A stretch of DNA of 62,245 bases, from assembly GCA_016742095.1 (NCBI GenBank), contig JACVCJ010000022.1, forward strand, positions 1-62,245. Reading direction: 5' to 3'. Source of the stretch: Bacteroidia bacterium (GTDB taxonomy: Bacteria > Bacteroidota > Bacteroidia > CAIKAF01). Positions 1-62,245 of this stretch are shown in pieces. The notes under the pieces are model-generated. The model was given only the letters and a program-made list of their open reading frames with translations. It made no database searches and was not told where the DNA came from. Within the stretch, counting starts at the first letter, position 1; each line of letters starts with the position of its first letter. The position numbers were made by a program, and so were the translations under genes.

Positions 1-55
1 AAGTATACCAAACAAAAACTTTATAGCGTTATAGATAAAATTTTACCTGAAAAAG

Positions 56-1027
56 ATGCGTCTAAAGCCTCATGAATATCTGTGGGCCCTATGTATAGCA
101 ATACTACTTCCAATGGGCCAGGGACACGCGCAGGATCCTCAGTTCTCTCAATTCTACGCGAATCCCCTTTATCTGAACCCGGCGTTTGCGGGTTCCGCAC
201 GCTGTGCCAGGTTTAACCTGAATTATCGTAACCAGTGGGCTGCCATAAGCGGTAATTACCAGACCTACAGTGTATCCTACGACCAGCATTTCTATCCGCT
301 CCAGGGCGGTATAGGCGCTTATGTGTATACGGACTTTTCGGGTAACCGTACCCTGAACTCCACGTACGCAGCCGTAGCCTATGCCTACCAGCTGAACGTG
401 ACCCGAAAATTCACCATGCGTTTCGGGATACAGGCAGCTTACGGACAGCGTAGTGTGGACTGGAACAAACTGACCTTCGGCGACCAGATCGACAGCCGTT
501 ACGGTTTTGTTTACGCCACACAGGAAAATCAGCCGAACCTTACCACGCGCTACTTTGACGTAGCTGCCGGGATCGTGGCCTATACCGAGAACTTTTACGG
601 CGGTGTGGCCGTGCATCACCTTACCCGCCCCAACGAGGGCTTCCTGGGTGTGGCCCGTCTGCCGATCAAGGTGACCGTGCACTTCGGGGCGCTTTTCCAG
701 CTGAACAAACGCAGTAAATACGTTTCTCCGGCAACCATTTCGCCGAATATCATCTACCAGCGCCAGCAGAACTTTAACCAGCTGAACCTGGGTCTGTACG
801 CCACCAAGGGTATTTTCGTGGGCGGTCTGTGGTACCGCAACCTCGATTCCTTTATCCTGCTGGCAGGTATCCAGAAAGGCAAGTTCCGTATCGGGTACAG
901 CTACGACTTCACGATCTCCAGGCTCACCAATGCCTCCGGAGGTTCGCACGAGGTGTCCCTGGGTTTCCAGATCCCGTGTAAACCACCGATCCGCAGATTC
1001 AGAACCGTACGTTGTCCGTCTTTCTAA
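56..1027 (+). CDS. PorP/SprF family type IX secretion outer-membrane protein
   Basis: A 323-residue protein with a signal peptide (about residues 1-25, ending GHAQ) followed by the family opening DPQFSQFYANPLYLNPAFAG. The remainder alternates aromatic and polar residues as expected for an outer-membrane beta-barrel. PorP/SprF proteins work with the type IX secretion and gliding machinery, and some help to present T9SS type B cargo such as SprB-like adhesins. The next gene is gldJ, and a type B cargo protein lies at 23.4 kb, which fits this role. A 79-nt gap and a separate promoter before gldJ suggest independent transcription. The upstream 55 nt show no clear promoter, so the gene could be the end of an operon that starts outside the window. 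Which cargo it serves is not known. Confidence 0.9.
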   Translation: MRLKPHEYLWALCIAILLPMGQGHAQDPQFSQFYANPLYLNPAFAGSARCARFNLNYRNQWAAISGNYQTYSVSYDQHFYPLQGGIGAYVYTDFSGNRTLNSTYAAVAYAYQLNVTRKFTMRFGIQAAYGQRSVDWNKLTFGDQIDSRYGFVYATQENQPNLTTRYFDVAAGIVAYTENFYGGVAVHHLTRPNEGFLGVARLPIKVTVHFGALFQLNKRSKYVSPATISPNIIYQRQQNFNQLNLGLYATKGIFVGGLWYRNLDSFILLAGIQKGKFRIGYSYDFTISRLTNASGGSHEVSLGFQIPCKPPIRRFRTVRCPSF

Positions 1028-1078
1028 AAAAAACTTAAACTTTCGGTTGTTAACAATTTAACATGTTACCAACAGTTA

Positions 1079-1086
1079 TATATTTG
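1079..1086 (+). promoter_or_regulatory. -7 promoter box (TATATTTG) of gldJ
   Basis: Exact match to the Bacteroidota -7 consensus TAnnTTTG, 20 nt before the gldJ ATG. Transcription is inferred to start near 1093, giving a very short leader. No well-placed -33 TTG is evident. Confidence 0.6.
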
Positions 1087-1106
1087 TACAAATTACATCA
1101 TGTGTT

Positions 1107-2687
1107 ATGAAAAAATCGTTCATCCGTAACGGAAGTTTTTTACTGAGCTCCGGCCTTATTGTACTTGCCGGGTGCAGTAAACCCAAATCGTCGAATACCG
1201 GCTGGAATTACAACGATTCCAAGAACGGCGGTTTTGAACGTGTAGCTTATACGGAACAGGAAACGGGCCCCAACCTCGTGCTCATCGAGGGTGGTACCTT
1301 TGTTCAGGGCCGTACCGAACAGGACGTTATGTACGACTGGAACAACCAGCCGCGTCGTGTTACCGTGCACTCCTTCTATATGGACGAAACGGAGGTAACC
1401 AATATCAACTATCGCGAATACCTGTACTGGATAGGCCGCGTATGGGCGATGGACTACCCCGAAGTACTTAAGAATGCATTACCCGATACACTGGTATGGA
1501 GATCCAAACTGGCCTATAATGAACCTTACGTAGAATATTACCTGCGCCACCCTGCCTATAACGATTACCCGGTGGTAGGCGTAAACTGGCTGCAGGCCAA
1601 TGACTACTGTGCATGGCGCAGCGACCGCGTGAATGAGAACATCATGATCCGCGAGAACATCATCGCCGTGAACCCGAACCAGACCGTAGACGATAACTTT
1701 AATACGGAAGCCTACCTGGCCGGTCAGTACGAACCGCTGCCTGCCGGTAAAAACTCCGGCGTACGCGACCTGAACCCGTCTGCCGGTGACAACGCATACC
1801 GTAAAGTACGTATGGAAGACGGTATCCTGCTTCCGAAGTACCGCCTCCCGACAGAAGCCGAGTGGGAATACGCCGCCCTGTCGCTGATCGGTAACGTGGA
1901 TCCTAAAACCGATGCAGAGATCATCATGGACCGTAAAATGTATCCCTGGACCGGACACATTGCACGTAACCCGAACGACCGCTTTAAAGGGGACTTCATC
2001 GCCAACTTCCGCCGCGGACGTGGTGACTACATGGGCGCCGCAGGCCACCTGAACGATAATGCCAGCATCACGGCCCCGGTATATTCCTACTGGCCCAACG
2101 ACTACGGTCTGTACAATATGGCCGGTAACGTTTCGGAATGGGTAATGGACACCTACCGTCCCCTCACCCTTACCGATATGGACGACTACAACCCCTTCCG
2201 TGGTAACGTATTCAAGAAAAAACTGCTCGATATCGATGGCAACATCGAACAGAAAGACTCTCTCGGACGCCTGCAGTACGTACGCGTGACCGAAGAAGAG
2301 AACCTGGAGCGCCGCAACTATAAAAAATCTGACTACCGCGACTATATCGACGGTGACTACAACTCCTCGATCTATTACAACGACGAGTCGTATGCAGATA
2401 CTTCACAGCGTAACGGCCTGATGTACGAGTTCTCTGTGACCTCTATCATCAACGACAACGCCAAAGTGATCAAAGGTGGTTCCTGGAAAGATCCGGCCTT
2501 CTGGATGGTTGCCGGTACCCGCCGCTTCCTCGACGAAAGACAATCTACCGCCTGGATCGGCTTCCGCTGCGCCATGGACCGTGTAGGTAGCCCGGTAGGT
2601 CTCGGAAAAGGCAAATACCGCAAGAACAACCTGAAAAAGGTAAGTAAAAAGAAAATGAAGCGCGGACGCAGACTCCTCAGCAAATAA
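1107..2687 (+). CDS. gldJ: Gliding motility / T9SS lipoprotein GldJ
   Basis: A 526-residue lipoprotein. The signal ends VLAGC with the lipidated cysteine at residue 23. A formylglycine-generating-enzyme/sulfatase-modifying-factor-like domain runs from about residue 58 (LVLIEGGTFVQG) to about 495 (AWIGFRCAMDRV), including MDETEVTN, RLPTEAEWEYAA and YNMAGNVSEWV. GldJ and GldK are the two gliding lipoproteins with this fold. The N-terminal TGWNYND...NGGF stretch and the strongly basic C-terminal tail (KKVSKKKMKRGRR) favour GldJ. In Flavobacterium johnsoniae GldJ stabilises other Gld proteins and is needed for secretion and gliding. The gene has its own promoter and is followed by a strong terminator, so it appears monocistronic. 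GldK is the main alternative, considered less likely. Confidence 0.88.
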   Translation: MKKSFIRNGSFLLSSGLIVLAGCSKPKSSNTGWNYNDSKNGGFERVAYTEQETGPNLVLIEGGTFVQGRTEQDVMYDWNNQPRRVTVHSFYMDETEVTNINYREYLYWIGRVWAMDYPEVLKNALPDTLVWRSKLAYNEPYVEYYLRHPAYNDYPVVGVNWLQANDYCAWRSDRVNENIMIRENIIAVNPNQTVDDNFNTEAYLAGQYEPLPAGKNSGVRDLNPSAGDNAYRKVRMEDGILLPKYRLPTEAEWEYAALSLIGNVDPKTDAEIIMDRKMYPWTGHIARNPNDRFKGDFIANFRRGRGDYMGAAGHLNDNASITAPVYSYWPNDYGLYNMAGNVSEWVMDTYRPLTLTDMDDYNPFRGNVFKKKLLDIDGNIEQKDSLGRLQYVRVTEEENLERRNYKKSDYRDYIDGDYNSSIYYNDESYADTSQRNGLMYEFSVTSIINDNAKVIKGGSWKDPAFWMVAGTRRFLDERQSTAWIGFRCAMDRVGSPVGLGKGKYRKNNLKKVSKKKMKRGRRLLSK

Positions 2688-2693
2688 TACTTT

Positions 2694-2728
2694 AAAAAAA
2701 GGCCATCTGAAAAGATGGCTTTTTTTTT
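2694..2728 (+). terminator. Rho-independent terminator after gldJ
   Basis: A perfect 7-bp stem (GCCATCT / AGATGGC), a GAAA loop and nine Ts, preceded by a run of seven As. Confidence 0.92.
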
Positions 2729-2786
2729 AGTCTGTAGTTAATAGGATATAATCCGGGCGACGCGTCAATTCCCGGACTTCGGACTT

Positions 2787-3497
2787 CTAATCCGGCAGGG
2801 TCGGCATCCGTTCAAACTTGTTGTCCTTACGCACAAAACGGAAATTAAGAGAGAGCATCAGGTTGTTTTTGGCTCCCTTGGCCGCAAAGGAATAATTGAA
2901 CTGGTTGAGCCAGCCCAGCTGCATGGTCAGGAAAGGAGTTACCTGGTACCCTACCCCGGCATAAATACGGTTCCGCATAAAGAAGGGCGGCGTATCGGTG
3001 AGAAACAGCTCATCGAAGGCCGACAGAAATACCGTACCCGGCTGCACTGTCTTATTATTCAGCGGCACGATCAGGTTGATGCGGTAACGGAAGCGGTTGC
3101 GGAACTTTTTGTTGATCCAGGCCTGCTCAAAACGGAAACGGTGTTCAAATTTAAGACGGCTCAGGTACTGGTTGATCACAAACTGTTCCCAGATACGCAG
3201 TTCATCCTGCGTTTTCATGCCCCGGAGGTTCTGCCAGTTATAGGTACCGTAATTTCCGAAGCCTACAAAGGCAATAAAGTCTTTATTGATGCGATAGTTC
3301 AGTCCGCCCTTTATCTCGTAATAGAAAAAGCGGTTGGCCATGGCATGCGAACGCGCCTGCAATTCCATATAGGCAAACCAGCGGGGCGCAAATTCGTACT
3401 GCACATTGGCAATGGTCCAGCTGCCCCAGACCTTATCTTTCTGAGCGAAAACAAGCAGGGGCAAACAACACGCAAAAAAAAGCAGGCACTTTTTCAT
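2787..3497 (-). CDS. DUF2490 family outer-membrane-like protein
   Basis: A 236-residue secreted protein with a signal peptide ending VFAQ at about residue 19. It is rich in Arg/Asn/Tyr-containing beta strands: repeated RFRYRINL and NRIYAGVGYQ patterns, and a terminal LNFRFVRKD strand. This matches DUF2490, a Bacteroidota family of predicted small outer-membrane beta-barrels of unknown function. The gene is transcribed towards gldJ. It has a near-consensus -7 box (TACTTTCG, plus-strand 3509-3516), and the likely start is the MKK codon just after it. No enzymatic motif is visible. The neighbouring divergent genes also encode envelope proteins, but nothing ties them functionally. Confidence 0.75.
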   Translation of the reverse strand: MKKCLLFFACCLPLLVFAQKDKVWGSWTIANVQYEFAPRWFAYMELQARSHAMANRFFYYEIKGGLNYRINKDFIAFVGFGNYGTYNWQNLRGMKTQDELRIWEQFVINQYLSRLKFEHRFRFEQAWINKKFRNRFRYRINLIVPLNNKTVQPGTVFLSAFDELFLTDTPPFFMRNRIYAGVGYQVTPFLTMQLGWLNQFNYSFAAKGAKNNLMLSLNFRFVRKDNKFERMPTLPD

Positions 3498-3604
3498 CTC
3501 GGGCGCGAAAGTACAACTTTGTTACAGTGTTAAGAAATTGTGACCCATTTTCAGATTCCTTTCCACAAATAGACGAATGCCCGCCCCATGCCCGAAAGTA
3601 TTTT

Positions 3605-3612
3605 TACTTTTG
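3605..3612 (+). promoter_or_regulatory. -7 promoter box (TACTTTTG) just before the Cys-rich small protein
   Basis: Exact TAnnTTTG match lying 6 nt before the ATG at 3619. It falls inside the longer open frame that starts at 3577, so it argues for the 3619 start and for a nearly leaderless mRNA. Confidence 0.55.
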
Positions 3613-3618
3613 CAACGG

Positions 3619-3990
3619 ATGAAACAGGCCGTATCCATAACCGTATTGCTGTGCCTCGTGTTCAGCATGAGTGCCAAGCTCGGCCTGCTTGCCCATTATT
3701 ACCTGAACCTGCGCCAGATCACCGAGGAACACTGCGTCAATAAGAACAGGCCCGAACTCAACTGTAACGGTAGCTGTTACCTGTCCGACCAGATGAAGGA
3801 AACCGAAACGCCCGGCCTGGCCTTCCCCAACCTTGAATATGTAAAAGATCTCTCCCCGGCCGTATTTACTGCCGTGTATCGCATATCTCCCGTATTCTTC
3901 AGCATTACAGAAGATCTTTTACCCGTACATAAAACCCCGGGTATACGGGAGCGCATCCTGTCTTCCGTGTTTCAGCCTCCCGAATTGTAA
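3619..3990 (+). CDS. Small membrane-anchored protein with CNGSCYL motif
   Basis: About 123 residues. An N-terminal hydrophobic segment (about residues 4-24) is followed by the element HCVNKNRPELNCNGSCYL, with three cysteines, and a hydrophilic tail. I recognise this layout as a conserved hypothetical family of Bacteroidota whose members carry the C-N-G-x-C-Y-L signature, but I cannot name a function. The gene precedes an outer-membrane barrel protein with a CDVCGCS opening and a His-rich lipoprotein, all on the same strand with short gaps. A shared role in metal (perhaps copper) handling is possible but inferred. The start at 3619 is preferred to 3577 because a -7 box lies between them. Confidence 0.62.
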   Translation: MKQAVSITVLLCLVFSMSAKLGLLAHYYLNLRQITEEHCVNKNRPELNCNGSCYLSDQMKETETPGLAFPNLEYVKDLSPAVFTAVYRISPVFFSITEDLLPVHKTPGIRERILSSVFQPPEL

Positions 3991-4038
3991 GAAGGTACAC
4001 AGGTTTCAACCCCATTACTTTACTTATAATTTATTACA

Positions 4039-4944
4039 ATGAAACAGTTCATACTGGCACTGGCCGGTGTGCTGTTGCTGGGCGGAAGTTCGTATGCGTG
4101 CGACGTATGCGGATGTTCGGCGGGCGGCATGTACACAGGCATTTTGCCACAGTTCAGCAGGCATTTTGTCGGAACACGCTATTACTTCCGGCACTTCAGG
4201 ACCAGCCATCCCACTACGGACGGCAGTAAACTCCTGTCCAACGACGTATTTCACAGCTGGGACGTATACGCCCGTTTTTACCCGCACAAAAGGGTACAGT
4301 TGTTCGCTTCACTTCCCGTTAATTACTTCCGGCAGACCGAATCGGGCGTTACCATGAGCTCTTTCGGCATCGGCGACGTACAGGTATGGGCCAATTACGC
4401 CATTCTGCAGACGGCCGACAGCAGTAAAAAACGGGTAAACCAGACCCTGCTTGCCGGCGGCGGACTTAAAATGGCCACCGGGGAAAGCAATGCTTACCGC
4501 AAAGGCGAAAAGCTGAATGCCAATATGCAGCCCGGCACCGGTTCCTGGGACATGATCTTTAACATTATGTACACCCTGCGCGTAAAAGGCTGGGGATTCC
4601 AGGCCGATGCCAATACCCGCATTACCACGACCAATGCGGCCGGTTACCGCTTCGGGAACCGCGTTTCGGGATCGCTGCGCGGCTTTTACTGGGCACGCTT
4701 TAAGAACTGGAGCCTGCTGCCCCAGCTGGGCCTTACCTCAGACTATGGCGGTAAAGACCGTAACCTGGGCGCCGAAGTGGCCGAATCGGGCGGACTGGTA
4801 ACCTATGCCGGAGCCGGTATCGACGTCTATTACAAACGTTTTGTGACAGGCATCAGCGCCCAGCAGCCCCTGACGCACAATCTCGGCGGCGGACTGACCA
4901 CTCCCTACCAGCGTGTAAATGCACAGTTTACCGTATTATTCTGA
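4039..4944 (+). CDS. Outer-membrane beta-barrel 'transporter'-like protein with Cys-rich N-terminus
   Basis: 301 residues. A signal peptide (about 1-20, ending SSYA) gives a mature protein that begins CDVCGCSAGG, a cluster of three cysteines. The rest resembles a 10-14-strand barrel, with strands such as VQLFASLPVNYF, WGFQADANTRIT and FVTGISAQQPL and a terminal RVNAQFTVLF ending in phenylalanine, typical of outer-membrane insertion. Such proteins are often labelled as putative transporters in Bacteroidota. The Cys cluster at the periplasmic or lipid-proximal N-terminus suggests a metal site or lipidation. The gap to the preceding gene is 48 nt, and the His-rich lipoprotein follows 45 nt downstream, so the three probably form one operon ended by the terminator at 5409. 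Function unknown. Confidence 0.7.
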   Translation: MKQFILALAGVLLLGGSSYACDVCGCSAGGMYTGILPQFSRHFVGTRYYFRHFRTSHPTTDGSKLLSNDVFHSWDVYARFYPHKRVQLFASLPVNYFRQTESGVTMSSFGIGDVQVWANYAILQTADSSKKRVNQTLLAGGGLKMATGESNAYRKGEKLNANMQPGTGSWDMIFNIMYTLRVKGWGFQADANTRITTTNAAGYRFGNRVSGSLRGFYWARFKNWSLLPQLGLTSDYGGKDRNLGAEVAESGGLVTYAGAGIDVYYKRFVTGISAQQPLTHNLGGGLTTPYQRVNAQFTVLF

Positions 4945-4989
4945 ATGTAAAACAAGTACAAATTGAACAATAACAAACAAATACATACT

Positions 4990-5385
4990 ATGAAAAAAAA
5001 TCTCTTCATCCTGATGATGATCGCCACTTCCGTGGGATTCTGGGCTTCCTGCAAAGACAAGGAAGATGAAAAAGTAACGGCCGACATTATGTTCGAAGAG
5101 CCCACCGAAGGCGCCAGCTTTGCCCAGGGCGATACCGTTATGGTACACGCCATGGTTACCGGTTCGGCAGCTCTGCACGGCTGGGAACTCGAGATCCGCA
5201 AAAAAGACGATCAGACCGTGGTGTACTCGACCGACGCACACGATCATGCCGCTACCTACCACATCCATGGCGAATGGGTGAACAACGTAAGCAGCGCCAC
5301 ACAGATGGAAGCCGTAGTAACGGTTACCGTGAACCACGACGGAGAAACGGCCGTTAAATCCATGAACTTCAGCTGTCAGCCCTAA
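4990..5385 (+). CDS. His-containing surface/periplasmic lipoprotein
   Basis: About 131 residues from the ATG at 4990, chosen because it starts a good lipoprotein signal (MKKNLFILMMIATSVGFWASC, Cys about residue 21). An upstream in-frame ATG at 4963 would add nine polar residues before it. The mature part is an all-beta, acidic domain with a central His-rich stretch (HAMVTGSAALHGWE and DAHDHAATYHIHGEW). That suggests a metal site and resembles DUF4625-like lipoproteins, though I am not certain of the family. It is the last gene of the probable operon with the Cys-motif membrane protein and the barrel protein. Confidence 0.68.
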   Translation: MKKNLFILMMIATSVGFWASCKDKEDEKVTADIMFEEPTEGASFAQGDTVMVHAMVTGSAALHGWELEIRKKDDQTVVYSTDAHDHAATYHIHGEWVNNVSSATQMEAVVTVTVNHDGETAVKSMNFSCQP

Positions 5386-5408
5386 AAAAACGGTAGAATT
5401 TCTATACA

Positions 5409-5439
5409 AACCGGCAGAAGTGATCTTGCCGGTTTTTTT
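5409..5439 (+). terminator. Rho-independent terminator of the 3.6-5.4 kb operon
   Basis: An 8-bp stem (AACCGGCA / TGCCGGTT) with a 10-nt loop and a T-run, 24 nt after the lipoprotein stop codon. Confidence 0.88.
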
Positions 5440-5443
5440 ATGC

Positions 5444-5477
5444 AAAAAAAAATGAGGAAGGAACCACCTTCCTCATT
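5444..5477 (-). terminator. Rho-independent terminator facing the opposite strand
   Basis: An 11-bp stem (AATGAGGAAGG with CCTTCCTCATT) followed on the minus strand by a long U-run (plus-strand A-run 5444-5452). It sits back to back with the plus-strand terminator at 5409-5439 and would stop transcripts coming from the minus-strand gene at 5712-6077. Confidence 0.85.
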
Positions 5478-5711
5478 ACACCATGAAAACAAACACCTGT
5501 ATTTGCAATAAATTGCAAGTAAGGAACAATCGTAAGACGTATAAAGTGACGTTTTGTTTGTTAAGGAAACGTTAATGCTTTTATCTTCTGAGTATCAATA
5601 TATTAAACATCAGACAGAAAGACTCTGCACCTTTATGGGCACAAATTAGTTTAGCAGTAGTACCACTTAAAAGGAAAATCAGAAGAAGTATTACGTATAG
5701 AAATCCGCCGC
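5478..5711 (-). other. AT-rich non-coding stretch, possible 3' UTR or small RNA
   Basis: About 235 nt between the minus-strand gene stop and its apparent terminator. No credible ORF. It contains short inverted repeats (TTGCAATAAATTGCAA and an ACGTTT...AAACGT pair). The length and the strong distal terminator leave room for a 3'-UTR-derived RNA, but no clean -7 box is visible. Confidence 0.3.
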
Positions 5712-6077
5712 CTAAATGCGTATTACCGTATCCCGCGCTTCACCGTGCGAAACGGGAACAACTCCGGTATGCTGGGCCGAAGGTCTGAACGTGCGGAAAA
5801 AAGAAAGGAAAAAGTCGATGGCCGAACGAAAATCGGGCAGTGCAATAGGCATTTTACCTCCGCCGGAATCGCCGCCCTGGTCTTTATCATCGGCAGGTTT
5901 ATCCGAAAATGTTTCCGTGGTTCCGGGAATGCTGTCTGTTTTGGAAATTTTGCCCTGTTTGGCCGTTGAAAATCCGCCGTCACTGAAAACAAGGACCAGT
6001 CCCGAAGTAAATACGAGAATAAAGGCCATCAGTAAAAAACGACCTGCTATTTTTTTATGATCTCTGAAAGATTTCAT
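5712..6077 (-). CDS. Small single-pass membrane protein, unknown function
   Basis: About 121 residues, starting at the ATG at 6077 (MKSFRDHKKIAGRFLLMAF). One hydrophobic segment at about 11-30 is followed by a hydrophilic, Gly/Asp/Lys-rich region (DKPADDKDQGGDSGGGK) and a C-terminal FRSAIDFFLSFFRTF amphipathic stretch. The start was chosen because a perfect -7 box (TACATTTG) lies 15 nt upstream and inside the longer frame that reaches 6134. The opposite strand is also open here, but it lacks a promoter and a sensible membrane or signal pattern. No family recognised. Confidence 0.5.
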   Translation of the reverse strand: MKSFRDHKKIAGRFLLMAFILVFTSGLVLVFSDGGFSTAKQGKISKTDSIPGTTETFSDKPADDKDQGGDSGGGKMPIALPDFRSAIDFFLSFFRTFRPSAQHTGVVPVSHGEARDTVIRI

Positions 6078-6091
6078 AGCGGACTGTGAAA

Positions 6092-6099
6092 CAAATGTA
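6092..6099 (-). promoter_or_regulatory. -7 promoter box (TACATTTG)
   Basis: Exact TAnnTTTG on the minus strand. The inferred start of transcription is about 8 nt before the ATG at 6077. Confidence 0.6.
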
Positions 6100-6204
6100 G
6101 GAGTAAAAACGATTCCCCCTTCATCTTTCTGCAAAAAAATATGGCTTTAACCTATTTTTCACAGTTCAGACGGATGCCGATTAAACAACTGTGTATGAAT
6201 CGGT

Positions 6205-8883
<2,679 letters not shown>

Positions 8884-8917
8884 TTAATACCTGCTGATTG
8901 AGATTATTCCGTGAAAA

Positions 8918-8925
8918 CAAAAGTA
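8918..8925 (-). promoter_or_regulatory. -7 promoter box (TACTTTTG) of metH
   Basis: Exact consensus on the minus strand. The leader would be about 28 nt, too short for a B12 or SAM riboswitch. Confidence 0.6.
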
Positions 8926-8982
8926 ATGCTTCGCCCCAATATGATGAAATAAATAAAATAGGCTACTTTTAATCTGTTATTC

Positions 8983-9417
8983 ATGATCTTTCCCACGCAA
9001 AAATACACGGTCACTGAACTTCGTATATACAAGAGCATGCATATACTCGAAGCGTTTTCGTATACAAAACGAATTATGCGTATATACATCAGTCTGGGCC
9101 GTGATCCGAAGGGACACAAACAATGCGAAGGCGACGGAAGAACACCCGAAGGACTTTACCACATCAACGGGCGTAATGAAAAAAGCGCCTTCTATAAAAA
9201 CCTGGGCATCTCTTACCCGGAACCGCGCGACCTGCGCGAAGGCACGGATCCCGGCGGTGATATCAAGATACATGCCCTGCCGGATAAAAGGCAGCTGCCC
9301 GACCGTTTTTATACGGCGCATGACTGGACGGAAGGCTGCATTGCGGTTTCCTCCGCAGCGATGGACTACCTGTATGCGCATTGCCCCGACGGCACGCCCG
9401 TCGTCATTTTCCCCTGA
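8983..9417 (+). CDS. L,D-transpeptidase-like (YkuD family) protein
   Basis: 144 residues with the YkuD core: an N-terminal strand (RIYKSMHILEAF), TPEGLYHI, the substrate histidine in GGDIKIHAL, and the active-site element HDWTEGCIAVSS with Cys119. Family members cross-link peptidoglycan peptides through 3-3 bonds or attach proteins to the wall in the periplasm. No signal peptide is present from the chosen start, and a near-consensus -7 box (TACTTTTA, 8964-8971) lies just upstream, so an earlier start is unlikely. How the enzyme would reach the periplasm is unclear; it may act on cytoplasmic substrates or be exported by another route. Followed by a bidirectional terminator. Confidence 0.82.
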   Translation: MIFPTQKYTVTELRIYKSMHILEAFSYTKRIMRIYISLGRDPKGHKQCEGDGRTPEGLYHINGRNEKSAFYKNLGISYPEPRDLREGTDPGGDIKIHALPDKRQLPDRFYTAHDWTEGCIAVSSAAMDYLYAHCPDGTPVVIFP

Positions 9418-9445
9418 TCTCCCCGGAAAAAGCGGGCAAAAAAAA

Positions 9446-9472
9446 ACGCCCTGCTGCGAAGGACGTCTTTTT
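9446..9472. terminator. Bidirectional terminator between converging genes
   Basis: A 7-position stem (ACGCCCT / AGGACGT, one mismatch) flanked by an A-run on the left and a T-run on the right, so it can serve the transpeptidase gene and the minus-strand gene at 9504-9818. Confidence 0.65.
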
Positions 9473-9503
9473 GTTTTCATAAGGATTGTTTTTCTCTCAG
9501 GTA

Positions 9504-9818
9504 TCAGGATATCAGTTTTTCGATCTCAAGGCTCATGTGTGCTTCGTCCAGCATATGCATAAGACGTTCCAGGTCGGTAAGGCAGAACACCATACTCACC
9601 GAAGGATCGGCCGTGCTGATGTGAATACGCCGCTGGTGCGGACAGATCCGGTCGCGGTGGGTCTCGTAGTTGTGTTCCACGGCATCGCGGAACTCGTAGA
9701 ACATTTCTTCATCCAGGGTGAGCACTACCGTTTTGTAGCATACCTTGATATGGCCGCATTCGTTACACTTTACTGCGTAACCGTCTTCGTTATGGTGTAA
9801 AATTTTATACCTGCACAT
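9504..9818 (-). CDS. Small Cys/His-containing conserved protein
   Basis: 104 residues, no signal peptide. It opens with a zinc-ribbon-like half (residues 10-30, VKCNECGHIKVCYKT, with CxxC and a third Cys), followed by a helical region and a further Cys/His segment (HRDRICPHQRRIHIS). I believe it matches a Bacteroidota-specific small-protein family (possibly DUF6686), but that assignment is uncertain. A perfect -7 box (TACATTTG, 9842-9849) lies 24 nt upstream. Function unknown; cytoplasmic metal-binding or regulatory roles are possible. Confidence 0.6.
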   Translation of the reverse strand: MCRYKILHHNEDGYAVKCNECGHIKVCYKTVVLTLDEEMFYEFRDAVEHNYETHRDRICPHQRRIHISTADPSVSMVFCLTDLERLMHMLDEAHMSLEIEKLIS

Positions 9819-9841
9819 AGCGTCCGGTGTTTATTGCAAAA

Positions 9842-9849
9842 CAAATGTA
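9842..9849 (-). promoter_or_regulatory. -7 promoter box (TACATTTG)
   Basis: Exact TAnnTTTG upstream of the small Cys/His protein at 9504-9818. Confidence 0.55.
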
Positions 9850-9912
9850 GGCCTTACCCCCCGGGATTAAAATACCCTTTTTGTACGGGAAATTAGGTAT
9901 CGGGCACTCACT

Positions 9913-9945
9913 AAAAAACCTCCCTTCCCCGGTAGGGAAGAGAGG
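9913..9945 (-). terminator. Terminator of the T9SS repeat protein gene
   Basis: An 11-position stem (CCTCCCTTCCC with GGGAAGAGAGG, one mismatch), 5-nt loop, followed by six Us on the minus strand, about 40 nt after the stop codon of the 9982-12387 gene. Confidence 0.75.
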
Positions 9946-9981
9946 CGCTTAAACAAGGAGGGCCGGTATATGCGTCGGAGG

Positions 9982-12387
9982 TTATTTTTTAATGAGTTTA
10001 TGAAATTCGGCCCCTGTTTTAGTATATACTTTAAGAACATACACTCCGGCGGGCAGAGCAGAAAGATCAAGCATATACGAAGTTGCCTGTATATTGGCCA
10101 CCGAACGTACCGTGCTGCCTCCTGCACTGATCAGTTCGGCACCGCGGATAAGTCCGTCCCCGTTCACACGCAGCTGTACCCAGGCATCGGCCGGGTTGGG
10201 GAATACGGAAAGAGCGGCAGTGCTGTTGTCTTCCAGCCCGGTAGTGCCCTGCTGGTTGCTGATGGTCACCAGTATGGAATCTGCTTTGGACGGGTCCTGT
10301 ACCGAAGTGGCCCGGGCCCATACCGTGCCGTCGCTCTGCGCAGTAAGCAGTCCGGTAGCGCTGATCGTGGCTGCACCCGTTTGCGGAACAACAGTCCAGC
10401 TAACCGCCTGATCCGCTGCCAGCGGCTGTACCTCTGCAATCAGCTGCAAAGTGCCTCCCTGTACGGAAATCGTGGCGGGCACATTGTTCTGTGTACTCAC
10501 CTGTACGGAAAGTACCGGCGTTACCTGACCGGAAATAGTGATCAGGATGGAATCGGATTTTGTAGGATCGTCGGCAGAAACGGCTTTGGCCCATACCGTA
10601 CCGTTCACCTGCGCTGTAACCAGGCCTGTGGCACTGACCGTGGCCGCACCCGTTACCAGGATCACGCTCCAGTTCACACTCTGGTTCACCACCACCGGGT
10701 TTACCACGGCCAGCAGCTGCAGGGTACCATTGGGGGTATTGATCAGCGCCGGCACATTGTTCTGTGTGCTTACCGTTACTGAAAGTACAGGTGTTACCTG
10801 ACCCGAGATCGTGATGAGCACCGAATCTTTTTTCGTGGTGTCGGTCACGGAAACCGCGCGGGCCCATACCGTACCGTTGTCCACAGCGCTTACCAGGCCG
10901 TTTGCGTCAATGGTGGCCATGCCTGTACCCGGAACAATGCTCCAGGTCACGTTCTGGTTCGCCGTTGATGGATATACCAAAGCTTCGGCCTGCAGGGTAC
11001 CGCCGTCGGTAGTGATCTGCGGAGCTGCGTTGTTCTGTATACGAACATCGATGCTGTCGATGAGTACAATTACGGGTATCACCTGCACACAGCGCACTGC
11101 GGCACCGCCCCCGCGCAGGTTGCCCGCATTGGGGTTCATGATCACACTGCTGTAGTAGAAATATTTTCCGCCCGTGCTGCTGGTGGTATTGCTCCAGTAG
11201 TACCCGCGCACACCTACAAAATCGAAGTTGCCGGAGGAAGAGCTGCGCGAACCGCCCACGGTAAGTTTCAGGTTGCTGTTGTAGGCCGCGTCGGGGTCGG
11301 TCATTTGTTCTGCCGTAACCAGGGCGGCCCATTCGGGTTGTGTGGGCAGACTCCAGTTGCTGCCGATGACCTTACAGGGATCTACACCGTTGGTAGTTGT
11401 GGCGTCCGCCGGGGTCTGACCTGCCCAGGTATCGGTAAGTTGTTTGGTGCCGTTCCACCAGGAAAGCGAACCGCTGCCGGTGATAAATACCGGGTTGCCG
11501 TTGCCCAGGCCCGAAGGATCATTCTGTGCCGGAGCCGCTCCGGTGGCGGAATTACGCAGCTGGTGCCCGTCGTCCCAGCGGCCCCACTGAAACAGGTCGC
11601 CATAGGCCGTGGAATCCGTTTTGGAAGCCGCCACACCGGCCGAACCCAGGTTCTGCTGCAGCCATACATTGCCGTCGGCAGCGCGCACCGTGGTATAATA
11701 CACGGTCTGCCCCAGGTAGCTGAACGTTACACAGCCCAGGTCGCCCGTATTGGGGCCTGCTACAGCCGGAGTACAGGGCTGCGGACCGCCGGCCAGTACA
11801 TTCAGCGTATAGTCTTCGAGCTGACCGCTGCGCAGGGTGGCCGAACAGGCATCCGTAATGGAATTGGCTGCATTGGGATCACTATACGCAGCTACGTTCG
11901 TATTTTTTAGTATACGCATGCGTGTAGCGCCCGGCAAGGCATTGGCAGGTACCGTAATGGTATCGCTGATGGTAAACGCATTGGCCGGGTTGGCCGAAGC
12001 CAGGCGACCGATATAATACGCCTCGCCCGCATCGGCAAAGGACTGGTTCTGGTTCCAGTCGATATACACCATTACATCGCTGGGAAAAGTGCTCGACGGG
12101 CCTTTTACCTGGATCGGGTATGACTGGTTCTGCGTTACCGTACCGCTTATGGAAAGAAAATCTTCCATGGACGGCGTGGTACCGGACGTGAAAGGGGATG
12201 TGTTGTCGATGCCCGCAAACTGCACGCGGGTGACCATATTCCCGTCTGCATTGTACTGAAAGCTAACCCCGCAGTACGGTGCCGGAAAGACCTGTGCCTT
12301 TACGGTCAAACTAAAAAAACATAGCATCACACTAAAGAAAGTTACATAAGGAATTGGATTTCTTCTGTTTGGAATAGAGTTTCCCAT
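9982..12387 (-). CDS. Secreted GEVED / FISUMP / Ig-like (BIG2) protein with T9SS type A sorting domain
   Basis: 801 residues. Signal peptide about 1-32 (ending TVKAQ). A GEVED-type beta domain follows at about 33-200 (YIDWNQNQSFADAGE...SGQLEDYTL). Next is a Fibrobacter succinogenes major paralogous domain at about 225-440 (VRAADGNVWLQQNLG, GDLFQWGRWDDGHQL, GYYWSNTTSS, GGGAAVRCVQV). Three bacterial Ig-like (BIG2) repeats of about 90 residues follow (VTPVLSVTVSTQNNVPA... and ...DSILITISGQ). The C-terminal 75 residues (LSVFPNPADAWVQLRV...LPAGVYVLKVYTKTG) form a T9SS type A signal, so the protein should cross the outer membrane and be anchored or released at the surface. Substrate or partner unknown. 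Its promoter and a 5'-terminal hairpin are at 12420-12457. Confidence 0.9.
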   Translation of the reverse strand: MGNSIPNRRNPIPYVTFFSVMLCFFSLTVKAQVFPAPYCGVSFQYNADGNMVTRVQFAGIDNTSPFTSGTTPSMEDFLSISGTVTQNQSYPIQVKGPSSTFPSDVMVYIDWNQNQSFADAGEAYYIGRLASANPANAFTISDTITVPANALPGATRMRILKNTNVAAYSDPNAANSITDACSATLRSGQLEDYTLNVLAGGPQPCTPAVAGPNTGDLGCVTFSYLGQTVYYTTVRAADGNVWLQQNLGSAGVAASKTDSTAYGDLFQWGRWDDGHQLRNSATGAAPAQNDPSGLGNGNPVFITGSGSLSWWNGTKQLTDTWAGQTPADATTTNGVDPCKVIGSNWSLPTQPEWAALVTAEQMTDPDAAYNSNLKLTVGGSRSSSSGNFDFVGVRGYYWSNTTSSTGGKYFYYSSVIMNPNAGNLRGGGAAVRCVQVIPVIVLIDSIDVRIQNNAAPQITTDGGTLQAEALVYPSTANQNVTWSIVPGTGMATIDANGLVSAVDNGTVWARAVSVTDTTKKDSVLITISGQVTPVLSVTVSTQNNVPALINTPNGTLQLLAVVNPVVVNQSVNWSVILVTGAATVSATGLVTAQVNGTVWAKAVSADDPTKSDSILITISGQVTPVLSVQVSTQNNVPATISVQGGTLQLIAEVQPLAADQAVSWTVVPQTGAATISATGLLTAQSDGTVWARATSVQDPSKADSILVTISNQQGTTGLEDNSTAALSVFPNPADAWVQLRVNGDGLIRGAELISAGGSTVRSVANIQATSYMLDLSALPAGVYVLKVYTKTGAEFHKLIKK

Positions 12388-12419
12388 AATCTGAATTGAA
12401 TTTGCCCTGTGAATAAAAA

Positions 12420-12457
12420 CGCTTTTTACAAACCCGGTAAAAAGCGGGACAAACGTA
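12420..12457 (-). promoter_or_regulatory. Promoter and 5'-terminal stem-loop of the T9SS repeat protein gene
   Basis: On the minus strand TTG-N20-TACGTTTG (-7 box 12450-12457) predicts transcription starting near 12443. A perfect 10-bp inverted repeat (CGCTTTTTAC / GTAAAAAGCG, 12420-12446, 7-nt loop) then lies at the extreme 5' end of the mRNA, followed by UUUUUAUU. It looks like a terminator but is too close to the start to act as one in the usual way. A 5' stabilising hairpin is more likely; it could also end read-through from the upstream gene. Confidence 0.55.
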
Positions 12458-12593
12458 CAGGTAGCCCGTAGCTGTTACAATCCCTCTTTCGAAGTATAAA
12501 TCAGGTAGGCATTGGTAAAAAGGCCCCCTGAACAGGTGGAACTGCGGGCAGGCGAAAAAAACGCCCTGCGGAATTTCGTATATTGCCGCGCAG

Positions 12594-12626
12594 AAAAAAA
12601 CGGCACAACCCGCAGGATGTACCGTT
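12594..12626 (-). terminator. Terminator of the FAD oxidoreductase gene
   Basis: A long imperfect stem on the minus strand (outer arms AACGG / CCGTT, inner CATCC / GGGTTG) ending in seven Us, about 26 nt after the stop at 12652. Confidence 0.7.
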
Positions 12627-12651
12627 CTATCTGTCGATCCGTTAAATGTAT

Positions 12652-13917
12652 CTACATTTCCTTTGTGCCCGGTGAGGCGGGTTTGGCATTCTCATTGCGT
12701 CGTATCATGTCCGATACGGTATATACCAGTTTGCTGTGGTTACGCACCCAGGGGTTCTTCATATCCCACACGTAACCGGCCAGTATGGACGACAGCTGCT
12801 GCTTGATCTTCGGGTTCTGCTCATCGGCAAAGAACACGTCCTGCAAAGCGCCGTCGTACCAGGAGGCCACATAGGTCTTAAAGGTCTCCACGGCTTTCTG
12901 TATATAGTCTTCGTATTCTTTTTTCCAGTCTACCTTTTCGCCGTTCAGTTCGCGTACGGCCAGTTTGGCCGCCAGGTTACCGCTTTCGGTGGCGAACATC
13001 ACTCCGGAGGAGAACACCGGATCGAGGAACTCTACGGAGTTGCCCACGATGGCATACCCGTTGCCGTACATTTCGGAGGTAGATGCAGAATAGGCTTCGA
13101 GTACTTTCGGTTCCCAGAGGAACTCGGTGCCGCGGAAACGGTCGCGGTAGTTCGGGTCCTGTTCCAGGATGGCCCGGATCACCTCTTCGTTACTGCCTTC
13201 AAAATCCTTAAAAAAATCAGGATTGCCCACTACACCGAGGGAGCAGTTGCCGTTGCTGAAGGGGATCACCCAGATCCAGATATCCACACGGTGCACCACG
13301 AAGGAGATCATCCAGCCTTCACGGCCTGCAGGGCGTTTTTCGTCCTTACAATGTACGAACATGGCTTTGCGCGGGGGCAGTTTGGCCGTTCTTACGGTAC
13401 CCAGCATGGTAGGCAGCACACGGGCATAACCGCTGGCGTCGATGATAAAGTCCGACTCGATGATCTCCGTGGAACCATCGGCATACTGTACGGTGGTCTT
13501 TTTTACAGGGCCTGACATGTCCACGGCGGTGACCGTAGTTTCGAACTGTACCTGTACACCCTGGCGTTCGGCCTCTTTTACCAGTTCCATGTCAAAATCG
13601 GCACGGGGACACTGCCAGGTCCAGGCCCAGCCGTCGGTAAAGCGGTCCGAAAAGTCGAATTCGCACACTTTATCGTTTTTTATGAAACGCGCCCCGAATT
13701 TCTTCTGGAAGTTCATGCGGTTCACGGCTTCGAGCATACCGGCGTCGGCCAGGTGGTCCATAACGCGGGGAATGAGGCTCTCCCCGATCACAAAACGGGG
13801 GAAACGTGTTTTTTCGATGATGCGTGCCTTTTTACCTGCCTTGTTGGCTACGGCAGCGGCCACGGTTCCGGCAGGACCGGCCCCGATAACGAGGATATCC
13901 GTCTTTGAAGTTTGCAT
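12652..13917 (-). CDS. FAD-dependent oxidoreductase / flavin halogenase-like enzyme of the flexirubin cluster
   Basis: 421 residues. Dinucleotide-binding motif at the N-terminus (ILVIGAGPAGTVAA), then EKTRFPRFVIGESL, typical of the geranylgeranyl-reductase/tryptophan-halogenase-like superfamily. A downstream SNGNCSLGVVG...VGNSVEFLDPVFSSGV segment corresponds to the second FAD motif. The halogenase WxWxIP element is approximated by DIWIWVIPF, so halogenation or another oxidation of the aromatic ring is plausible. Such genes occur in flexirubin/aryl-polyene clusters of Bacteroidota. Here it diverges from the tyrosine ammonia-lyase operon and shares its promoter region. Exact chemistry is not decidable from sequence. 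Confidence 0.82.
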   Translation of the reverse strand: MQTSKTDILVIGAGPAGTVAAAVANKAGKKARIIEKTRFPRFVIGESLIPRVMDHLADAGMLEAVNRMNFQKKFGARFIKNDKVCEFDFSDRFTDGWAWTWQCPRADFDMELVKEAERQGVQVQFETTVTAVDMSGPVKKTTVQYADGSTEIIESDFIIDASGYARVLPTMLGTVRTAKLPPRKAMFVHCKDEKRPAGREGWMISFVVHRVDIWIWVIPFSNGNCSLGVVGNPDFFKDFEGSNEEVIRAILEQDPNYRDRFRGTEFLWEPKVLEAYSASTSEMYGNGYAIVGNSVEFLDPVFSSGVMFATESGNLAAKLAVRELNGEKVDWKKEYEDYIQKAVETFKTYVASWYDGALQDVFFADEQNPKIKQQLSSILAGYVWDMKNPWVRNHSKLVYTVSDMIRRNENAKPASPGTKEM

Positions 13918-13969
13918 GCGTCCGGGAATTTAGTACAGTTGTAGTATTCGTTTAAAAGCTGGAAATTGA

Positions 13970-14007
13970 TACTTTTGCCTCTTGTTTGGCAGACTGCCGC
14001 AAATGTA
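13970..14007. promoter_or_regulatory. Face-to-face promoters of the two flexirubin transcription units
   Basis: Plus strand: TACTTTTG at 13970-13977, inferred start about 13984, reading towards the ammonia-lyase. Minus strand: TACATTTG at 14000-14007, inferred start about 13993, reading towards the oxidoreductase. The two transcripts would overlap by about 10 nt, and each polymerase would run through the other's promoter. Confidence 0.5.
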
Positions 14008-14074
14008 GAAATTGTTTCAGTTATGCAAACAAATGTTTAATTTTAACTACTAAACCAAGTCGTACATACGTAAG

Positions 14075-15598
14075 ATGATACAAATCGGCACACATCCGAT
14101 CGAAATAAAAGACTTTAAGAAGATATTGTTTGATGATTCCCCTTTTGAGATTTCGGATATCGCGCTGAACCGTGTCAAGGCCAGTTACCAGTTCCTGGAA
14201 GTTTTCTGCAAGGACAAGATCATTTACGGTATCAATACCGGTTTTGGTCCGATGGCCCCTTACCGTATCAATGCAAAACACCAGAAAGAGCTGCAGTTCA
14301 ACCTGATCCGCAGTCACTGTTCGGGTACCGGCGCTCCGCTTTCCCCGCTGTACATCAAGGCCATTGTGCTGGCCCGCACCAATACGATCTTACAGGGTTA
14401 TTCCGGCCTGCATCCTGAAGTGGTGGAGACCTTCCGGGAAATGATCCGCCGCGATATGCTGCCCCTGATCTTTGAACACGGCGGCGTAGGCGCCAGCGGC
14501 GACCTGGTACAGCTGGCACACCTGGCCCTGGGTATGATCGGCGAAGGTGAAATGTGGTACAAAGGCGAGATCGTTCCGGCGGAAGAAGCCTTCCGTAAAG
14601 AAGGGCTGCAGCCCGTTTCCATCCATATACGCGAAGGCCTGGGTGTAATGAACGGCACGGCCGGCATGACCGGTATCGGCATCATTAACCTGCTGTATGC
14701 CCAGCAACTGCTGAACCATGCGGTAGTGGCCTCAGCCTGGCTCAACGAGATCGTGAAAAGCTTCAGCGATCACTATTCACAGGAGCTCAACGAGGCCAAG
14801 CGCCACAAGGGACAACGCGTCATTGCCGAGCGCATGCGCAGGCACCTGTCTGACAGTCAGCGTGTACGCGCCCGCACCGAGCACATGTACGACCATATTC
14901 CCACCGAAGACGTGGTGAACGACAAGGTACAGGAATACTACTCCCTGCGCTGTGTTCCCCAGATACTGGGCCCGGTATACGACGCCCTGGCCGTGGCCGA
15001 GGACGTGCTCAGCAACGAGGTGAACTCCGCCAACGACAATCCCGTTATCGACCTGGCCTCGGCCAATGTATTCCATGGCGGCAATTTCCACGGCGATTAT
15101 GTAGCCTTCGAGATGGACAAAGTACGTATAGCCATCACCAAACTTTCCATGCTGATGGAGCGCCAGCTGAACTACGTAATGAATAACAAGCTCAATAATA
15201 TACTGCCGCCTTTTACCAATAACGGCAGGCTGGGCCTCAATTTCGGGCTGCAGGGCGTACAGTTCACCGCGGTATCTACCACGGCCGAGAACCAGACCCT
15301 GTCCAACCCCATGTACATACACAGTATCCCGAACAACAACGACAACCAGGACATTGTGAGTATGGGCAGCAATTCGGCCCTGCTTACACGCCGGGTGATC
15401 GACAATACCTTTGAGGTGATGAGTATCCATTTTATGGCGCTGGCACAGGCTACGGACATCCTGCAGTGCGAAGAGGAACTCAGCAGTTCATCGCGCGAGA
15501 TGTTCGGCTTTATACGTACCCATGCCCCGGCTATTACGGTTGACGTGCCGCAATACCCGCATATACGCAAATTAACGGAAGCTCTTAAAACGCTTTAG
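14075..15598 (+). CDS. Tyrosine ammonia-lyase (flexirubin/aryl polyene starter synthesis)
   Basis: 507 residues, the normal length for the aromatic amino acid ammonia-lyase family. The MIO prosthetic group precursor Ala-Ser-Gly is at residues 140-142 (HGGVGASGDLVQLAHL). The selectivity region reads NLIRSHCSGTGAPLSP and, with SIPNNNDNQDIVSMG further on, closely resembles the Flavobacterium johnsoniae tyrosine ammonia-lyase as I remember it. I therefore prefer TAL over histidine ammonia-lyase. It would convert tyrosine to 4-coumarate, the aryl starter of the polyene. First gene of a five-gene operon; the next gene begins 3 nt after its stop. Confidence 0.88.
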   Translation: MIQIGTHPIEIKDFKKILFDDSPFEISDIALNRVKASYQFLEVFCKDKIIYGINTGFGPMAPYRINAKHQKELQFNLIRSHCSGTGAPLSPLYIKAIVLARTNTILQGYSGLHPEVVETFREMIRRDMLPLIFEHGGVGASGDLVQLAHLALGMIGEGEMWYKGEIVPAEEAFRKEGLQPVSIHIREGLGVMNGTAGMTGIGIINLLYAQQLLNHAVVASAWLNEIVKSFSDHYSQELNEAKRHKGQRVIAERMRRHLSDSQRVRARTEHMYDHIPTEDVVNDKVQEYYSLRCVPQILGPVYDALAVAEDVLSNEVNSANDNPVIDLASANVFHGGNFHGDYVAFEMDKVRIAITKLSMLMERQLNYVMNNKLNNILPPFTNNGRLGLNFGLQGVQFTAVSTTAENQTLSNPMYIHSIPNNNDNQDIVSMGSNSALLTRRVIDNTFEVMSIHFMALAQATDILQCEEELSSSSREMFGFIRTHAPAITVDVPQYPHIRKLTEALKTL

Positions 15599-15601
15599 AT
15601 C

Positions 15602-16339
15602 ATGGCAGAAAAGAAAACAGCACTGGTAACCGGCGGATCGAGAGGAATCGGGCGTGCCATCTGCGAACAGCTTGCGGCAGAAGGGCTGCACGTGCTCATT
15701 AATTACCGCAGCAATCATGCCGAAGCCGAACTGACCCTGAGCGCCATACGCGAACAGGGCGGAAGCGCCGAACTGCTGCCCTTCGACTGTGCCGACCAGC
15801 AATCGATAGAATCTGCCATCGAAAAATGGACCACGGAACATCCCGGCACGTTTATTGAGGTACTGGTAAATAATGCCGGTATACGGAAAGACAATGTAAT
15901 GGTAATGATGAGCAACGACGAGTGGAACGACGTACTGAACACCAACCTGAACGGCTGGTTCTGGGTTACGCGTGCCGCTTCCCGCGGGATGATCGGCAAA
16001 CGCCGCGGACGTATTGTGAACATCGTATCGCTGTCGGGCATCAAAGGCCTGCCGGGCCAGACCAATTACTCGGCCAGCAAAGCCGGGGTGATCGGCGGCA
16101 CCAAAGCCCTGGCCCAGGAACTGGGACGCCGCAACATAACGGTGAATGCCGTGGCGCCCGGGTTTATAAAGACCGATATGACCGAAGATATTGACGAAGG
16201 CCAGTACAAACAGGTAATACCCATGGCACGCTTCGGCACCCCCGAAGAAGTGGCCCATGCGGTAAGTTTCCTGGTCTCGGAAAAGGCATCCTATATCACC
16301 GGTACAGTGATCCAAGTTAACGGAGGTTTGTATACCTGA
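15602..16339 (+). CDS. 3-oxoacyl-ACP reductase (FabG-type) of the aryl polyene pathway
   Basis: 245 residues, short-chain dehydrogenase fold. The N-terminal NADPH motif TGGSRGIGRA is at about residues 10-19, followed by NNAG, the catalytic Ser in IVSLSG and Tyr-x-x-x-Lys in YSASKAG, then the C-terminal GTVIQVNGG typical of FabG. It would reduce beta-ketoacyl-ACP intermediates during polyene chain extension. It lies between the ammonia-lyase (3-nt gap) and a ketosynthase (4-nt gap), so it is dedicated to this pathway rather than the housekeeping FabG. Cytoplasmic. Confidence 0.88.
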   Translation: MAEKKTALVTGGSRGIGRAICEQLAAEGLHVLINYRSNHAEAELTLSAIREQGGSAELLPFDCADQQSIESAIEKWTTEHPGTFIEVLVNNAGIRKDNVMVMMSNDEWNDVLNTNLNGWFWVTRAASRGMIGKRRGRIVNIVSLSGIKGLPGQTNYSASKAGVIGGTKALAQELGRRNITVNAVAPGFIKTDMTEDIDEGQYKQVIPMARFGTPEEVAHAVSFLVSEKASYITGTVIQVNGGLYT

Positions 16340-16343
16340 TACT

Positions 16344-17561
16344 ATGAACAGAGTTGTAATTACGGGAGTAGGCATTTATTCCTGCATAGGTAAAAACATA
16401 GATGAAGTACGGCAAAGCCTTTACCAGGGCCGCTCGGGTATTATTTTTGACCCGGTACGCAAGGAAATGGGCTTCCGCAGCGCCCTCATCGGCATGGTGG
16501 ACGAGCCCGTGCTGAAAGGTATCCTGGACCGCCGTTCGCGCGCGGGTATGGCCGAAGAGGCCGAATACGCCTACCTCAGCACCCTCGAAGCCCTGAAAAT
16601 GGCCGGTATCGACCAGGATTTCATCGACCGTAACGAGATCGGTATCCTCTTCGGGAACGACAGTTCGGCCCGGGCCACCGTGGAGACCACCGATATACTG
16701 CGGGCCAAGAAAGATACTACGCTCATCGGTTCGGGTTACGTATTCCAGTCCATGAACTCGACCGTGACCATGAACCTGGCCACCATATTCAAGCTGCGCG
16801 GCGTGAACTTTTCCGTCAGCGGTGCCTGTGCCAGCGGTTCGCATGCCATAGGCCTGGCCTACCTGCTTATTAAACAGGGACTTCAGAAACACGTTATCTG
16901 CGGCGGGGCACAGGAAGTGAACCCCTATACCTTTGCCAGTTTCGATGCCCTGGGGGCTTTTTCGGTGCGCGAGAACGAGCCGCAGAAAGCTTCACGGCCC
17001 TTTGACCGCAACCGCGACGGACTGGTACCCAGCGGCGGGGCGGCCACGGTAATACTGGAAAGCTACGAGGAGGCCGTAAAACGCGGCGCCACCATCCTGG
17101 GCGAGATCATCGGGTACGGGTTCTCCTCCAACGGCGACCATATTTCACAGCCCAATGTAGACGGTCCGGTGCGCAGCCTGCAGATGGCCATGCGCGATGC
17201 CGGTATCGAAGTGCGCGATGTGGACTACATCAATGCCCACGCTACCTCTACGCCCATCGGCGATGCCAACGAGGCCAAAGCCATCTGTTCGGTGTTTGGA
17301 GAAAGATCACTGCCCGTAACTTCTACAAAAAGTATGACCGGGCACGAATGCTGGATGGCCGGAGCCAGTGAGATCGTATACTCTACCCTGATGATGCGCG
17401 ATAACTTCGTGGCTCCCAACATCAACCTCGAGCATCCGGACGAGGACTCGGCCAAACTTTTTATCCCCGATAAAACCTTAGAAAGGAATATTGACGTATA
17501 TTTGTCGAATTCTTTTGGGTTTGGGGGCACCAATTCCTCATTGATTGTCAAAAGAGTATAA
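16344..17561 (+). CDS. Beta-ketoacyl-ACP synthase II (FabF/KS-type) of the aryl polyene pathway
   Basis: 405 residues with the full Cys-His-His triad: Cys162 in VSGACASGSHA, His in INAHATSTPIGD and His in KSMTGHECWMAGA. This KS is therefore catalytically intact and not a chain-length factor. It condenses malonyl-ACP with the growing aryl-acyl-ACP. Aryl polyene systems often pair an active KS with a chain-length factor; no partner is encoded in this operon. It may act alone or with a protein encoded elsewhere. Followed 32 nt later by an acyl carrier protein gene. Confidence 0.88.
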   Translation: MNRVVITGVGIYSCIGKNIDEVRQSLYQGRSGIIFDPVRKEMGFRSALIGMVDEPVLKGILDRRSRAGMAEEAEYAYLSTLEALKMAGIDQDFIDRNEIGILFGNDSSARATVETTDILRAKKDTTLIGSGYVFQSMNSTVTMNLATIFKLRGVNFSVSGACASGSHAIGLAYLLIKQGLQKHVICGGAQEVNPYTFASFDALGAFSVRENEPQKASRPFDRNRDGLVPSGGAATVILESYEEAVKRGATILGEIIGYGFSSNGDHISQPNVDGPVRSLQMAMRDAGIEVRDVDYINAHATSTPIGDANEAKAICSVFGERSLPVTSTKSMTGHECWMAGASEIVYSTLMMRDNFVAPNINLEHPDEDSAKLFIPDKTLERNIDVYLSNSFGFGGTNSSLIVKRV

Positions 17562-17593
17562 ATACTAACCAAATAGTAACACCCCGTTTAAGT

Positions 17594-17851
17594 ATGACGT
17601 TCGATCAGATTATACATAAGACCAATGTGTGGCTGGCCGATGAATTCGAAGTAGACGAATCATCCCTCACGCCGGACGCCAACCTGAAAGATGCCCTGGA
17701 CCTGGACAGCCTGGACTATGTGGACATTGTTGCCGGTATCGAGAGCATTTTCGGGTTCAAGGTGAAGACCGAAGATTTTAAATCGATCGTAAGTCTCCAG
17801 GATTTCTACGATTTTATTGCCAAACGTGTAGGTAACGCTGAGCCGGCTTAA
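17594..17851 (+). CDS. Acyl carrier protein
   Basis: 85 residues, acidic, with the phosphopantetheine attachment site LDLDSLDYVDI (Ser39). Four-helix ACP length and charge pattern. It sits between the ketosynthase and an acyltransferase gene and is presumably the dedicated carrier for the flexirubin polyene chain, distinct from the fatty-acid AcpP. Confidence 0.9.
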   Translation: MTFDQIIHKTNVWLADEFEVDESSLTPDANLKDALDLDSLDYVDIVAGIESIFGFKVKTEDFKSIVSLQDFYDFIAKRVGNAEPA

Positions 17852-17859
17852 TTCCGTGT

Positions 17860-18762
17860 ATGGCAGAATGGGAAGGTAAATCGAGGGGCGGCGTCACCGG
17901 CTACCGCATATTTATCTGGTTCCTTAACAATCTTGGCCTGCGCGCAGCCTATGGCCTGCTGGCTTTTGTTGCCGTTTATTTTATTCCGTTCGCACCCAAA
18001 GCCACCGCTTCGGCCTGGCATTATTTCCGGCACATACAGCGCTGGAGTTTTTTCAAAAGTCTGCCGGCCCTGTACATCAACTACTACCGTTTCGGGCAGT
18101 CGCTGCTGGACCGTATTGCCCTGCTGGCAGGCATCCGTACACATCTTACCTTTTTCTTCGACGGGGAAGAGAACCTGCACCGCCTGGCAGCGGAAAAACA
18201 GGCGGCCCTGCTTATTTCCGCCCATATCGGCAACTGGGAGATCGCCGGCAATATGTTCAAACACATCGGCGGTAAGGTAAATATCGTGATGTACGAGGCC
18301 GAACATGAGAACCTGAAACGCCTGCTCGACTCCGTACAGACCGAAAAAAGCCAGGTACAGAACGTACACATCATTCCCCTGCGCGACGATCTTTCGCACG
18401 TGCTGGAGCTTTCCAAAGCCGTAAATGCCGGTGAACTGATCGCACTGCACGGCGACCGCGTACCGCCGGGAAGCAAATTCTTCGAGTTCGATCTTATGGG
18501 ACAGAAAGCCCGTTTTCCTTCCGGGCCTTTTTACCTGGCGGCCAAGTTCCGGGTGCCCGTATGCTTTGTTTTTGCCTGCCGCGAGGCCCGCGGACATTAT
18601 CACCTGTTCTGCACGCCGCCCAAACTGTACGAGGTAAAAGGCAATCCGCAGGAACGCGAAAAAGCCCTGAAAGCGCTTATTGAAGATTATGTAAAAACGG
18701 TGGAAGAAAAAGTGAAGAAATACCCGTACCAGTGGTATAATTTTTATCGCTTCTGGAATTAA
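17860..18762 (+). CDS. LpxL/HtrB-like lysophospholipid acyltransferase
   Basis: 300 residues, Bacterial lipid A acyltransferase (LpxL/HtrB) superfamily. N-terminal membrane helix at about residues 24-43; catalytic HxxxxE motif in SAHIGNWEIAG (about residues 121-131) and the second block LHGDRVPPGS; C-terminal PYQWYNFYRFW. Genes of this family accompany aryl polyene and flexirubin clusters, where they are thought to transfer the acyl chain to a membrane or polar acceptor. It starts 9 nt after the ACP stop. Its stop codon overlaps that of the converging response regulator gene within a TTAA, so the two converging operons share their 3' ends. Confidence 0.82.
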   Translation: MAEWEGKSRGGVTGYRIFIWFLNNLGLRAAYGLLAFVAVYFIPFAPKATASAWHYFRHIQRWSFFKSLPALYINYYRFGQSLLDRIALLAGIRTHLTFFFDGEENLHRLAAEKQAALLISAHIGNWEIAGNMFKHIGGKVNIVMYEAEHENLKRLLDSVQTEKSQVQNVHIIPLRDDLSHVLELSKAVNAGELIALHGDRVPPGSKFFEFDLMGQKARFPSGPFYLAAKFRVPVCFVFACREARGHYHLFCTPPKLYEVKGNPQEREKALKALIEDYVKTVEEKVKKYPYQWYNFYRFWN

Positions 18763-19430
18763 TCCACTTCAATGATATGGTTCTTTACCGCAAAAAGCAC
18801 CAGTCCGGGCCTTGATTTTACGTTCAGTTTCTCGAACAGCACGCCGCGGTAACCGTCGATGGTCTTTACGCTCAGGTTCAGTATCTCGGCAATTTCCTTA
18901 TAGGTATATTCCGAACAGGCCAGGCGTATGAACTCCTGTTCCTTGTCGCTGAGCGGCACCGTGCCGGTATAGGAGCTGACCGCCGGTTCGTCTTTGGGTA
19001 CGGCTGCCGGGAAGGCGTCTTCGAGGATACCCGAAATGGAATCGGCAAAATAGACACCGCCCGCCGTAATTTTATGAATGGCTTCCACGAACAGTTCGGG
19101 GTCCGAATCTTTGGGCAGGAAACCACGTATCCCTTTGGTCATCATACGTACGATGCCTTTTTCGTCCTGCACCATCGAAATAATGAGCACCGGCGTATGG
19201 ATACTGCGTTTTTTCATTTCTTCCAGCACCCCGTAGGCGTCCATTACGGGCATCTGCACGTCCATGATCACCAGGTCGGGCAATACGCCGTCCGAAGCTA
19301 TGCCATTCAGAAATTCCGCGCCGTTACCGTACTCCCCGATAATGGACACATTATCCGAGAAGGTATTCAGAATGAACGCAAGTCCGCTTCTGAATATGGG
19401 GTGATCGTCGACTAAAATTACTTTAAGCAT
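18759..19430 (-). CDS. LuxR/NarL-family response regulator
   Basis: 223 residues. Receiver domain 1-125 with acidic pocket DDH, phosphoacceptor Asp57 in LVIMDVQMP and the Ser/Lys region following. HTH LuxR domain at about 155-220 (LSDKEQEFIRLACSEYTYKEIAEILNLSVKTIDGYRGVLFEKLNV). Its ATG overlaps the stop of the histidine kinase gene by 1 nt, so the pair is translationally coupled. It is the last gene of a four-gene operon. Sites GGA-A/T-TCC upstream of that operon and in front of the three adjacent putative small RNAs are candidate binding sites for this regulator (inference from position and repetition). Confidence 0.92.
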   Translation of the reverse strand: MLKVILVDDHPIFRSGLAFILNTFSDNVSIIGEYGNGAEFLNGIASDGVLPDLVIMDVQMPVMDAYGVLEEMKKRSIHTPVLIISMVQDEKGIVRMMTKGIRGFLPKDSDPELFVEAIHKITAGGVYFADSISGILEDAFPAAVPKDEPAVSSYTGTVPLSDKEQEFIRLACSEYTYKEIAEILNLSVKTIDGYRGVLFEKLNVKSRPGLVLFAVKNHIIEVD

Positions 19431-20230
19431 CAGGGTGCTGAATTATCCGCTGCAAAGTAATTAATTTTTACGCTTGTTCCCACTCCTGCATCGGAGTTAA
19501 TCTGAAGGGTGGCCCCGATCAGTTCACAACGTTTACGCAGATTTTCGAGCCCGGTGCTCACCACGCCCTCTTTGCGCGAGGCTTCCATGCCTATGCCGTT
19601 GTCGGCCACCTCAATACGCACCAGATGATCGTTGCCGTGTATGCGTACGTCTATTTCTGTGGCCCTGGCATGTTTCAGGGCATTCTGAAGCAGCTCCTGC
19701 ACAATGCGGTACAGGAAGATGCGGGTATCGGGGGACATGGGCATGAGGTCCTGCTCGATCTCGGTATTTACCTTAATGAGGCCGGTATTATGGATACGGG
19801 CTGTCTCAAAAAGCACCGATTCGGGCAGGGTGTTCTTTTTCAGCTGTTCGGTATTGAGGCTGACGGAAAGCGATTTCATGTCGCTGATGAGTCCGCTCAG
19901 GGTTTCGAGGGCCTTATCGGCCATGGCCGGGTCCTGCATCTTTTTTATCCCGTGCAGCTGCAGTTTCAGTACGGCGGCCTGCTGCCCCAGGTTATCGTGA
20001 ATTTCGGACGATACCTGTTTCATGATATCTTCGAGGATCTCGCCCTGTACCTGCGAAAGTTCCGCCTTAAAACGGGCCTCGCGCTCGCGGCGGTCGCTGA
20101 TAAAGGCCCGCTGCCGCTGGTTGTACAGGATAACGGTAAAGACCACGAAGGAGATCATCATAATAAAGATGGCCAGCCCCGCAAAGCTGAATACAAAAAG
20201 TTCGATGATTAAAGATCCGGTATTGTTCAT
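19430..20230 (-). CDS. HisKA_3-type sensor histidine kinase
   Basis: 266 residues. One membrane helix at about 8-36, a short linker coiled coil, the phosphoacceptor motif VSSEIHDNLGQQ (His78), the N box ELLQNALKHA, G1 VADNGIGM and G2 STGLENLRKRCE of the HATPase domain. It has no extracytoplasmic sensing domain of its own, so sensing is probably supplied by the membrane protein encoded immediately upstream (ATGA overlap) or by lipid/membrane state. It phosphorylates the response regulator encoded directly downstream. Confidence 0.9.
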   Translation of the reverse strand: MNNTGSLIIELFVFSFAGLAIFIMMISFVVFTVILYNQRQRAFISDRREREARFKAELSQVQGEILEDIMKQVSSEIHDNLGQQAAVLKLQLHGIKKMQDPAMADKALETLSGLISDMKSLSVSLNTEQLKKNTLPESVLFETARIHNTGLIKVNTEIEQDLMPMSPDTRIFLYRIVQELLQNALKHARATEIDVRIHGNDHLVRIEVADNGIGMEASRKEGVVSTGLENLRKRCELIGATLQINSDAGVGTSVKINYFAADNSAP

Positions 20231-20910
20231 ACTTCCTGTTTTTGTTCGCCGGGTTGAGGGCTGAATAGCAGTTCTTTGATAAATATAAGGTTCAGGGCCA
20301 GGTAAAAGAGCACATTGAGGTAACGGAAACTGATCTCGATGATGTAGTCGGTACTCTGGTCCAGCAGGTTATCGGTACGGTAGTTCACAAAGCTGAAGTA
20401 CAGGACAAGCAGTGTATAATGGATAAGGATGAGGGTGGACATCCAGAAGCCGTTTTTTTCGTATATGGATACTTCGTCGGCATTTTTCATGGTAAGATAC
20501 AGGGTACGCAGGCAGGCGCCGATGAGGAACACCGAACCCAGTACCAGCACATTGGAGGCATAACGCCCCGGGTCCTGCAGCACAAAATAGTTCAGCAGCA
20601 TAAAAAGAGGCATGAATACGGCGGTACACCAGCTTACGATGTGCAGCAGGCGGTCGCGGGTGTTCAGTTTAAAAAAGAACATGTACAGTACAAAGGAACC
20701 GCACATATAGGGCATAAAGATGACAAAGTTATTCTCCATCCAGTGTTTGGTGACCACCAGCCAGGCGGTCACTTCGGTGAGCATGGCAAAGGCGATGTTC
20801 ACGACCATGATGCGGTAGGCGGCGTTTGTCCGGCGCCAAAAAAACAGACCTATCAGCGTGTAAAATGCTAATAGGCCTGTATAAGTATAAAAGAGGAAAT
20901 CGAAATCCAT
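20227..20910 (-). CDS. Seven-helix membrane protein co-transcribed with the two-component system
   Basis: 227 residues with seven predicted membrane segments (for example LLAFYTLIGLFFW, IAFAMLTEVTAWLVV, MCGSFVLYMFFF, AVFMPLFMLLNYFVL, VLVLGSVFLIGACL, LILIHYTLLVLYFSF, VLFYLALNLIFI). Family not recognised. It starts 3 nt after the preceding gene and overlaps the kinase gene by 4 nt (ATGA). This tight coupling suggests that it is the sensor or an accessory receptor of the kinase. No transporter or enzyme motif seen. Confidence 0.72.
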   Translation of the reverse strand: MDFDFLFYTYTGLLAFYTLIGLFFWRRTNAAYRIMVVNIAFAMLTEVTAWLVVTKHWMENNFVIFMPYMCGSFVLYMFFFKLNTRDRLLHIVSWCTAVFMPLFMLLNYFVLQDPGRYASNVLVLGSVFLIGACLRTLYLTMKNADEVSIYEKNGFWMSTLILIHYTLLVLYFSFVNYRTDNLLDQSTDYIIEISFRYLNVLFYLALNLIFIKELLFSPQPGEQKQEV

Positions 20911-20913
20911 GCT

Positions 20914-21444
20914 TTATTTCGGACAGTTGGTCGGGCAGCGCATTACGTATTCGTAATACATGGTAACACCGGCGGGTGTTTTTACTTTTTCGTTATTGGT
21001 AAGGCCGGAAATAAATATGGTAAATGCCTGCTGTGCGGGCGGTTTGCTGAGATCGTCGGGTCGAACGCCGAATTCGATGTACAGTTCTTCCGGGCTCAGT
21101 TCGAACAGGGGCATCAGGTTGTTCATGTTCACACGGTAACCGCGCAGGGCCTGCCGGGTATTTTCCGCCGTGATCATGATGAGGGTGTCCGGGTGTTCGC
21201 GGTACGCATTTATGCACATATTCGCTGTATCTGCGGATATCCGGGTGGTATTGGCGATAGGTTTGGGAGCGGCGGCGCCCGGACCGGTCTTAGCCAGTGC
21301 ATTCACGGCAGATACTTCGGTAGCCGCAGCGGCCGCATTGCCCGACGCAAACCATTCCGGTTTGGCAAGGTAGGTGGTCTCGGCAGCCAGGCCAAGCCCC
21401 AGAACAGCGATCAGTGCGTTCTTTAACGTAGCATTCGTTTTCAT
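20914..21444 (-). CDS. Membrane-anchored or exported protein, first gene of the two-component operon
   Basis: 176 residues. An N-terminal hydrophobic stretch (about 9-25) followed by a low-complexity Ala-rich linker, then a compact domain with a predicted fold around TLIMITAENTRQALRGYRV and a C-terminal CPTNCPK. Two or three cysteines could form a disulphide outside the cytoplasm. No known family. It leads the operon 7TM protein - kinase - regulator and could be a ligand-binding or regulatory partner. Its promoter on the minus strand (TTG-N20-TTTATTTG, -7 at 21473-21480) abuts one of the GGA-A/T-TCC sites. Confidence 0.65.
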   Translation of the reverse strand: MKTNATLKNALIAVLGLGLAAETTYLAKPEWFASGNAAAAATEVSAVNALAKTGPGAAAPKPIANTTRISADTANMCINAYREHPDTLIMITAENTRQALRGYRVNMNNLMPLFELSPEELYIEFGVRPDDLSKPPAQQAFTIFISGLTNNEKVKTPAGVTMYYEYVMRCPTNCPK

Positions 21445-21472
21445 AATACGGAATTTTTAGTGTTGAAAGAAG

Positions 21473-21571
21473 CAAATAAAGCACTTATACACGAACTAAT
21501 CAAGGGGGAAAAATCCTTATAAGAAACAGGATTTTTCCTCTTTCAGGAGCCAATATGCCGCCTTAACTTTG
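21473..21571. promoter_or_regulatory. Divergent promoter/operator: two-component operon and small RNA 1
   Basis: Minus strand: TTG (21501-21503), 20 nt, TTTATTTG (21473-21480). Plus strand: -7 box TAACTTTG (21564-21571). Between them are GGAAAAATCC (21507-21516) and GGATTTTTCC (21529-21538), 22 bp centre to centre. Each site sits about 25 nt from the -7 box of the promoter it faces, next to the -33 position. The plus promoter has TTT where TTG is expected, consistent with activator dependence. Binding by the adjacent response regulator is an inference. Confidence 0.6.
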
Positions 21572-21577
21572 CCCTAA

Positions 21578-21681
21578 CATAACACTCAAACAACCGAATC
21601 CCCTGAATAAGAGAATTATGTTTACCGCCTGAGATGCACCAACAACTTATAGAAACTCCCGGTACTGCCGGGAGTTTTGCA
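21578..21681 (+). ncRNA. Putative small RNA 1 of a three-member tandem array
   Basis: About 100 nt from the inferred start to a terminator hairpin (AAACTCCCGG / CCGGGAGTTT, 21653-21677, then TTTTGCATTT; short U-run). No credible ORF fits between promoter and terminator. Shared with the other two units is the sequence ACCAACAAC followed by TAGAAACTCCC (21638-21660), here running into the terminator stem. An upstream AACAACCGAATCCCC stretch may be a second, C-rich copy. Weakest of the three by structure, strongest by promoter context. Confidence 0.5.
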
Positions 21682-21722
21682 TTTACATACCCCTGTTTTT
21701 TAACGTTTAAAACATGCATAGA

Positions 21723-21787
21723 GGAAAAATCCCCTGCAGAAACAGGATTTTTCCTCTTTCAGAAGCCTTTCGAACACCATACATTTG
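21723..21787 (+). promoter_or_regulatory. Promoter/operator of small RNA 2
   Basis: GGAAAAATCC (21723-21732) and GGATTTTTCC (21745-21754), 22 bp apart, then 23 nt after the following TC to the -7 box TACATTTG (21780-21787). Spacing is identical to unit 1. Confidence 0.6.
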
Positions 21788-21793
21788 TTCTAT

Positions 21794-21912
21794 CAAAACC
21801 AACAACCTTTAGGAATTCCCCCTTTTAAATTCCTTTGTTACCATCCCTTATTTTGGTTCACTAACCCAAAATTATAAAGCCCGGAAGTAAGCCCCGGGCT
21901 TTATTTTTTTTT
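21794..21912 (+). ncRNA. Putative small RNA 2 of the tandem array
   Basis: About 118 nt. Contains ACCAACAACCTTTAGGAATTCCCCC (split here as two overlapping motifs, ACCAACAAC and AGGAATTCCCCC, 21798-21822). The hairpin AGGAATT / AATTCCT (21811-21817 with 21828-21834) exposes the loop CCCCCUUUUA. Ends at a strong terminator: 11-bp stem ATAAAGCCCGG / CCGGGCTTTAT (21874-21904) with nine Us. No start codon-led ORF inside. Confidence 0.6.
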
Positions 21913-21932
21913 GTCGCGATGTGTAAAAAGGG

Positions 21933-21997
21933 GGAAAAATCCCGGGCATAAAGGGGAAAAATCCTCTTGTACGGTCCCCCCGCCGGGTCTATATTTG
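21933..21997 (+). promoter_or_regulatory. Promoter/operator of small RNA 3
   Basis: GGAAAAATCC at 21933-21942 and again in the same orientation at 21955-21964 (22 bp apart), then TTG (21967-21969), 20 nt and the -7 box TATATTTG (21990-21997). It has the same geometry as units 1 and 2 but a proper -33 TTG. Confidence 0.6.
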
Positions 21998-22003
21998 TTT
22001 CAG

Positions 22004-22112
22004 AAAGATCACCAACACAATAGGAGTCCCCCTTTATATTCCTATCATGTCAACCCCTAACCAACCGAACCCTAACCTAAATCTAAACTCCCTGCCCCGG
22101 GAGTTTTTTTTT
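22004..22112 (+). ncRNA. Putative small RNA 3 of the tandem array
   Basis: About 108 nt. Begins with ACCAACAC and TAGGAGTCCCCC (22011-22032). An 8-bp hairpin (ATAGGAGT with ATTCCTAT, 22020-22027 / 22038-22045, one G-U pair) presents the loop CCCCCUUUAU, matching small RNA 2 with compensating stem changes. Ends in the terminator AAACTCCC / GGGAGTTT (22085-22106) plus a long U-run. A 25-codon frame from the ATG at 22047 runs through the terminator and is not credible. Confidence 0.6.
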
Positions 22113-22129
22113 GCTCTTTCCTAAAAGCA

Positions 22130-22828
22130 TTACAGGTTCCGGACGGCCTTATCCGGCGAGGAAAGCCAGCGGTAAACGATACCGGCCAGCGCCGCACCTG
22201 CCAGTGGCGCCGCAATAAAAAGCCAAAGCTGTTCCAGGGTCCAGCCACCGGCAAACACCGCCTGGCTGATACTGCGGGCAGGGTTCACCGATGTATTGGT
22301 GACCGGTATGCTCACCAGGTGAATGAGGGTAAGCGCCAGACCTATGGCCAGGCCGGCGAAACCTTTGGGCGCCTGCTCACTGGTAGCGCCCAGGATAATA
22401 ATAAGGAACATGAATGTCATAAGAAATTCGGTCAGCAGCGCCGCCATCAGGTTGTAATGCCCCGGGGAATGTTCCGCATAGCCGTTGGCCGCAAAGTCGC
22501 CTATAGCGCTGCCATTACCTGTAACAATAAGGTAAAGCGCCCCGGCGGCAGCGATACCGCCCAGCACCTGGGCCAGCATATACGGAAAAAGTTCACCTGC
22601 CTTAAAGCGACCGGCGATCCATAAACCCAGCGAAACGGCCGGATTCAGGTGAGCGCCCGATATATGCCCCACCGCATAGGCCATGGTAACCACCGTAAGG
22701 CCAAAAGCCAGCGAAACACCTACCAGCCCGATGCCCACCTCAGGGAACGCAGCGGCAAGCAGTGCGCTTCCGCATCCGCCGAATACCAGCCAGAAGGTTC
22801 CGATAAATTCTGCTACTAACTTTTTCAT
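22130..22828 (-). CDS. aqpZ: Aquaporin Z-type water channel
   Basis: 232 residues from the ATG at 22828 ([30 protein letters not shown]). Six membrane helices and both NPA boxes: HLNPAVSLG at about residues 64-72 and SVNPARS in the second half. The Arg after the second NPA and the narrow-pore pattern fit AqpZ rather than GlpF. Upstream in-frame codons exist but precede the conserved family start, so 22828 is used. It mediates water flux across the inner membrane. It converges on the small RNA array and ends 18 nt after its last terminator. No copy of the array's operator sites lies in front of it. Confidence 0.92.
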
Positions 22829-23402
22829 ATCTTTTAGATTTAAAGGTTTGTACCCCAATTTAAGGCTTTTATGTACCCGTTCGACGTATATACTTTTTTT
22901 TCTGCCGATACTCTCCTGTGGAAAACATCCGGGCGTACTACCGCTACGGGAGTTCCTCGGGGAAGGACCGTGTTGAAATAAGCCATTCATTATAAAATAT
23001 TTAGAATAAAAACCGCTTCCGGAACGGTCTTTTTTACAATGTTAGCCGCACTGACAGCCGTTTTCCGGGAGGCCAAAAAGGATCAACGCTTTGACTATCA
23101 CCCTACTAAAACAGTATACCACAGACATAATGTGTTTTTAAAACAAAATACATATATCAGGTAATCAATTTTTTGTATATTTTCCCTGCGGAAATATACG
23201 GTTACACGGGGTATCCGGTGGCCGTACCTTCCCGAACAATAAAATGATCTCTGCGTTTAAAAGGTGTTCAGAAAAAATAAAAAACGCACATTATACTATG
23301 AATTAAAAAATACCTCCCCATACCGCAACGCATAACCCTCTGTCCTGTCGGGTTATTCCAGGGTGGATAATCCTGTATACTAAACAAACCGTGTTCTGAA
23401 GA
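22829..23402. other. Long intergenic region between aqpZ and the adhesin-like gene
   Basis: 574 nt, divergent promoters expected. I see one terminator-like hairpin on the plus strand (ACCG-TT-CCG-GA-CGGT then TTTTTT, 23012-23035) and AT-rich tracts, for example near 23130-23180. No convincing ORF or exact -7 box is visible for either flanking gene. Confidence 0.3.
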
Positions 23403-26400
23403 ATGAAGAGAAATTTACTTACTCGCGCTCTCCTCACCGCTTTCTTATGTATTTACGCATCGTTGCTCTCCGCCCAGGTGGCAGAGATCTGCAATAACGG
23501 CATCGACGATGACCTGGATGGTCTCACCGACTGTAACGACCCGGACTGTTCCGGTTTTCCCGTTCCGGCCAGTAATTATTTCCATACCGGTAAGGACGGC
23601 GCCGGAGGTTTTCTGCCTTCGGGTGCCCAGGATATCGACTGGGACGTTTCCATCAACGGTCCGGGCGGCCCGTATAACCCGGCCATTGTACTGGGGCCAC
23701 CGGCCACCAATCCCTATGCGGTAAGTCCCTGGCCCGACGCACAGTGGATATCCACCAATGTAAACGCGGCAGATAACAGCCAGTTCTTCATCAACGGCAA
23801 TTTCGTATACTATTACCGTATACAGTTCTTCCTGCCCTGCGTAAACGCCTGCAGTACCAGTGTTCCGGCCAATTTCTGTATTAATATGTCGTTCATGGTC
23901 GATAACCTGATCACCGGTATTTTTGTGAACGGTGTGGCCGAAGCAGGCGTTCCGCCAGGCGGATTCGGCGGTTTTACGCCCGGTTCCGGAGCCAATATCA
24001 ACCTGTGCAGCAATTTCCAGGCCGGCCTCAATACCGTACTGGTCGAGGTAATGTCGCCTTCGGGACTGGCCGCTTTCCTGGCGCAGACCAATGTAAATGC
24101 ACCTCCGGCACCGGTTCCGCCTGTGGTCAACCCCGTAAACGGCACCATCTGCAGCAACCAGAGCCCGGTAACTGTAACGGCCAATACGCCCGGAGGTACC
24201 TGGGCTGCCAGCTGCGGAGCCTGTATCGATCCGGTCAGCGGCGCTTTTGACCCTATAGCCTCCGGCGCGGGTACGTTCGATGTATATTATTCCGTACAGA
24301 ACGGTACCACCTGCGGTTCGGATACCATTTCGGTCACTGTACAACCGGCGCCGGCTGTTAATGCAGGCCCGGACGTTTCAGTCTGTCCCGGTGACCCGGT
24401 AACACTCACGGCCAGCGGCGCCGACAGCTATGCCTGGAGTAATGGCGTAACCAACGGCGTTCCGTTTGTGCCTCCGGCCACCATAACGTATACGGTGATC
24501 GGCACGGCCACCAATACCTGCCAGGATACCGACCAGGTGGTGGTTACCATCAATCCGCTGGGTTGCCCTAATTTTCCGAATACTTACGGCTGTAACATAA
24601 ACCAGATACGCCAGGCCTTTACGGCTGCGGGTTGCATCGAGATCGCAGGTTGTGTGAACTCCTGCAGTATGTACTTCCTGAACCCGCAATCCATGTCGGG
24701 CAGCCAGGCCCAGGCCTTTGCGCAGACCCTGGGCGCCAACCTGGTATCCGTGGAGTCGGCCGCAGAGAACCAGTGTCTTATCTCGGCCCTGAACAATATG
24801 GGACAGGGCGGCGTGATCTGGATCGGCTTTAACGATGAACTGATGGAGAACAATTTTGTGTGGTACGATCAGTCGCCCGTTATATATACGAACTGGGCGC
24901 CCGGCGAACCCAATAACCTGAACGTGGAGAACTGCACACAGATCTACCCCGACGGTATGTGGAACGACCTCGACTGCAACACGGCCAATGCCCAGTCGGT
25001 GATTGAGGTGAACCTGTGCCCGGTGGTGAATGCCGGTGCAGATACGGGCATCTGTCCGGGCGGTACGGCAAACCTGAATGCCAGCAATGCCCTCTTCGGG
25101 TCTAATCCGTATACATACGCCTGGAGTAACGGGGTAAACGGTCAGCCCAACCCGGTATCGCCCGCTGCCGGTACATCGTACAGCATTACCATTACAGACC
25201 GTTACCAGTGTACCACGTCCGATACGGTAAACGTAACGGTATATCCGTTGCCGCCTGTAAATGCGGGTGCCGATACGGCCATTTGCGCCGGAGCTTCCGT
25301 AACCCTTTCGGGCAGCGGTGCCAGTACCTATACCTGGGATAACGGCATCGGCAACGGTATTGCCTTTACACCCGCCACTACTCTTACCTATACATTAACC
25401 GGTACGGATACCAATACCTGCCAGAATACAGATCAGGTTACGGTAACCGTAAACCCGCTGCCGGCCGTAAACGCCGGGGCCGACCAGGCCATTTGTGCCG
25501 GTGATACGCTCACCCTGAGCGGAAGCGGCGCCAATACCTATACCTGGGATAACGGCGTAACCGACGGTACGGCCTTTGTACCAACAGCAACAACAACCTA
25601 TACCGTAACAGGTACCGACATCAATACCTGCCAGAATACAGATCAGATAACCATTACCGTAAATACACTGCCGGCCGTAAGCGCCGGGCCGGATATGGTG
25701 ATCTGCTCCGGCGATACGGTAACCCTGAACGGCAGCGGCGCCACAAGCTACACCTGGAACAACGGCGTAACCGACGGCACGGCCTTTGTACCGGCAGCAA
25801 CCACCACCTACACCGTTACCGGCACCGACGGCAATACCTGCCAGAATACCGACAGCATGACGGTAACTGTAAATCCACTGCCACCGGTGAATGGCGGGCC
25901 CGACCAGGCCGTTTGTGCAGGCACACAGGTAACCCTGGCCGGCAGTGGTGCCACAAGTTATACCTGGAACAACGGCATAACCGATAACACAGCGTTTACA
26001 CCGGCGGCAACGGCCACTTATATAGTAGAAGGTACCGACGGTAATACCTGCCGCAATACAGATACCGTTAAAGTAACCGTATACATTCTGCCCCCTGTTA
26101 ATGCCGGACCCGATCAGACCATCTGCGCCGGAGATGCAGCCACCCTCACGGGCAGCGGCGCCAGTACCTATACCTGGGATAACGGGGTTACGGACGGCGT
26201 TGCGTTCAATCCGGCCGCGACGGCTACCTATGTGGTTACGGGTACCGATACCAATACCTGCCAGAATACAGATACCGTAGTGGTGAACGTTACACCGCTG
26301 CCACCCACGCCCGTGATCAGCGCTGCTACCGATTACTGCGAAGGCGATGCCATTCTGCTGGATGCCAATACCATTGCCGGGGCCCAGTATTTCTGGAACA

Positions 26401-27203
26401 ACGGCGGCCTTACCGAAGACCTGTCCTTTGCCAGTGCACAGCTTGCCCACAGCGGACTGTATACCGTGTACGTAGTGGCCAGCAACTGTACTTCGGCCCA
26501 GGCCCAGCATACCATCAGTGTGCATCCGAACTATGCCCCGCTGATACAGGCCAGCATCTGTTCGGGTAGTGTATATACGTTCTCCGGTGCCAATTACACC
26601 GCGGCCGGACAGTACCAGGTACCCTTCAGCACCATATACGGCTGCGACAGTACCACCACCATACAGCTTACCCTGCTTACCCAGCCCGTAGCCAATTTTG
26701 ATATGCCGGCGCAGGTAAACCTGAGCGAACCCAGCGTGCATGTGAACAGTACGGCCGTAAATGCCCTTTCTGTGTATTACTGGCTCAGTACAGGCGATAC
26801 CTATAACGTGCCTAATTTTATACATCAGTTTTACCAGGAGGGCACCTATTCCATTACGCAGGCCGCCATAAACGGGCAGTGCAGCGATACCCTCACGCGC
26901 GAGATCGTAGTGCGTCCGGATTCACCGCCGTATATACCGAATTCCTTTACGCCCAATAACGACGGGGCCAACGACGAATGGAAACCGGTGATCGCCTTCA
27001 TTAAAGACTACTCCCTGATCATCTTCGACCGCTGGGGCGAACGTCTGTTTGAATCGGAAGACATCTATACCGGCTGGAACGGCTCCTGGTGGAACAACGT
27101 CGACAAGCCCGTAGCCCAGGGAACCTATGTGTACAAGATCAATTACGTGGACTACAACGGCAAGAAGCACGATATAATCGGAAATATTAACCTTATCCGA
27201 TAG
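23403..27203 (+). CDS. Giant secreted adhesin-like protein: C-type lectin, tandem Ig/PKD-like repeats, T9SS type B (CHU_C) signal
   Basis: 1266 residues. Signal peptide about 1-25 (ending LLSAQ). An Asp-rich putative Ca2+ motif follows (NNGIDDDLDGLTDCNDPDC, about 31-49). A beta-rich carbohydrate-binding-like region spans about 50-240. A C-type lectin domain spans about 400-540 (QTLGANLVSVESAAENQCL...WAPGEPNNLNVENCTQIYPDGMWNDLDC). Then come repeats of about 70 residues beginning VNAGxDxxICxG and ending CQNTDxVTVTVxPLP. The C-terminus (PNSFTPNNDGANDEW...IIFDRWGERLFES...GTYVYKINYVDYNGK) is the gliding-motility-associated type B sorting domain. It should be exported by the T9SS and act at the cell surface, probably in adhesion or glycan binding. 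Monocistronic. Confidence 0.92.
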   Translation: MKRNLLTRALLTAFLCIYASLLSAQVAEICNNGIDDDLDGLTDCNDPDCSGFPVPASNYFHTGKDGAGGFLPSGAQDIDWDVSINGPGGPYNPAIVLGPPATNPYAVSPWPDAQWISTNVNAADNSQFFINGNFVYYYRIQFFLPCVNACSTSVPANFCINMSFMVDNLITGIFVNGVAEAGVPPGGFGGFTPGSGANINLCSNFQAGLNTVLVEVMSPSGLAAFLAQTNVNAPPAPVPPVVNPVNGTICSNQSPVTVTANTPGGTWAASCGACIDPVSGAFDPIASGAGTFDVYYSVQNGTTCGSDTISVTVQPAPAVNAGPDVSVCPGDPVTLTASGADSYAWSNGVTNGVPFVPPATITYTVIGTATNTCQDTDQVVVTINPLGCPNFPNTYGCNINQIRQAFTAAGCIEIAGCVNSCSMYFLNPQSMSGSQAQAFAQTLGANLVSVESAAENQCLISALNNMGQGGVIWIGFNDELMENNFVWYDQSPVIYTNWAPGEPNNLNVENCTQIYPDGMWNDLDCNTANAQSVIEVNLCPVVNAGADTGICPGGTANLNASNALFGSNPYTYAWSNGVNGQPNPVSPAAGTSYSITITDRYQCTTSDTVNVTVYPLPPVNAGADTAICAGASVTLSGSGASTYTWDNGIGNGIAFTPATTLTYTLTGTDTNTCQNTDQVTVTVNPLPAVNAGADQAICAGDTLTLSGSGANTYTWDNGVTDGTAFVPTATTTYTVTGTDINTCQNTDQITITVNTLPAVSAGPDMVICSGDTVTLNGSGATSYTWNNGVTDGTAFVPAATTTYTVTGTDGNTCQNTDSMTVTVNPLPPVNGGPDQAVCAGTQVTLAGSGATSYTWNNGITDNTAFTPAATATYIVEGTDGNTCRNTDTVKVTVYILPPVNAGPDQTICAGDAATLTGSGASTYTWDNGVTDGVAFNPAATATYVVTGTDTNTCQNTDTVVVNVTPLPPTPVISAATDYCEGDAILLDANTIAGAQYFWNNGGLTEDLSFASAQLAHSGLYTVYVVASNCTSAQAQHTISVHPNYAPLIQASICSGSVYTFSGANYTAAGQYQVPFSTIYGCDSTTTIQLTLLTQPVANFDMPAQVNLSEPSVHVNSTAVNALSVYYWLSTGDTYNVPNFIHQFYQEGTYSITQAAINGQCSDTLTREIVVRPDSPPYIPNSFTPNNDGANDEWKPVIAFIKDYSLIIFDRWGERLFESEDIYTGWNGSWWNNVDKPVAQGTYVYKINYVDYNGKKHDIIGNINLIR
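25257..26306 (+). repeat. Five tandem 210-bp coding repeats
   Basis: Five consecutive 70-codon repeats (VNAG..ICAG..VTLSGSG..YTW.NG...TCQNTD...PLP) within the adhesin-like gene, similar at the nucleotide level too. Two more divergent copies lie upstream, from about 24355 and 25024. Copy-number change by recombination would stay in frame. Confidence 0.8.
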
Positions 27204-27329
27204 CTGATGGCCGGCGGATAAGGTTCGGAGTAATGGGTCCGAAGTCCGACATTTAAGGGTTTATAGTGAAGGAGTACGGGTATGTGCTTCTCCCCGCCGG
27301 AAGCTTATAACAGATAGTAGGCGCTATAG
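27204..27329. other. Intergenic palindromes
   Basis: Contains a 9-bp inverted repeat overlapping the adhesin stop codon (CCTTATCCG / CGGATAAGG, 27191-27223) without a T-run, and an imperfect palindrome AGATAG...CTATAGCTATAAGCTATCT near 27312-27344. Similar 'ctataagct' palindromic text recurs near 28241 and 30080, suggesting small dispersed intergenic repeats. Confidence 0.4.
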
Positions 27330-27731
27330 CTATAAGCTATCTGCTTCCCGGTCTTCCTGTTCGAGTGATGGTATGGACAGAATAGGAACATGTTCCTGTG
27401 CCTGGTTGAACAGGCGCTGGTAGATAACGTCCCATATCATAGAGATAAGCAGAAAACCAACAACATTGTATGCTACGATCCGTGTAGTGATCAGTATAAA
27501 ATCGAGCAGTACGGCACCAGCTATCCAAACGGCAGCTCTGCGCAGCGTGTAATCTTCTATTTTAAGCAGATTGATATTCCGTAGCGAGTTTAAAATGGCC
27601 GAGATACTGAAAATGATCGTCGAAAAAGTGAATACCACCAGTATCGAAACCAGGATCTTATTCTGTTGCGGCGGAATGTTATCAGACAGAAAGGTGCTAT
27701 AATCAGTCCATAGGGTATGCAATGAGTTCAA
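27330..27731 (-). CDS. Small three-helix membrane protein, unknown
   Basis: 133 residues with three hydrophobic segments (about 27-48, 68-90 and 92-105) and a hydrophilic acidic C-terminus. No family recognised. It overlaps the 3' end of the upstream gene (27703-28128) by 29 nt, so the two are probably translated from one mRNA. Confidence 0.55.
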   Translation of the reverse strand: MNSLHTLWTDYSTFLSDNIPPQQNKILVSILVVFTFSTIIFSISAILNSLRNINLLKIEDYTLRRAAVWIAGAVLLDFILITTRIVAYNVVGFLLISMIWDVIYQRLFNQAQEHVPILSIPSLEQEDREADSL

Positions 27732-28128
27732 GGGCTTCTTTTTGGGGGTTGTGTAAAATTTTGTTCAGGCGAGCCGTCAGTTGTTTTATGCTTCCTGTAT
27801 AAGCAGTGTCTATGGGCAGTGTGGTAATGGTGTGATTGATGTACAACCGGGGCTGATAATTCTCATAAATGATATGAAAACTGAATTTATCCTTTTCCCG
27901 GTTCAGCATGGGCCTTGCTTTATGCCCGTTATCGCCGGCTATCCATATGTGCGTATCGGTCCATACCAGCCAGATTCGCACCTGATTCCGGTCTGATAGC
28001 AGGAGCATATTTTCTGCATGAAAATCGAAGCCGGGATAAAGCCCCCGAAATATTTCTATAATTTCAGAAGCGGACCTATGCCTTTTAAAGCCGGCTATGT
28101 GTTTCAGTAAATTGGTAAATGCGATCAT
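27703..28128 (-). CDS. Hypothetical cytoplasmic protein
   Basis: About 141 residues from the ATG at 28128 (MIAFTNLLKHIAGF). The frame is open to 28215, but a full promoter (TTG-N20-TATTTTTG, -7 at 28168-28175) lies inside that extension, which settles the start. Mixed alpha/beta content with segments FHAENMLLLSDRNQVRIWLVWTDTHIWIAG and FSFHIIYENYQPRLYINH; no family recognised. First gene of a two-gene operon with the small membrane protein. Confidence 0.55.
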   Translation of the reverse strand: MIAFTNLLKHIAGFKRHRSASEIIEIFRGLYPGFDFHAENMLLLSDRNQVRIWLVWTDTHIWIAGDNGHKARPMLNREKDKFSFHIIYENYQPRLYINHTITTLPIDTAYTGSIKQLTARLNKILHNPQKEALELIAYPMD

Positions 28129-28167
28129 TGTTCTGATTTTTAAGGATATTGATATGTTCGTCCACAC

Positions 28168-28175
28168 CAAAAATA
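28168..28175 (-). promoter_or_regulatory. -7 promoter box (TATTTTTG) with -33 TTG
   Basis: Minus-strand TTG-N20-TATTTTTG, one of the best promoter matches in the window; drives the 28128-27330 gene pair. Confidence 0.65.
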
Positions 28176-28360
28176 CGCCATACTTATTGGCCTGGCAAGC
28201 TTTTCGTAAACTCAAAACCCGCGTTTATAAAAAACAGGCTCTATAAGCTGAGAGCTTACAGCTTTTAGTATGGAGTGAAGAGAAATAAGTGAAGAAAGTA
28301 GTCCGTAGTAAATAGTCCGGCGTTTGGCTATCGACTCTAAGCCATTCGCTATTCAAAACC

Positions 28361-28755
28361 AAACGTTTAGGTTCATCAGGTTAACACGACCACCTGGATA
28401 CCCCAAACGTTTAGGTTCTTTACGTCAAAACAACCACTTCTCTACGTTAAACGTTTAGGTTGTCTACGTCCGGCAGACCACCTCTGCAGGTTAAACGTTT
28501 AGGTTACCTAAGTGGTCCGGACCACCTCTATACCCCAAAACGACCACCTGTACAACCTAAAGTTTTAAGGTATACAACTTAAAATTTTAAGGTAGGGAAC
28601 CTAAAAGTTTGAGTTACACAACCTAAAATGACCGCTTACACAACGTAAAATTTTAAGGAGGGAACATAAAACGACCACTTACCCAACCTAAAAACAGGAG
28701 GTCACCAACCTAAACGGACCACCTCATCAACATAAAACGACCTGTTTTTCCGGAC
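28361..28755. repeat. Array of 18 degenerate 22-bp tandem units
   Basis: Units begin at 28361, 28383, 28405 and so on, with strict 22-bp phase (one 21-bp unit at 28647). The first eight alternate between type A (AAACGTTTAGGTT + 9) and type B (AAnACGACCACCT + 9); later units are mostly B-like (AAAACGACCACCTGTACAACCT) or AAAATTTTAAGG variants. An A-tract opens most units, so the tracts recur every two helical turns, as in curved DNA. No ORF crosses the array. A two-unit copy in the same phase occurs at 60438-60481. Function unknown. Confidence 0.75.
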
Positions 28756-29042
28756 AAGAGGATGGTTGTTTTTTGCCTTCCCAGAAAATTTTTTCCCGAC
28801 CGTTTTAACGCTTGCAATGCAACGAACGTAATAAATACATGCAAAAACGCTCCAAACCCCTATTTAAACTGGAATCGCGGCAAGGGAACGCGCTAAAGAA
28901 ATTGACGAACGCTCAGGGGTATTGAAGCTGTGATAATTAGCACTAAAATTACTGACTTTTAAGATGTTGAGCGTTTGCAGGATCCTTATACCTGCCGTAT
29001 GTTTGCATCAACCCGCATGAATGCAATCCAGACTGTTAATAA
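28756..29042. other. Non-coding region between the 22-bp array and the Rpn remnant
   Basis: About 290 nt with scattered short repeats of ACGCTTGCAATGCAACG / GCATGAATGCAATCC type and no ORF. Nothing further is identifiable; the stretch from 28216 to 28360 before the array is likewise non-coding. Confidence 0.3.
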
Positions 29043-29213
29043 GGAGAGCACAAAGCGAGGAGGGAATTAGCGAGAGGCATGAAGAAAGAGGGCATAAGTA
29101 TTGAGCTTATAGCCAAACTTACCGGCCTCAGTAAAGCTACAGTATCCCAGTTGAAGGAGAAAGACGGGCAGGCTTCTGCAGACACGGATACACTTTTTAC
29201 GAAAGAAGAATAA
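29043..29213 (+). pseudogene. C-terminal remnant of an Rpn/YhgA-type PD-(D/E)XK nuclease gene
   Basis: Read in one frame after an in-frame TAA at 29040, the text is GEHKARRELARGMKKEGIS then IELIAKLTGLSKATVSQLKEKD, ending at 29211-29213. This charged coiled segment followed by IExIAKxTGLS is the characteristic C-terminus of Rpn-family (PDDEXK_2) recombination-promoting nucleases. The catalytic N-terminal part is absent upstream. It marks past mobile-element activity next to the toxin genes. Confidence 0.6.
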
Positions 29214-29257
29214 AGAGATAGGAAGATAATGTTTTACAAGGAAAATAATTTTAGCAT

Positions 29258-29635
29258 ATGGAAACGAAGAAGCGCATTTACAAAAAGAAGGATTTAGACA
29301 CGGAATTACGTCAGTTGGCACACTTTTTTAATAACCTGTATAATAACATCAATACCATGGAAAAGAATGCACAAAGTATGAGACTGGAAGTCAGCATACT
29401 TAATTTAATGAAATACTTCGACGAAGTAAAACAGCTAAGGTCCCAGGGCGGAGATGCGCCCGTATTCGGCAAAATTGAAGAGCTCGAGCACATACTGGGC
29501 AATATCTACCTGAAGCTGCATAAGCTTAACCACCGCAACGCAAAACCGGTTAAGACCGCGGCTTACATCAAAGAGGGGATCGCCCGTATATCGGGGCAGA
29601 GTATTTCACGGTCTTTAAACCAGATGGCCGGATGA
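29258..29635 (+). CDS. Probable antitoxin partner of the PemK/MazF-like toxin
   Basis: 125 residues, basic N-terminus (METKKRIYKKKDLD), mainly helical and charged (residues 12-95), C-terminal AYIKEGIARISGQSISRSLNQMAG. It overlaps the downstream toxin gene by 4 nt (ATGA), the usual antitoxin-toxin arrangement. No known antitoxin DNA-binding fold is recognisable, so the role is inferred from position. Confidence 0.5.
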   Translation: METKKRIYKKKDLDTELRQLAHFFNNLYNNINTMEKNAQSMRLEVSILNLMKYFDEVKQLRSQGGDAPVFGKIEELEHILGNIYLKLHKLNHRNAKPVKTAAYIKEGIARISGQSISRSLNQMAG

Positions 29636-29985
29636 AGTACAACCGCGGCGACATTATTGAGCTGCCCTTTACTATTCCCGGCAGAAGCGGCGTGCATCCG
29701 CACCCGGCACTGATCTTATCGGGAAAAGATGCTTACCACCTGGATGCGTGTTACGTTTGCGTAATGCTCACCCACAGTATACGGGAAGACATCTTTTCCT
29801 TCCCGATATCCGACGGGATGCTTACCCGCTCCCTTAGCGGGCCACCGTCACAGGTAAGGTGCCACCTGATCACCTACGCCACCGAAGACCATGTGATCAC
29901 AAACTCGCACCGCTCGTCCATGAAGAAAACCTATGTAGATCTGCTGGTGCGGATGATCAATGATTGTGTGCTGTGTGAGGAATGA
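29632..29985 (+). CDS. PemK/MazF family toxin-like protein
   Basis: 117 residues with the MazF/PemK SH3-like barrel pattern: N-terminal YNRGDIIELPFTIPG, HPALILSGKDAYHLDACYVCVMLTHS, and a C-terminal helix (TYVDLLVRMINDCVL). MazF-type proteins are endoribonucleases that cleave mRNA or tRNA when unneutralised. Spacing and overlap with the upstream gene fit a type II toxin-antitoxin pair. The residues equivalent to the usual catalytic Arg/Thr (RGD...S) look compatible but cannot be proven. Confidence 0.72.
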   Translation: MKYNRGDIIELPFTIPGRSGVHPHPALILSGKDAYHLDACYVCVMLTHSIREDIFSFPISDGMLTRSLSGPPSQVRCHLITYATEDHVITNSHRSSMKKTYVDLLVRMINDCVLCEE

Positions 29986-30525
29986 GTGAAGAGGTAAGGA
30001 TGGTAGCCGTATGCAATATCGTGTTTGTGTCCGCCCGATTTGCTCACAGGAAACTCTGACACTGTGCATGCGCCATCTGCTATAAACTATCTGCTATTTC
30101 TTATTTCACAAAAAAGTCCGAATCAAACGATTGATTCAGGCTTTTGCTCTATCCGGGTCGATACAAAAATTCGAACCATTTAGCGGAAGATTTGGAGCGG
30201 TTGAGCAGGATGATCGAGGATAATAATATTAATATCACTAAAAGCCCATTATTAAACAAAGCCAGCGAAAAAAGTAAGGGCCGCAGAATGTAAGATTAAA
30301 GCCCATAAGCGAAGGAAATATCTGACTAATCAGCGCGGTGGATCTATTGTATTGCCTACTTATTATGACCTTTGCAATATCATGAAACGACGCTCTTATT
30401 GTTTTAAACTCGCAATATATGATCCGGGGTTTCGTCATGATACTTCTATTACACAGGCATTAAAATTTCAGCTTACTGTATTTACATGTATGCCGGTCTA
30501 TCAGTAGCCGATACGTTGATTTTTT
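29986..30525. other. Non-coding accessory stretch with decayed coding text
   Basis: About 540 nt without a credible gene. One frame (about 30135-30291) reads LYPGRYKNSNHLAEDLERL then SRMIEDNNINITKSPLLNK before a stop, which looks like a degraded small gene, but no family is recognisable. Contains an ATAAACTATCTGC palindromic fragment like those at 27.3 and 28.2 kb. Confidence 0.3.
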
Positions 30526-30533
30526 TATCTTTG
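30526..30533 (+). promoter_or_regulatory. -7 promoter box (TATCTTTG)
   Basis: Exact TAnnTTTG 42 nt upstream of the small membrane protein at 30576. Confidence 0.5.
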
Positions 30534-30575
30534 TAGAAGCCACTTCTGATTTTTTGTAATAAAAGATTAGTTTAA

Positions 30576-30869
30576 ATGGATGCAGTGACTTCTCAATTAG
30601 TACTGGGGATCATTCCCCTTGTTATCGGAGTTGGCCTGATCTATTGGATAAATCGACGGAAATTTTACCGTCGAAATGAGTCCGGCCTCGAACGATTTTC
30701 AAGTTTTGAAGCGGCGGTTTCCGTGCGGTTTCTTGAACGAATCGGAAAATGGATCGCTTACGCTTTGGTTTTTATTGGAATTCTATTTATTTGGTCACAT
30801 TCGCGGATGAAAAAAGACAGGGAAAAACAACAACAGGAAGCCCCGCAGATGGCACCTGAAAAGCGGTGA
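30576..30869 (+). CDS. Small two-helix membrane protein, unknown
   Basis: 97 residues with hydrophobic segments at about 8-26 and 59-76, a basic interhelical loop (NRRKFYRRNE) and a hydrophilic Gln/Lys-rich tail. Preceded by a good -7 box. No family recognised. The base composition is AT-richer than the core genes on either side of the accessory region. Confidence 0.5.
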   Translation: MDAVTSQLVLGIIPLVIGVGLIYWINRRKFYRRNESGLERFSSFEAAVSVRFLERIGKWIAYALVFIGILFIWSHSRMKKDREKQQQEAPQMAPEKR

Positions 30870-31086
30870 TCATTTAGTATATGAATGCCAGGTTTTATTG
30901 CATTTACTAACCTTGCTTTTAATTAGTAATTCCCCTGAAAAAATACAGCCTGCTTAACCCACGTACCAAAATTCAGGGGCTGGGCCACTTGTGGAGAATC
31001 GTTAAGGGTAGTAATATACAATCTCTGGCACGTCCTTTTAGATCAAAGCCCATTAAAATGTAAAGGGCAAAAGAATGAGCTAATAA

Positions 31087-31153
31087 TGAGCCTTTCAGAA
31101 ATTTTAATTGAGCCGTAGAGTAAAGATAACAGACCATTCAATTATTATCTTTG
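31087..31153 (+). promoter_or_regulatory. Promoter and putative operator of the AraC-family gene
   Basis: TGAGCC half-sites at 31087 and 31109 (22 bp apart; extended text TGAGCCTTTCAGAAA and TGAGCCGTAGAGTAA), then the -7 box TATCTTTG at 31146-31153, 37 nt from the start of the second half-site. The same layout recurs at 32006-32072. Confidence 0.65.
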
Positions 31154-31181
31154 TAATCGCGGAATAAATAGCAGGTTATAT

Positions 31182-32003
31182 ATGGAACAGGACGAAAAAT
31201 TAAAAACAATAAGCTATTCGGGAATATTCCTTTCTTGTTTTTCGGAGTACAGCGAAAAATGTATTCACGCAACACCCGAACACGTTTTGTTATACCTGTA
31301 TTCCGGGGAACAAATAATAGAAGACAGAAATAAACGAATAACCATAAAAGCAGGCGAATGTGCCTTTATAAGACGAAACCACCGATTGACAATGTATAAG
31401 AACAGTAAAGGCGAAGATTTATACAAAGGTATTTCCCTTACTTTCAATCGTAAGGTATTACGTGAGTTTTACAGTACAATGAATAAGTCAGGAATTCCGA
31501 AAGACATAAAATTGTCTGATAAAACTGTTTTCAAATTAGACCGAACGCCTGCATTAGAGAGTTTATTTCAATCGCTGACGCCCTATTTTGACAGTAACAT
31601 AAAACCTACTGATAGCGTAACACATCTGAAATTATTAGAGGGAATTTATGCCTTGCTGAACGATAATGAATTGCTTTACCCGATACTGTTCGACTTCGCC
31701 GAACCGTGGAAAATCGACCTTCTGGAGTTTATGAATGACAACTATACGGACGACCTTACACTGGAACAGATCGCATCCTTCACAGGAAGAAGTTTGGCGA
31801 CGTTTAAAAGAGATTTTAAAAAGATAAGTAACCTTACTCCTCAAAAATGGCTGATAAAAAAGCGCTTGGAAATGGCTTATGTAAAACTGAAAGAAGAAAA
31901 GAAAAAAGTACAGGACGTATATATGGAAGTAGGCTTTAAAAATCCCTCCCATTTTTCTACCGCATTTAAAAAGCAATACGGAATATCGCCGACAGAAGTG
32001 TAA
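31182..32003 (+). CDS. AraC-family transcriptional regulator
   Basis: 273 residues. An N-terminal cupin-like ligand/dimerisation part (about 1-150: LLYLYSGEQIIEDRNKRITIKAGECAFIRRNH). The C-terminal double HTH AraC domain (about 175-273) contains LTLEQIASFTGRSLATFKRDFKKI, TPQKWLIKKRLEMAYVKLKEE, VQDVYMEVGFKNPSHFSTAFKKQYG. It probably activates its own gene and the downstream acetyltransferase operon through paired TGAGCC half-sites present before both. Markedly AT-rich compared with flanking core genes, suggesting acquisition by transfer. The inducer is unknown. Confidence 0.9.
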   Translation: MEQDEKLKTISYSGIFLSCFSEYSEKCIHATPEHVLLYLYSGEQIIEDRNKRITIKAGECAFIRRNHRLTMYKNSKGEDLYKGISLTFNRKVLREFYSTMNKSGIPKDIKLSDKTVFKLDRTPALESLFQSLTPYFDSNIKPTDSVTHLKLLEGIYALLNDNELLYPILFDFAEPWKIDLLEFMNDNYTDDLTLEQIASFTGRSLATFKRDFKKISNLTPQKWLIKKRLEMAYVKLKEEKKKVQDVYMEVGFKNPSHFSTAFKKQYGISPTEV

Positions 32004-32005
32004 AT

Positions 32006-32072
32006 TGAGCCTGTCAGAAAGATTATTTGAGCCTTACAGCAATAATGTTGCAGGGCTTTGTTTTTAATTTTG
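32006..32072 (+). promoter_or_regulatory. Promoter and putative operator of the acetyltransferase operon
   Basis: TGAGCC half-sites at 32006 and 32028 (22 bp apart; TGAGCCTGTCAGAAA and TGAGCCTTACAG), then the -7 box TAATTTTG at 32065-32072, again 37 nt after the start of the second half-site. This geometry is identical to the site before the AraC gene. Confidence 0.65.
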
Positions 32073-32092
32073 CATTGTTTATCAGTAGGATT

Positions 32093-32653
32093 ATGCAGAT
32101 GACAGATATTTTTGAACGGCTGAGAAAAGGCGAGATCATTTTGCCGAACGATCCGCAGGCCTATAAAATGCGTGAGGCGTCATACAAAACGAAAAAATTG
32201 CTTGTTAAGATGAGCAATGAATCAGACCCGAAAGAAATAAGGGATTTGCTGAGCCAGATCACGGGTTCGGAAATTGACGAAAGCGTTGCTGTTTTTACGC
32301 CTTTGTACATCAATTACGGAAAGCATACCAAAATCGGCAAAAATGTATTTATCAATTTCGATTGTACTTTTTTGGATCTGGGCGGAATTACCATCGAAGA
32401 TAATGTACTGATAGCACCGAAAGTTAGCCTATTGTCGGAGGGACACCCTTTAGAACCCGAAAACAGACACGCACTTGTTCCTAAACCTATTCACATCAAA
32501 AAGAACGCCTGGATCGGTGCAGGAGCTACCATTCTGCCAGGCGTAACTATTGGCGAAAATGCTGTTGTAGCTTCAGGAGCAGTTGTTTCAAAAGACGTTC
32601 CTGATAATACAGTTGCAGGCGGTATTCCTGCAAGGATCATTAAAACAATTTAA
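32093..32653 (+). CDS. Maltose/galactoside O-acetyltransferase-like (left-handed beta-helix) enzyme
   Basis: About 186 residues. An N-terminal maltose acetyltransferase helix region ([33 protein letters not shown]) is followed by hexapeptide repeats ([79 protein letters not shown]). The catalytic His is in EGHPL. It acetylates a sugar or similar hydroxyl using acetyl-CoA. The start is taken at 32093 (32099 is the alternative) because the -7 box lies at 32065-32072, inside a longer open frame. First gene of an operon with a hydrolase and a cyclophilin-like lipoprotein. Confidence 0.85.
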
Positions 32654-32655
32654 AA

Positions 32656-33714
32656 ATGAAAATATTATCCATTCTTGCATTTACGTCCTTACTGTTTTCA
32701 GGGCGATCCTGCAATCAAAATGCAAGCCAGCAAAAACCAGGAAATATGAACGATACAGTAAAAAATGAGTACTATACATTTGAATTGAGCAATAAAGTAA
32801 CGCGACAAAAAGTAATCTTCAGAAACCGTTACGGGATCATGCTTACAGGTGATCTGTATCTTCCGAAAGAGCAGGGGAACGAATCATTGCCGGCACTTGC
32901 CATTAGTGGTCCGTTTGGAGCAGTAAAAGAGCAATCTTCGGGATTGTATGCTGATCAAATGGCGCAACGTGGTTTTGCTGCGTTGGCATTTGACCCGTCC
33001 TATACGGGTGAAAGCGGTGGTGAGCCCCGTGCCGTTGCATCGCCCGACATCAACACGGAAGATTTTAGTGCCGCTGTAGATTTTCTTGGCCTGCAGAAAA
33101 ACATTGACCGAAATAAAATCGGTATCATCGGGATTTGTGGTTTCGCAGGTTTTGCCTTAAATGCTGCTACTATAGACAAACGTGTAAAAGCTGTCGCTGC
33201 GACAAGTATGTATGATATGACAAGAGTTATGTCGAAAGGGTATAATGATGCAGTTACTCCGGCGGAACGCACAAAAACGTTAGAACAATTAGGAGAGCAA
33301 CGTTGGAAGGATGCCGAAGCAGGAACATTCGCGGCAGGAGCAATATTAAATCCTGAAAAGTTAAAAGGCGATGAACCGCAATTTGTAAAAGAATACCACG
33401 ACTATTACCGTACCCCACGAGGATTTCACGAACGCTCACTAAACTCAACAGGCGCCTGGAATGCAACCAATGCCCTGTCATTTATGAATATGCCGATTTT
33501 GACCTACATCAAAGAGATTTCGCCCAGACCGATGTTATTGATCGCAGGGGAAAAAGCACACTCGCGGTATTTCAGTGAAGATGTTTATAAAATGGCAGCC
33601 GAACCGAAAGAGTTAATGATCATCCCTAATGCTGTGCACGTGGATCTATACGACAAGGTGGACGTTATTCCTTTTGATAAGTTGGAAACATTTTTTAAAG
33701 AGCATTTAAAGTAA
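32656..33714 (+). CDS. Alpha/beta hydrolase (dienelactone-hydrolase/YcjY-like), exported
   Basis: 352 residues. Signal-like N-terminus with a Cys at about 19 (LLFSGRSCNQ), an imperfect lipobox. Alpha/beta-hydrolase core: LPALAISGPFG oxyanion region, FDPSYTGESGG, nucleophile elbow GIIGICGFAG (Cys in the nucleophile position, as in some dienelactone hydrolase relatives), RPMLLIAGEKAHS carrying the acid region, and the late histidine in PNAVHVDLYD. Substrate unknown. It starts 3 nt after the acetyltransferase stop; same operon. Confidence 0.82.
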   Translation: MKILSILAFTSLLFSGRSCNQNASQQKPGNMNDTVKNEYYTFELSNKVTRQKVIFRNRYGIMLTGDLYLPKEQGNESLPALAISGPFGAVKEQSSGLYADQMAQRGFAALAFDPSYTGESGGEPRAVASPDINTEDFSAAVDFLGLQKNIDRNKIGIIGICGFAGFALNAATIDKRVKAVAATSMYDMTRVMSKGYNDAVTPAERTKTLEQLGEQRWKDAEAGTFAAGAILNPEKLKGDEPQFVKEYHDYYRTPRGFHERSLNSTGAWNATNALSFMNMPILTYIKEISPRPMLLIAGEKAHSRYFSEDVYKMAAEPKELMIIPNAVHVDLYDKVDVIPFDKLETFFKEHLK

Positions 33715-33716
33715 AA

Positions 33717-34205
33717 ATGGTAATTATGAAACATTCTTTTTTAATGATTCTGGCTTTAATAACGATGATCGTCTGCGGTGCTTCGGCCTGCGACAGGAAC
33801 GATGATAATAACAACACAACAAATAAAACACCCGAAAGTACTACCCCAATGACCAACGGAAAAATCAAAATAAAGATCAATTCACAAACCTTTACCGCAA
33901 CATTATCAGACAATAATGCAGCAAAAGCATTTAAGGAAATATTGCCTTTAACCATCAATATGGTTGAGTTAAACAATAATGAGAAATATTACGACTTGCC
34001 GAATAGCCTGCCTACAAATTCATCCAATCCAGGAACAATTAAAAACGGCGATTTAATGTTGTACGGTTCAAATACCCTGGTACTATTCTACAAAACCTTT
34101 TCCACGTCTTATAGCTACACGAAATTAGGTTCGATAGATAATGTAACAGGGTTAGATTCTGCATTGGGTTCCGGAAATATAACCGTTACTTTTGAATTGG
34201 AATGA
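33717..34205 (+). CDS. Cyclophilin-like fold lipoprotein
   Basis: 162 residues (or 159 from the second ATG at 33726). Lipoprotein signal with lipobox-like GASAC (Cys about residue 25), an Asn/Thr-rich linker, then a domain beginning KIKIKINSQTFTATLSDNNAAKAFKEILPLTINMVEL...EKYYDLPN and ending ...GNITVTFELE. This is the pattern of the cyclophilin-like (PF18050-type) family, proteins of unknown role often encoded beside hydrolases and AraC regulators. Last gene of the acquired operon. Confidence 0.78.
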   Translation: MVIMKHSFLMILALITMIVCGASACDRNDDNNNTTNKTPESTTPMTNGKIKIKINSQTFTATLSDNNAAKAFKEILPLTINMVELNNNEKYYDLPNSLPTNSSNPGTIKNGDLMLYGSNTLVLFYKTFSTSYSYTKLGSIDNVTGLDSALGSGNITVTFELE

Positions 34206-34434
34206 ACCTCTTGCCCGTAATACCCGGATTGCCGATAGCTGCAAGTACTTCATTGTACCAGCTGACAACCGTTACAGTATTGGCAGGATTTGCCACACTT
34301 CGGAATTGAACGGCCACCGGTGGACGCCACTGAGCGATACCCACCATAAAATTTGCGGCCCGGTTTATGGAAGTATTGCCGGGCAAAGTACGGAACCCGG
34401 AATCTGCCGGTTCTGTGAACAGGATTCCAAAATC
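34186..34434 (-). pseudogene. Coding-like gene fragment at the island edge
   Basis: On the minus strand an open stretch reads FGILFTEPADSGFRTLPGN, then TSINRAANFMVGIAQWRPP and AVQFRSVANPANTVTVVSW, ending at a stop that coincides with the end of the cyclophilin-like gene. It has core-like base composition and protein-like text but no ATG start or promoter. It may be the remains of a host gene cut by insertion of the AT-rich operon. Family unknown. Confidence 0.35.
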
Positions 34435-34453
34435 TTACTTCAAAATCTTACTT
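34428..34453. repeat. 13-bp tandem duplication
   Basis: CAAAATCTTACTT occurs twice in direct succession, just before the terminator next to tRNA-Leu. Confidence 0.7.
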
Positions 34454-34458
34454 CAGCA

Positions 34459-34489
34459 AAAAAGCCATGATCTCACAATCATGGCTTTT
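34459..34489. terminator. Bidirectional terminator between the island and tRNA-Leu
   Basis: Near-perfect 12-bp stem (AAAAGCCATGAT / ATCATGGCTTTT) with a 6-nt loop. The A/T ends allow it to act in both directions, including after the minus-strand tRNA. Confidence 0.85.
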
Positions 34490-34496
34490 CCTTGTG

Positions 34497-34580
34497 TACC
34501 CGGGGCGGGACTCGAACCCGCACAGTATCGCTACCGTCGGATTTTGAGTCCGATGCGTCTACCAATTCCGCCACCCGGGC
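34497..34580 (-). tRNA. tRNA-Leu (anticodon CAA)
   Basis: 84 nt on the minus strand: acceptor GCCCGGG pairing with CCCGGGT (one G-U), D-arm with GGCGGAATTGGTAGACGC, anticodon stem TCGGA/TCCGA with loop CTCAAAA (anticodon CAA, reads UUG), a long class-II variable arm and T-arm GGTTCGAGTCC. The CCA end is not encoded. Its 3' end faces the accessory region, the usual orientation for element insertion at a tRNA gene. Confidence 0.95.
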
Positions 34581-34647
34581 ATACGGGCTTCTTTAAGCGG
34601 GTGGCAAAAATACTACAGTAATCCGATTTTCCAAAATATCAGGCTTT

Positions 34648-36723
34648 TCAGGCCGGTTCCAGGTTCTCGATCGAGATCACGCTCTTCAGGCTGCCGAATT
34701 CCACACGTACCTTGGTGCCGTTTATTTCTACCACTTTGCCCACCTGCCGCGTGCCGGTCATCCGCACCTCGCTGCCGGGAACGATCACGGCCAGTTTACG
34801 GGCAATCACCTTTTCGCGGGTGTTCTCTTTCTCAAAGCGTTTTTTCTCTTCCACGATCCGCGCTTTTTCCTTGCCCATGGCCTTTACAAAGTCGCTGATG
34901 ATCTCCTTTTTATTTTTAGTCTGGTCCCACTTCAGGCCCAGTTCCTGCATTTTGCGGCCCAGGGCGATCAGTTTTACCTCTTCTTCACGTTGTCCCTTAA
35001 ATTTATTCAGCTTCTCGGTCCATTTCTCCTCTGCCTGCTTTGCCTTTTCGCGGGCTTCGGCTGCTTCCCTGCGGGCCGCTTCGGTCTGACGGATCTGCTC
35101 GTTGAGATCGTTGCGCCGCTTCTGCAGCACATTCAGTATATGGTCGAGTTTTACCTTATTCGTATCTGTTTTTTCTTTGGCGCGCTGTATCAGGGCCTGC
35201 GGAATACCGCTCTTTTCGGCGATCACAAAGGTGTAGGAACTGCCCGGTTTACCGATCTCGAGCTGGTACAGGGGTTGCAGCGTACGGTCGTCGAACAGCA
35301 TGCAGGCGTTCTGCACACTTTTTAATTGTTCGCCGGCCACCTTAATATTACCGTAATGCGTGGTGATGATGCCGAAACTCTTGCTTTGGGCCAGTTCTTC
35401 CAGGATCACCTCGGCCATGGCCCCGCCCAGTTCGGGGTCGGAACCGGTACCGAACTCGTCGATAAGGAAGAGCGTGCTTTTACCGGCGCGTTCCAGGAAG
35501 CGGCGCATCTTAATGAGGCGTGAGGAATAGGTGGAAAGTTCGTACTCGATGCTCTGACTGTCGCCGATATCGGTAAGCAGGTTGGTGAAAAAGCCGAATT
35601 CGCTCTGTGCGTCGCAGGGAATGGGAATGCCCGCCTGCAGCATGATCTGCAGCAGTCCCACGGTTTTGAGCGCAATGGATTTACCACCGGCGTTGGGCCC
35701 GCTGATGATCAGGATGTTCTTACCCTGTTCCAGGTGCATGCTCAGGGGGATCACGGGCTTTTTCTGTTCGCGGTTCCTGCGTACCAGTATGGGGTGACGT
35801 CCGTTGAGGATATGCACCACGGGTTTTTCGGAATAATGCGGTATTTCGGCGTCCAGCTCGCGGCCCAGCAGAGCTTTGGCGCGGGTAATGTCCAGGTGCA
35901 CCAGGGTCTCGAAAAAGGCCTGTATCAACGGGTATTTGTGGCGTAACTGCTTCGTGAGCTCGCGCAGGATACGACGCACCTCCGATTTTTCGTCCACTTC
36001 CAGGGAAGCGATCTCGTTGTTGATCTCGATGGTCTCGCCCGGTTCAATGAACGTAACCTTTCCCGTATTGCTGCTGCCGTGGATAATACCGCGTATCTCG
36101 CGCTTACTTTCGGAAACGATGCTCACCACGCGACGGCCGTTCATGAAGGATTCTTCCACATCCGCCAGTACATTGGCCTTGCGCAGTTTGGACAGGATGC
36201 TCTGGAACATGCGCTCGTTCTCGCGGCGCCGCGTTTGCAGGGCTTTGCGTATGGCGGCCAGCTGCGGCGAGGCATTGCTGCGTACGATGCCGTGCTCGTC
36301 GATGATACCCTGTATACGTTCCGGAATTTCTTTCTCGATCCCGAGATGGGCCTGGAAACGGTGCAGGTAGGGATAGGCGTCTTCCTTGTCCTTTACAAAG
36401 CGGATAAACCCGTTGCAGGCTTCGATCACGGCCAGTATGGCCAGCAGCTGCTTTTCGTCCAGCACCGAGCCGTCGAGCTTCAGCAGCTGTAATTCTTTGG
36501 GTATATCTGGGCAGGAAATATCCGGGAAGGACAGGCCCTGGCGGAAGGTAGCCAGCATTTCACCGGTCTGGCGCAGGGCCGTGCTCGATTCTTCGAAATT
36601 ATTGTAGGGCCGCAGTTCTGCCACTCTTTCGCGGGCGGTCTTTATGCGACAATTCTCCTCGATCCATTCCAGGATGGTGAGGAACTCCAGCTTTTCAGCG
36701 GTATCTTTGGGATAAATGAACAT
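34648..36723 (-). CDS. mutS2: MutS2-type ATPase without Smr domain
   Basis: About 691 residues from the ATG at 36723; an upstream ATG at 36738 lies within the -7 box and is rejected. MutS core and clamp at about 1-310; ATPase domain with Walker A ISGPNAGGKS, Walker B LFLIDEFGTGSD and the ITTHYGNIK switch; a long coiled coil (about 515-635); and a final KOW-like domain (VRMTGTRQVGKVVEINGTKVRVEFG). The C-terminal Smr nuclease domain of longer MutS2 proteins is missing, as in several Bacteroidota homologues. MutS2 proteins act on branched DNA or on collided ribosomes; which applies here is unknown. Confidence 0.9.
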   Translation of the reverse strand: MFIYPKDTAEKLEFLTILEWIEENCRIKTARERVAELRPYNNFEESSTALRQTGEMLATFRQGLSFPDISCPDIPKELQLLKLDGSVLDEKQLLAILAVIEACNGFIRFVKDKEDAYPYLHRFQAHLGIEKEIPERIQGIIDEHGIVRSNASPQLAAIRKALQTRRRENERMFQSILSKLRKANVLADVEESFMNGRRVVSIVSESKREIRGIIHGSSNTGKVTFIEPGETIEINNEIASLEVDEKSEVRRILRELTKQLRHKYPLIQAFFETLVHLDITRAKALLGRELDAEIPHYSEKPVVHILNGRHPILVRRNREQKKPVIPLSMHLEQGKNILIISGPNAGGKSIALKTVGLLQIMLQAGIPIPCDAQSEFGFFTNLLTDIGDSQSIEYELSTYSSRLIKMRRFLERAGKSTLFLIDEFGTGSDPELGGAMAEVILEELAQSKSFGIITTHYGNIKVAGEQLKSVQNACMLFDDRTLQPLYQLEIGKPGSSYTFVIAEKSGIPQALIQRAKEKTDTNKVKLDHILNVLQKRRNDLNEQIRQTEAARREAAEAREKAKQAEEKWTEKLNKFKGQREEEVKLIALGRKMQELGLKWDQTKNKKEIISDFVKAMGKEKARIVEEKKRFEKENTREKVIARKLAVIVPGSEVRMTGTRQVGKVVEINGTKVRVEFGSLKSVISIENLEPA

Positions 36724-36735
36724 AGTAAGCTGATG

Positions 36736-36743
36736 CAAAGGTA
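36736..36743 (-). promoter_or_regulatory. -7 promoter box (TACCTTTG) of mutS2
   Basis: Exact TAnnTTTG; overlaps the upstream ATG at 36738 and so fixes translation at 36723, with a leader of only a few nucleotides. Confidence 0.6.
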
Positions 36744-36787
36744 CTAAAAAGGCGGCATATCTTTGCGGCAGCGCGGCTTGTGAAATT

Positions 36788-37543
36788 TTAAGCGAAAATG
36801 CGGAACCAGGCGGCTTTCAGGAAGATAAAGGCGTGATTGAACAGGTTGGGCAGCCAGCCGTGATGTTTTTTTAATACGCGGTACCGGTCTTTATGCGACA
36901 GGCTGCGCTGCTGCTGTGAAAAGCCGTCGAGGCGGAAGTCGGAGATGATAAGCCCGGTGTTCAGTGTGCGTTCGGGCCGGGTGTTCTTCAGCGTGCGGAT
37001 GAGCCAGTCGATATCGCCGGAAGAGGGATGCGCGAGGTCGAACAAGGGGGCAATGCTGCGGCGCACAAATACGGACTGATGTCCCACCACCATGCCAAAA
37101 CGCATGGAGCGCCAGCTGAGCTGTGCCGGCAGTTTACGGTGCCGTATGGCCGACATGGTACCCTGTGGCTCTCCCACCGCATTCACGAACAGGGTCTCGC
37201 CGTAACGCAGGTCGTAATCGCCCGGTGTTGCAAAGACTTTTTCAATGGTGTCGGTACTATGAAATACGTCGCCTGCATTCATGAACAGTACAAACTCGCC
37301 CGTGGCCAGCTGCAGGCCCTTGTTCATGGCATCGTAAATGCCACGGTCTTTTTCAGAAACGATACGGCTGATACGTTTTTCGTACCTGCGTACAATTTCC
37401 AGTGTATCGTCTGACGAGGCACCGTCGATGATGATGTATTCCAGTGCCGGCCAGCTTTGTCCGCATACGCTCTGCAGCGTTACTTCAATCGCAGAAGCCG
37501 CATTGTAGCAAACGGTTATAATGCTTATGAGCGGCTGCGGCAT
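36788..37543 (-). CDS. Family 2 glycosyltransferase
   Basis: 251 residues, GT-A fold. N-terminal ISIITVCYNAASAIEVTLQSV, YIIIDGASSDDT, the DxD-equivalent region FVLFMNAGDVFHS and GDIDWLIR. It resembles WcaE/WcaA-like surface polysaccharide transferases. The start codon overlaps the end of the GT4 gene by 19 nt, so both are expressed together. Probably builds a cell-surface glycan, in line with the nonulosonate and flippase genes nearby; donor and acceptor unknown. Confidence 0.85.
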   Translation of the reverse strand: MPQPLISIITVCYNAASAIEVTLQSVCGQSWPALEYIIIDGASSDDTLEIVRRYEKRISRIVSEKDRGIYDAMNKGLQLATGEFVLFMNAGDVFHSTDTIEKVFATPGDYDLRYGETLFVNAVGEPQGTMSAIRHRKLPAQLSWRSMRFGMVVGHQSVFVRRSIAPLFDLAHPSSGDIDWLIRTLKNTRPERTLNTGLIISDFRLDGFSQQQRSLSHKDRYRVLKKHHGWLPNLFNHAFIFLKAAWFRIFA

Positions 37544-38760
37544 AGGCTTTCGTATAGTTCCAGGTAGCGGGTTACCTGTTGTTGTTCTTCAAAATTGTCC
37601 AGGAAGGACTGCCGGGCATTCTGCTGCAACTCTGCCTGCAGGCCGGGGTCCAGGGTAAACAGGATCCCTTCGGCAAGGTCGGCCGCATCTTTATAGCGGG
37701 CCAGGTAACCGTTCTGCCTGTGTTGTATGATATCGGGTATGCCACCTACGTCAAAGCCCACTACGGGCGTACCACAGGCCAGGGACTCTATCAGTGAATT
37801 GGGCAGGTTCTCGGCCAGGGAAGGCAGTACAAATACATCGGCAGCGCCGTAATAGGCGGCCATTCGTTCTTCGTCGGATACAAAACCGGTATAACGGCTT
37901 TCGAAACCCTGTCCGTTCCTGGCATCTGCTTTCATATTTCCCAGCACCAGCAGCAGGTATTTATCGGCAGAATCCTGCTCCCGGGCCGCAATAATTTCCA
38001 GGGCCTCCTGCAGGTATTGCACGCCTTTGCGGTAATCGCTGGCAATAGCTGCCGCGAAGAGAATGATCTTTTTATCGGCAGGTAGTCCCAGTTCCCGGCG
38101 CAGCGCTGTTTTGTCCCCGGGCCGGAAGGTTTTGCCGGACAGCGGATTGGGTATCACCTGTATATCCTTGTCGCGCAGGAGTGAGCTGGATGCAGCCTGC
38201 CGGGCCAGCCAGTGACTGGGCGTAACAATATGGATGTCCAGTTTGTTGAAAAGCGCCTGTTTGCGGCGGTGAACGGTATGGGAATAATCCCGGGGGGCCG
38301 GGTTTTTCATAAAAAAACAGTCGCCGCACTGCCCGGTAAAATGGTCACAGCCCATTGAGTTGTGGCAGCCTCCGGTAAAGGCCCACATATCGTGCAGGGT
38401 CCATACGGCGGGGATCCGGTGCCGGGCCAGGCTCTCCAGTTGTCTCAGTGATAAAAATCCCTGGTTGATATAATGCAGGTTCACTACGTCAAAACGGCGG
38501 AGTTTGCGGGCGATGAAAGGGTCGCCCGTTGTGCCCGTGCTGAACTGGAACAGATCTTCACGACGGGCCAGACAGAGCCGCAGGGGGCCTTTTTCCAGGG
38601 CAACGAGACCCAGACGTTTCCATTTCTGTAAGGGCTGCTGTGTTTGTACATGAATGAAAGACACGTCCTGCTGCCGGTTTTGCAGGCCTGCATACAGGCG
38701 CCGGCAGGCTATGGCCGCCCCCCCGTTCCCGGCTTCGGTATTGAAAAGCCCTATTTTCAT
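37525..38760 (-). CDS. Family 4 glycosyltransferase
   Basis: 411 residues, GT-B fold. Glycine-rich N-terminal loop (NTEAGNGGAAIACRRLY), an internal Cys cluster (GGCHNSMGCDHFTGQCGDCFFM, about residues 134-155) as in several WcaC/WbaZ-like enzymes, and the C-terminal EX7E region (PSLAENLPNSLIESLACGTPVVGFDVGGIPDII). First gene of the divergent glycan operon. An inverted repeat at 38897-38945 overlaps its likely promoter. Confidence 0.88.
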   Translation of the reverse strand: MKIGLFNTEAGNGGAAIACRRLYAGLQNRQQDVSFIHVQTQQPLQKWKRLGLVALEKGPLRLCLARREDLFQFSTGTTGDPFIARKLRRFDVVNLHYINQGFLSLRQLESLARHRIPAVWTLHDMWAFTGGCHNSMGCDHFTGQCGDCFFMKNPAPRDYSHTVHRRKQALFNKLDIHIVTPSHWLARQAASSSLLRDKDIQVIPNPLSGKTFRPGDKTALRRELGLPADKKIILFAAAIASDYRKGVQYLQEALEIIAAREQDSADKYLLLVLGNMKADARNGQGFESRYTGFVSDEERMAAYYGAADVFVLPSLAENLPNSLIESLACGTPVVGFDVGGIPDIIQHRQNGYLARYKDAADLAEGILFTLDPGLQAELQQNARQSFLDNFEEQQQVTRYLELYESLCRSRS

Positions 38761-38896
38761 GAGGCCTGGTCTGATTTATCGACTTCCGGGAATGATGCAG
38801 GCAATATCGTCGAAATGTTAAATGAGTTCCAATAGTTGAGCCGGAATTCTCTGCTCATCAGTCTGTTGTTGTTCTCCATGCTTAAGCTTCAGGAAA

Positions 38897-38945
38897 TGCA
38901 GGTAAAATTACAAAAAAATGAAAGCTGGGCTTAATTTTACCTGCA
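38897..38945. promoter_or_regulatory. 14-bp perfect inverted repeat between divergent glycan operons
   Basis: TGCAGGTAAAATTA at 38897-38910 and its exact reverse complement at 38932-38945, 21 nt apart and with no U-run, so not a terminator. The left arm contains a near-consensus minus-strand -7 box. The plus-strand promoter (TAGATTTG, 38982-38989) of the nonulosonate operon lies just downstream. A plausible shared operator. Confidence 0.5.
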
Positions 38946-38981
38946 ATTTAGGAGAGACGTCCGGATAACGCTAAAAAATAG

Positions 38982-38989
38982 TAGATTTG
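38982..38989 (+). promoter_or_regulatory. -7 promoter box (TAGATTTG) of the nonulosonate operon
   Basis: Exact TAnnTTTG with an expected leader of about 32 nt before the ATG at 39028. Confidence 0.55.
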
Positions 38990-39027
38990 CTGTCTTTCAA
39001 TACTAAAAACAAGGCAGAGCGCAGCAT

Positions 39028-39789
39028 ATGCATACGGAAAAGCAGGAATTCAGTACGATTTTTGTCATACAGGCCAGGATGGGTTCCGTGCGTCTGCCCG
39101 GCAAGATCCTGATACCTGCCTTCGAAGGCAAAAGCATCCTGGATATCGTTACAGGCCGCCTGCAGGAACGCTTTCCACATATTCCCCTGTACATAGCCAG
39201 CGGCCCCGAAAAAGACAATGCCGCCCTGGGTGCATGGGCCGCGGGTAAAAACATACAGGTTACCTGGGGCAGCGAGAACGACGTACTTTCCCGCTTTCGT
39301 ACGCTGGCAGAGCAGACCGGGGCTGCGTACCTGGTACGCATCTGTGCCGATAATCCCTTCCTGGACATGGATTACCTGCAGGAACTGCTGGATGCCGCCG
39401 CAGAAGACCCCGCCGAATACATTGCCCAGCGCGTGAACGGAACGCCTTCCATACGTACGCACCTGGGCCTGTACTGCGAACTGGTCTCCGGCCCGGCATT
39501 ACGGCACAAAATGAGCGACCTGAGCCCGGAGAATTGCGAACACGTGACCAGTTACATGTACGGCGAAGGCCGCGAGCACTTTCGTATACACTGGGTGGAA
39601 CACCACTGGCCCCAAGAAGTGCTGCACAGCCTGCGCCTGTCGGTAGATACGCCCGGGGACATGGAAATGGCGGCCGAGCTTTTTGCCCGTACCCACGGCG
39701 ATATACGCCGCGTGATCCCTTACGTACTGGAAGAACGGCCCGATATGGCCCTGAAAATGTCAGAACAAATTGAAAAATACAAAAAGTGA
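39028..39789 (+). CDS. CMP-nonulosonate cytidylyltransferase-like (SpsF family)
   Basis: 253 residues. Nucleotidyltransferase N-terminus IFVIQARMGSVRLPGKIL, ENDVLSRF, VRICADNPFLDMDY and LRLSVDTPGDMEMA. SpsF-like proteins resemble acylneuraminate cytidylyltransferases and would activate a 9-carbon sugar acid with CTP. The next two genes encode a NeuB-type synthase and a KdsC-type phosphatase. The trio therefore looks like a complete route to a CMP-activated nonulosonic acid. Stops 4 nt before the synthase ATG. Confidence 0.82.
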   Translation: MHTEKQEFSTIFVIQARMGSVRLPGKILIPAFEGKSILDIVTGRLQERFPHIPLYIASGPEKDNAALGAWAAGKNIQVTWGSENDVLSRFRTLAEQTGAAYLVRICADNPFLDMDYLQELLDAAAEDPAEYIAQRVNGTPSIRTHLGLYCELVSGPALRHKMSDLSPENCEHVTSYMYGEGREHFRIHWVEHHWPQEVLHSLRLSVDTPGDMEMAAELFARTHGDIRRVIPYVLEERPDMALKMSEQIEKYKK

Positions 39790-39793
39790 ACCT

Positions 39794-40831
39794 ATGCACA
39801 CTTACATTATAGGTGAAATCGGACAGAACCACAACGGTTCGGTTGACATAGCAAAAGTGATCGCAGATCTCTGCCTGCAGCCGGTCAGGGATAAGTTCTT
39901 TGACCGTGACCTGCCGCCGATGGACGCCATAAAGCTGACCAAGCGCGACCTGAAGGAAGAACTGACGCAGAGCCAGATGGACCAGCCCTATACTTCGCCC
40001 CACAGCTTCGGACGTACCTACGGCGAACACCGCGCCGCCCTGGAACTGTCGGACGAGGAGCACTTTGAAGTATACAAACACGTAAAAGCCCGCGGGGCCG
40101 ATTTCGTGGAAACCCTGTGCAGCATCGGCTGTCTCAGCATCCTGAAGTATTTTACGCCCGACCGCCTCAAAGTGGCCAGCCGCGACCTTACCAACCTGCC
40201 CCTGCTCAATGCCCTGGCCGAGACAAAAATTCCCATTATTCTTTCTACCGGAATGGGCGGTGAAGAAGAGCTGAACGATGCCCTGGAGGTGATCACCCGC
40301 CATCACGAGAACATCAGCATACTGCACTGCCTGTCTGAATATCCCAGCGATTACGGGCACCTGAACCTGAATACCATTCCGTTTCTCACAAAAAAATACC
40401 CCAACTACACCATCGGTTATTCCGACCATTCCATAGGCATTGTAGTGCCTACCGTAGCCGTGGCGCTGGGAGCCAGGATCATTGAAAAACACGTAACGCT
40501 GGACCGCAACATGAAGGGCAGCGACCATGCCGGTTCAGCCGAAAAAGACGGTATCTTCCGCATGGTGCGCGATATACGTAACATCGAGGCCTCACTGGGC
40601 GAAGAAAAAATGTTCCGCTCCGAAGCGTCGGCTTCTTCCAGCGTAAAACTGGAGCGTTCGGTGGCTTCGCTGCGCGATATTGCCGAAGGCGAGACCATCA
40701 GCGAGGCCGATCTGCACCTGCTGAGCCCGGGTAACGGCGTAAAATGGAAGAACCGGGAGCTGATCGTGGGTAAAAAGGCTCGTAAGAACATTGCGGCCAA
40801 CGAACTGATATTCCCCGAAGATGTTGCCTGA
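39794..40831 (+). CDS. NeuB-family nonulosonate synthase (KDN/sialic-acid type)
   Basis: About 345 residues from the ATG at 39794 (MHTYIIGEIGQNHNG). TIM-barrel condensing domain with GEIGQNHNGS, SIGCLSILKYFTPDRLKVASRD, ILSTGMGG, LHCLSEYPS, IGYSDHS and EKHVTLDR; C-terminal SAF/antifreeze-like domain (about 285-345). It condenses phosphoenolpyruvate with a hexose-type acceptor. The first barrel segment reads DAIKLTKRDL where most NeuB proteins have a VKFQ-like motif, which may reflect a phosphorylated mannose-type acceptor (KDN 9-phosphate route). No NeuC-type epimerase is present. Substrate is inferred. Confidence 0.85.
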   Translation: MHTYIIGEIGQNHNGSVDIAKVIADLCLQPVRDKFFDRDLPPMDAIKLTKRDLKEELTQSQMDQPYTSPHSFGRTYGEHRAALELSDEEHFEVYKHVKARGADFVETLCSIGCLSILKYFTPDRLKVASRDLTNLPLLNALAETKIPIILSTGMGGEEELNDALEVITRHHENISILHCLSEYPSDYGHLNLNTIPFLTKKYPNYTIGYSDHSIGIVVPTVAVALGARIIEKHVTLDRNMKGSDHAGSAEKDGIFRMVRDIRNIEASLGEEKMFRSEASASSSVKLERSVASLRDIAEGETISEADLHLLSPGNGVKWKNRELIVGKKARKNIAANELIFPEDVA

Positions 40832-41354
40832 GTTCCCGATAAAAATAGTATTTACGGATATAGATGGCGTATGGACCGATAACGGCATGTATTACAGCGC
40901 CGAAGGTTTTGCCATGAAAAAATTCAATACGGCCGACAGCGCCGGACTGGCCTTTTTACGTATACTCAACGTTCCGGTAGTGGTCCTGAGCGGCGAAGAT
41001 ACGGGCGAAACCCGCCGCCGTGCCGAAAAACTGCAGATGGAACACGTATACTGCGGTATCCGGGATAAACGCAGCCAGGCCCTGAAAATATGCGAAGAAA
41101 TGGGTCTTACGCCGCAGCAGGCCGCTTTTATCGGTAACGACCTGAACGATCTGCCCCTGCTGCAGCTCGTGGGCCGTTCGGCTGCCCCTGCCGATGCTCC
41201 GGATTACATCCGCAGCCAGGTGGACTTTGTGACCCGCGCAAAAGGCGGCGAAGGCGCTTTCCGCGAATTTGCCGAAACCCTGATCCGCGAGGCCGGCCTG
41301 TTTGAACACGTTGTGGAACGCTTTATCGAAAGCTTACGTACAGATACGAACTGA
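40821..41354 (+). CDS. KdsC-like HAD phosphatase
   Basis: 177 residues, HAD superfamily subclass C0. Motif I FTDIDGVWTDNG, motif II VVVLSGED, the Lys-containing RDKRSQAL and motif IV FIGNDLNDLPLL. Homologous to Kdo 8-phosphate phosphatase and to KDN 9-phosphate phosphatase of the three-gene KDN pathway known from Bacteroides thetaiotaomicron. It overlaps the synthase gene by 11 nt. Placement next to the synthase and cytidylyltransferase favours nonulosonate over Kdo. Confidence 0.85.
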   Translation: MLPEFPIKIVFTDIDGVWTDNGMYYSAEGFAMKKFNTADSAGLAFLRILNVPVVVLSGEDTGETRRRAEKLQMEHVYCGIRDKRSQALKICEEMGLTPQQAAFIGNDLNDLPLLQLVGRSAAPADAPDYIRSQVDFVTRAKGGEGAFREFAETLIREAGLFEHVVERFIESLRTDTN

Positions 41355-41451
41355 CGAACGATCCCCGGCAGAGAACAGCGGGATCCTTCCGATTTCACTG
41401 AGCAGGACACACTTATCAACGCCAGACACAAATAACTGAAATACAATAACA

Positions 41452-41728
41452 ATGAACATATGTCCGATTTGTGATGCACAGAATACCCGGGTTATTTTTA
41501 AATGTGGGAAGTATGATGTGTGCCGCTGCAGGGAGTGTAGACTTATTTTCGGTGCACCGCTGCCCGGAGAACAGGAGCTTATGGAATATTATGCTGATGC
41601 GCAAGGTCGTTATCGCATCTTTTGTGCCTTTTGAACTGCTGGTAAAACCTTTCCAGGTACTTTTTACCAGCCTGGGACTGATAAGCCGTGCCGGTATGGT
41701 AATCAGCATTGTAAGAAAGGACCAGTGA
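41452..41728 (+). pseudogene. Internally deleted zinc-binding SAM methyltransferase
   Basis: The first frame (from 41452) gives NICPICDAQNTRVIFKCGKY and DVCRCRECRLIF, the four-to-six-Cys zinc domain that precedes a class I methyltransferase, up to about codon 48. A second frame then supplies only the tail (VIASFVPFELLVKPFQVLF and GLISRAGMVISIVRKDQ, stop at 41728). The roughly 200-residue catalytic domain is missing and the frames do not match. It lies directly after the nonulosonate genes and may once have modified the same glycan. Confidence 0.65.
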
Positions 41729-41801
41729 CATTTTGGAAAGAATATATGCCTGCGCATCATTATATAAAATGCAGAAACACCTAAAAAACCGATTCTTCAG
41801 T

Positions 41802-41809
41802 TAAATTTG
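41802..41809 (+). promoter_or_regulatory. -7 promoter box (TAAATTTG) of the YfhO-flippase operon
   Basis: Exact TAnnTTTG, 31 nt before the ATG at 41841. Confidence 0.55.
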
Positions 41810-41840
41810 TCGAAGGAATAAAATAATTCAGAACAACAGG

Positions 41841-44306
41841 ATGGAAAACAATCAGACCCGAAAAGACCTTATCTTGGTTCTTATACTGTTTGCGGTAAGC
41901 CTCGTGCTTACGGCTATTTACCTGTATCCCAATTTCTCAGGCAAAGTACTGAACCAGTCAGATGTAGTTCAGGCCGAAGGCGGACAGACCGAAGTGAAAA
42001 AATACATGAAGGAAGAAGGCAAACAGATCCTGTGGACCAACAGCATGTTTTCGGGAATGCCTACCTACCAGGTTTACCTGGAACACAAGAATAACCTGGT
42101 AAAACGCTTCATCCTGAATCCTATTACCCAAAACCTGCCCTCACCCTTCAGCATCTTTTTCCTTTGCCTGGTATCAGGATTCCTGTTTTTCTATGCTCTG
42201 AAGTTCAAACCCTGGGTGAACCTGATCGCCACCCTTGTTTTTACCTATAGCTGCTTCAATATTGTGAGTATCGAAGCGGGACACCTGAACAAGATACTTG
42301 CCCTGGCGCTGATGCCTGCCATATGGGCCGGTGCGGTGCTTATTTTCGATAAAAAAGTGATCGCCGGTTCGGTGGTAAGTCTCATCGCCGTTGCCATGCA
42401 GCTGGGTTTTAACCACCCGCAGATCACTTATTATACCTTCCTGGGACTGGGTATTTATTTCCTGTACCAGATCGTACTGGCCATACAGAGCAAACAGTTC
42501 AAAAGCGTGTTGATCGCGGCTTCGGTAATGATACTTTCCGTAGGCCTGAGCATAGGCAGCAATGCCTCGCTGCTGTGGACCACCTACGAGTATGCCGATG
42601 AGACCATCCGCGGCGGTTCCGAACTTTCGGATGCACCCAACAGCGGACAGAGCGGCCTGGACAAAGGGTATGCCTTTAGCTGGAGTTACGGCATCGGGGA
42701 GTCGATCGACCTGATCATTCCCAATGCTTACGGCGGCCGCAGTGCAGAGGAACTTTCGAAAAATTCAGAAACCTACAAGGCCATGATCGCACATGGTATA
42801 GACCGCCGCGGAGCCGATAATTTTATAAAAGGCGCACCTACCTACTGGGGCGACCAGCCTTTTACCGGCGGACCGGCCTATATGGGCGTGATCGCCTTCC
42901 TGTTCTTCCTGTACTTTATGATCGCGGGAAGATCATCACAGCGCTGGTGGCTGCTGGGCATCTTCGTGTTCTCGATGCTGCTGTCCTGGGGCCGGCACCT
43001 CGGTGTTTTCTCCGACCTGATGTTCAGCTATTTCCCGATGTACAACAAATTCCGCACCCCGCTCATGGCCATGAGCCTTACCCTGCTCTGCGTAGCTGCC
43101 GGTGCCGGTTTCGGAATTATGGCCCTTATCGAGAACCTGAAAAAAGACCCGGAGAAGGAAGGCAAGCGTTTCTTTATCATTGCCGGCATACTGGGCGGTA
43201 TCTGCCTGCTGATCGCGCTGGCCCCGGCCCTGTTCTTCTCTTTCCAGAACGAGCAGGTGGACGAAAGCATTAAAAGCATGATAGGCGGCGAACAGTGGCT
43301 GCTGGACGCCATACAGTCTGACCGTGCCAGCCTGGCCCGTATGGACGCACTGCGTTCTTTTGTACTGATCGCACTCAGCGCGGGTATGGTATTCCTGCTG
43401 AACCGTAACATACTGAAACCCCAGATATTTACCGCCGTACTGGCCCTGTTGGTCGTTTTTGATATGATCGGTGTGGATGCCCGTTATATGGCTCCCGGTG
43501 ATTTCAAGCCCCGCAAAACGCTTACGGCCTCTGCCAGTCAGGCAGACCGCCTCATTATGCAGGACCCGGATATTCATTACCGTGTGTTCGACGTTACCCG
43601 CGGCCCTTTTGCCGATGCCATGCCTTCGCTTTTCCACAAGTCGATCGGCGGGTACCATGCGGCCAAGATCCGTCGTTACCAGGACGTGATCGAGCGTCAT
43701 ATCTCCAAAAATAACATGGCCGTGCTCGACATGCTGAATGCCAAATATATCATCGTGTCCGGCGAGACGCCGGATGCTCCGCCACAGGTTATGCCGAACC
43801 CGGACGCACTGGGTAATGCCTGGTTCGTGAGCAACTTTAAATGGGCTCCCACGCCCGACGATGAGATCAACGGACTCACCGGCCTGAATCCGCGTACTAC
43901 GGCCGTGATCAGCGAAAAAGACAAAGCCTACCTGAGCGATGTACAGACCACACCGGATTCAACCGCAACCATTAAACTGGTGTCTTACCACCCCGACCGC
44001 ATGAAGTACGAATCCATGAGCAATGCACAGCGCCTGGCCGTGTTCTCTGAGATCTACTACAACAGCGGCAAGGGCTGGGAAGCGTATATCGACGGTCAGA
44101 AGACCGACCATATCCGTGTGAATTACATCCTGCGTGCCCTGAAGGTACCGGCCGGTAAACACAATATCGAATTCGTGTTCGAACCGAAAAGCTTCCGCGA
44201 AGGGTCGCGCATTTCACTGATGTCCAGCATACTGGTACTTACGCTTGCACTGGGTGGCATCGGATTCCTGGTGTATCAAAGCAGAAAGAAGTCACCGCAG
44301 GCATAA
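41841..44306 (+). CDS. YfhO-family multispanning membrane protein
   Basis: 821 residues. An N-terminal membrane helix (about 10-30), a periplasmic loop with QSDVVQAEGGQ...WTNSMFSGMPTYQ, then about a dozen membrane helices to about residue 560, a large extracytoplasmic domain (about 570-785, HYRVFDVTRGPFADAMPSLFHKS, NSGKGWEAYIDG) and a final helix. YfhO proteins are GT-C-like membrane proteins linked to lipoteichoic-acid glycosylation in Firmicutes; in Bacteroidota their role is unknown but they are common near glycan genes. The flippase gene starts 6 nt downstream. Confidence 0.85.
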   Translation: MENNQTRKDLILVLILFAVSLVLTAIYLYPNFSGKVLNQSDVVQAEGGQTEVKKYMKEEGKQILWTNSMFSGMPTYQVYLEHKNNLVKRFILNPITQNLPSPFSIFFLCLVSGFLFFYALKFKPWVNLIATLVFTYSCFNIVSIEAGHLNKILALALMPAIWAGAVLIFDKKVIAGSVVSLIAVAMQLGFNHPQITYYTFLGLGIYFLYQIVLAIQSKQFKSVLIAASVMILSVGLSIGSNASLLWTTYEYADETIRGGSELSDAPNSGQSGLDKGYAFSWSYGIGESIDLIIPNAYGGRSAEELSKNSETYKAMIAHGIDRRGADNFIKGAPTYWGDQPFTGGPAYMGVIAFLFFLYFMIAGRSSQRWWLLGIFVFSMLLSWGRHLGVFSDLMFSYFPMYNKFRTPLMAMSLTLLCVAAGAGFGIMALIENLKKDPEKEGKRFFIIAGILGGICLLIALAPALFFSFQNEQVDESIKSMIGGEQWLLDAIQSDRASLARMDALRSFVLIALSAGMVFLLNRNILKPQIFTAVLALLVVFDMIGVDARYMAPGDFKPRKTLTASASQADRLIMQDPDIHYRVFDVTRGPFADAMPSLFHKSIGGYHAAKIRRYQDVIERHISKNNMAVLDMLNAKYIIVSGETPDAPPQVMPNPDALGNAWFVSNFKWAPTPDDEINGLTGLNPRTTAVISEKDKAYLSDVQTTPDSTATIKLVSYHPDRMKYESMSNAQRLAVFSEIYYNSGKGWEAYIDGQKTDHIRVNYILRALKVPAGKHNIEFVFEPKSFREGSRISLMSSILVLTLALGGIGFLVYQSRKKSPQA

Positions 44307-44312
44307 ACAAAA

Positions 44313-45806
44313 ATGGGTATTGTAGCCAGAGAAGGTATTAAGGGCACCGCTGTGTCGTACATAGGAGTGCTTATCGCCTATGTGACCCTGGTTATTATAC
44401 TGCCGTATTGCCTTACAGAAGAAGAGAACGGCCTGGTACGCGTATTTGTAGAAGCCGTAGCCATTTTCGGACTCATTTTTCAGCTGGGCATACCCAGCGC
44501 CATCGTACGTTATTACGCCCGGCACAACGAGCAGCCACATACCCGGCAGGCTTTTATATCGCTTAACGTATGGGGCGCGTTGCTGGGCATAGTACTCATG
44601 TGCCTGCTGGGCTGGGCGCTGAAGGAATGGATCTTCGATTATTTCCGCAGTAAGGCCCCGGCATTCAACCGCTACTATATCTACATGCTTCCGGCAGCGG
44701 GTTTTATGATACTGGCGGCCGTATTCGAAAAGTTCTCCAACACCCTGCTGAAGATCAGCTGGCCCATTTTTTTCAGGGATGTGCTCACCCGTGCCCTGCT
44801 GGCGGTTTCGGTGCTCCTGTATTTCTTTGACGTGCTCAGTATCACCCAGATGGTATTGAGCATCATGATCGGCTACGGCGTGGTATTCCTGTGCCAGGCG
44901 CTGTATTTCCTGTTTATTTCGGGGGAATCGTCACGGCTGCGCAAACCGGTACTGGGCAAAGGTTTCCTGAAGGAATATTCCACATACCTGCTTTTTACCT
45001 CGGTGGGCAGCATCGGCAGCAGTATCGGCGGACGGGTGGATATTTTCATGATCACTTCGAGCCTGGGTCTTAAAGATGCCGCCATCTATTCCATGGCCAT
45101 GTACCTGGCCACCATCATTGAACTGCCGCAGCGTTCCCTGGGACAGATATTGTCGCCGCTCATGGCCGACGCCATCACGAAGAACGATACGGAACGTATC
45201 CGCAGTATTAACCGCGATGCAGCCGTTTCGCAGCTTATGGCGGGTTTCCTGCTGTTCCTGCTCATCGTGCTGAACATACAGGATTTTTATGCCACCATAC
45301 CCAAAGGTGAAAAATATGCCGGAGGTATCGGGGTGGTGATCATTACGGGCATTTCCAAACTGATATCGCATGCCATGGGGGCCAATGCGCTCATCACCAC
45401 CAATTCTAAATATTACCGCATCAATTTTGTGATCATTATCCTATTCCTGGCGGTGAACATCACAGGCAACTACCTGCTTATACCCCGCTATGGGATCGAG
45501 GGTGCGGCGGCGGCCACGGCTTTTTCCACCTTCCTCATTGCGGTGATCTATTTCCTGTTTGTACGCGCCAAATACAAAACACAGCCTTTCTCTTCCAAAT
45601 CGGCCATTTTGCTGGGCCTGTTCTGTGTGCTGCTGTTGCTGGGTTATTTTATACCGCTGCATTTTCACCCGATACTGAACATGGCATTGCGTTCGGTGCT
45701 GCTGGCCGGTATTTACCTGTTCGTGGTGCTGCGCTTTCATATTTCGCCGCCCTTCACGGATATTTTCTACAAGTATGCCGGCCGCTTTATTCCCTGGCGT
45801 AAATAA
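44313..45806 (+). CDS. Oligosaccharide flippase (Wzx/MATE-like)
   Basis: 497 residues with about 14 membrane helices, MOP-superfamily polysaccharide exporter pattern: N-terminal GIVAREGIKGTAVSYIGVLIAY, RVDIFMITSSLGLKDAAIYSMA, YGIEGAAAATAFSTFLIAVIY. It probably moves lipid-linked glycans across the inner membrane. Its position right after the YfhO gene and a few kilobases from the glycosyltransferase and nonulosonate genes suggests a surface-glycan locus. No polymerase or ligase is visible in the window. Converges on the DUF4834-carB operon with a gap of 2 nt. Confidence 0.88.
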   Translation: MGIVAREGIKGTAVSYIGVLIAYVTLVIILPYCLTEEENGLVRVFVEAVAIFGLIFQLGIPSAIVRYYARHNEQPHTRQAFISLNVWGALLGIVLMCLLGWALKEWIFDYFRSKAPAFNRYYIYMLPAAGFMILAAVFEKFSNTLLKISWPIFFRDVLTRALLAVSVLLYFFDVLSITQMVLSIMIGYGVVFLCQALYFLFISGESSRLRKPVLGKGFLKEYSTYLLFTSVGSIGSSIGGRVDIFMITSSLGLKDAAIYSMAMYLATIIELPQRSLGQILSPLMADAITKNDTERIRSINRDAAVSQLMAGFLLFLLIVLNIQDFYATIPKGEKYAGGIGVVIITGISKLISHAMGANALITTNSKYYRINFVIIILFLAVNITGNYLLIPRYGIEGAAAATAFSTFLIAVIYFLFVRAKYKTQPFSSKSAILLGLFCVLLLLGYFIPLHFHPILNMALRSVLLAGIYLFVVLRFHISPPFTDIFYKYAGRFIPWRK

Positions 45807-45808
45807 AC

Positions 45809-46027
45809 CTATTTGATCTCCTTGTACTCGATGTATTCCCCGTCGTCGTCGTTCGGACGGCGCTGCTTCTTAGGCCGATGGTCCGTACCATAGTCGATGG
45901 TCTGGTTCCGTCGTTTTTCGCGCTCGTTGATATCGTTGGCGGCCTTTACAACAGGACGGATGTACTTCCTGAAGAAATTCAGGATCAGTATCACGATCAG
46001 CAATATGATGATGGCGCGCAACAGCAT
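45809..46027 (-). CDS. DUF4834 small membrane protein
   Basis: 72 residues: one N-terminal membrane helix (LLRAIIILLIVILILNFFRKYIRP) and a basic-acidic tail (EKRRNQTIDYG...DDDGEYIEYKEIK). Typical of the Bacteroidota DUF4834 family, function unknown. Its ATG overlaps the carB stop codon by 1 nt (TAATG), so it is translationally coupled to carB. Confidence 0.82.
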   Translation of the reverse strand: MLLRAIIILLIVILILNFFRKYIRPVVKAANDINEREKRRNQTIDYGTDHRPKKQRRPNDDDGEYIEYKEIK

Positions 46028-48837
46028 TACCGGCTCAGATAAAGGTTACGTTGTGCGTATACTTCGCGGAAGAATTTGTCTTTCAGATCGTCGATGAAGT
46101 AAATCCCCTCGCCCGTGGATTTCATTTCGGGGCCCAGTTCTTTCTGCACTTCCGGGAATTTTTCGTAGGAGAACACCGGTATCTTTATGGCATATCCCTT
46201 CATCTGCGGATCGTAGGTAAAGTCCTTCACTTTTGCCTCACCCAGCATGATCTTGGTGGCCCAGTTGATATAGGGCTGACGGTATGCTTTGGCAATGAAC
46301 GGCATGGTGCGCGAAGCACGCGGATTGGCCTCGATCACATATACCTGTTCGTCCTTAATGGCAAATTGTATATTGATGAGTCCTTTTACCTGCAGGGCTT
46401 TACCGATCTTTACCGTGTAGTCGCGCATCTGCTCCAGTACTTTTTCTGAAAGGTCGAAGGTGGGCAGTACGGCAAAACTGTCGCCGGAGTGGATACCGGC
46501 CGGTTCAATGTGTTCCATCATACCGATGATGCATACGTCCTCGCCGTCGCAAACGGAGTCGGTCTCCGCCTCGATGGTACGCTCCAGGAAGTGATCCAGC
46601 AGTACGCGGTTGCCCGGGAACTCCTTAAAGAGCTCGATCACGTGGGCTTCCAGCTCTTCGTCGTTCAGTACAATCTTCATTTTCTGACCGCCCAGTACAT
46701 AGCTGGGACGCACCAGCAGCGGGAATCCCAGTTCACGGGCCAGGTCTATGGCTTCGTCGGCGGTGGTCACCGTACCGAATTTCGGGTACGGAATGCCCAG
46801 GTCTTTCAGCAGGGTGGAGAAACGGCCGCGGTCCTCGGCCAGGTCGATGCTTTCGAACGAAGTACCGAAGATCGGTATGCCGTAGCGGTTCATTTTCTCG
46901 GCCAGCTTCAGTGCGGTCTGTCCGCCCAGCTGTACAATAACGCCGTCGGGCTTCTCGTGCTGTATGATATCGTATACGTGTTCCCAGAACACGGGTTCGA
47001 AGTAGAGTTTATCGGCCGTACTGAAATCGGTGGATACCGTTTCGGGGTTACAGTTCACCATAATGGTCTCGTAACCGCACTCTTTAGCAGCCAGTACACC
47101 GTGCACACAGCTGTAATCGAACTCGATGCCCTGCCCGATACGGTTAGGGCCCGAACCGAGTATCAGCACCTTTTTACGGTCGCTGCGTACACTTTCGTTC
47201 TCTTCTTCGAAAGTGGAATAATAATAAGGCGTAAGCGCCTCGAATTCAGCCGCACAGGTATCTACCAGTTTGTAGGTACGCTGTACGTTCATTTCGGCGC
47301 GTTTTTTGTATACCTCGCTTTCCAGACAGCCCAGCAGGTGCGCTATCTGGCGGTCGCCGTAACCTTTCTGCTTGGCTATTTTCAGCAGTTCGCGCGGCAG
47401 GGTATCGATGGTATATTCACAGATGGTATTTTCCAGGGCGATCAGCTCTTCGATCTGGTACAGGAACCATTTATCGATGCGGCTTACCTTGTGTATGGTA
47501 TTGATCGGAATGCCCAGCTTAATGGCGTCGTACACGTGGAAAAGGCGGTTCCAGGAGGCAAATTCCAGGCTTTTCAGGATCTCGTCGCGGTTGCGGAGCT
47601 CCTTACCGTCGGCGCCCAGGCCGTTGCGGTTGATCTCGAGCGACTGGCAGGCCTTCTGCAGGGCTTCCTGGAAAGAACGGCCGATACCCATTACTTCGCC
47701 CACGGATTTCATCTGCAGACCCAGTACGCGGTTGGCGCCCTTGAACTTATCGAAGTTCCAGCGCGGTATTTTTACGATCACATAGTCGAGCGTAGGCTCA
47801 AACAGGGCCGAAGTGCCCGTGATCGGGTTTTTAAGTTCGTTGAGGTGGTAGCCCAGGGCCAGTTTGGCGGCGATCTTCGCAATGGGATAACCCGTAGCCT
47901 TGGAGGCCAGGGCCGAAGAACGGGATACGCGGGGATTGATCTCGATGGCGATGATGTCCTCGGTCTCCGGGTCTACGGAGAACTGTACATTACATCCGCC
48001 GGCAAAATTACCGATGGAACGCATCATTTTAATGGACATATCGCGCATGCGCTGGAACGTGGTATCGCTCAGCGTCATGGCCGGGGCCACCGTAATACTG
48101 TCGCCCGTATGGATACCCATGGGGTCAAAGTTCTCGATGGTACAGATGATCACCACGTTGTCGTTGGAGTCGCGCAGCAGTTCCAGCTCGTATTCCTTCC
48201 AGCCGAGTACCGCTTTTTCAACCAGTACTTCATGAATGGGAGACAGCTGCAGGCCACGTTGCAGCAGGCCTTCGAACTCGTCTTTGGTATGTACGAAAGC
48301 TCCGCCCAGTCCGCCCAGTGTATAGGAAGGACGGATCACCAGCGGAAAACCGATCTCATTGGCAATTTCTTTACCCTCGAGCATGGAGGTGGCCACGCGC
48401 GAAGGGGCCACACCTACGCCGATGTCGATCATGAGCTGGCGGAAGGCATCACGGTTCTCGGTGGTCTCGATGGCTTCCATGTCCACCCCGATCACCCGTA
48501 CGCCGTGTTCTTTCCATATTCCCATTTCCTCGCATGTTTTAGCCAGGTTCAGTGCGGTTTGTCCGCCCATGGTAGGCAGCACGGCATCGATCTTCTGTTC
48601 TTTCAGGATGCGCACAATGCTTTCGGGCTCCAGGGGCAGCAGGTACACATGATCGGCCGTTACCGGGTCCGTCATAATGGTGGCGGGGTTCGAATTGATG
48701 AGCGAAACCTCGATACCTTCTTCACGCAGGGAGCGCGAAGCCTGAGATCCGGAATAGTCAAACTCGCAGGCCTGCCCGATAATAATGGGGCCGCTGCCAA
48801 TAATTAAAACATGTTTTATGGAATTGTCTCTCGGCAT
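46027..48837 (-). CDS. carB: Carbamoyl-phosphate synthase large subunit, no C-terminal regulatory domain
   Basis: 936 residues against about 1070 for the full enzyme. Two homologous halves: the first ATP-grasp half (VLIIGSGPIIIGQACEFDYSG, ...PSYTLGGLGG, EINPRVSRSSALASKATGYP), an oligomerisation linker, and the second half (VLILGSGPNRIGQGIEFDYS, PSYVLGGQKM, EANPRASRTMPF). The protein ends shortly after the second ATP-grasp half (GPEMKSTGEGIYFIDDLKDKFF), so the MGS-like allosteric domain for UMP/ornithine control is absent. It makes carbamoyl phosphate for pyrimidines and arginine, with ammonia from CarA, which is not in this window. Its promoter is at 48869-48876. Confidence 0.93.
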   Translation of the reverse strand: MPRDNSIKHVLIIGSGPIIIGQACEFDYSGSQASRSLREEGIEVSLINSNPATIMTDPVTADHVYLLPLEPESIVRILKEQKIDAVLPTMGGQTALNLAKTCEEMGIWKEHGVRVIGVDMEAIETTENRDAFRQLMIDIGVGVAPSRVATSMLEGKEIANEIGFPLVIRPSYTLGGLGGAFVHTKDEFEGLLQRGLQLSPIHEVLVEKAVLGWKEYELELLRDSNDNVVIICTIENFDPMGIHTGDSITVAPAMTLSDTTFQRMRDMSIKMMRSIGNFAGGCNVQFSVDPETEDIIAIEINPRVSRSSALASKATGYPIAKIAAKLALGYHLNELKNPITGTSALFEPTLDYVIVKIPRWNFDKFKGANRVLGLQMKSVGEVMGIGRSFQEALQKACQSLEINRNGLGADGKELRNRDEILKSLEFASWNRLFHVYDAIKLGIPINTIHKVSRIDKWFLYQIEELIALENTICEYTIDTLPRELLKIAKQKGYGDRQIAHLLGCLESEVYKKRAEMNVQRTYKLVDTCAAEFEALTPYYYSTFEEENESVRSDRKKVLILGSGPNRIGQGIEFDYSCVHGVLAAKECGYETIMVNCNPETVSTDFSTADKLYFEPVFWEHVYDIIQHEKPDGVIVQLGGQTALKLAEKMNRYGIPIFGTSFESIDLAEDRGRFSTLLKDLGIPYPKFGTVTTADEAIDLARELGFPLLVRPSYVLGGQKMKIVLNDEELEAHVIELFKEFPGNRVLLDHFLERTIEAETDSVCDGEDVCIIGMMEHIEPAGIHSGDSFAVLPTFDLSEKVLEQMRDYTVKIGKALQVKGLINIQFAIKDEQVYVIEANPRASRTMPFIAKAYRQPYINWATKIMLGEAKVKDFTYDPQMKGYAIKIPVFSYEKFPEVQKELGPEMKSTGEGIYFIDDLKDKFFREVYAQRNLYLSR

Positions 48838-48868
48838 ACGTTATGAATAGTTAGCAATAAGCCGGGCA

Positions 48869-48876
48869 CAAAAGTA
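48869..48876 (-). promoter_or_regulatory. -7 promoter box (TACTTTTG) of carB
   Basis: Exact TAnnTTTG on the minus strand, leader about 25 nt. Confidence 0.55.
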
Positions 48877-48969
48877 ACATTAAATTTATGATTTAAGAAC
48901 CCCATCTCTGCCGAAAACGCCGGGAACCGCATCCCGTATGGAAAAATTTCAGCGGTATGAACAACATAG

Positions 48970-49758
48970 TTATGGTTTAAGCCAGTTACTTTGAGGTTTA
49001 ACAATAAGTCGTGCATTATTGTAAGCCATTTTTAAAGTTAAACAGGTTCGGGCAGTGTATGTCTTGTCGTTGAGGCGATGAACAACTAACGCTAAATCAG
49101 GATTGGGCGAACCAGAAGTAAGACATAAGGGTAGTAGAAGTTGGATTTTCCCATCATAGTACTGAGGCACTGCAATCTTATAATTAGTTTTTACTCTTAT
49201 TTTGACTTCATCAATAGAACCGGTTAATTGCCTGCGTAATTCGGCATGATCTGTCGTTTGAAGATGAGAAGGGAAACGACTAATATTGTCTTTTATAATG
49301 TGATCAATATCTGGAATTAATTCGCATTTCGGGTTAAAAATAAGTAACTCAGGCCGATCAAAAAAATTAGCTATATCAGGGATATTATGTGAAAAGTGCT
49401 TTAAGATATTATTATCACTTTTTTTCAGGAACGCTTTAAAACAATAAGGAGTAGTAAAGCCAGATTTAGGGTTTTTATATTCTTCGAAAAAAGCAAAAAT
49501 CTCTTCTAAATTACTTGTAATTAGCCCAGTGTTGAAACATGCATACTTGTTATCAGAAGTAAAAACCACTTTTTTCTCTTGTTGTAGTTTTCTGAAGGTA
49601 AATTCAAGATAATTTTTTTAAATAGAATATGACTTGGTTTTAGAGTCAGCAAAATCCCATTCTTCCACATCAGAAAGAGTTTCTGCCAAAAAAGCAATAG
49701 CATTGTTATAATTAGGGAAAACAGCGAACTTAAAAAGTTCAGATTTATAGGCTGGCAT
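48970..49758 (-). pseudogene. DUF3825 protein gene interrupted by an in-frame stop
   Basis: From the ATG at 49758 one frame reads MPAYKSELFKFAVFPNYNN...DFADSKTKSYSI, then TAA (codon 47, 49618-49620), then KNYLEFTFRKLQQEKKV...ACFNTGLITSN and on to the stop at 48970. DUF3825 proteins normally have a continuous ILKNYLxxTF segment and an xxFNTGL motif, so the TAA replaces what should be a Leu codon (TTA to TAA is one substitution). The part after the stop is 199 residues if started at a GTG. AT-rich compared with neighbours. Either a recent pseudogene, a sequencing error in the A-rich run, or a re-initiated protein. Confidence 0.7.
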
Positions 49759-49790
49759 ATTGATTTTATTTTTAAACGTTTATTATATAC

Positions 49791-49822
49791 AAAAAGAGCT
49801 GTCAACTTTATCAGGACAGCTC
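49791..49822 (-). terminator. Terminator of the DarB-AMP-ligase operon
   Basis: 8-bp stem GAGCTGTC / GACAGCTC with an 11-nt loop, followed on the minus strand by five Us; about 130 nt after the AMP-ligase stop codon. Confidence 0.75.
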
Positions 49823-49952
49823 AGTCTATATTACCTTATGGTTTTATCTTAAGTTTTTGCAGTTAGACCTGCAACCATCTTTATGTAACAATATGAATGG
49901 CAAAGATACGACATTTTGAAGATAACTCCAACATTTTCTGCAAAGTCCTAAA

Positions 49953-51230
49953 TTATCGATGGTCGATAAACAACAGGGGTTTGCGACTTTTGGCGGGCCA
50001 GCGGCTTTTTTCGATCTCCTCTGCCGTTTTTTCAATGATCTGGGGCGCTACACGTATACGGGCGCGGAAGCGGTTGCGCAGTTCGTTCAGTTCTTCTTCC
50101 CCCCCGCTGCGCAGGGCCACCCAGATGTGCAGTTCGTCGGTACCGGCCGCGGAGCTGGATACGTGCACCTGGAAGGTCTCGATGTTCTCCGATTCGTTCA
50201 GTACGCCGATCAGGGCAGGCGGATAGAGAGTGGTGCCCCGGTATTTGATCATCTGCTGTTTGCGGCCTTCTACCGGCCCGATGCGCAGACTGCTGCGTCC
50301 GCAGGCACAAAGCCCGGTATAGTGCCTTACCAGGTCGCCCGTGCGAAAACGTACCAGGGGCATGGCTTCCACACCGATGCTGGTGAACACCAGTTCGCCC
50401 GGTTCTCCTTCGGCCACGGGGCGGTCGTGCTCGTCGAGGAACTCACTGTATAGTAAAGTATCCTGCTGATGGGCACCCAGTCCGGCCTCACATTCGGTAA
50501 AAGCGGTACTCATTTCGGTAGAGGCATAGGTGCTGTATAGATGCAGCCCGGGCCATTTTTCGGCAATGCGCAGGGCCAGCTCGTTGGGACTGAGATCGAT
50601 ATTGCGTATGGGTTCGCCGATGCAGATGGCTTTGCGCAGGCTGGCTTTGCGTATATCGATGCCGTTCTTTTCGGCAAATTCGGCCATTTTCAGAAGGAAG
50701 GAAGGTACGGCAATGATCACCGTTGGTTCCATCTGGCGTATGCTGTCCCATTGCAGTTCGGGAATGCCCGGCCCGGAGCGGATCACAGCGGCACCCAGGC
50801 GGCGTGCGCCCAGGAAATAGGCTAATCCGGCCATAAAACGGCGGTCGAGCGTGGTAGTAATCAGTATGGTGTCCTCCGGCTGAATGCCTGCCAGTTGAAA
50901 GGAACCGGCCTCATTCTGGGCCAGGCGGTCCAGGTCTTTTTCGCTCAGGGCATACCATACGGGATCACCCAGGGTTCCGGACGTACTCACCCAGTCGGCC
51001 ACCTGCCGGTTCTCCACGCATAAAAAGCGGCGGTTCTCGCCCGAAAGATCGGTTTTGGTGGTGAAGGGCAGCCGCGGCAGATCGGCAGGGAACTGCATCG
51101 TTTCCAGGGACAGGTCACGAAAGTGCTGCCGGTAGAAAGGCGAGGCCGAAGCGGCGTACAATATGCTTTGCTGCAGGGAGTTCACACAGATATTTTTAGC
51201 CGAAAGCCGGGGCTTTGGGTGCATTTTCAA
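49953..51230 (-). CDS. AMP-dependent acyl/aryl ligase of the flexirubin pathway
   Basis: 425 residues, phenylacetate-CoA-ligase-like adenylation enzyme: nucleotide motif VSTSGTLGDPVWY (about residues 81-93), YASTEMSTAF, the ATP-ribose Asp in RFRTGDLVRHY, the Cys pair GLCACGRSS and a short C-terminal lid. Such ligases activate the aryl acid (for example coumarate) or the aryl-polyene carboxylate. Its 5' end overlaps the aldo/keto reductase gene by 35 nt. Last gene of the second flexirubin operon. Confidence 0.85.
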   Translation of the reverse strand: MKMHPKPRLSAKNICVNSLQQSILYAASASPFYRQHFRDLSLETMQFPADLPRLPFTTKTDLSGENRRFLCVENRQVADWVSTSGTLGDPVWYALSEKDLDRLAQNEAGSFQLAGIQPEDTILITTTLDRRFMAGLAYFLGARRLGAAVIRSGPGIPELQWDSIRQMEPTVIIAVPSFLLKMAEFAEKNGIDIRKASLRKAICIGEPIRNIDLSPNELALRIAEKWPGLHLYSTYASTEMSTAFTECEAGLGAHQQDTLLYSEFLDEHDRPVAEGEPGELVFTSIGVEAMPLVRFRTGDLVRHYTGLCACGRSSLRIGPVEGRKQQMIKYRGTTLYPPALIGVLNESENIETFQVHVSSSAAGTDELHIWVALRSGGEEELNELRNRFRARIRVAPQIIEKTAEEIEKSRWPAKSRKPLLFIDHR

Positions 51231-52185
51231 GAATATCGTCGATGCGTTGCATCACTTCGGGCGTCATTTTGTCCAGGTGTTCCGTGGCCGTGAGCGTTTC
51301 CTGCAGTTGTGCGGGTTTGCTGGCGCCCAGTATCACGGTGCTCACGTTCTTGTTACGGGCACACCAGGCAATGGACAGTACGGCCACCGAAATGCCCAGC
51401 TCTGCCGCCAGTTGCTGCAGCTGCTTCACTTTTTCGATCATGGCGCGGCCTTCGTCATTGCCGAATTTCTTACGCCAGTTCTCCATTTCCGGCAGGGAGG
51501 CGCGCACGCTGTCGGGAATACCCTCGTTGTACTTACCGGTGAGCACACCGCCGGCCAGGGGCGACCAGATGGTGGTGCCCATGCCGAAATTCGTATACAA
51601 ATGACGGTATTCCAGTTCCAGGCGGTCGCGGCGGAACATGTTGTACTGCGGCTGTTCCATGGTGGGGCCTATCAGGTTATTGGCCCGGGCCACGGCATGC
51701 GCTTCGGTAATGCGCTGGGCTTCCCATTCGCTGGTGCCCCAGTAAAATATTTTACCCTGACGTATCAGGTCGTTCATGGCAAATACGGTCTCTTCCACCG
51801 GGGTTTCTGCATCGGGACGGTGGCAGAAATACAGGTCGAGGTACTCTACCTGCAGGCGCTTCAGCGCGGCATGGCAGGCCTCAAAGATGTGTTTGCGGTT
51901 CAGGCCGTACTGGGTGGGCTTTTTACCGCCCCAGAACACCTTACTGGATACGATGTACGAATCGCGGCTCCAGCCGGAAGCGGCCAGTATGCGGCCCATC
52001 ACTTCTTCCGAACGGCCTTCGGCGTAGATCTCGGCATTGTCGAAAAAGTTCACGCCCCGGTCATACGCCAGGTGCATCAGTTCGCGGGCCGTATCATCGC
52101 TGATCTGGTTGCCGAACGTGAGCCATGAGCCCAGGGAAAGGGCGCTTACACGCAGCCCTGAATTTCCTAAACGCTTGTATTCCAT
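51196..52185 (-). CDS. Aldo/keto reductase (Kv-beta/YghZ-like)
   Basis: 329 residues. (beta/alpha)8 AKR with catalytic tetrad context: Asp/Tyr in GVNFFDNAEIYAEGRSEE, Lys in IVSSKVFWGG and His in DLYFCHRPDAETP; C-terminal NADPH-binding ILGASKPAQLQETL. It resembles KCNAB-type reductases. It is unusual to find it inside a flexirubin operon, between the dehydratase (3-nt gap) and the AMP-ligase (35-nt overlap). It may reduce an aldehyde or quinone intermediate, or simply be co-transcribed. Confidence 0.9.
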   Translation of the reverse strand: MEYKRLGNSGLRVSALSLGSWLTFGNQISDDTARELMHLAYDRGVNFFDNAEIYAEGRSEEVMGRILAASGWSRDSYIVSSKVFWGGKKPTQYGLNRKHIFEACHAALKRLQVEYLDLYFCHRPDAETPVEETVFAMNDLIRQGKIFYWGTSEWEAQRITEAHAVARANNLIGPTMEQPQYNMFRRDRLELEYRHLYTNFGMGTTIWSPLAGGVLTGKYNEGIPDSVRASLPEMENWRKKFGNDEGRAMIEKVKQLQQLAAELGISVAVLSIAWCARNKNVSTVILGASKPAQLQETLTATEHLDKMTPEVMQRIDDILENAPKAPAFG

Positions 52186-52188
52186 AAA

Positions 52189-52629
52189 TTATGTGTTTTG
52201 CGGGGGCGGGTTCTGTACCACGATCTTCATTTCGCATTTCGATACGCAGTCCCCGCCGAGGTAAGCCGCGCATTCGATCACAGAAACCGGGCCTACCCGG
52301 TGAATAAAACGAATCTCTGTCTGTAGGGTGGAACCTGCGGGCGGCAGCGCCAGTATCTGCAGGTCTTTTATCTGCCCGATGAAGCCTACCGGGGGATCCA
52401 CGCCTTTACGCTGTGAATCGTAGCCGGAGTGCAGGGCGGCGGTCTGTGCCATGTGTTCGGTAAGCCCGGATGCCGTAAGGTGACCGTTTTCGACCAGCAC
52501 ATGCGTTTCGGGAACGGTAAAGGTAGATGCAGCGCCATCGGCATCACATTTTTCCAGGGTGCTTACCAGTATGAAAGGATCTTTCTGGGGGATAAAGCGG
52601 TCGATCTCGGTGGCGGTTACAAGACTCAT
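52189..52629 (-). CDS. FabZ-like 3-hydroxyacyl-ACP dehydratase (flexirubin cluster)
   Basis: About 146 residues from the ATG at 52629 (MSLVTATEIDRFIPQKDPFILVSTLEKC); the frame stays open into darB, but family length and the 2-nt gap after the darB stop support this start. Hot-dog fold pattern with IPQKDPFILV (Asp-Pro-Phe region), LVENGHLTASGLTEHMAQTAAL where the Glu/His pair is placed, and late strands ending CEMKIVVQN. Dehydrates 3-hydroxyacyl-ACP during chain building of the dialkylresorcinol or polyene moiety. Confidence 0.8.
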   Translation of the reverse strand: MSLVTATEIDRFIPQKDPFILVSTLEKCDADGAASTFTVPETHVLVENGHLTASGLTEHMAQTAALHSGYDSQRKGVDPPVGFIGQIKDLQILALPPAGSTLQTEIRFIHRVGPVSVIECAAYLGGDCVSKCEMKIVVQNPPPQNT

Positions 52630-52631
52630 AA

Positions 52632-53771
52632 TTACACAACGGTTAAGTGAGCATATCCATAGGCAAAGCGGGCACTTTCGGGGACCATCACCAGCAGGCG
52701 CTGTCCTTTTTTCAGGCGGCCGCTGCGCCACATTTCCTCTAATATAAACAAAAAGGCGGCCGATCCCAGGTTGCCTACCGTGGTCAGGTTCGTGAACCAG
52801 CGTTCGGCAGGTATGTGAAAACCGATCTCATCGTAACCGTTCTGCATCTGTTCGTGGAAGAACATAGACGAGATATGCGGCAGCACCCAGTCGATCTCTT
52901 CTGCCTTCAGACCGTGTTTTTTCACGATCTCGGCCGTGTATTCCATGCCTTTACGTATAATAAATTTACCCAGCAGTTTGGTATCCTGCTTAATGGCAAA
53001 GATGGAATTCGTAAGCCATTCCTTATCGGTGTATTCACGAAAGCCTTTCAGGTCACCGGTTTGCGGGTCCTTATCGCCTCCCATGTACATACAGGTCTTC
53101 AGTTCATGCGCAAAGGACTTGCTTTCGATCCAGTCGATGCGCAGGCTCATTTCGCCGGCGGGGCGGGTTTGCAGCAGGGCCGCGGCCGCTCCGTCCGACA
53201 GCATCCAGCGCAGAAAATCGCGGTCGAACGCTATATAGGGCTGGTTTTCCAGCTCCTGTAATTTCTGGGATTCTTCTTCAAAATATTCGTGCCTGAAATT
53301 CTTGCTCCACAGCTCAGAACCGGTTACCACGGCATTTTCGTGCAAACCCGTGACCAGGTTGAGCCAGGCCGTTTTAAAGGCATGAAAACCCGAAAGACAG
53401 GAGCCCGTGTTGCCGCTCACCTCCATGTGACTTCCGCCCAGCAGTCCGTGTACCATATTGGCATGGCCGGGCAAAAGCTGGTCAGGCGAGGTGGTTCCGC
53501 TGCAGAGCAGTTGTACCTCGTCGGGCCGTATATCGCCGTTCAGCAGGGCGCGCACGGCTTTGGCGGTCATTTCGGCATTGGTCTCCAGCAGGTTGCCCGC
53601 CTTATCGATGGCATAGTAACGCGACGTGATGCCGTTGTTACGTAAAACGATCGATTTACTTTTAGACGGCTTGCCGGATACAAAACCCAGGTACTCTTCC
53701 ATTTCTGCGTTCGGAACCGGGGCTCCGGGCAGGTACGCGGCTATACGGGTTATATATACATTATTTGTCAA
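52632..53771 (-). CDS. darB: DarB: ketosynthase III-like enzyme of dialkylresorcinol synthesis
   Basis: 379 residues, KAS III/chalcone-synthase fold with active-site Cys125 in GNTGSCLSGFHAF, the His in DWVLPHISSMFFHEQMQNG and the Asn in TTVGNLGSAAF. In flexirubin clusters DarB condenses two acyl units that DarA then turns into the dialkylresorcinol. The gene order DarA-DarB is preserved here. It leads the operon DarB - dehydratase - aldo/keto reductase - AMP-ligase from a consensus promoter at 53837. Confidence 0.88.
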   Translation of the reverse strand: MTNNVYITRIAAYLPGAPVPNAEMEEYLGFVSGKPSKSKSIVLRNNGITSRYYAIDKAGNLLETNAEMTAKAVRALLNGDIRPDEVQLLCSGTTSPDQLLPGHANMVHGLLGGSHMEVSGNTGSCLSGFHAFKTAWLNLVTGLHENAVVTGSELWSKNFRHEYFEEESQKLQELENQPYIAFDRDFLRWMLSDGAAAALLQTRPAGEMSLRIDWIESKSFAHELKTCMYMGGDKDPQTGDLKGFREYTDKEWLTNSIFAIKQDTKLLGKFIIRKGMEYTAEIVKKHGLKAEEIDWVLPHISSMFFHEQMQNGYDEIGFHIPAERWFTNLTTVGNLGSAAFLFILEEMWRSGRLKKGQRLLVMVPESARFAYGYAHLTVV

Positions 53772-53836
53772 CAGATGCTAAGTTTGATTCGTAAAGAACG
53801 GCAGAAACGGAGATTTGTTCCTTTTCTGCGGGCAAA

Positions 53837-53844
53837 CAAAAGTA
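53837..53844 (-). promoter_or_regulatory. -7 promoter box (TACTTTTG) of the darB operon
   Basis: Exact TAnnTTTG; leader about 58 nt. Its presence in the 139-nt gap after darA indicates that darB and the following genes can be expressed independently of darA. Confidence 0.6.
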
Positions 53845-53910
53845 ATATTTATCGGCGAATAGACCGAACGGTATACGCAGACCCGGGCATTCGCACATTA
53901 ATACAATGAA

Positions 53911-54861
53911 TCACAGACTTTTATCCGACGGATGAAAACGCCCCTTCTCGAAAGGCAGCTGCACCAGGTATTCGGCCTCCCGCCGCAGTTCTTTCCGTTT
54001 CAACAGTATCTGCAAAGGGCGCAGCAGGGTAATGAGCGGGGTAAGCAGCACGATCATAAAAGGCAGGAACCAGGAAAAAAAGATCACGCGGGGTACGCGG
54101 CTCTGTTCCCCCTCGCCGCCTTTGGCCGAGATCCATTTTGCAAAGAAGATGAAACGCTGCGAACCCGTTTTTTCCATCAGGATCAGCTTGGGTTTGATCT
54201 GCATGGCGCCCAGGGCAAGCAGTTCGGACTGTAAGTTTTCCCAGTTACCGGCTTTTAAGGCCTTGTAAATGGCTTCGCCCATTTTCGGACTGCTGCGGTA
54301 ATACGAAGCGTCGATGCCCCCGGAAGGGAAGATGCCCATGAAATTTTCCTTAACGCCTTTCAGCATCCAGGCCAGTATGGTGATGAGGCTTACCAGGTTG
54401 GGCGAATGGTTCACCATGGCGATCTGCCCTACATGCCGCGCTCCGGCTTCGGCCAGGTAACGCTTCATTTTTTCGTTGGCGCTCACCCACATGTTACGGC
54501 AGCCCAGGAAGGTAACCACGGGCGTATCTTTAAGCAGGCTGCGACCCTGTGCCGAACGCATAAAGCTGAGTATGGGGCGGTTCACGGAAAGGAACCAGGG
54601 TTGCCAGCCCAGTAAAATAAGGTCGAACTTTTCACCGGGAGCCAGGTCTATGGGCTTCAGGGCGATGGGTATTTCGAGTACCGTTTCGGGCATGGCATCG
54701 AAGAAAGCCCGGCCGTTCCAGGGGAATGGGTATTTTTTTTCGGGTTCTATCTGTACATATTTCCGTTCGCAATCGCTGCCGAAACCCTGCAGCAAGGCTT
54801 CTGCAATGGCATTGGTCTGCCCCGTCTGCGAATAGGTAATTACCAGGATACGATACGCCAT
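53911..54861 (-). CDS. darA: DarA: dialkylresorcinol condensing enzyme
   Basis: 316 residues. N-terminal flavodoxin-like strand-loop ILVITYSQTGQTNAIAEALL, followed by EPEKKYPFPWNGRAFFDAMPET, LILLGWQPWFLSVNRPILSFM and FLGCRNMWVSANEKMKRYL. This text matches proteins annotated as dialkylresorcinol condensing enzyme DarA in flexirubin producers. It has a C-terminal membrane helix pair (about 245-285). DarA works with DarB to form and aromatise the resorcinol esterified in flexirubins. Own promoter TATATTTG at 54878-54885. Confidence 0.85.
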   Translation of the reverse strand: MAYRILVITYSQTGQTNAIAEALLQGFGSDCERKYVQIEPEKKYPFPWNGRAFFDAMPETVLEIPIALKPIDLAPGEKFDLILLGWQPWFLSVNRPILSFMRSAQGRSLLKDTPVVTFLGCRNMWVSANEKMKRYLAEAGARHVGQIAMVNHSPNLVSLITILAWMLKGVKENFMGIFPSGGIDASYYRSSPKMGEAIYKALKAGNWENLQSELLALGAMQIKPKLILMEKTGSQRFIFFAKWISAKGGEGEQSRVPRVIFFSWFLPFMIVLLTPLITLLRPLQILLKRKELRREAEYLVQLPFEKGRFHPSDKSL

Positions 54862-54877
54862 ACCGATTTGTTTACCG

Positions 54878-54885
54878 CAAATATA
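54878..54885 (-). promoter_or_regulatory. -7 promoter box (TATATTTG) of darA
   Basis: Exact TAnnTTTG; leader about 10 nt. Confidence 0.58.
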
Positions 54886-54916
54886 TCAATACCGGGCAAA
54901 CATGCAGCCGGGGAAT

Positions 54917-55660
54917 TCAGGGGTATTGTGATAAAAAACCACGGGCTTTTTTATACTTGTCAACGTTGACAATGCGTATGCCCATATCGCAGAGGGAACG
55001 CCAGGTCTTTTCGCGGTTCCCGGCACCCCATACCCGGGTTTCCATGCCCTGTGCGGCAGCCAGGCGCAGACGTTCTTTTACCTTATCCGGGCCGAGTTCC
55101 TTTAGCGTTTTGCGGAACGTACCGTACGAACAGCTGAGCCGGCCGGTACCGGGAGCGATCTCCCCGCCGTTCAGAAAAGCCGCCAGGGAAGCGTCGAATA
55201 CGATGCTCAGCTGGGGAAAGCTGCCGGTCTGCTCCCGTCGGTAGCCACCGGTAAGCAGTATGCGAAACTGTGTTCCGGGCGTATTTTTTACCAGCCTGCG
55301 TACTTCTTTCAGGGCGTACCAGGTGGTGCTGTCGTGCCCGGACTTAATGTCCAGCATCAGGGTCATAGAGTCCGGCAGGCGTTTTTCCTTTCCGGCATGG
55401 TCAAAAGCAGTACCATATACTTCATACAGGTCTTTTTTGGCTCCGAGAAAAAGCGGAATGTGCGAGACCACCACCCTGTTTTTGTGATAATAAACATCGA
55501 TCTCTATACTGCGGATACCGGCAGCGAGTGCATCGGAGAGCGGGTGTTTTTTAGCATAGTCATTATGCGCATGCAGCACGGGCTTCTTCTGTGCGTATAT
55601 ACAGGTATATACTAAAAATAAGATTACTATACTAAATATCCTGTGGAAGATCGCATTCAT
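54917..55660 (-). CDS. Secreted PI-PLC/glycerophosphodiesterase-fold protein
   Basis: About 247 residues from the ATG at 55660 ([24 protein letters not shown], a clear signal peptide). The fold signature [38 protein letters not shown] carries two His and the Glu/Asp metal ligands; [10 protein letters not shown] and a late [10 protein letters not shown]...MGIRIVNVD follow. Resembles AIM6-type phosphodiesterases of the TIM-barrel PI-PLC/GDPD superfamily. Exported, presumably hydrolysing a phosphodiester at the cell envelope; substrate unknown. Its 5' end overlaps the 3' end of the yyaL-like gene by 29 nt. Confidence 0.8.
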
Positions 55661-57602
55661 GGCCTCTGCAGGTATATAAAAGATTTTTATCTGCGCGGAA
55701 ACGGCCTTCAAACAGCGGAAGCTCCGAAAGACTTGTTACGTAAAACACATCACTGTGGGGTTCTGCATTCGTATACAAAGTTTCCGCTTTGGCGGCGGCA
55801 TCCGGGCCGGCCACTACGTTTTGTATATAGCCGTGTTTTACGCGCAGCGCCAGTCCGGCCCAGCGGCTGTAGGCCCCAGGAAAACGGGCAAAGGAGGGCA
55901 TTACCTGCTGCAGCATATGCAGGGCCTGTTCTTCCCATTCGGGGAGTCCGAATATATGGGCCAGGCGATACAGGTTATCGGCCATTACGGCGTTGCCGGA
56001 GGGCATTACATTGTCCTGGATCTCGTACACGGGCGTTACCAGTTCGGAGGCGGTCTCTGCGGCAAAGGCAAAGAAACCGTTCTCACTGCGTCCGAAGCGC
56101 TCCAGGGCCTCTGTACAGATATCGCGGGCTTTGCTGAGCAATGCCGGGGCATCGGGCAGTACGGTGGCCGCATCCGTGAGGGCCTGCACCAGCAGGGCAT
56201 AATCTTCGAGCATGCCGGGGATCCGGCGTTCATTGCTGCGATACACCGTGTTCCCCTCGCAGCATTGTTCCAGCAGGAAATGCAGCAGACTTTGCAGTTC
56301 TTCCTTACACTGCGGGTCCCCGAAGCTCCGGTAATATTCCACAAAGGCCGAGGCCAGCAGGGCGTTCCAGCTGCACAGTCTTTTGGTATCGGTAGAGGGC
56401 GGCACGCGCTGATCGCGCCAGGCAAGTATCTTTGTATTGATGCGTTCGCGGGCGGCCTCCCGGGCGGCCAGGCGTTCGGGCGGAACGGTATTCAGCAGGG
56501 AACGCAGCAGGATGTATTTACCGTCTTCCCAGTAGCCTTCGGGATTGATCTCGTATATTTCCTGCACGGTTTCCAGTTCTCCGCCACTGGCTTCGTTCAG
56601 TTCGTCCAATGTATATACGTAATATTTACCTTCTTCGCCTTCGCTGTCGGCATCCAGGGCTGCGTAAAAACCTCCCTCGGCACTACGCATGTTACGTAAA
56701 AGGAACCTGAATGTCTCTTCACATACATTACGATATTCCTGCTGTTTCGTAAAACGATATGCCCTTGCGTACAACTGTAGCAACTGGGCATTGTCGTACA
56801 GCATTTTTTCAAAATGGGGTACTTTCCACCAGGCATCGGTAGAATAGCGGAAGAATCCGCCCGCTACCTGGTCGTAGATCCCACCCAGGGCCATCATGCG
56901 CAGGGTATGCGCCACGTGTTTTTCCAGTTCTGTGTCTTTTTCCAGCAGGGCCGCATCCAGGCGGAAGAGGTAATTTACAGGCATGGGAAATTTGGGGGCG
57001 CCTTCCGTACCGCCGTGCACGGTATCGCGGTAAGCATGGTCTTTTTCAAGACCGTTCTGCAGGTACAGCGCCGTTCCCTGTACTTCTTTCACGGGTTCCA
57101 GCAGTAAACTGCTCTGCCGCATGCCTCCCAGCAGGTTTTCGGCATAGGTAAGCACCTGGGCGCGGTCTTCCACCCACAGTTTCTGCAGCATCTGCAATAC
57201 GTCGTTCCACTTTTTCTGCGGAAAATACGTACCTCCGTAAATAGCCCTTTTGTCGGGCAGCAGGATCACATTCAGCGGCCAGCCGCCATGACCCGTCATC
57301 AGCTGTACGGCCTGCATGTACACGGCATCGATGTCCGGACGTTCTTCCCGGTCTACCTTTATATTCACGAAAAATTCATTCATCAGGGCCGCCGTGTGTT
57401 CATTTTCGAAACTTTCGTGTTCCATTACGTGACACCAGTGGCAGGTAGAATACCCGATGCTTACGATCACTAATTTATCTTCGAGCCCTGCCCGTTCAAA
57501 GGCCGCTTCACTCCAGGGCTCCCAGCGTACGGGATTATGGGCGTGCTGCAGCAGGTAGGGCGAGCTTTCGTGTATGAGGGCGTTCGGAGTCCTGGAATTC
57601 AT
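55632..57602 (-). CDS. YyaL/SPATA20-type thioredoxin-domain protein (DUF255)
   Basis: 656 residues. N-terminal thioredoxin-like domain with [16 protein letters not shown] and the CxxC in [17 protein letters not shown] (about residues 53-69), [16 protein letters not shown] and GGWPLNV. An (alpha/alpha)6 barrel (N-acylglucosamine epimerase/cellobiose epimerase-like) follows from about 200 ([48 protein letters not shown]). Widespread but of unsettled function. Promoter TATATTTG at 57659-57666. Confidence 0.92.
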
Positions 57603-57658
57603 GCTTTTAATACGTGTTAAGGAACGTGGAATTAATCCCCGTTTGTTAATTAACGTTT

Positions 57659-57666
57659 CAAATATA
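57659..57666 (-). promoter_or_regulatory. -7 promoter box (TATATTTG) of the yyaL-like gene
   Basis: Exact TAnnTTTG; leader about 50 nt. Lies in the 182-nt divergent region shared with the MetH homocysteine subunit gene. Confidence 0.58.
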
Positions 57667-57784
57667 CAATCTTAAAAGGCGCTGTGGTTATATATTTCAA
57701 AGGGACTTCCTTAAGAACCTTATTAGCATCATAACAGTATAGATCAGGGCGGAAATAACTATCTTCGTCCTGATTTTTTGTATT

Positions 57785-58798
57785 ATGAACAAACCGGACA
57801 TCCGCCAGCTGGCAAAAGAACGTATATTGATCATTGACGGGGCCATGGGCACCATGATCCAGCGGTATAAACCCGAAGAGGAAGATTATCGCGGTACACG
57901 CTTCGCCGACTGGCCCTATCCGCTCAAAGGCAATAACGATCTGCTTTCGCTCACCCGTCCGGACATGGTCCTGGAAATTCACAAGGCCTACCTGGAAGCC
58001 GGTGCCGATATCATCGAGACCAATACCTTCAGCAGTACCTCCATTTCCATGGCCGATTACCACATGGAATCCCTGGCCTATGAGCTGAACCTGGCCTCGG
58101 CACGCCTGGCAAGGGAAGCTGCGGATGCCTTTACAGAAAAAGATCCGTCGAAACCGCGTTATGTGGCCGGTTCCATCGGGCCCACCAATAAAACTGCGTC
58201 CCTTTCGCCGGATGTAAATGACCCCGGTTACCGCGCCGTTACCTTTGACGAACTGGCCGAAGCCTATGCCGAGCAGGTGAACGGATTGCTGGACGGCGGT
58301 GCCGAACTGTTGCTGGTAGAAACGATATTCGATACACTGAATGCCAAAGCCGCACTTTTTGCGATACAGGACGTACTGGAAAAACGCCGGCTGGATATAC
58401 CCGTGATGATCTCCGGTACCATTACCGATGCCAGCGGACGTACCCTGAGCGGACAGACCATAGAGGCCTTCTACATTTCGCTGCAGCATGTGCAACCTTT
58501 TAGTATAGGCATAAACTGCGCACTGGGCGCCCGTGACATGCAGCCCTACCTGTATGCGCTGAGTAAACTGGCAACCTGTAACGTAAGCGCCTATCCCAAT
58601 GCCGGACTGCCGAACGAATTCGGTCAGTACGACGAAACCCCGCAGGAAATGCGCGAACAGGTGGAAGTGTTCCTGAAAGAAGGTTACCTGAACATACTGG
58701 GCGGCTGCTGCGGTACCACGCCCGAACACATACGCGCCATGGCCGAAGCCGCTGCAAAGTACGCACCGCGCCGGATACAGGCGGAGGCGGAAGCCTGA
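57785..58798 (+). CDS. Homocysteine-binding subunit of split methionine synthase
   Basis: 337 residues equal to the N-terminal domain of Met[63 protein letters not shown], and the zinc ligands in GINCALGA and [12 protein letters not shown]. It ends where the pterin domain would begin in a one-piece MetH. It binds and activates homocysteine via Zn2+ and needs the folate/B12 subunit encoded at 6205-8883. Upstream, TATCTTCG (near-consensus -7) could drive it; no SAM or B12 riboswitch is recognisable. Confidence 0.92.
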
Positions 58799-58851
58799 GT
58801 TCCCCGCTTTAGATTCCCTGCAAAGCCTGTTTTACAGCTGCTTTATTTATA

Positions 58852-58859
58852 TATCTTTG
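58852..58859 (+). promoter_or_regulatory. -7 promoter box (TATCTTTG) of glyS
   Basis: Exact TAnnTTTG; leader about 21 nt before the GTG start. Confidence 0.58.
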
Positions 58860-58886
58860 CGCTTCAATATTTAAATTTATATCGAC

Positions 58887-60422
58887 GTGTCTGAAGATCT
58901 GCTGAAAAAGGTGATTTCCCATGCCAAGGAGTATGGTTTTGTGTTTCCTTCATCCGAAATTTACGACGGGCTCAGTGCCGTGTACGACTATGGTCAGTAC
59001 GGCTCCGAACTGAAGAAGAACATCAAGGAATACTGGTGGAGAAGCATGGTATACTTTAACGATAACATCGTGGGTATCGACAGCGCCATTTTTATGCACC
59101 CCACCGTATGGAAAGCCAGCGGACACGTAGACGCCTTCAACGATCCCATGATCGACAACCGCGACAGCAAGAAGCGTTACCGCGCCGATCAGCTCATCGA
59201 AGGCTATATCCAGAAAATTGAAGAGAAGATCGATAAAGAGGTAGAGAAAGCAAAAAAGCGTTTCGAGAATTTCGACGAGGCCATGTTCCGCTCTACCAAT
59301 CCCCGCGTACTGGAGAACGCCAAAAAGGCCGACGAGGTAAAAACCCGCATGAACGAGGCCCTGAACGCCGACGATATGGAGGCCCTGCGACAGATCATCG
59401 TGGATTGCGAGATCGTTTGTCCCATCAGCGGTACGCGTAACTGGACCGAAGTACGCCAGTTCAACCTGATGTTCGGCACCCAGATCGGTTCCGTGGCCGA
59501 AGAAGCCAGCACCGTGTACCTGCGCCCGGAAACGGCCCAGGGTATTTTTGTGAACTTTCTGAACGTACAGAAGACCGGCCGTATGAAGGTGCCTTTTGGT
59601 ATCGCACAGATCGGTAAGGCCTTCCGGAACGAGATCGTGGCCCGCCAGTTCATTTTCCGCATGCGCGAGTTCGAACAGATGGAGATGCAGTTCTTTGTAC
59701 GCCCCGGCACCGAAGGCGAATGGTACGAGACCTGGAAACAGAAGCGCATCAGCTGGCACAAGGCCCTGGGCATCGGCGAGGAATATTATCGTTTCCACGA
59801 TCACGAAAAGCTGGCCCACTACGCTAAGGCCGCGGCCGATATCGAATTCCGTTTCCCGATGGGCTTCCGCGAGCTGGAAGGGATACACAGCCGCAGCGAT
59901 TTCGACCTGAAACAGCACGAAAAATTCAGCGGTAAAAAACTGCAGTATTTCGATACCGAACTGAACGAAAGCTATGTGCCTTATGTGGTGGAAACCTCGA
60001 TCGGTCTGGACCGTATGTTCCTGGCCGTACTGAGTTCTGCCTATACCGAAGAAAAACTGGAAGACGGCAGCGAACGCACCGTTCTGAAGATACATCCGGC
60101 CCTGGCCCCTGTAAAAGTGGCCGTACTGCCGCTGGTGGCCAAAGATGGTCTGGATGATAAGGCCCGCGAGATCTACCGTAAACTGCGCGCTGTGGTAAAT
60201 GCCCAGTACGACGAGAAAGACAGCGTAGGCCGCCGTTACCGCCGCCAGGACGCCCTGGGAACGCCTTTCTGCGTAACCGTGGACAACGACACCCTGGCCG
60301 ACGGCAGTGTGACCATCCGCGAGCGCGACAGCATGAAGCAGGAACGCGTAAAGATCGAAGACCTGGCCGGCATTATCGCTGCCCGGACGGAAATTAATCA
60401 GCTTATAGCCAACAGCTTATAA
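58887..60422 (+). CDS. glyS: Glycyl-tRNA synthetase (dimeric class II type)
   Basis: 511 residues starting at GTG (MSEDLLKKVISHAKEYGFVFPSSEIYDGLSAVYDYGQYG). Class II core: motif 1 region around CPISGTRNWTEVRQFNLMFGT, motif 2 GKAFRNEIVARQFIFRMREFEQMEMQFF and motif 3 VVETSIGLDRMFLAVL; C-terminal anticodon-binding domain (about 395-511, VAVLPLVAKDGLDDKAREIYRKL). This is the alpha2 eukaryote/archaeal-like form, not the GlyQ/GlyS tetramer. Charges tRNA-Gly in the cytoplasm. Monocistronic. Confidence 0.95.
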   Translation: MSEDLLKKVISHAKEYGFVFPSSEIYDGLSAVYDYGQYGSELKKNIKEYWWRSMVYFNDNIVGIDSAIFMHPTVWKASGHVDAFNDPMIDNRDSKKRYRADQLIEGYIQKIEEKIDKEVEKAKKRFENFDEAMFRSTNPRVLENAKKADEVKTRMNEALNADDMEALRQIIVDCEIVCPISGTRNWTEVRQFNLMFGTQIGSVAEEASTVYLRPETAQGIFVNFLNVQKTGRMKVPFGIAQIGKAFRNEIVARQFIFRMREFEQMEMQFFVRPGTEGEWYETWKQKRISWHKALGIGEEYYRFHDHEKLAHYAKAAADIEFRFPMGFRELEGIHSRSDFDLKQHEKFSGKKLQYFDTELNESYVPYVVETSIGLDRMFLAVLSSAYTEEKLEDGSERTVLKIHPALAPVKVAVLPLVAKDGLDDKAREIYRKLRAVVNAQYDEKDSVGRRYRRQDALGTPFCVTVDNDTLADGSVTIRERDSMKQERVKIEDLAGIIAARTEINQLIANSL

Positions 60423-60791
60423 TTTACAACAAAGCTGGTCCGTTTAGGTTGGTCACCCACGGTTTTTAGGTTGCCTGAATAGCCAATGGCTTACCGCCGA
60501 CAGCCTGACGCCGGACCACTTACTACGGACTCCGGACTATTATTTACTCCGGCATCTGCACTATGTATATATAAATAATTACCTTCGGTCCACACCTGAA
60601 GACTCTATCTATATACGATGAAATACCTGAACCGCCCTGCCCTGCCTGCTTTGCACTCCCGAAGCGCCTTCTTTTTTACCGGACCTCAACCGGTGTTCAC
60701 ATCTGTATTAACAAAAATAAAACAGCTTTCCGGCAGCAATGCCCTGAACGAAGGCTGCAACACCGTGTACCAATATTTAAATACCAGTTAT
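60423..60791. other. Non-coding region with dispersed repeats
   Basis: Contains two units of the 22-bp repeat seen at 28.4 kb, then the text GACGCCGGAC...TTTACTACGGACT-like, which is found in inverted orientation near 28285-28325, and a near-consensus -7 box TACCTTCG at 60580-60587. An open frame from 60618 continues into the next gene but lacks a signal peptide, so I treat it as leader. Confidence 0.4.
60438..60481 (+). repeat. Two-unit copy of the 22-bp repeat
   Basis: CGTTTAGGTT at 60441 and TTTTTAGGTT at 60463, exactly 22 bp apart, matching the type A units of the 28361-28755 array. Confidence 0.6.
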
Positions 60792-61169
60792 ATGAAAAAC
60801 ACCATCATCATGATCGGGGCATTTTTTTGCCTGCTGGGTGCGGCCAGTGCCCAGGTAAACACCAAAGGAGGCGCTCCTGCCACTACACCCAGAGCAAGTG
60901 TACAGTTATCAGGTACCTTTGACAGTAAACGCGGAATTATGCACGATATCTCCTGCTATGGCTTTAACATCGGCTTCCTCTCCACCACCGAAGCCAAATA
61001 TGTGGTTTGTTTTGACCGCCTGCCCAACGGCAGCGATATCGATGTGAACTGCAACGAAGACCAGGTATGGGTAGAAGGCTATTTTGAAACAAAGGAAGCC
61101 CCGTCCGGAGGACCCTGCAGCGCCGGCACCCGCGAAATATTCTATGTAACTAAATGGCATTGCCAGTAA
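60792..61169 (+). CDS. Small secreted cysteine-containing protein
   Basis: About 125 residues from the ATG at 60792, which begins a clear signal peptide (MKNTIIMIGAFFCLLGAASAQ). The mature part is a beta-rich domain with five cysteines (ISCYGFN, VVCFDRL, VNCNEDQVW, GGPCSAGT, WHCQ), probably disulphide-bonded. No family recognised. The next small secreted protein gene starts 24 nt downstream, suggesting an operon ended by the terminator at 61625. Confidence 0.62.
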   Translation: MKNTIIMIGAFFCLLGAASAQVNTKGGAPATTPRASVQLSGTFDSKRGIMHDISCYGFNIGFLSTTEAKYVVCFDRLPNGSDIDVNCNEDQVWVEGYFETKEAPSGGPCSAGTREIFYVTKWHCQ

Positions 61170-61193
61170 TTATAACTCTAAAACTTCTGTATT

Positions 61194-61595
61194 ATGAAAC
61201 TCAGACACATTATTGCCACCGCTGCATTTCTCTCTATTTCCATGGCTGCTTCGGCCCAGACCATCGTGGGTAACGACAGGGATGAACACGGATGTATCGG
61301 TTCTGCCGGTTATACGTATTCTACACTGAAAAAAGAATGTATCCAGGTCTTTACCCAGGAAATACAACTGGCCCAGGTAAGTCCGAACGAGAGTTATTCC
61401 AGGATCGGCGCCGTTGTTTTTGACAGTAAAATGAAAAAAGCAGAGATCTTTATCGCCGAGCTCAACAAATCGACCCTCATCCTTACCCGCAAAGGCAAAA
61501 CAGATGTCTGGAAAGGCGGCGAATATGAACTTAGCCGCAGCGCCAATGCCTATAGCCTGAAAAAGAACGGCACTGAAATTTATAAGACCAAATAA
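61194..61595 (+). CDS. Small secreted protein with DEHGCIGSAGY motif
   Basis: 133 residues; signal peptide about 1-21 (ending ASAQ). The motif DRDEHGCIGSAGYTYSTLKKECIQVF resembles the short Cys-containing 'GC..SAGY.W' element found in various bacterial inhibitor-like and hypothetical proteins; here Tyr replaces the usual Trp. The remaining 80 residues form a small beta domain (SYSRIGAVVFDSKMKKAEIFIAEL...WKGGEYELSRSANAYSLKKNG) reminiscent of MliC-like barrels. Function not assignable. Confidence 0.65.
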   Translation: MKLRHIIATAAFLSISMAASAQTIVGNDRDEHGCIGSAGYTYSTLKKECIQVFTQEIQLAQVSPNESYSRIGAVVFDSKMKKAEIFIAELNKSTLILTRKGKTDVWKGGEYELSRSANAYSLKKNGTEIYKTK

Positions 61596-61624
61596 GCGCA
61601 GACCTTACATTGCATAACGTACAG

Positions 61625-61653
61625 ACCGCAGGAGCCTTCCTGCGGTTTTTTTT
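61625..61653 (+). terminator. Rho-independent terminator
   Basis: 9-bp perfect stem ACCGCAGGA / TCCTGCGGT, GCCT loop and eight Ts, 30 nt after the stop codon at 61595. Confidence 0.9.
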
Positions 61654-61968
61654 GTTCCGGTGCTCCCGGACCTCTGAAGAAGGTATTGCTCTCCCGTTAA
61701 CTAAGTTTTTACAGGTAGTTTTGTGACATTAACCCATAATATTCTAATTGTCAGTCATAAATAACTTTTTCTTACAGTACTGTACAGATAAAAATGCTTG
61801 CAGTATTCAATCTTCTTTCTCAACTTGCAGGTAGAATTTGTTTGTACACCCTGTAGATGATTATCCGCTCTCTCCCGATTTGAACGGCTACTCATAGTTT
61901 AAATCCCTGTGCCCGCGGTTTCGCTTGCAGCGTATGCATGGAAATTCCAGACCGCTGAAACTAACTTT
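61654..61968. other. Intergenic region before the last gene
   Basis: About 315 nt, AT-rich, without an ORF. A -7-like TAGTTTTG at 61726-61733 is the best promoter candidate for the following gene, though it would leave a leader of over 200 nt. Nothing else recognised. Confidence 0.3.
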
Positions 61969-62245
61969 ATGAAAAAAATTACCGGTGTTTCCTGTTTGGT
62001 ACTCACAGTACTGTGTACGTTTATTTGTGCCCGGCTCTACGCCCAGCCGAACATCCCGGGCATCACGTCGGACTATGTGGTGAACACATATAGCGGGGGT
62101 TCGGTGCTCCTGGGCAGTGTAACGGACCCTAACTATACGGCCATAGCGGGCGGTACGGCTACTTTCCGGGACAAGAGCGCAGATCTTCTGGTGTCGCTGT
62201 TCATCGACCCGGACGATAACGCCTGCTACAGCAGCTACCGCAACG
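61969..62245 (+). CDS. Secreted protein, truncated by the window end
   Basis: First 92 residues only. A signal peptide of about 26 residues (MKKITGVSCLVLTVLCTFICARLYAQ), then PNIPGITSDYVVNTYSGGSVLLGSV and a beta-rich continuation with an Asp-rich segment (FIDPDDNACYSSYRN). Likely another exported or T9SS-type protein, but the C-terminus that would show this lies outside the window. Confidence 0.7.
   Translation, partial: MKKITGVSCLVLTVLCTFICARLYAQPNIPGITSDYVVNTYSGGSVLLGSVTDPNYTAIAGGTATFRDKSADLLVSLFIDPDDNACYSSYRN

Follow-up and report, generated by a model that had tools for sequence, protein, structure and literature searches.

The window, by which we mean the whole 62,245-nucleotide stretch of DNA analysed here, contains three promoter-RNA-terminator modules (recognised by sequence inspection, spanning 21507-22112) next to a minus-strand two-component operon, and the response regulator encoded there probably, in our judgement, activates this operon, a set of C-rich small RNAs and some lipoproteins in the manner of a class II activator. 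An earlier note on this DNA had proposed that both the operon and a small RNA bank are under the control of the adjacent regulator, and the proposal survives all comparative tests available: the pair of operator sites is near-private in the genome, a scan of other genomes with the DNA pattern only lands beside homologues of the regulator, and in other families divergent candidate RNAs accompany the operator. The operator, its spacing, the regulon, the terminators and the conservation beside homologous regulators carry direct support. The features discussed are the following.

18759..19430, minus strand: NarL/LuxR-type response regulator, the proposed activator (Pfam Response_reg 3e-21, GerE 1.3e-11)
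19430..20230, minus strand: histidine kinase with HisKA_3 and HATPase_c domains (Pfam)
20227..20910, minus strand: seven-helix membrane protein, 227 aa, family unnamed (AlphaFold model, operon position)
20914..21444, minus strand: exported protein, 176 aa, conserved C-terminal EYxxxCPxxCP (family alignment)
21473..21480, minus strand: -7 box TTTATTTG of the operon promoter, 26 nt from pair 1
21507..21538, strandless: predicted operator pair 1, GGAAAAATCC-N12-GGATTTTTCC, common to the operon and RNA 1 (sequence)
21564..21571, plus strand: -7 box TAACTTTG of RNA 1, 25 nt after pair 1
21578..21678, plus strand: candidate small RNA 1, about 100 nt, start inferred (sequence, fold)
21653-21678, plus strand: terminator of RNA 1, AAACTCCCGG..CCGGGAGTTTT (sequence)
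21723..21754, strandless: predicted operator pair 2, inverted (sequence, genome pattern search)
21780..21787, plus strand: -7 box TACATTTG of RNA 2, 25 nt after pair 2
21794..21912, plus strand: candidate small RNA 2, about 115 nt, start inferred (sequence, fold)
21874-21904, plus strand: terminator stem of RNA 2, which also has a hairpin with loop CCCCCUUUUA (sequence, fold)
21933..21964, strandless: predicted operator pair 3, direct repeat (sequence, genome pattern search)
21990..21997, plus strand: -7 box TATATTTG of RNA 3, 25 nt after pair 3
22004..22112, plus strand: candidate small RNA 3, about 105 nt, start inferred (sequence, fold)
22085-22106, plus strand: terminator of RNA 3, which also has a hairpin with loop CCCCCUUUAU (sequence, fold)

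The candidate RNA array and the two-component operon beside it

Most of the layout described in the earlier note was recovered as described. All six decamers are present (21507/21529, 21723/21745 and 21933/21955), the two members of each of the three pairs start 22 bp apart, a TAnnTTTG box stands exactly 25 nt past the second decamer in every module, and each module ends in a terminator. The decamer consensus is GGAWWWWTCC, giving an operator of the form GGAWWWWTCC-N12-GGAWWWWTCC. The box claimed for the divergent operon at some 26 nt from the first pair is TTTATTTG, at just that distance, so that a single operator would serve the operon and RNA 1, in both directions. The three promoters had also been called identical, which is true of their layout but not of their sites: pairs 1 and 2 are inverted and pair 3 is a direct repeat. 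The promoters are therefore better called alike, and the single decamer, rather than the pair, is likely to be the site for a dimer. The -33 TTG, said to be missing from two of the three promoters, is absent from modules 1 and 2 and present in module 3; its absence fits dependence on an activator. No decamer pair arose when the entire 62 kb window was dinucleotide-shuffled 200 times. Outside the array the window holds four single decamers (31221, 36514, 38281 and 44972), and none of them is accompanied by a TTTG box at +25/26; the chance expectation for the window is about 1.5 decamers.

The bodies of the three RNAs are related in sequence and not identical. They are G-poor and C-rich, with UCCC in all four candidates (those of the array and an unlinked fourth, described below) and with CCCCC in the near-identical hairpin loops of RNAs 2 and 3. 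The folds of the array RNAs are stronger than those of shuffles (for RNA 1 with its terminator, z = -4.0). The array gave no Rfam match at the gathering threshold and sub-threshold noise only in a permissive search, and in 60 relatives its DNA found just chance-sized matches of 38 bp, one of them within a coding region. That the modules lack a credible open reading frame is borne out by the positions of the frames relative to the terminators. A 64-aa frame at 21634 was rejected as a gene, since it crosses terminator 1 and enters promoter 2, as was the 25-aa frame of module 3, which reads across that module's terminator.

The neighbouring operon has the content that had been read from it, on the minus strand: an exported protein, a seven-helix membrane protein, a kinase and a LuxR-type regulator. 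The regulator has the features of the NarL/FixJ type, a receiver domain with the conserved Asp and a GerE (LuxR) domain by Pfam, and its nearest solved structures are NarL (1a04) and VraR. Residues D8, D9, D57 and K107 are kept across 10 homologues, leaving the phosphorylation residues intact, and the helix-turn-helix segment TIDGYR is common to most of the regulators that adjoin this operator. The phospho-acceptor motif of the kinase, SSEIHDNLGQ, is retained in paralogues. Neither the exported nor the seven-helix protein has a match in Pfam or NCBIfam. The AlphaFold model of the membrane protein has seven helices at modest confidence (pLDDT 64), and homologues occupy the matching operon position elsewhere; a genome-contig search returned no close homologues. 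The model of the exported protein (pLDDT 43) is too poor for use. Directly adjoining the regulator operon, at 14075-18762 of the window, are genes for ammonia-lyase-like (aromatic), ketoreductase, ketosynthase, acyl carrier and acyltransferase proteins, a cluster that probably serves the synthesis of an aryl polyene/flexirubin-type pigment.

Predicted operator-marked promoters across the genome

When the 3.73 Mb genome was searched by DNA pattern, exact decamer pairs were found at five places, the three of the array, C7:42184 and C11:34377, and reversed-pattern controls over the whole genome gave 0 matches. All five are followed at a nearly fixed distance by a promoter box, before genes or terminated RNAs, and the pair is thus nearly private to this regulon within the genome. 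The pairs at C7 and C11 precede paralogous lipoprotein operons, with a TTACTTTG box at 26 and 25 nt, respectively. Relaxing the pattern to two mismatches added seven pairs, four of which have TTTG at exactly +25; these seven were found without the box as a criterion, and the binomial chance of four in seven is about 2e-7. At up to three mismatches with a TTTG box at +25, about 10 promoters are found genome-wide, with 0 in the control, and in most of them TCTT stands right behind the second decamer. One site belongs to a candidate fourth RNA gene of about 110 nt, unlinked to the array and with the anatomy of its modules:

C51:108527, minus strand: fourth RNA, with box CATCTTTG, hairpin and terminator CCCGGGAAA..TTTCCCGGGTTTTTT (sequence)

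The remaining two-mismatch sites with TTTG at +25 are C30:26063, C56:52069 and C63:41305, all on the minus strand, where the second site reads GGGTTTTTCC or GGCTTTTTCC. Those on C56 and C63 precede protein genes, a lipoprotein pair in the case of C63. The regulon predicted from these promoters is larger than that proposed in the earlier note by the fourth RNA gene and several lipoprotein operons. As in two-component regulons with multiple small RNAs, one operator is common to the RNA genes and to the operon that encodes the regulator.

Several observations concern the surroundings of these sites. The paralogous operons at L018:7341-9092 and L019:4506-6255, both under the operator, encode a 164-aa lipoprotein and one of roughly 400 aa, of no recognised Pfam or NCBIfam family, and the C7 copy has a serine-recombinase-like gene and further genes of mobile appearance in its vicinity. 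A cobalamin riboswitch (L037:2119-2306, minus strand, 115 bits) was noted in the C30 region of this genome.

A paralogue of the two-component operon is found at C51:123422-127021 (L017:3423-7022), on the minus strand of the same genome. It encodes two exported EYxxPCPxxCP proteins, a seven-helix protein, a kinase and a regulator 42% identical to that beside the array, and a related pair, GGGTAAAACC-N12-GGGAAAAACC, with its members 22 bp apart, lies upstream of it. Given this related pair, the weaker sites on C30, C56 and C63 may be shared with, or belong to, the C51 regulator.

The same operator beside homologous regulators

None of the 394 other genomes searched within the class has the full promoter pattern. 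When 84,980 species genomes, from which the records of the window's own genome were possibly excluded, were scanned with the DNA pattern only, 11 exact loci were returned. A homologue of the regulator is encoded within the 8-kb locus at five of the 11 (L042, L043, L044, L051 and L052), as against 0 of 25 control loci, and these five homologues are 28-39% identical to it (E values of 1e-29 to 1e-44). At a sixth of the 11, L050, six decamers in steps of 21-22 bp stand before an operon with an exported protein, a seven-helix protein and a kinase. An alignment search with the exported protein led to a further operon, in another family (L056/L106, genome G155), with a decamer pair at 23-bp spacing and CATCTTTG at +25, and a search for relatives within family f38 was positive in one of five genomes. 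The upstream regions of homologues of the Flavobacteriaceae exported protein in other genomes of the class (L062-L079) contain no exact decamer pair nearby, and the operator is therefore not universal in the wider family.

In Flavobacteriaceae and in a third family, the operator has the operon on one side and, on the other, a short candidate RNA that is noncoding and divergently oriented. At L042 and L043 the operon occupies one side of the operator and a noncoding stretch of about 150 nt the other, with a T-rich run at its end followed by a convergent gene; compared with shuffles, the stretch folds far better at L042 (z = -7.8) and moderately better at L043 (z = -2.4). The divergent stretch of L044 is highly structured (z = -4.9), and that of L056, about 135 nt long with terminator AAGAGCCGTGTGAAAACACGGCTCTTTT (z = -5.1), has a hairpin loop containing CUCCCCCG. 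In a second place in the L043 genome (Flavobacteriaceae), a pair is followed after 25 nt by a GATATTTG box and a predicted, terminator-ended RNA of about 78 nt, and then immediately by an operator-like site and box before a lipoprotein gene, forming an RNA-lipoprotein tandem. Between families the RNA sequences differ; operator, spacing, divergent position and noncoding character are conserved.

We tentatively suggest, at a confidence slightly short of even, that these operons form an unnamed, Bacteroidota-wide two-component class in which genes for an exported and a seven-helix protein precede the kinase, and whose core ancestral output would be a divergent noncoding RNA under the same operator, expanded in the present genome to at least four Hfq-independent, C-rich RNAs.

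Two further loci may be recorded here. In the uncultured Bacteroidetes genome G401, five to six GGAWWWWTCC decamers in steps of 21-22 bp occur at L107:2376-2494 and L108:2211-2307, and in each array one pair has a TTTG box at +25; one array adjoins an exported-seven-helix-kinase operon. Both resemble a multimerised form of the operator, but no RNA gene was established at either. In Sediminibacterium, the leader of the gene driven by the operator contains an Rfam DUF805b RNA (L052:834-869, minus strand, 40.2 bits, cut-off 35.6), about 11 nt past the TTTG box linked to the operator.

Proposed mechanism, alternatives and related systems

The exported protein, the seven-helix membrane protein, a histidine kinase with one transmembrane segment and the NarL-type regulator probably constitute an envelope-sensing system together. 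Once phosphorylated, the regulator would occupy each near-palindromic GGAWWWWTCC decamer as a dimer; the two dimers would sit on the same side of the helix, with two turns between them. Assuming a transcription start 5-7 nt past the box, the centre of the promoter-proximal dimer would fall at about -41 to -43, where class II activators bind, and from there this dimer could compensate for the absent -33 TTG at a sigma-A (TAnnTTTG) promoter. The outputs would be the three tandem RNAs, the fourth RNA elsewhere, the regulator's own operon and several lipoprotein operons; binding by the regulator, activation and transcription from these promoters are what we infer from the sequence comparisons.

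With C-rich single-stranded segments (UCCC, and CCCCC in hairpin loops) and intrinsic terminators, these RNAs of about 100-120 nt would most likely pair with mRNAs and in this way readjust the expression of surface or envelope genes, with no need of Hfq. Their C-rich, G-poor composition with UCCC and CCCCC loops, together with the fact that Hfq was not found in the genome, makes base-pairing with mRNAs, as with LhrC and the csRNAs but free of Hfq, the first hypothesis, in which both the pairing mode and the targets are predictions. A target scan of 147 start regions (about 170 kb of genome), 10 of them SD-like, gave top matches indistinguishable from background; the genes of the regulon took middle or bottom ranks, which makes the regulon itself an improbable target of the RNAs.

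The main rival to mRNA pairing retains the regulator as activator of the array and takes the RNAs to be decoys that titrate an RNA-binding protein through their C-rich loops, as RsmY/Z do with RsmA. Several related RNAs under one regulator, the close match between the CCCCC hairpin loops of RNAs 2 and 3 and the failure to find Hfq in the genome would all suit such a role, but the folds of RNA 1 and RNA 4 differ, each RNA has just one or two C-rich sites, and we know of no protein partner for such a motif in Bacteroidota; we regard titration as improbable. A slightly smaller probability attaches to the idea that the decamers are bound by another factor, either the C51 paralogue or an unlinked LuxR-type protein, and that the proximity of the regulator is incidental. 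In favour of this idea, the C51 regulator is 42% identical and a pair of the same kind precedes the operon that encodes it; the exact GGAWWWWTCC pair, however, is in the promoter of the array-side operon and not in that of the paralogue, and where the exact pair recurs elsewhere it adjoins homologues of the array-side regulator.

Two other explanations question the nature of the modules themselves. They could encode very small proteins, the RNAs being short mRNAs, and a 25-aa frame does begin in module 3 and a 4-aa frame in module 1; yet module 2 has no ATG frame, the frames of modules 1 and 3 cross terminators or are tiny and unrelated, and the RNA folds exceed those of shuffles, which together make this very unlikely. 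That the repeats are mobile or repetitive DNA, REP-like or of the inverted-repeat kind, with no regulatory role, is suggested by their being tandem 32 bp inverted repeats but is hardly credible in view of five exact pairs in 3.7 Mb with boxes at a nearly fixed distance, never scattered.

For the preferred reading, a regulator activating its own operon and a set of base-pairing RNAs, the functionally closest systems are LhrC1-5/LisRK, csRNA/CiaRH and GacA-Rsm, and membership in each fails on a feature that was tested. As in GacA/UvrY-RsmX/Y/Z and CsrB/C, a NarL/FixJ-type regulator would activate several small RNAs. Rsm/Csr RNAs titrate CsrA/RsmA via GGA loops, whereas the array RNAs have C-rich loops, without a repeated loop GGA, and no Csr/Rsm match in Rfam; the regulator scores 88.5 bits against the NCBIfam UvrY/SirA/GacA equivalog, below its cut-off of 280. 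The earlier note had likened the logic to that of Qrr and Rsm RNAs. The array has no Rfam match to Qrr either, and Hfq, on which Qrr RNAs depend, was not found in this genome.

LisR is an OmpR-like regulator. The LhrC1-5 RNAs of Listeria, multicopy small RNAs under LisRK with a link to envelope stress and surface proteins, resemble the array in having multiple copies per two-component system, each with its own promoter, and C-rich UCCC motifs in loops or linkers (PMC4132741). They belong to another phylum and another regulator type, with a different operator, -7 box and spacing, and no LhrC family match was found in Rfam at the gathering threshold or in the permissive search. In the csRNAs of Streptococcus, several RNAs have a regulator site at a fixed distance from the -7/-10 box, the genes were detected via promoter and terminator, not sequence similarity, and the regulon includes protein genes (PMC3091779). 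CiaR is of another regulator family, outside Bacteroidota, and binds the direct repeats TTTAAG-N5-TTTAAG (PMC3091779), not the GGAWWWWTCC-N12-GGAWWWWTCC found here. Within Bacteroidota, FopS/GibS of Bacteroides are also multicopy paralogous small RNAs, but as described these paralogues are dispersed, have canonical promoters and are not presented as outputs of a single two-component system (PMC11697453). Rfp18 is a structured small RNA of Flavobacteriaceae, in a genus with TAnnTTTG-type promoters, and the parts of its description consulted contain no link to a two-component operator (PMC9723704). The earlier note knew of no such system in Bacteroidota, in agreement with the literature searched, where no two-component-driven RNA bank was found. 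Taken with the failed memberships, this places the novelty in a known logic in a new phylum, with a new operator and two uncharacterised sensory partner proteins.

The small-RNA biology of Bacteroidota is a young field. A regulator with a precise operator that a computer can search for, present at the regulator's own operon, at several RNA genes and at lipoprotein operons, would give a direct handle on a signal system and its promoter code, and the defined set of candidate RNAs makes target mapping feasible. It further singles out a two-component family in which two partner proteins are uncharacterised and whose predicted binding site is open to footprinting.
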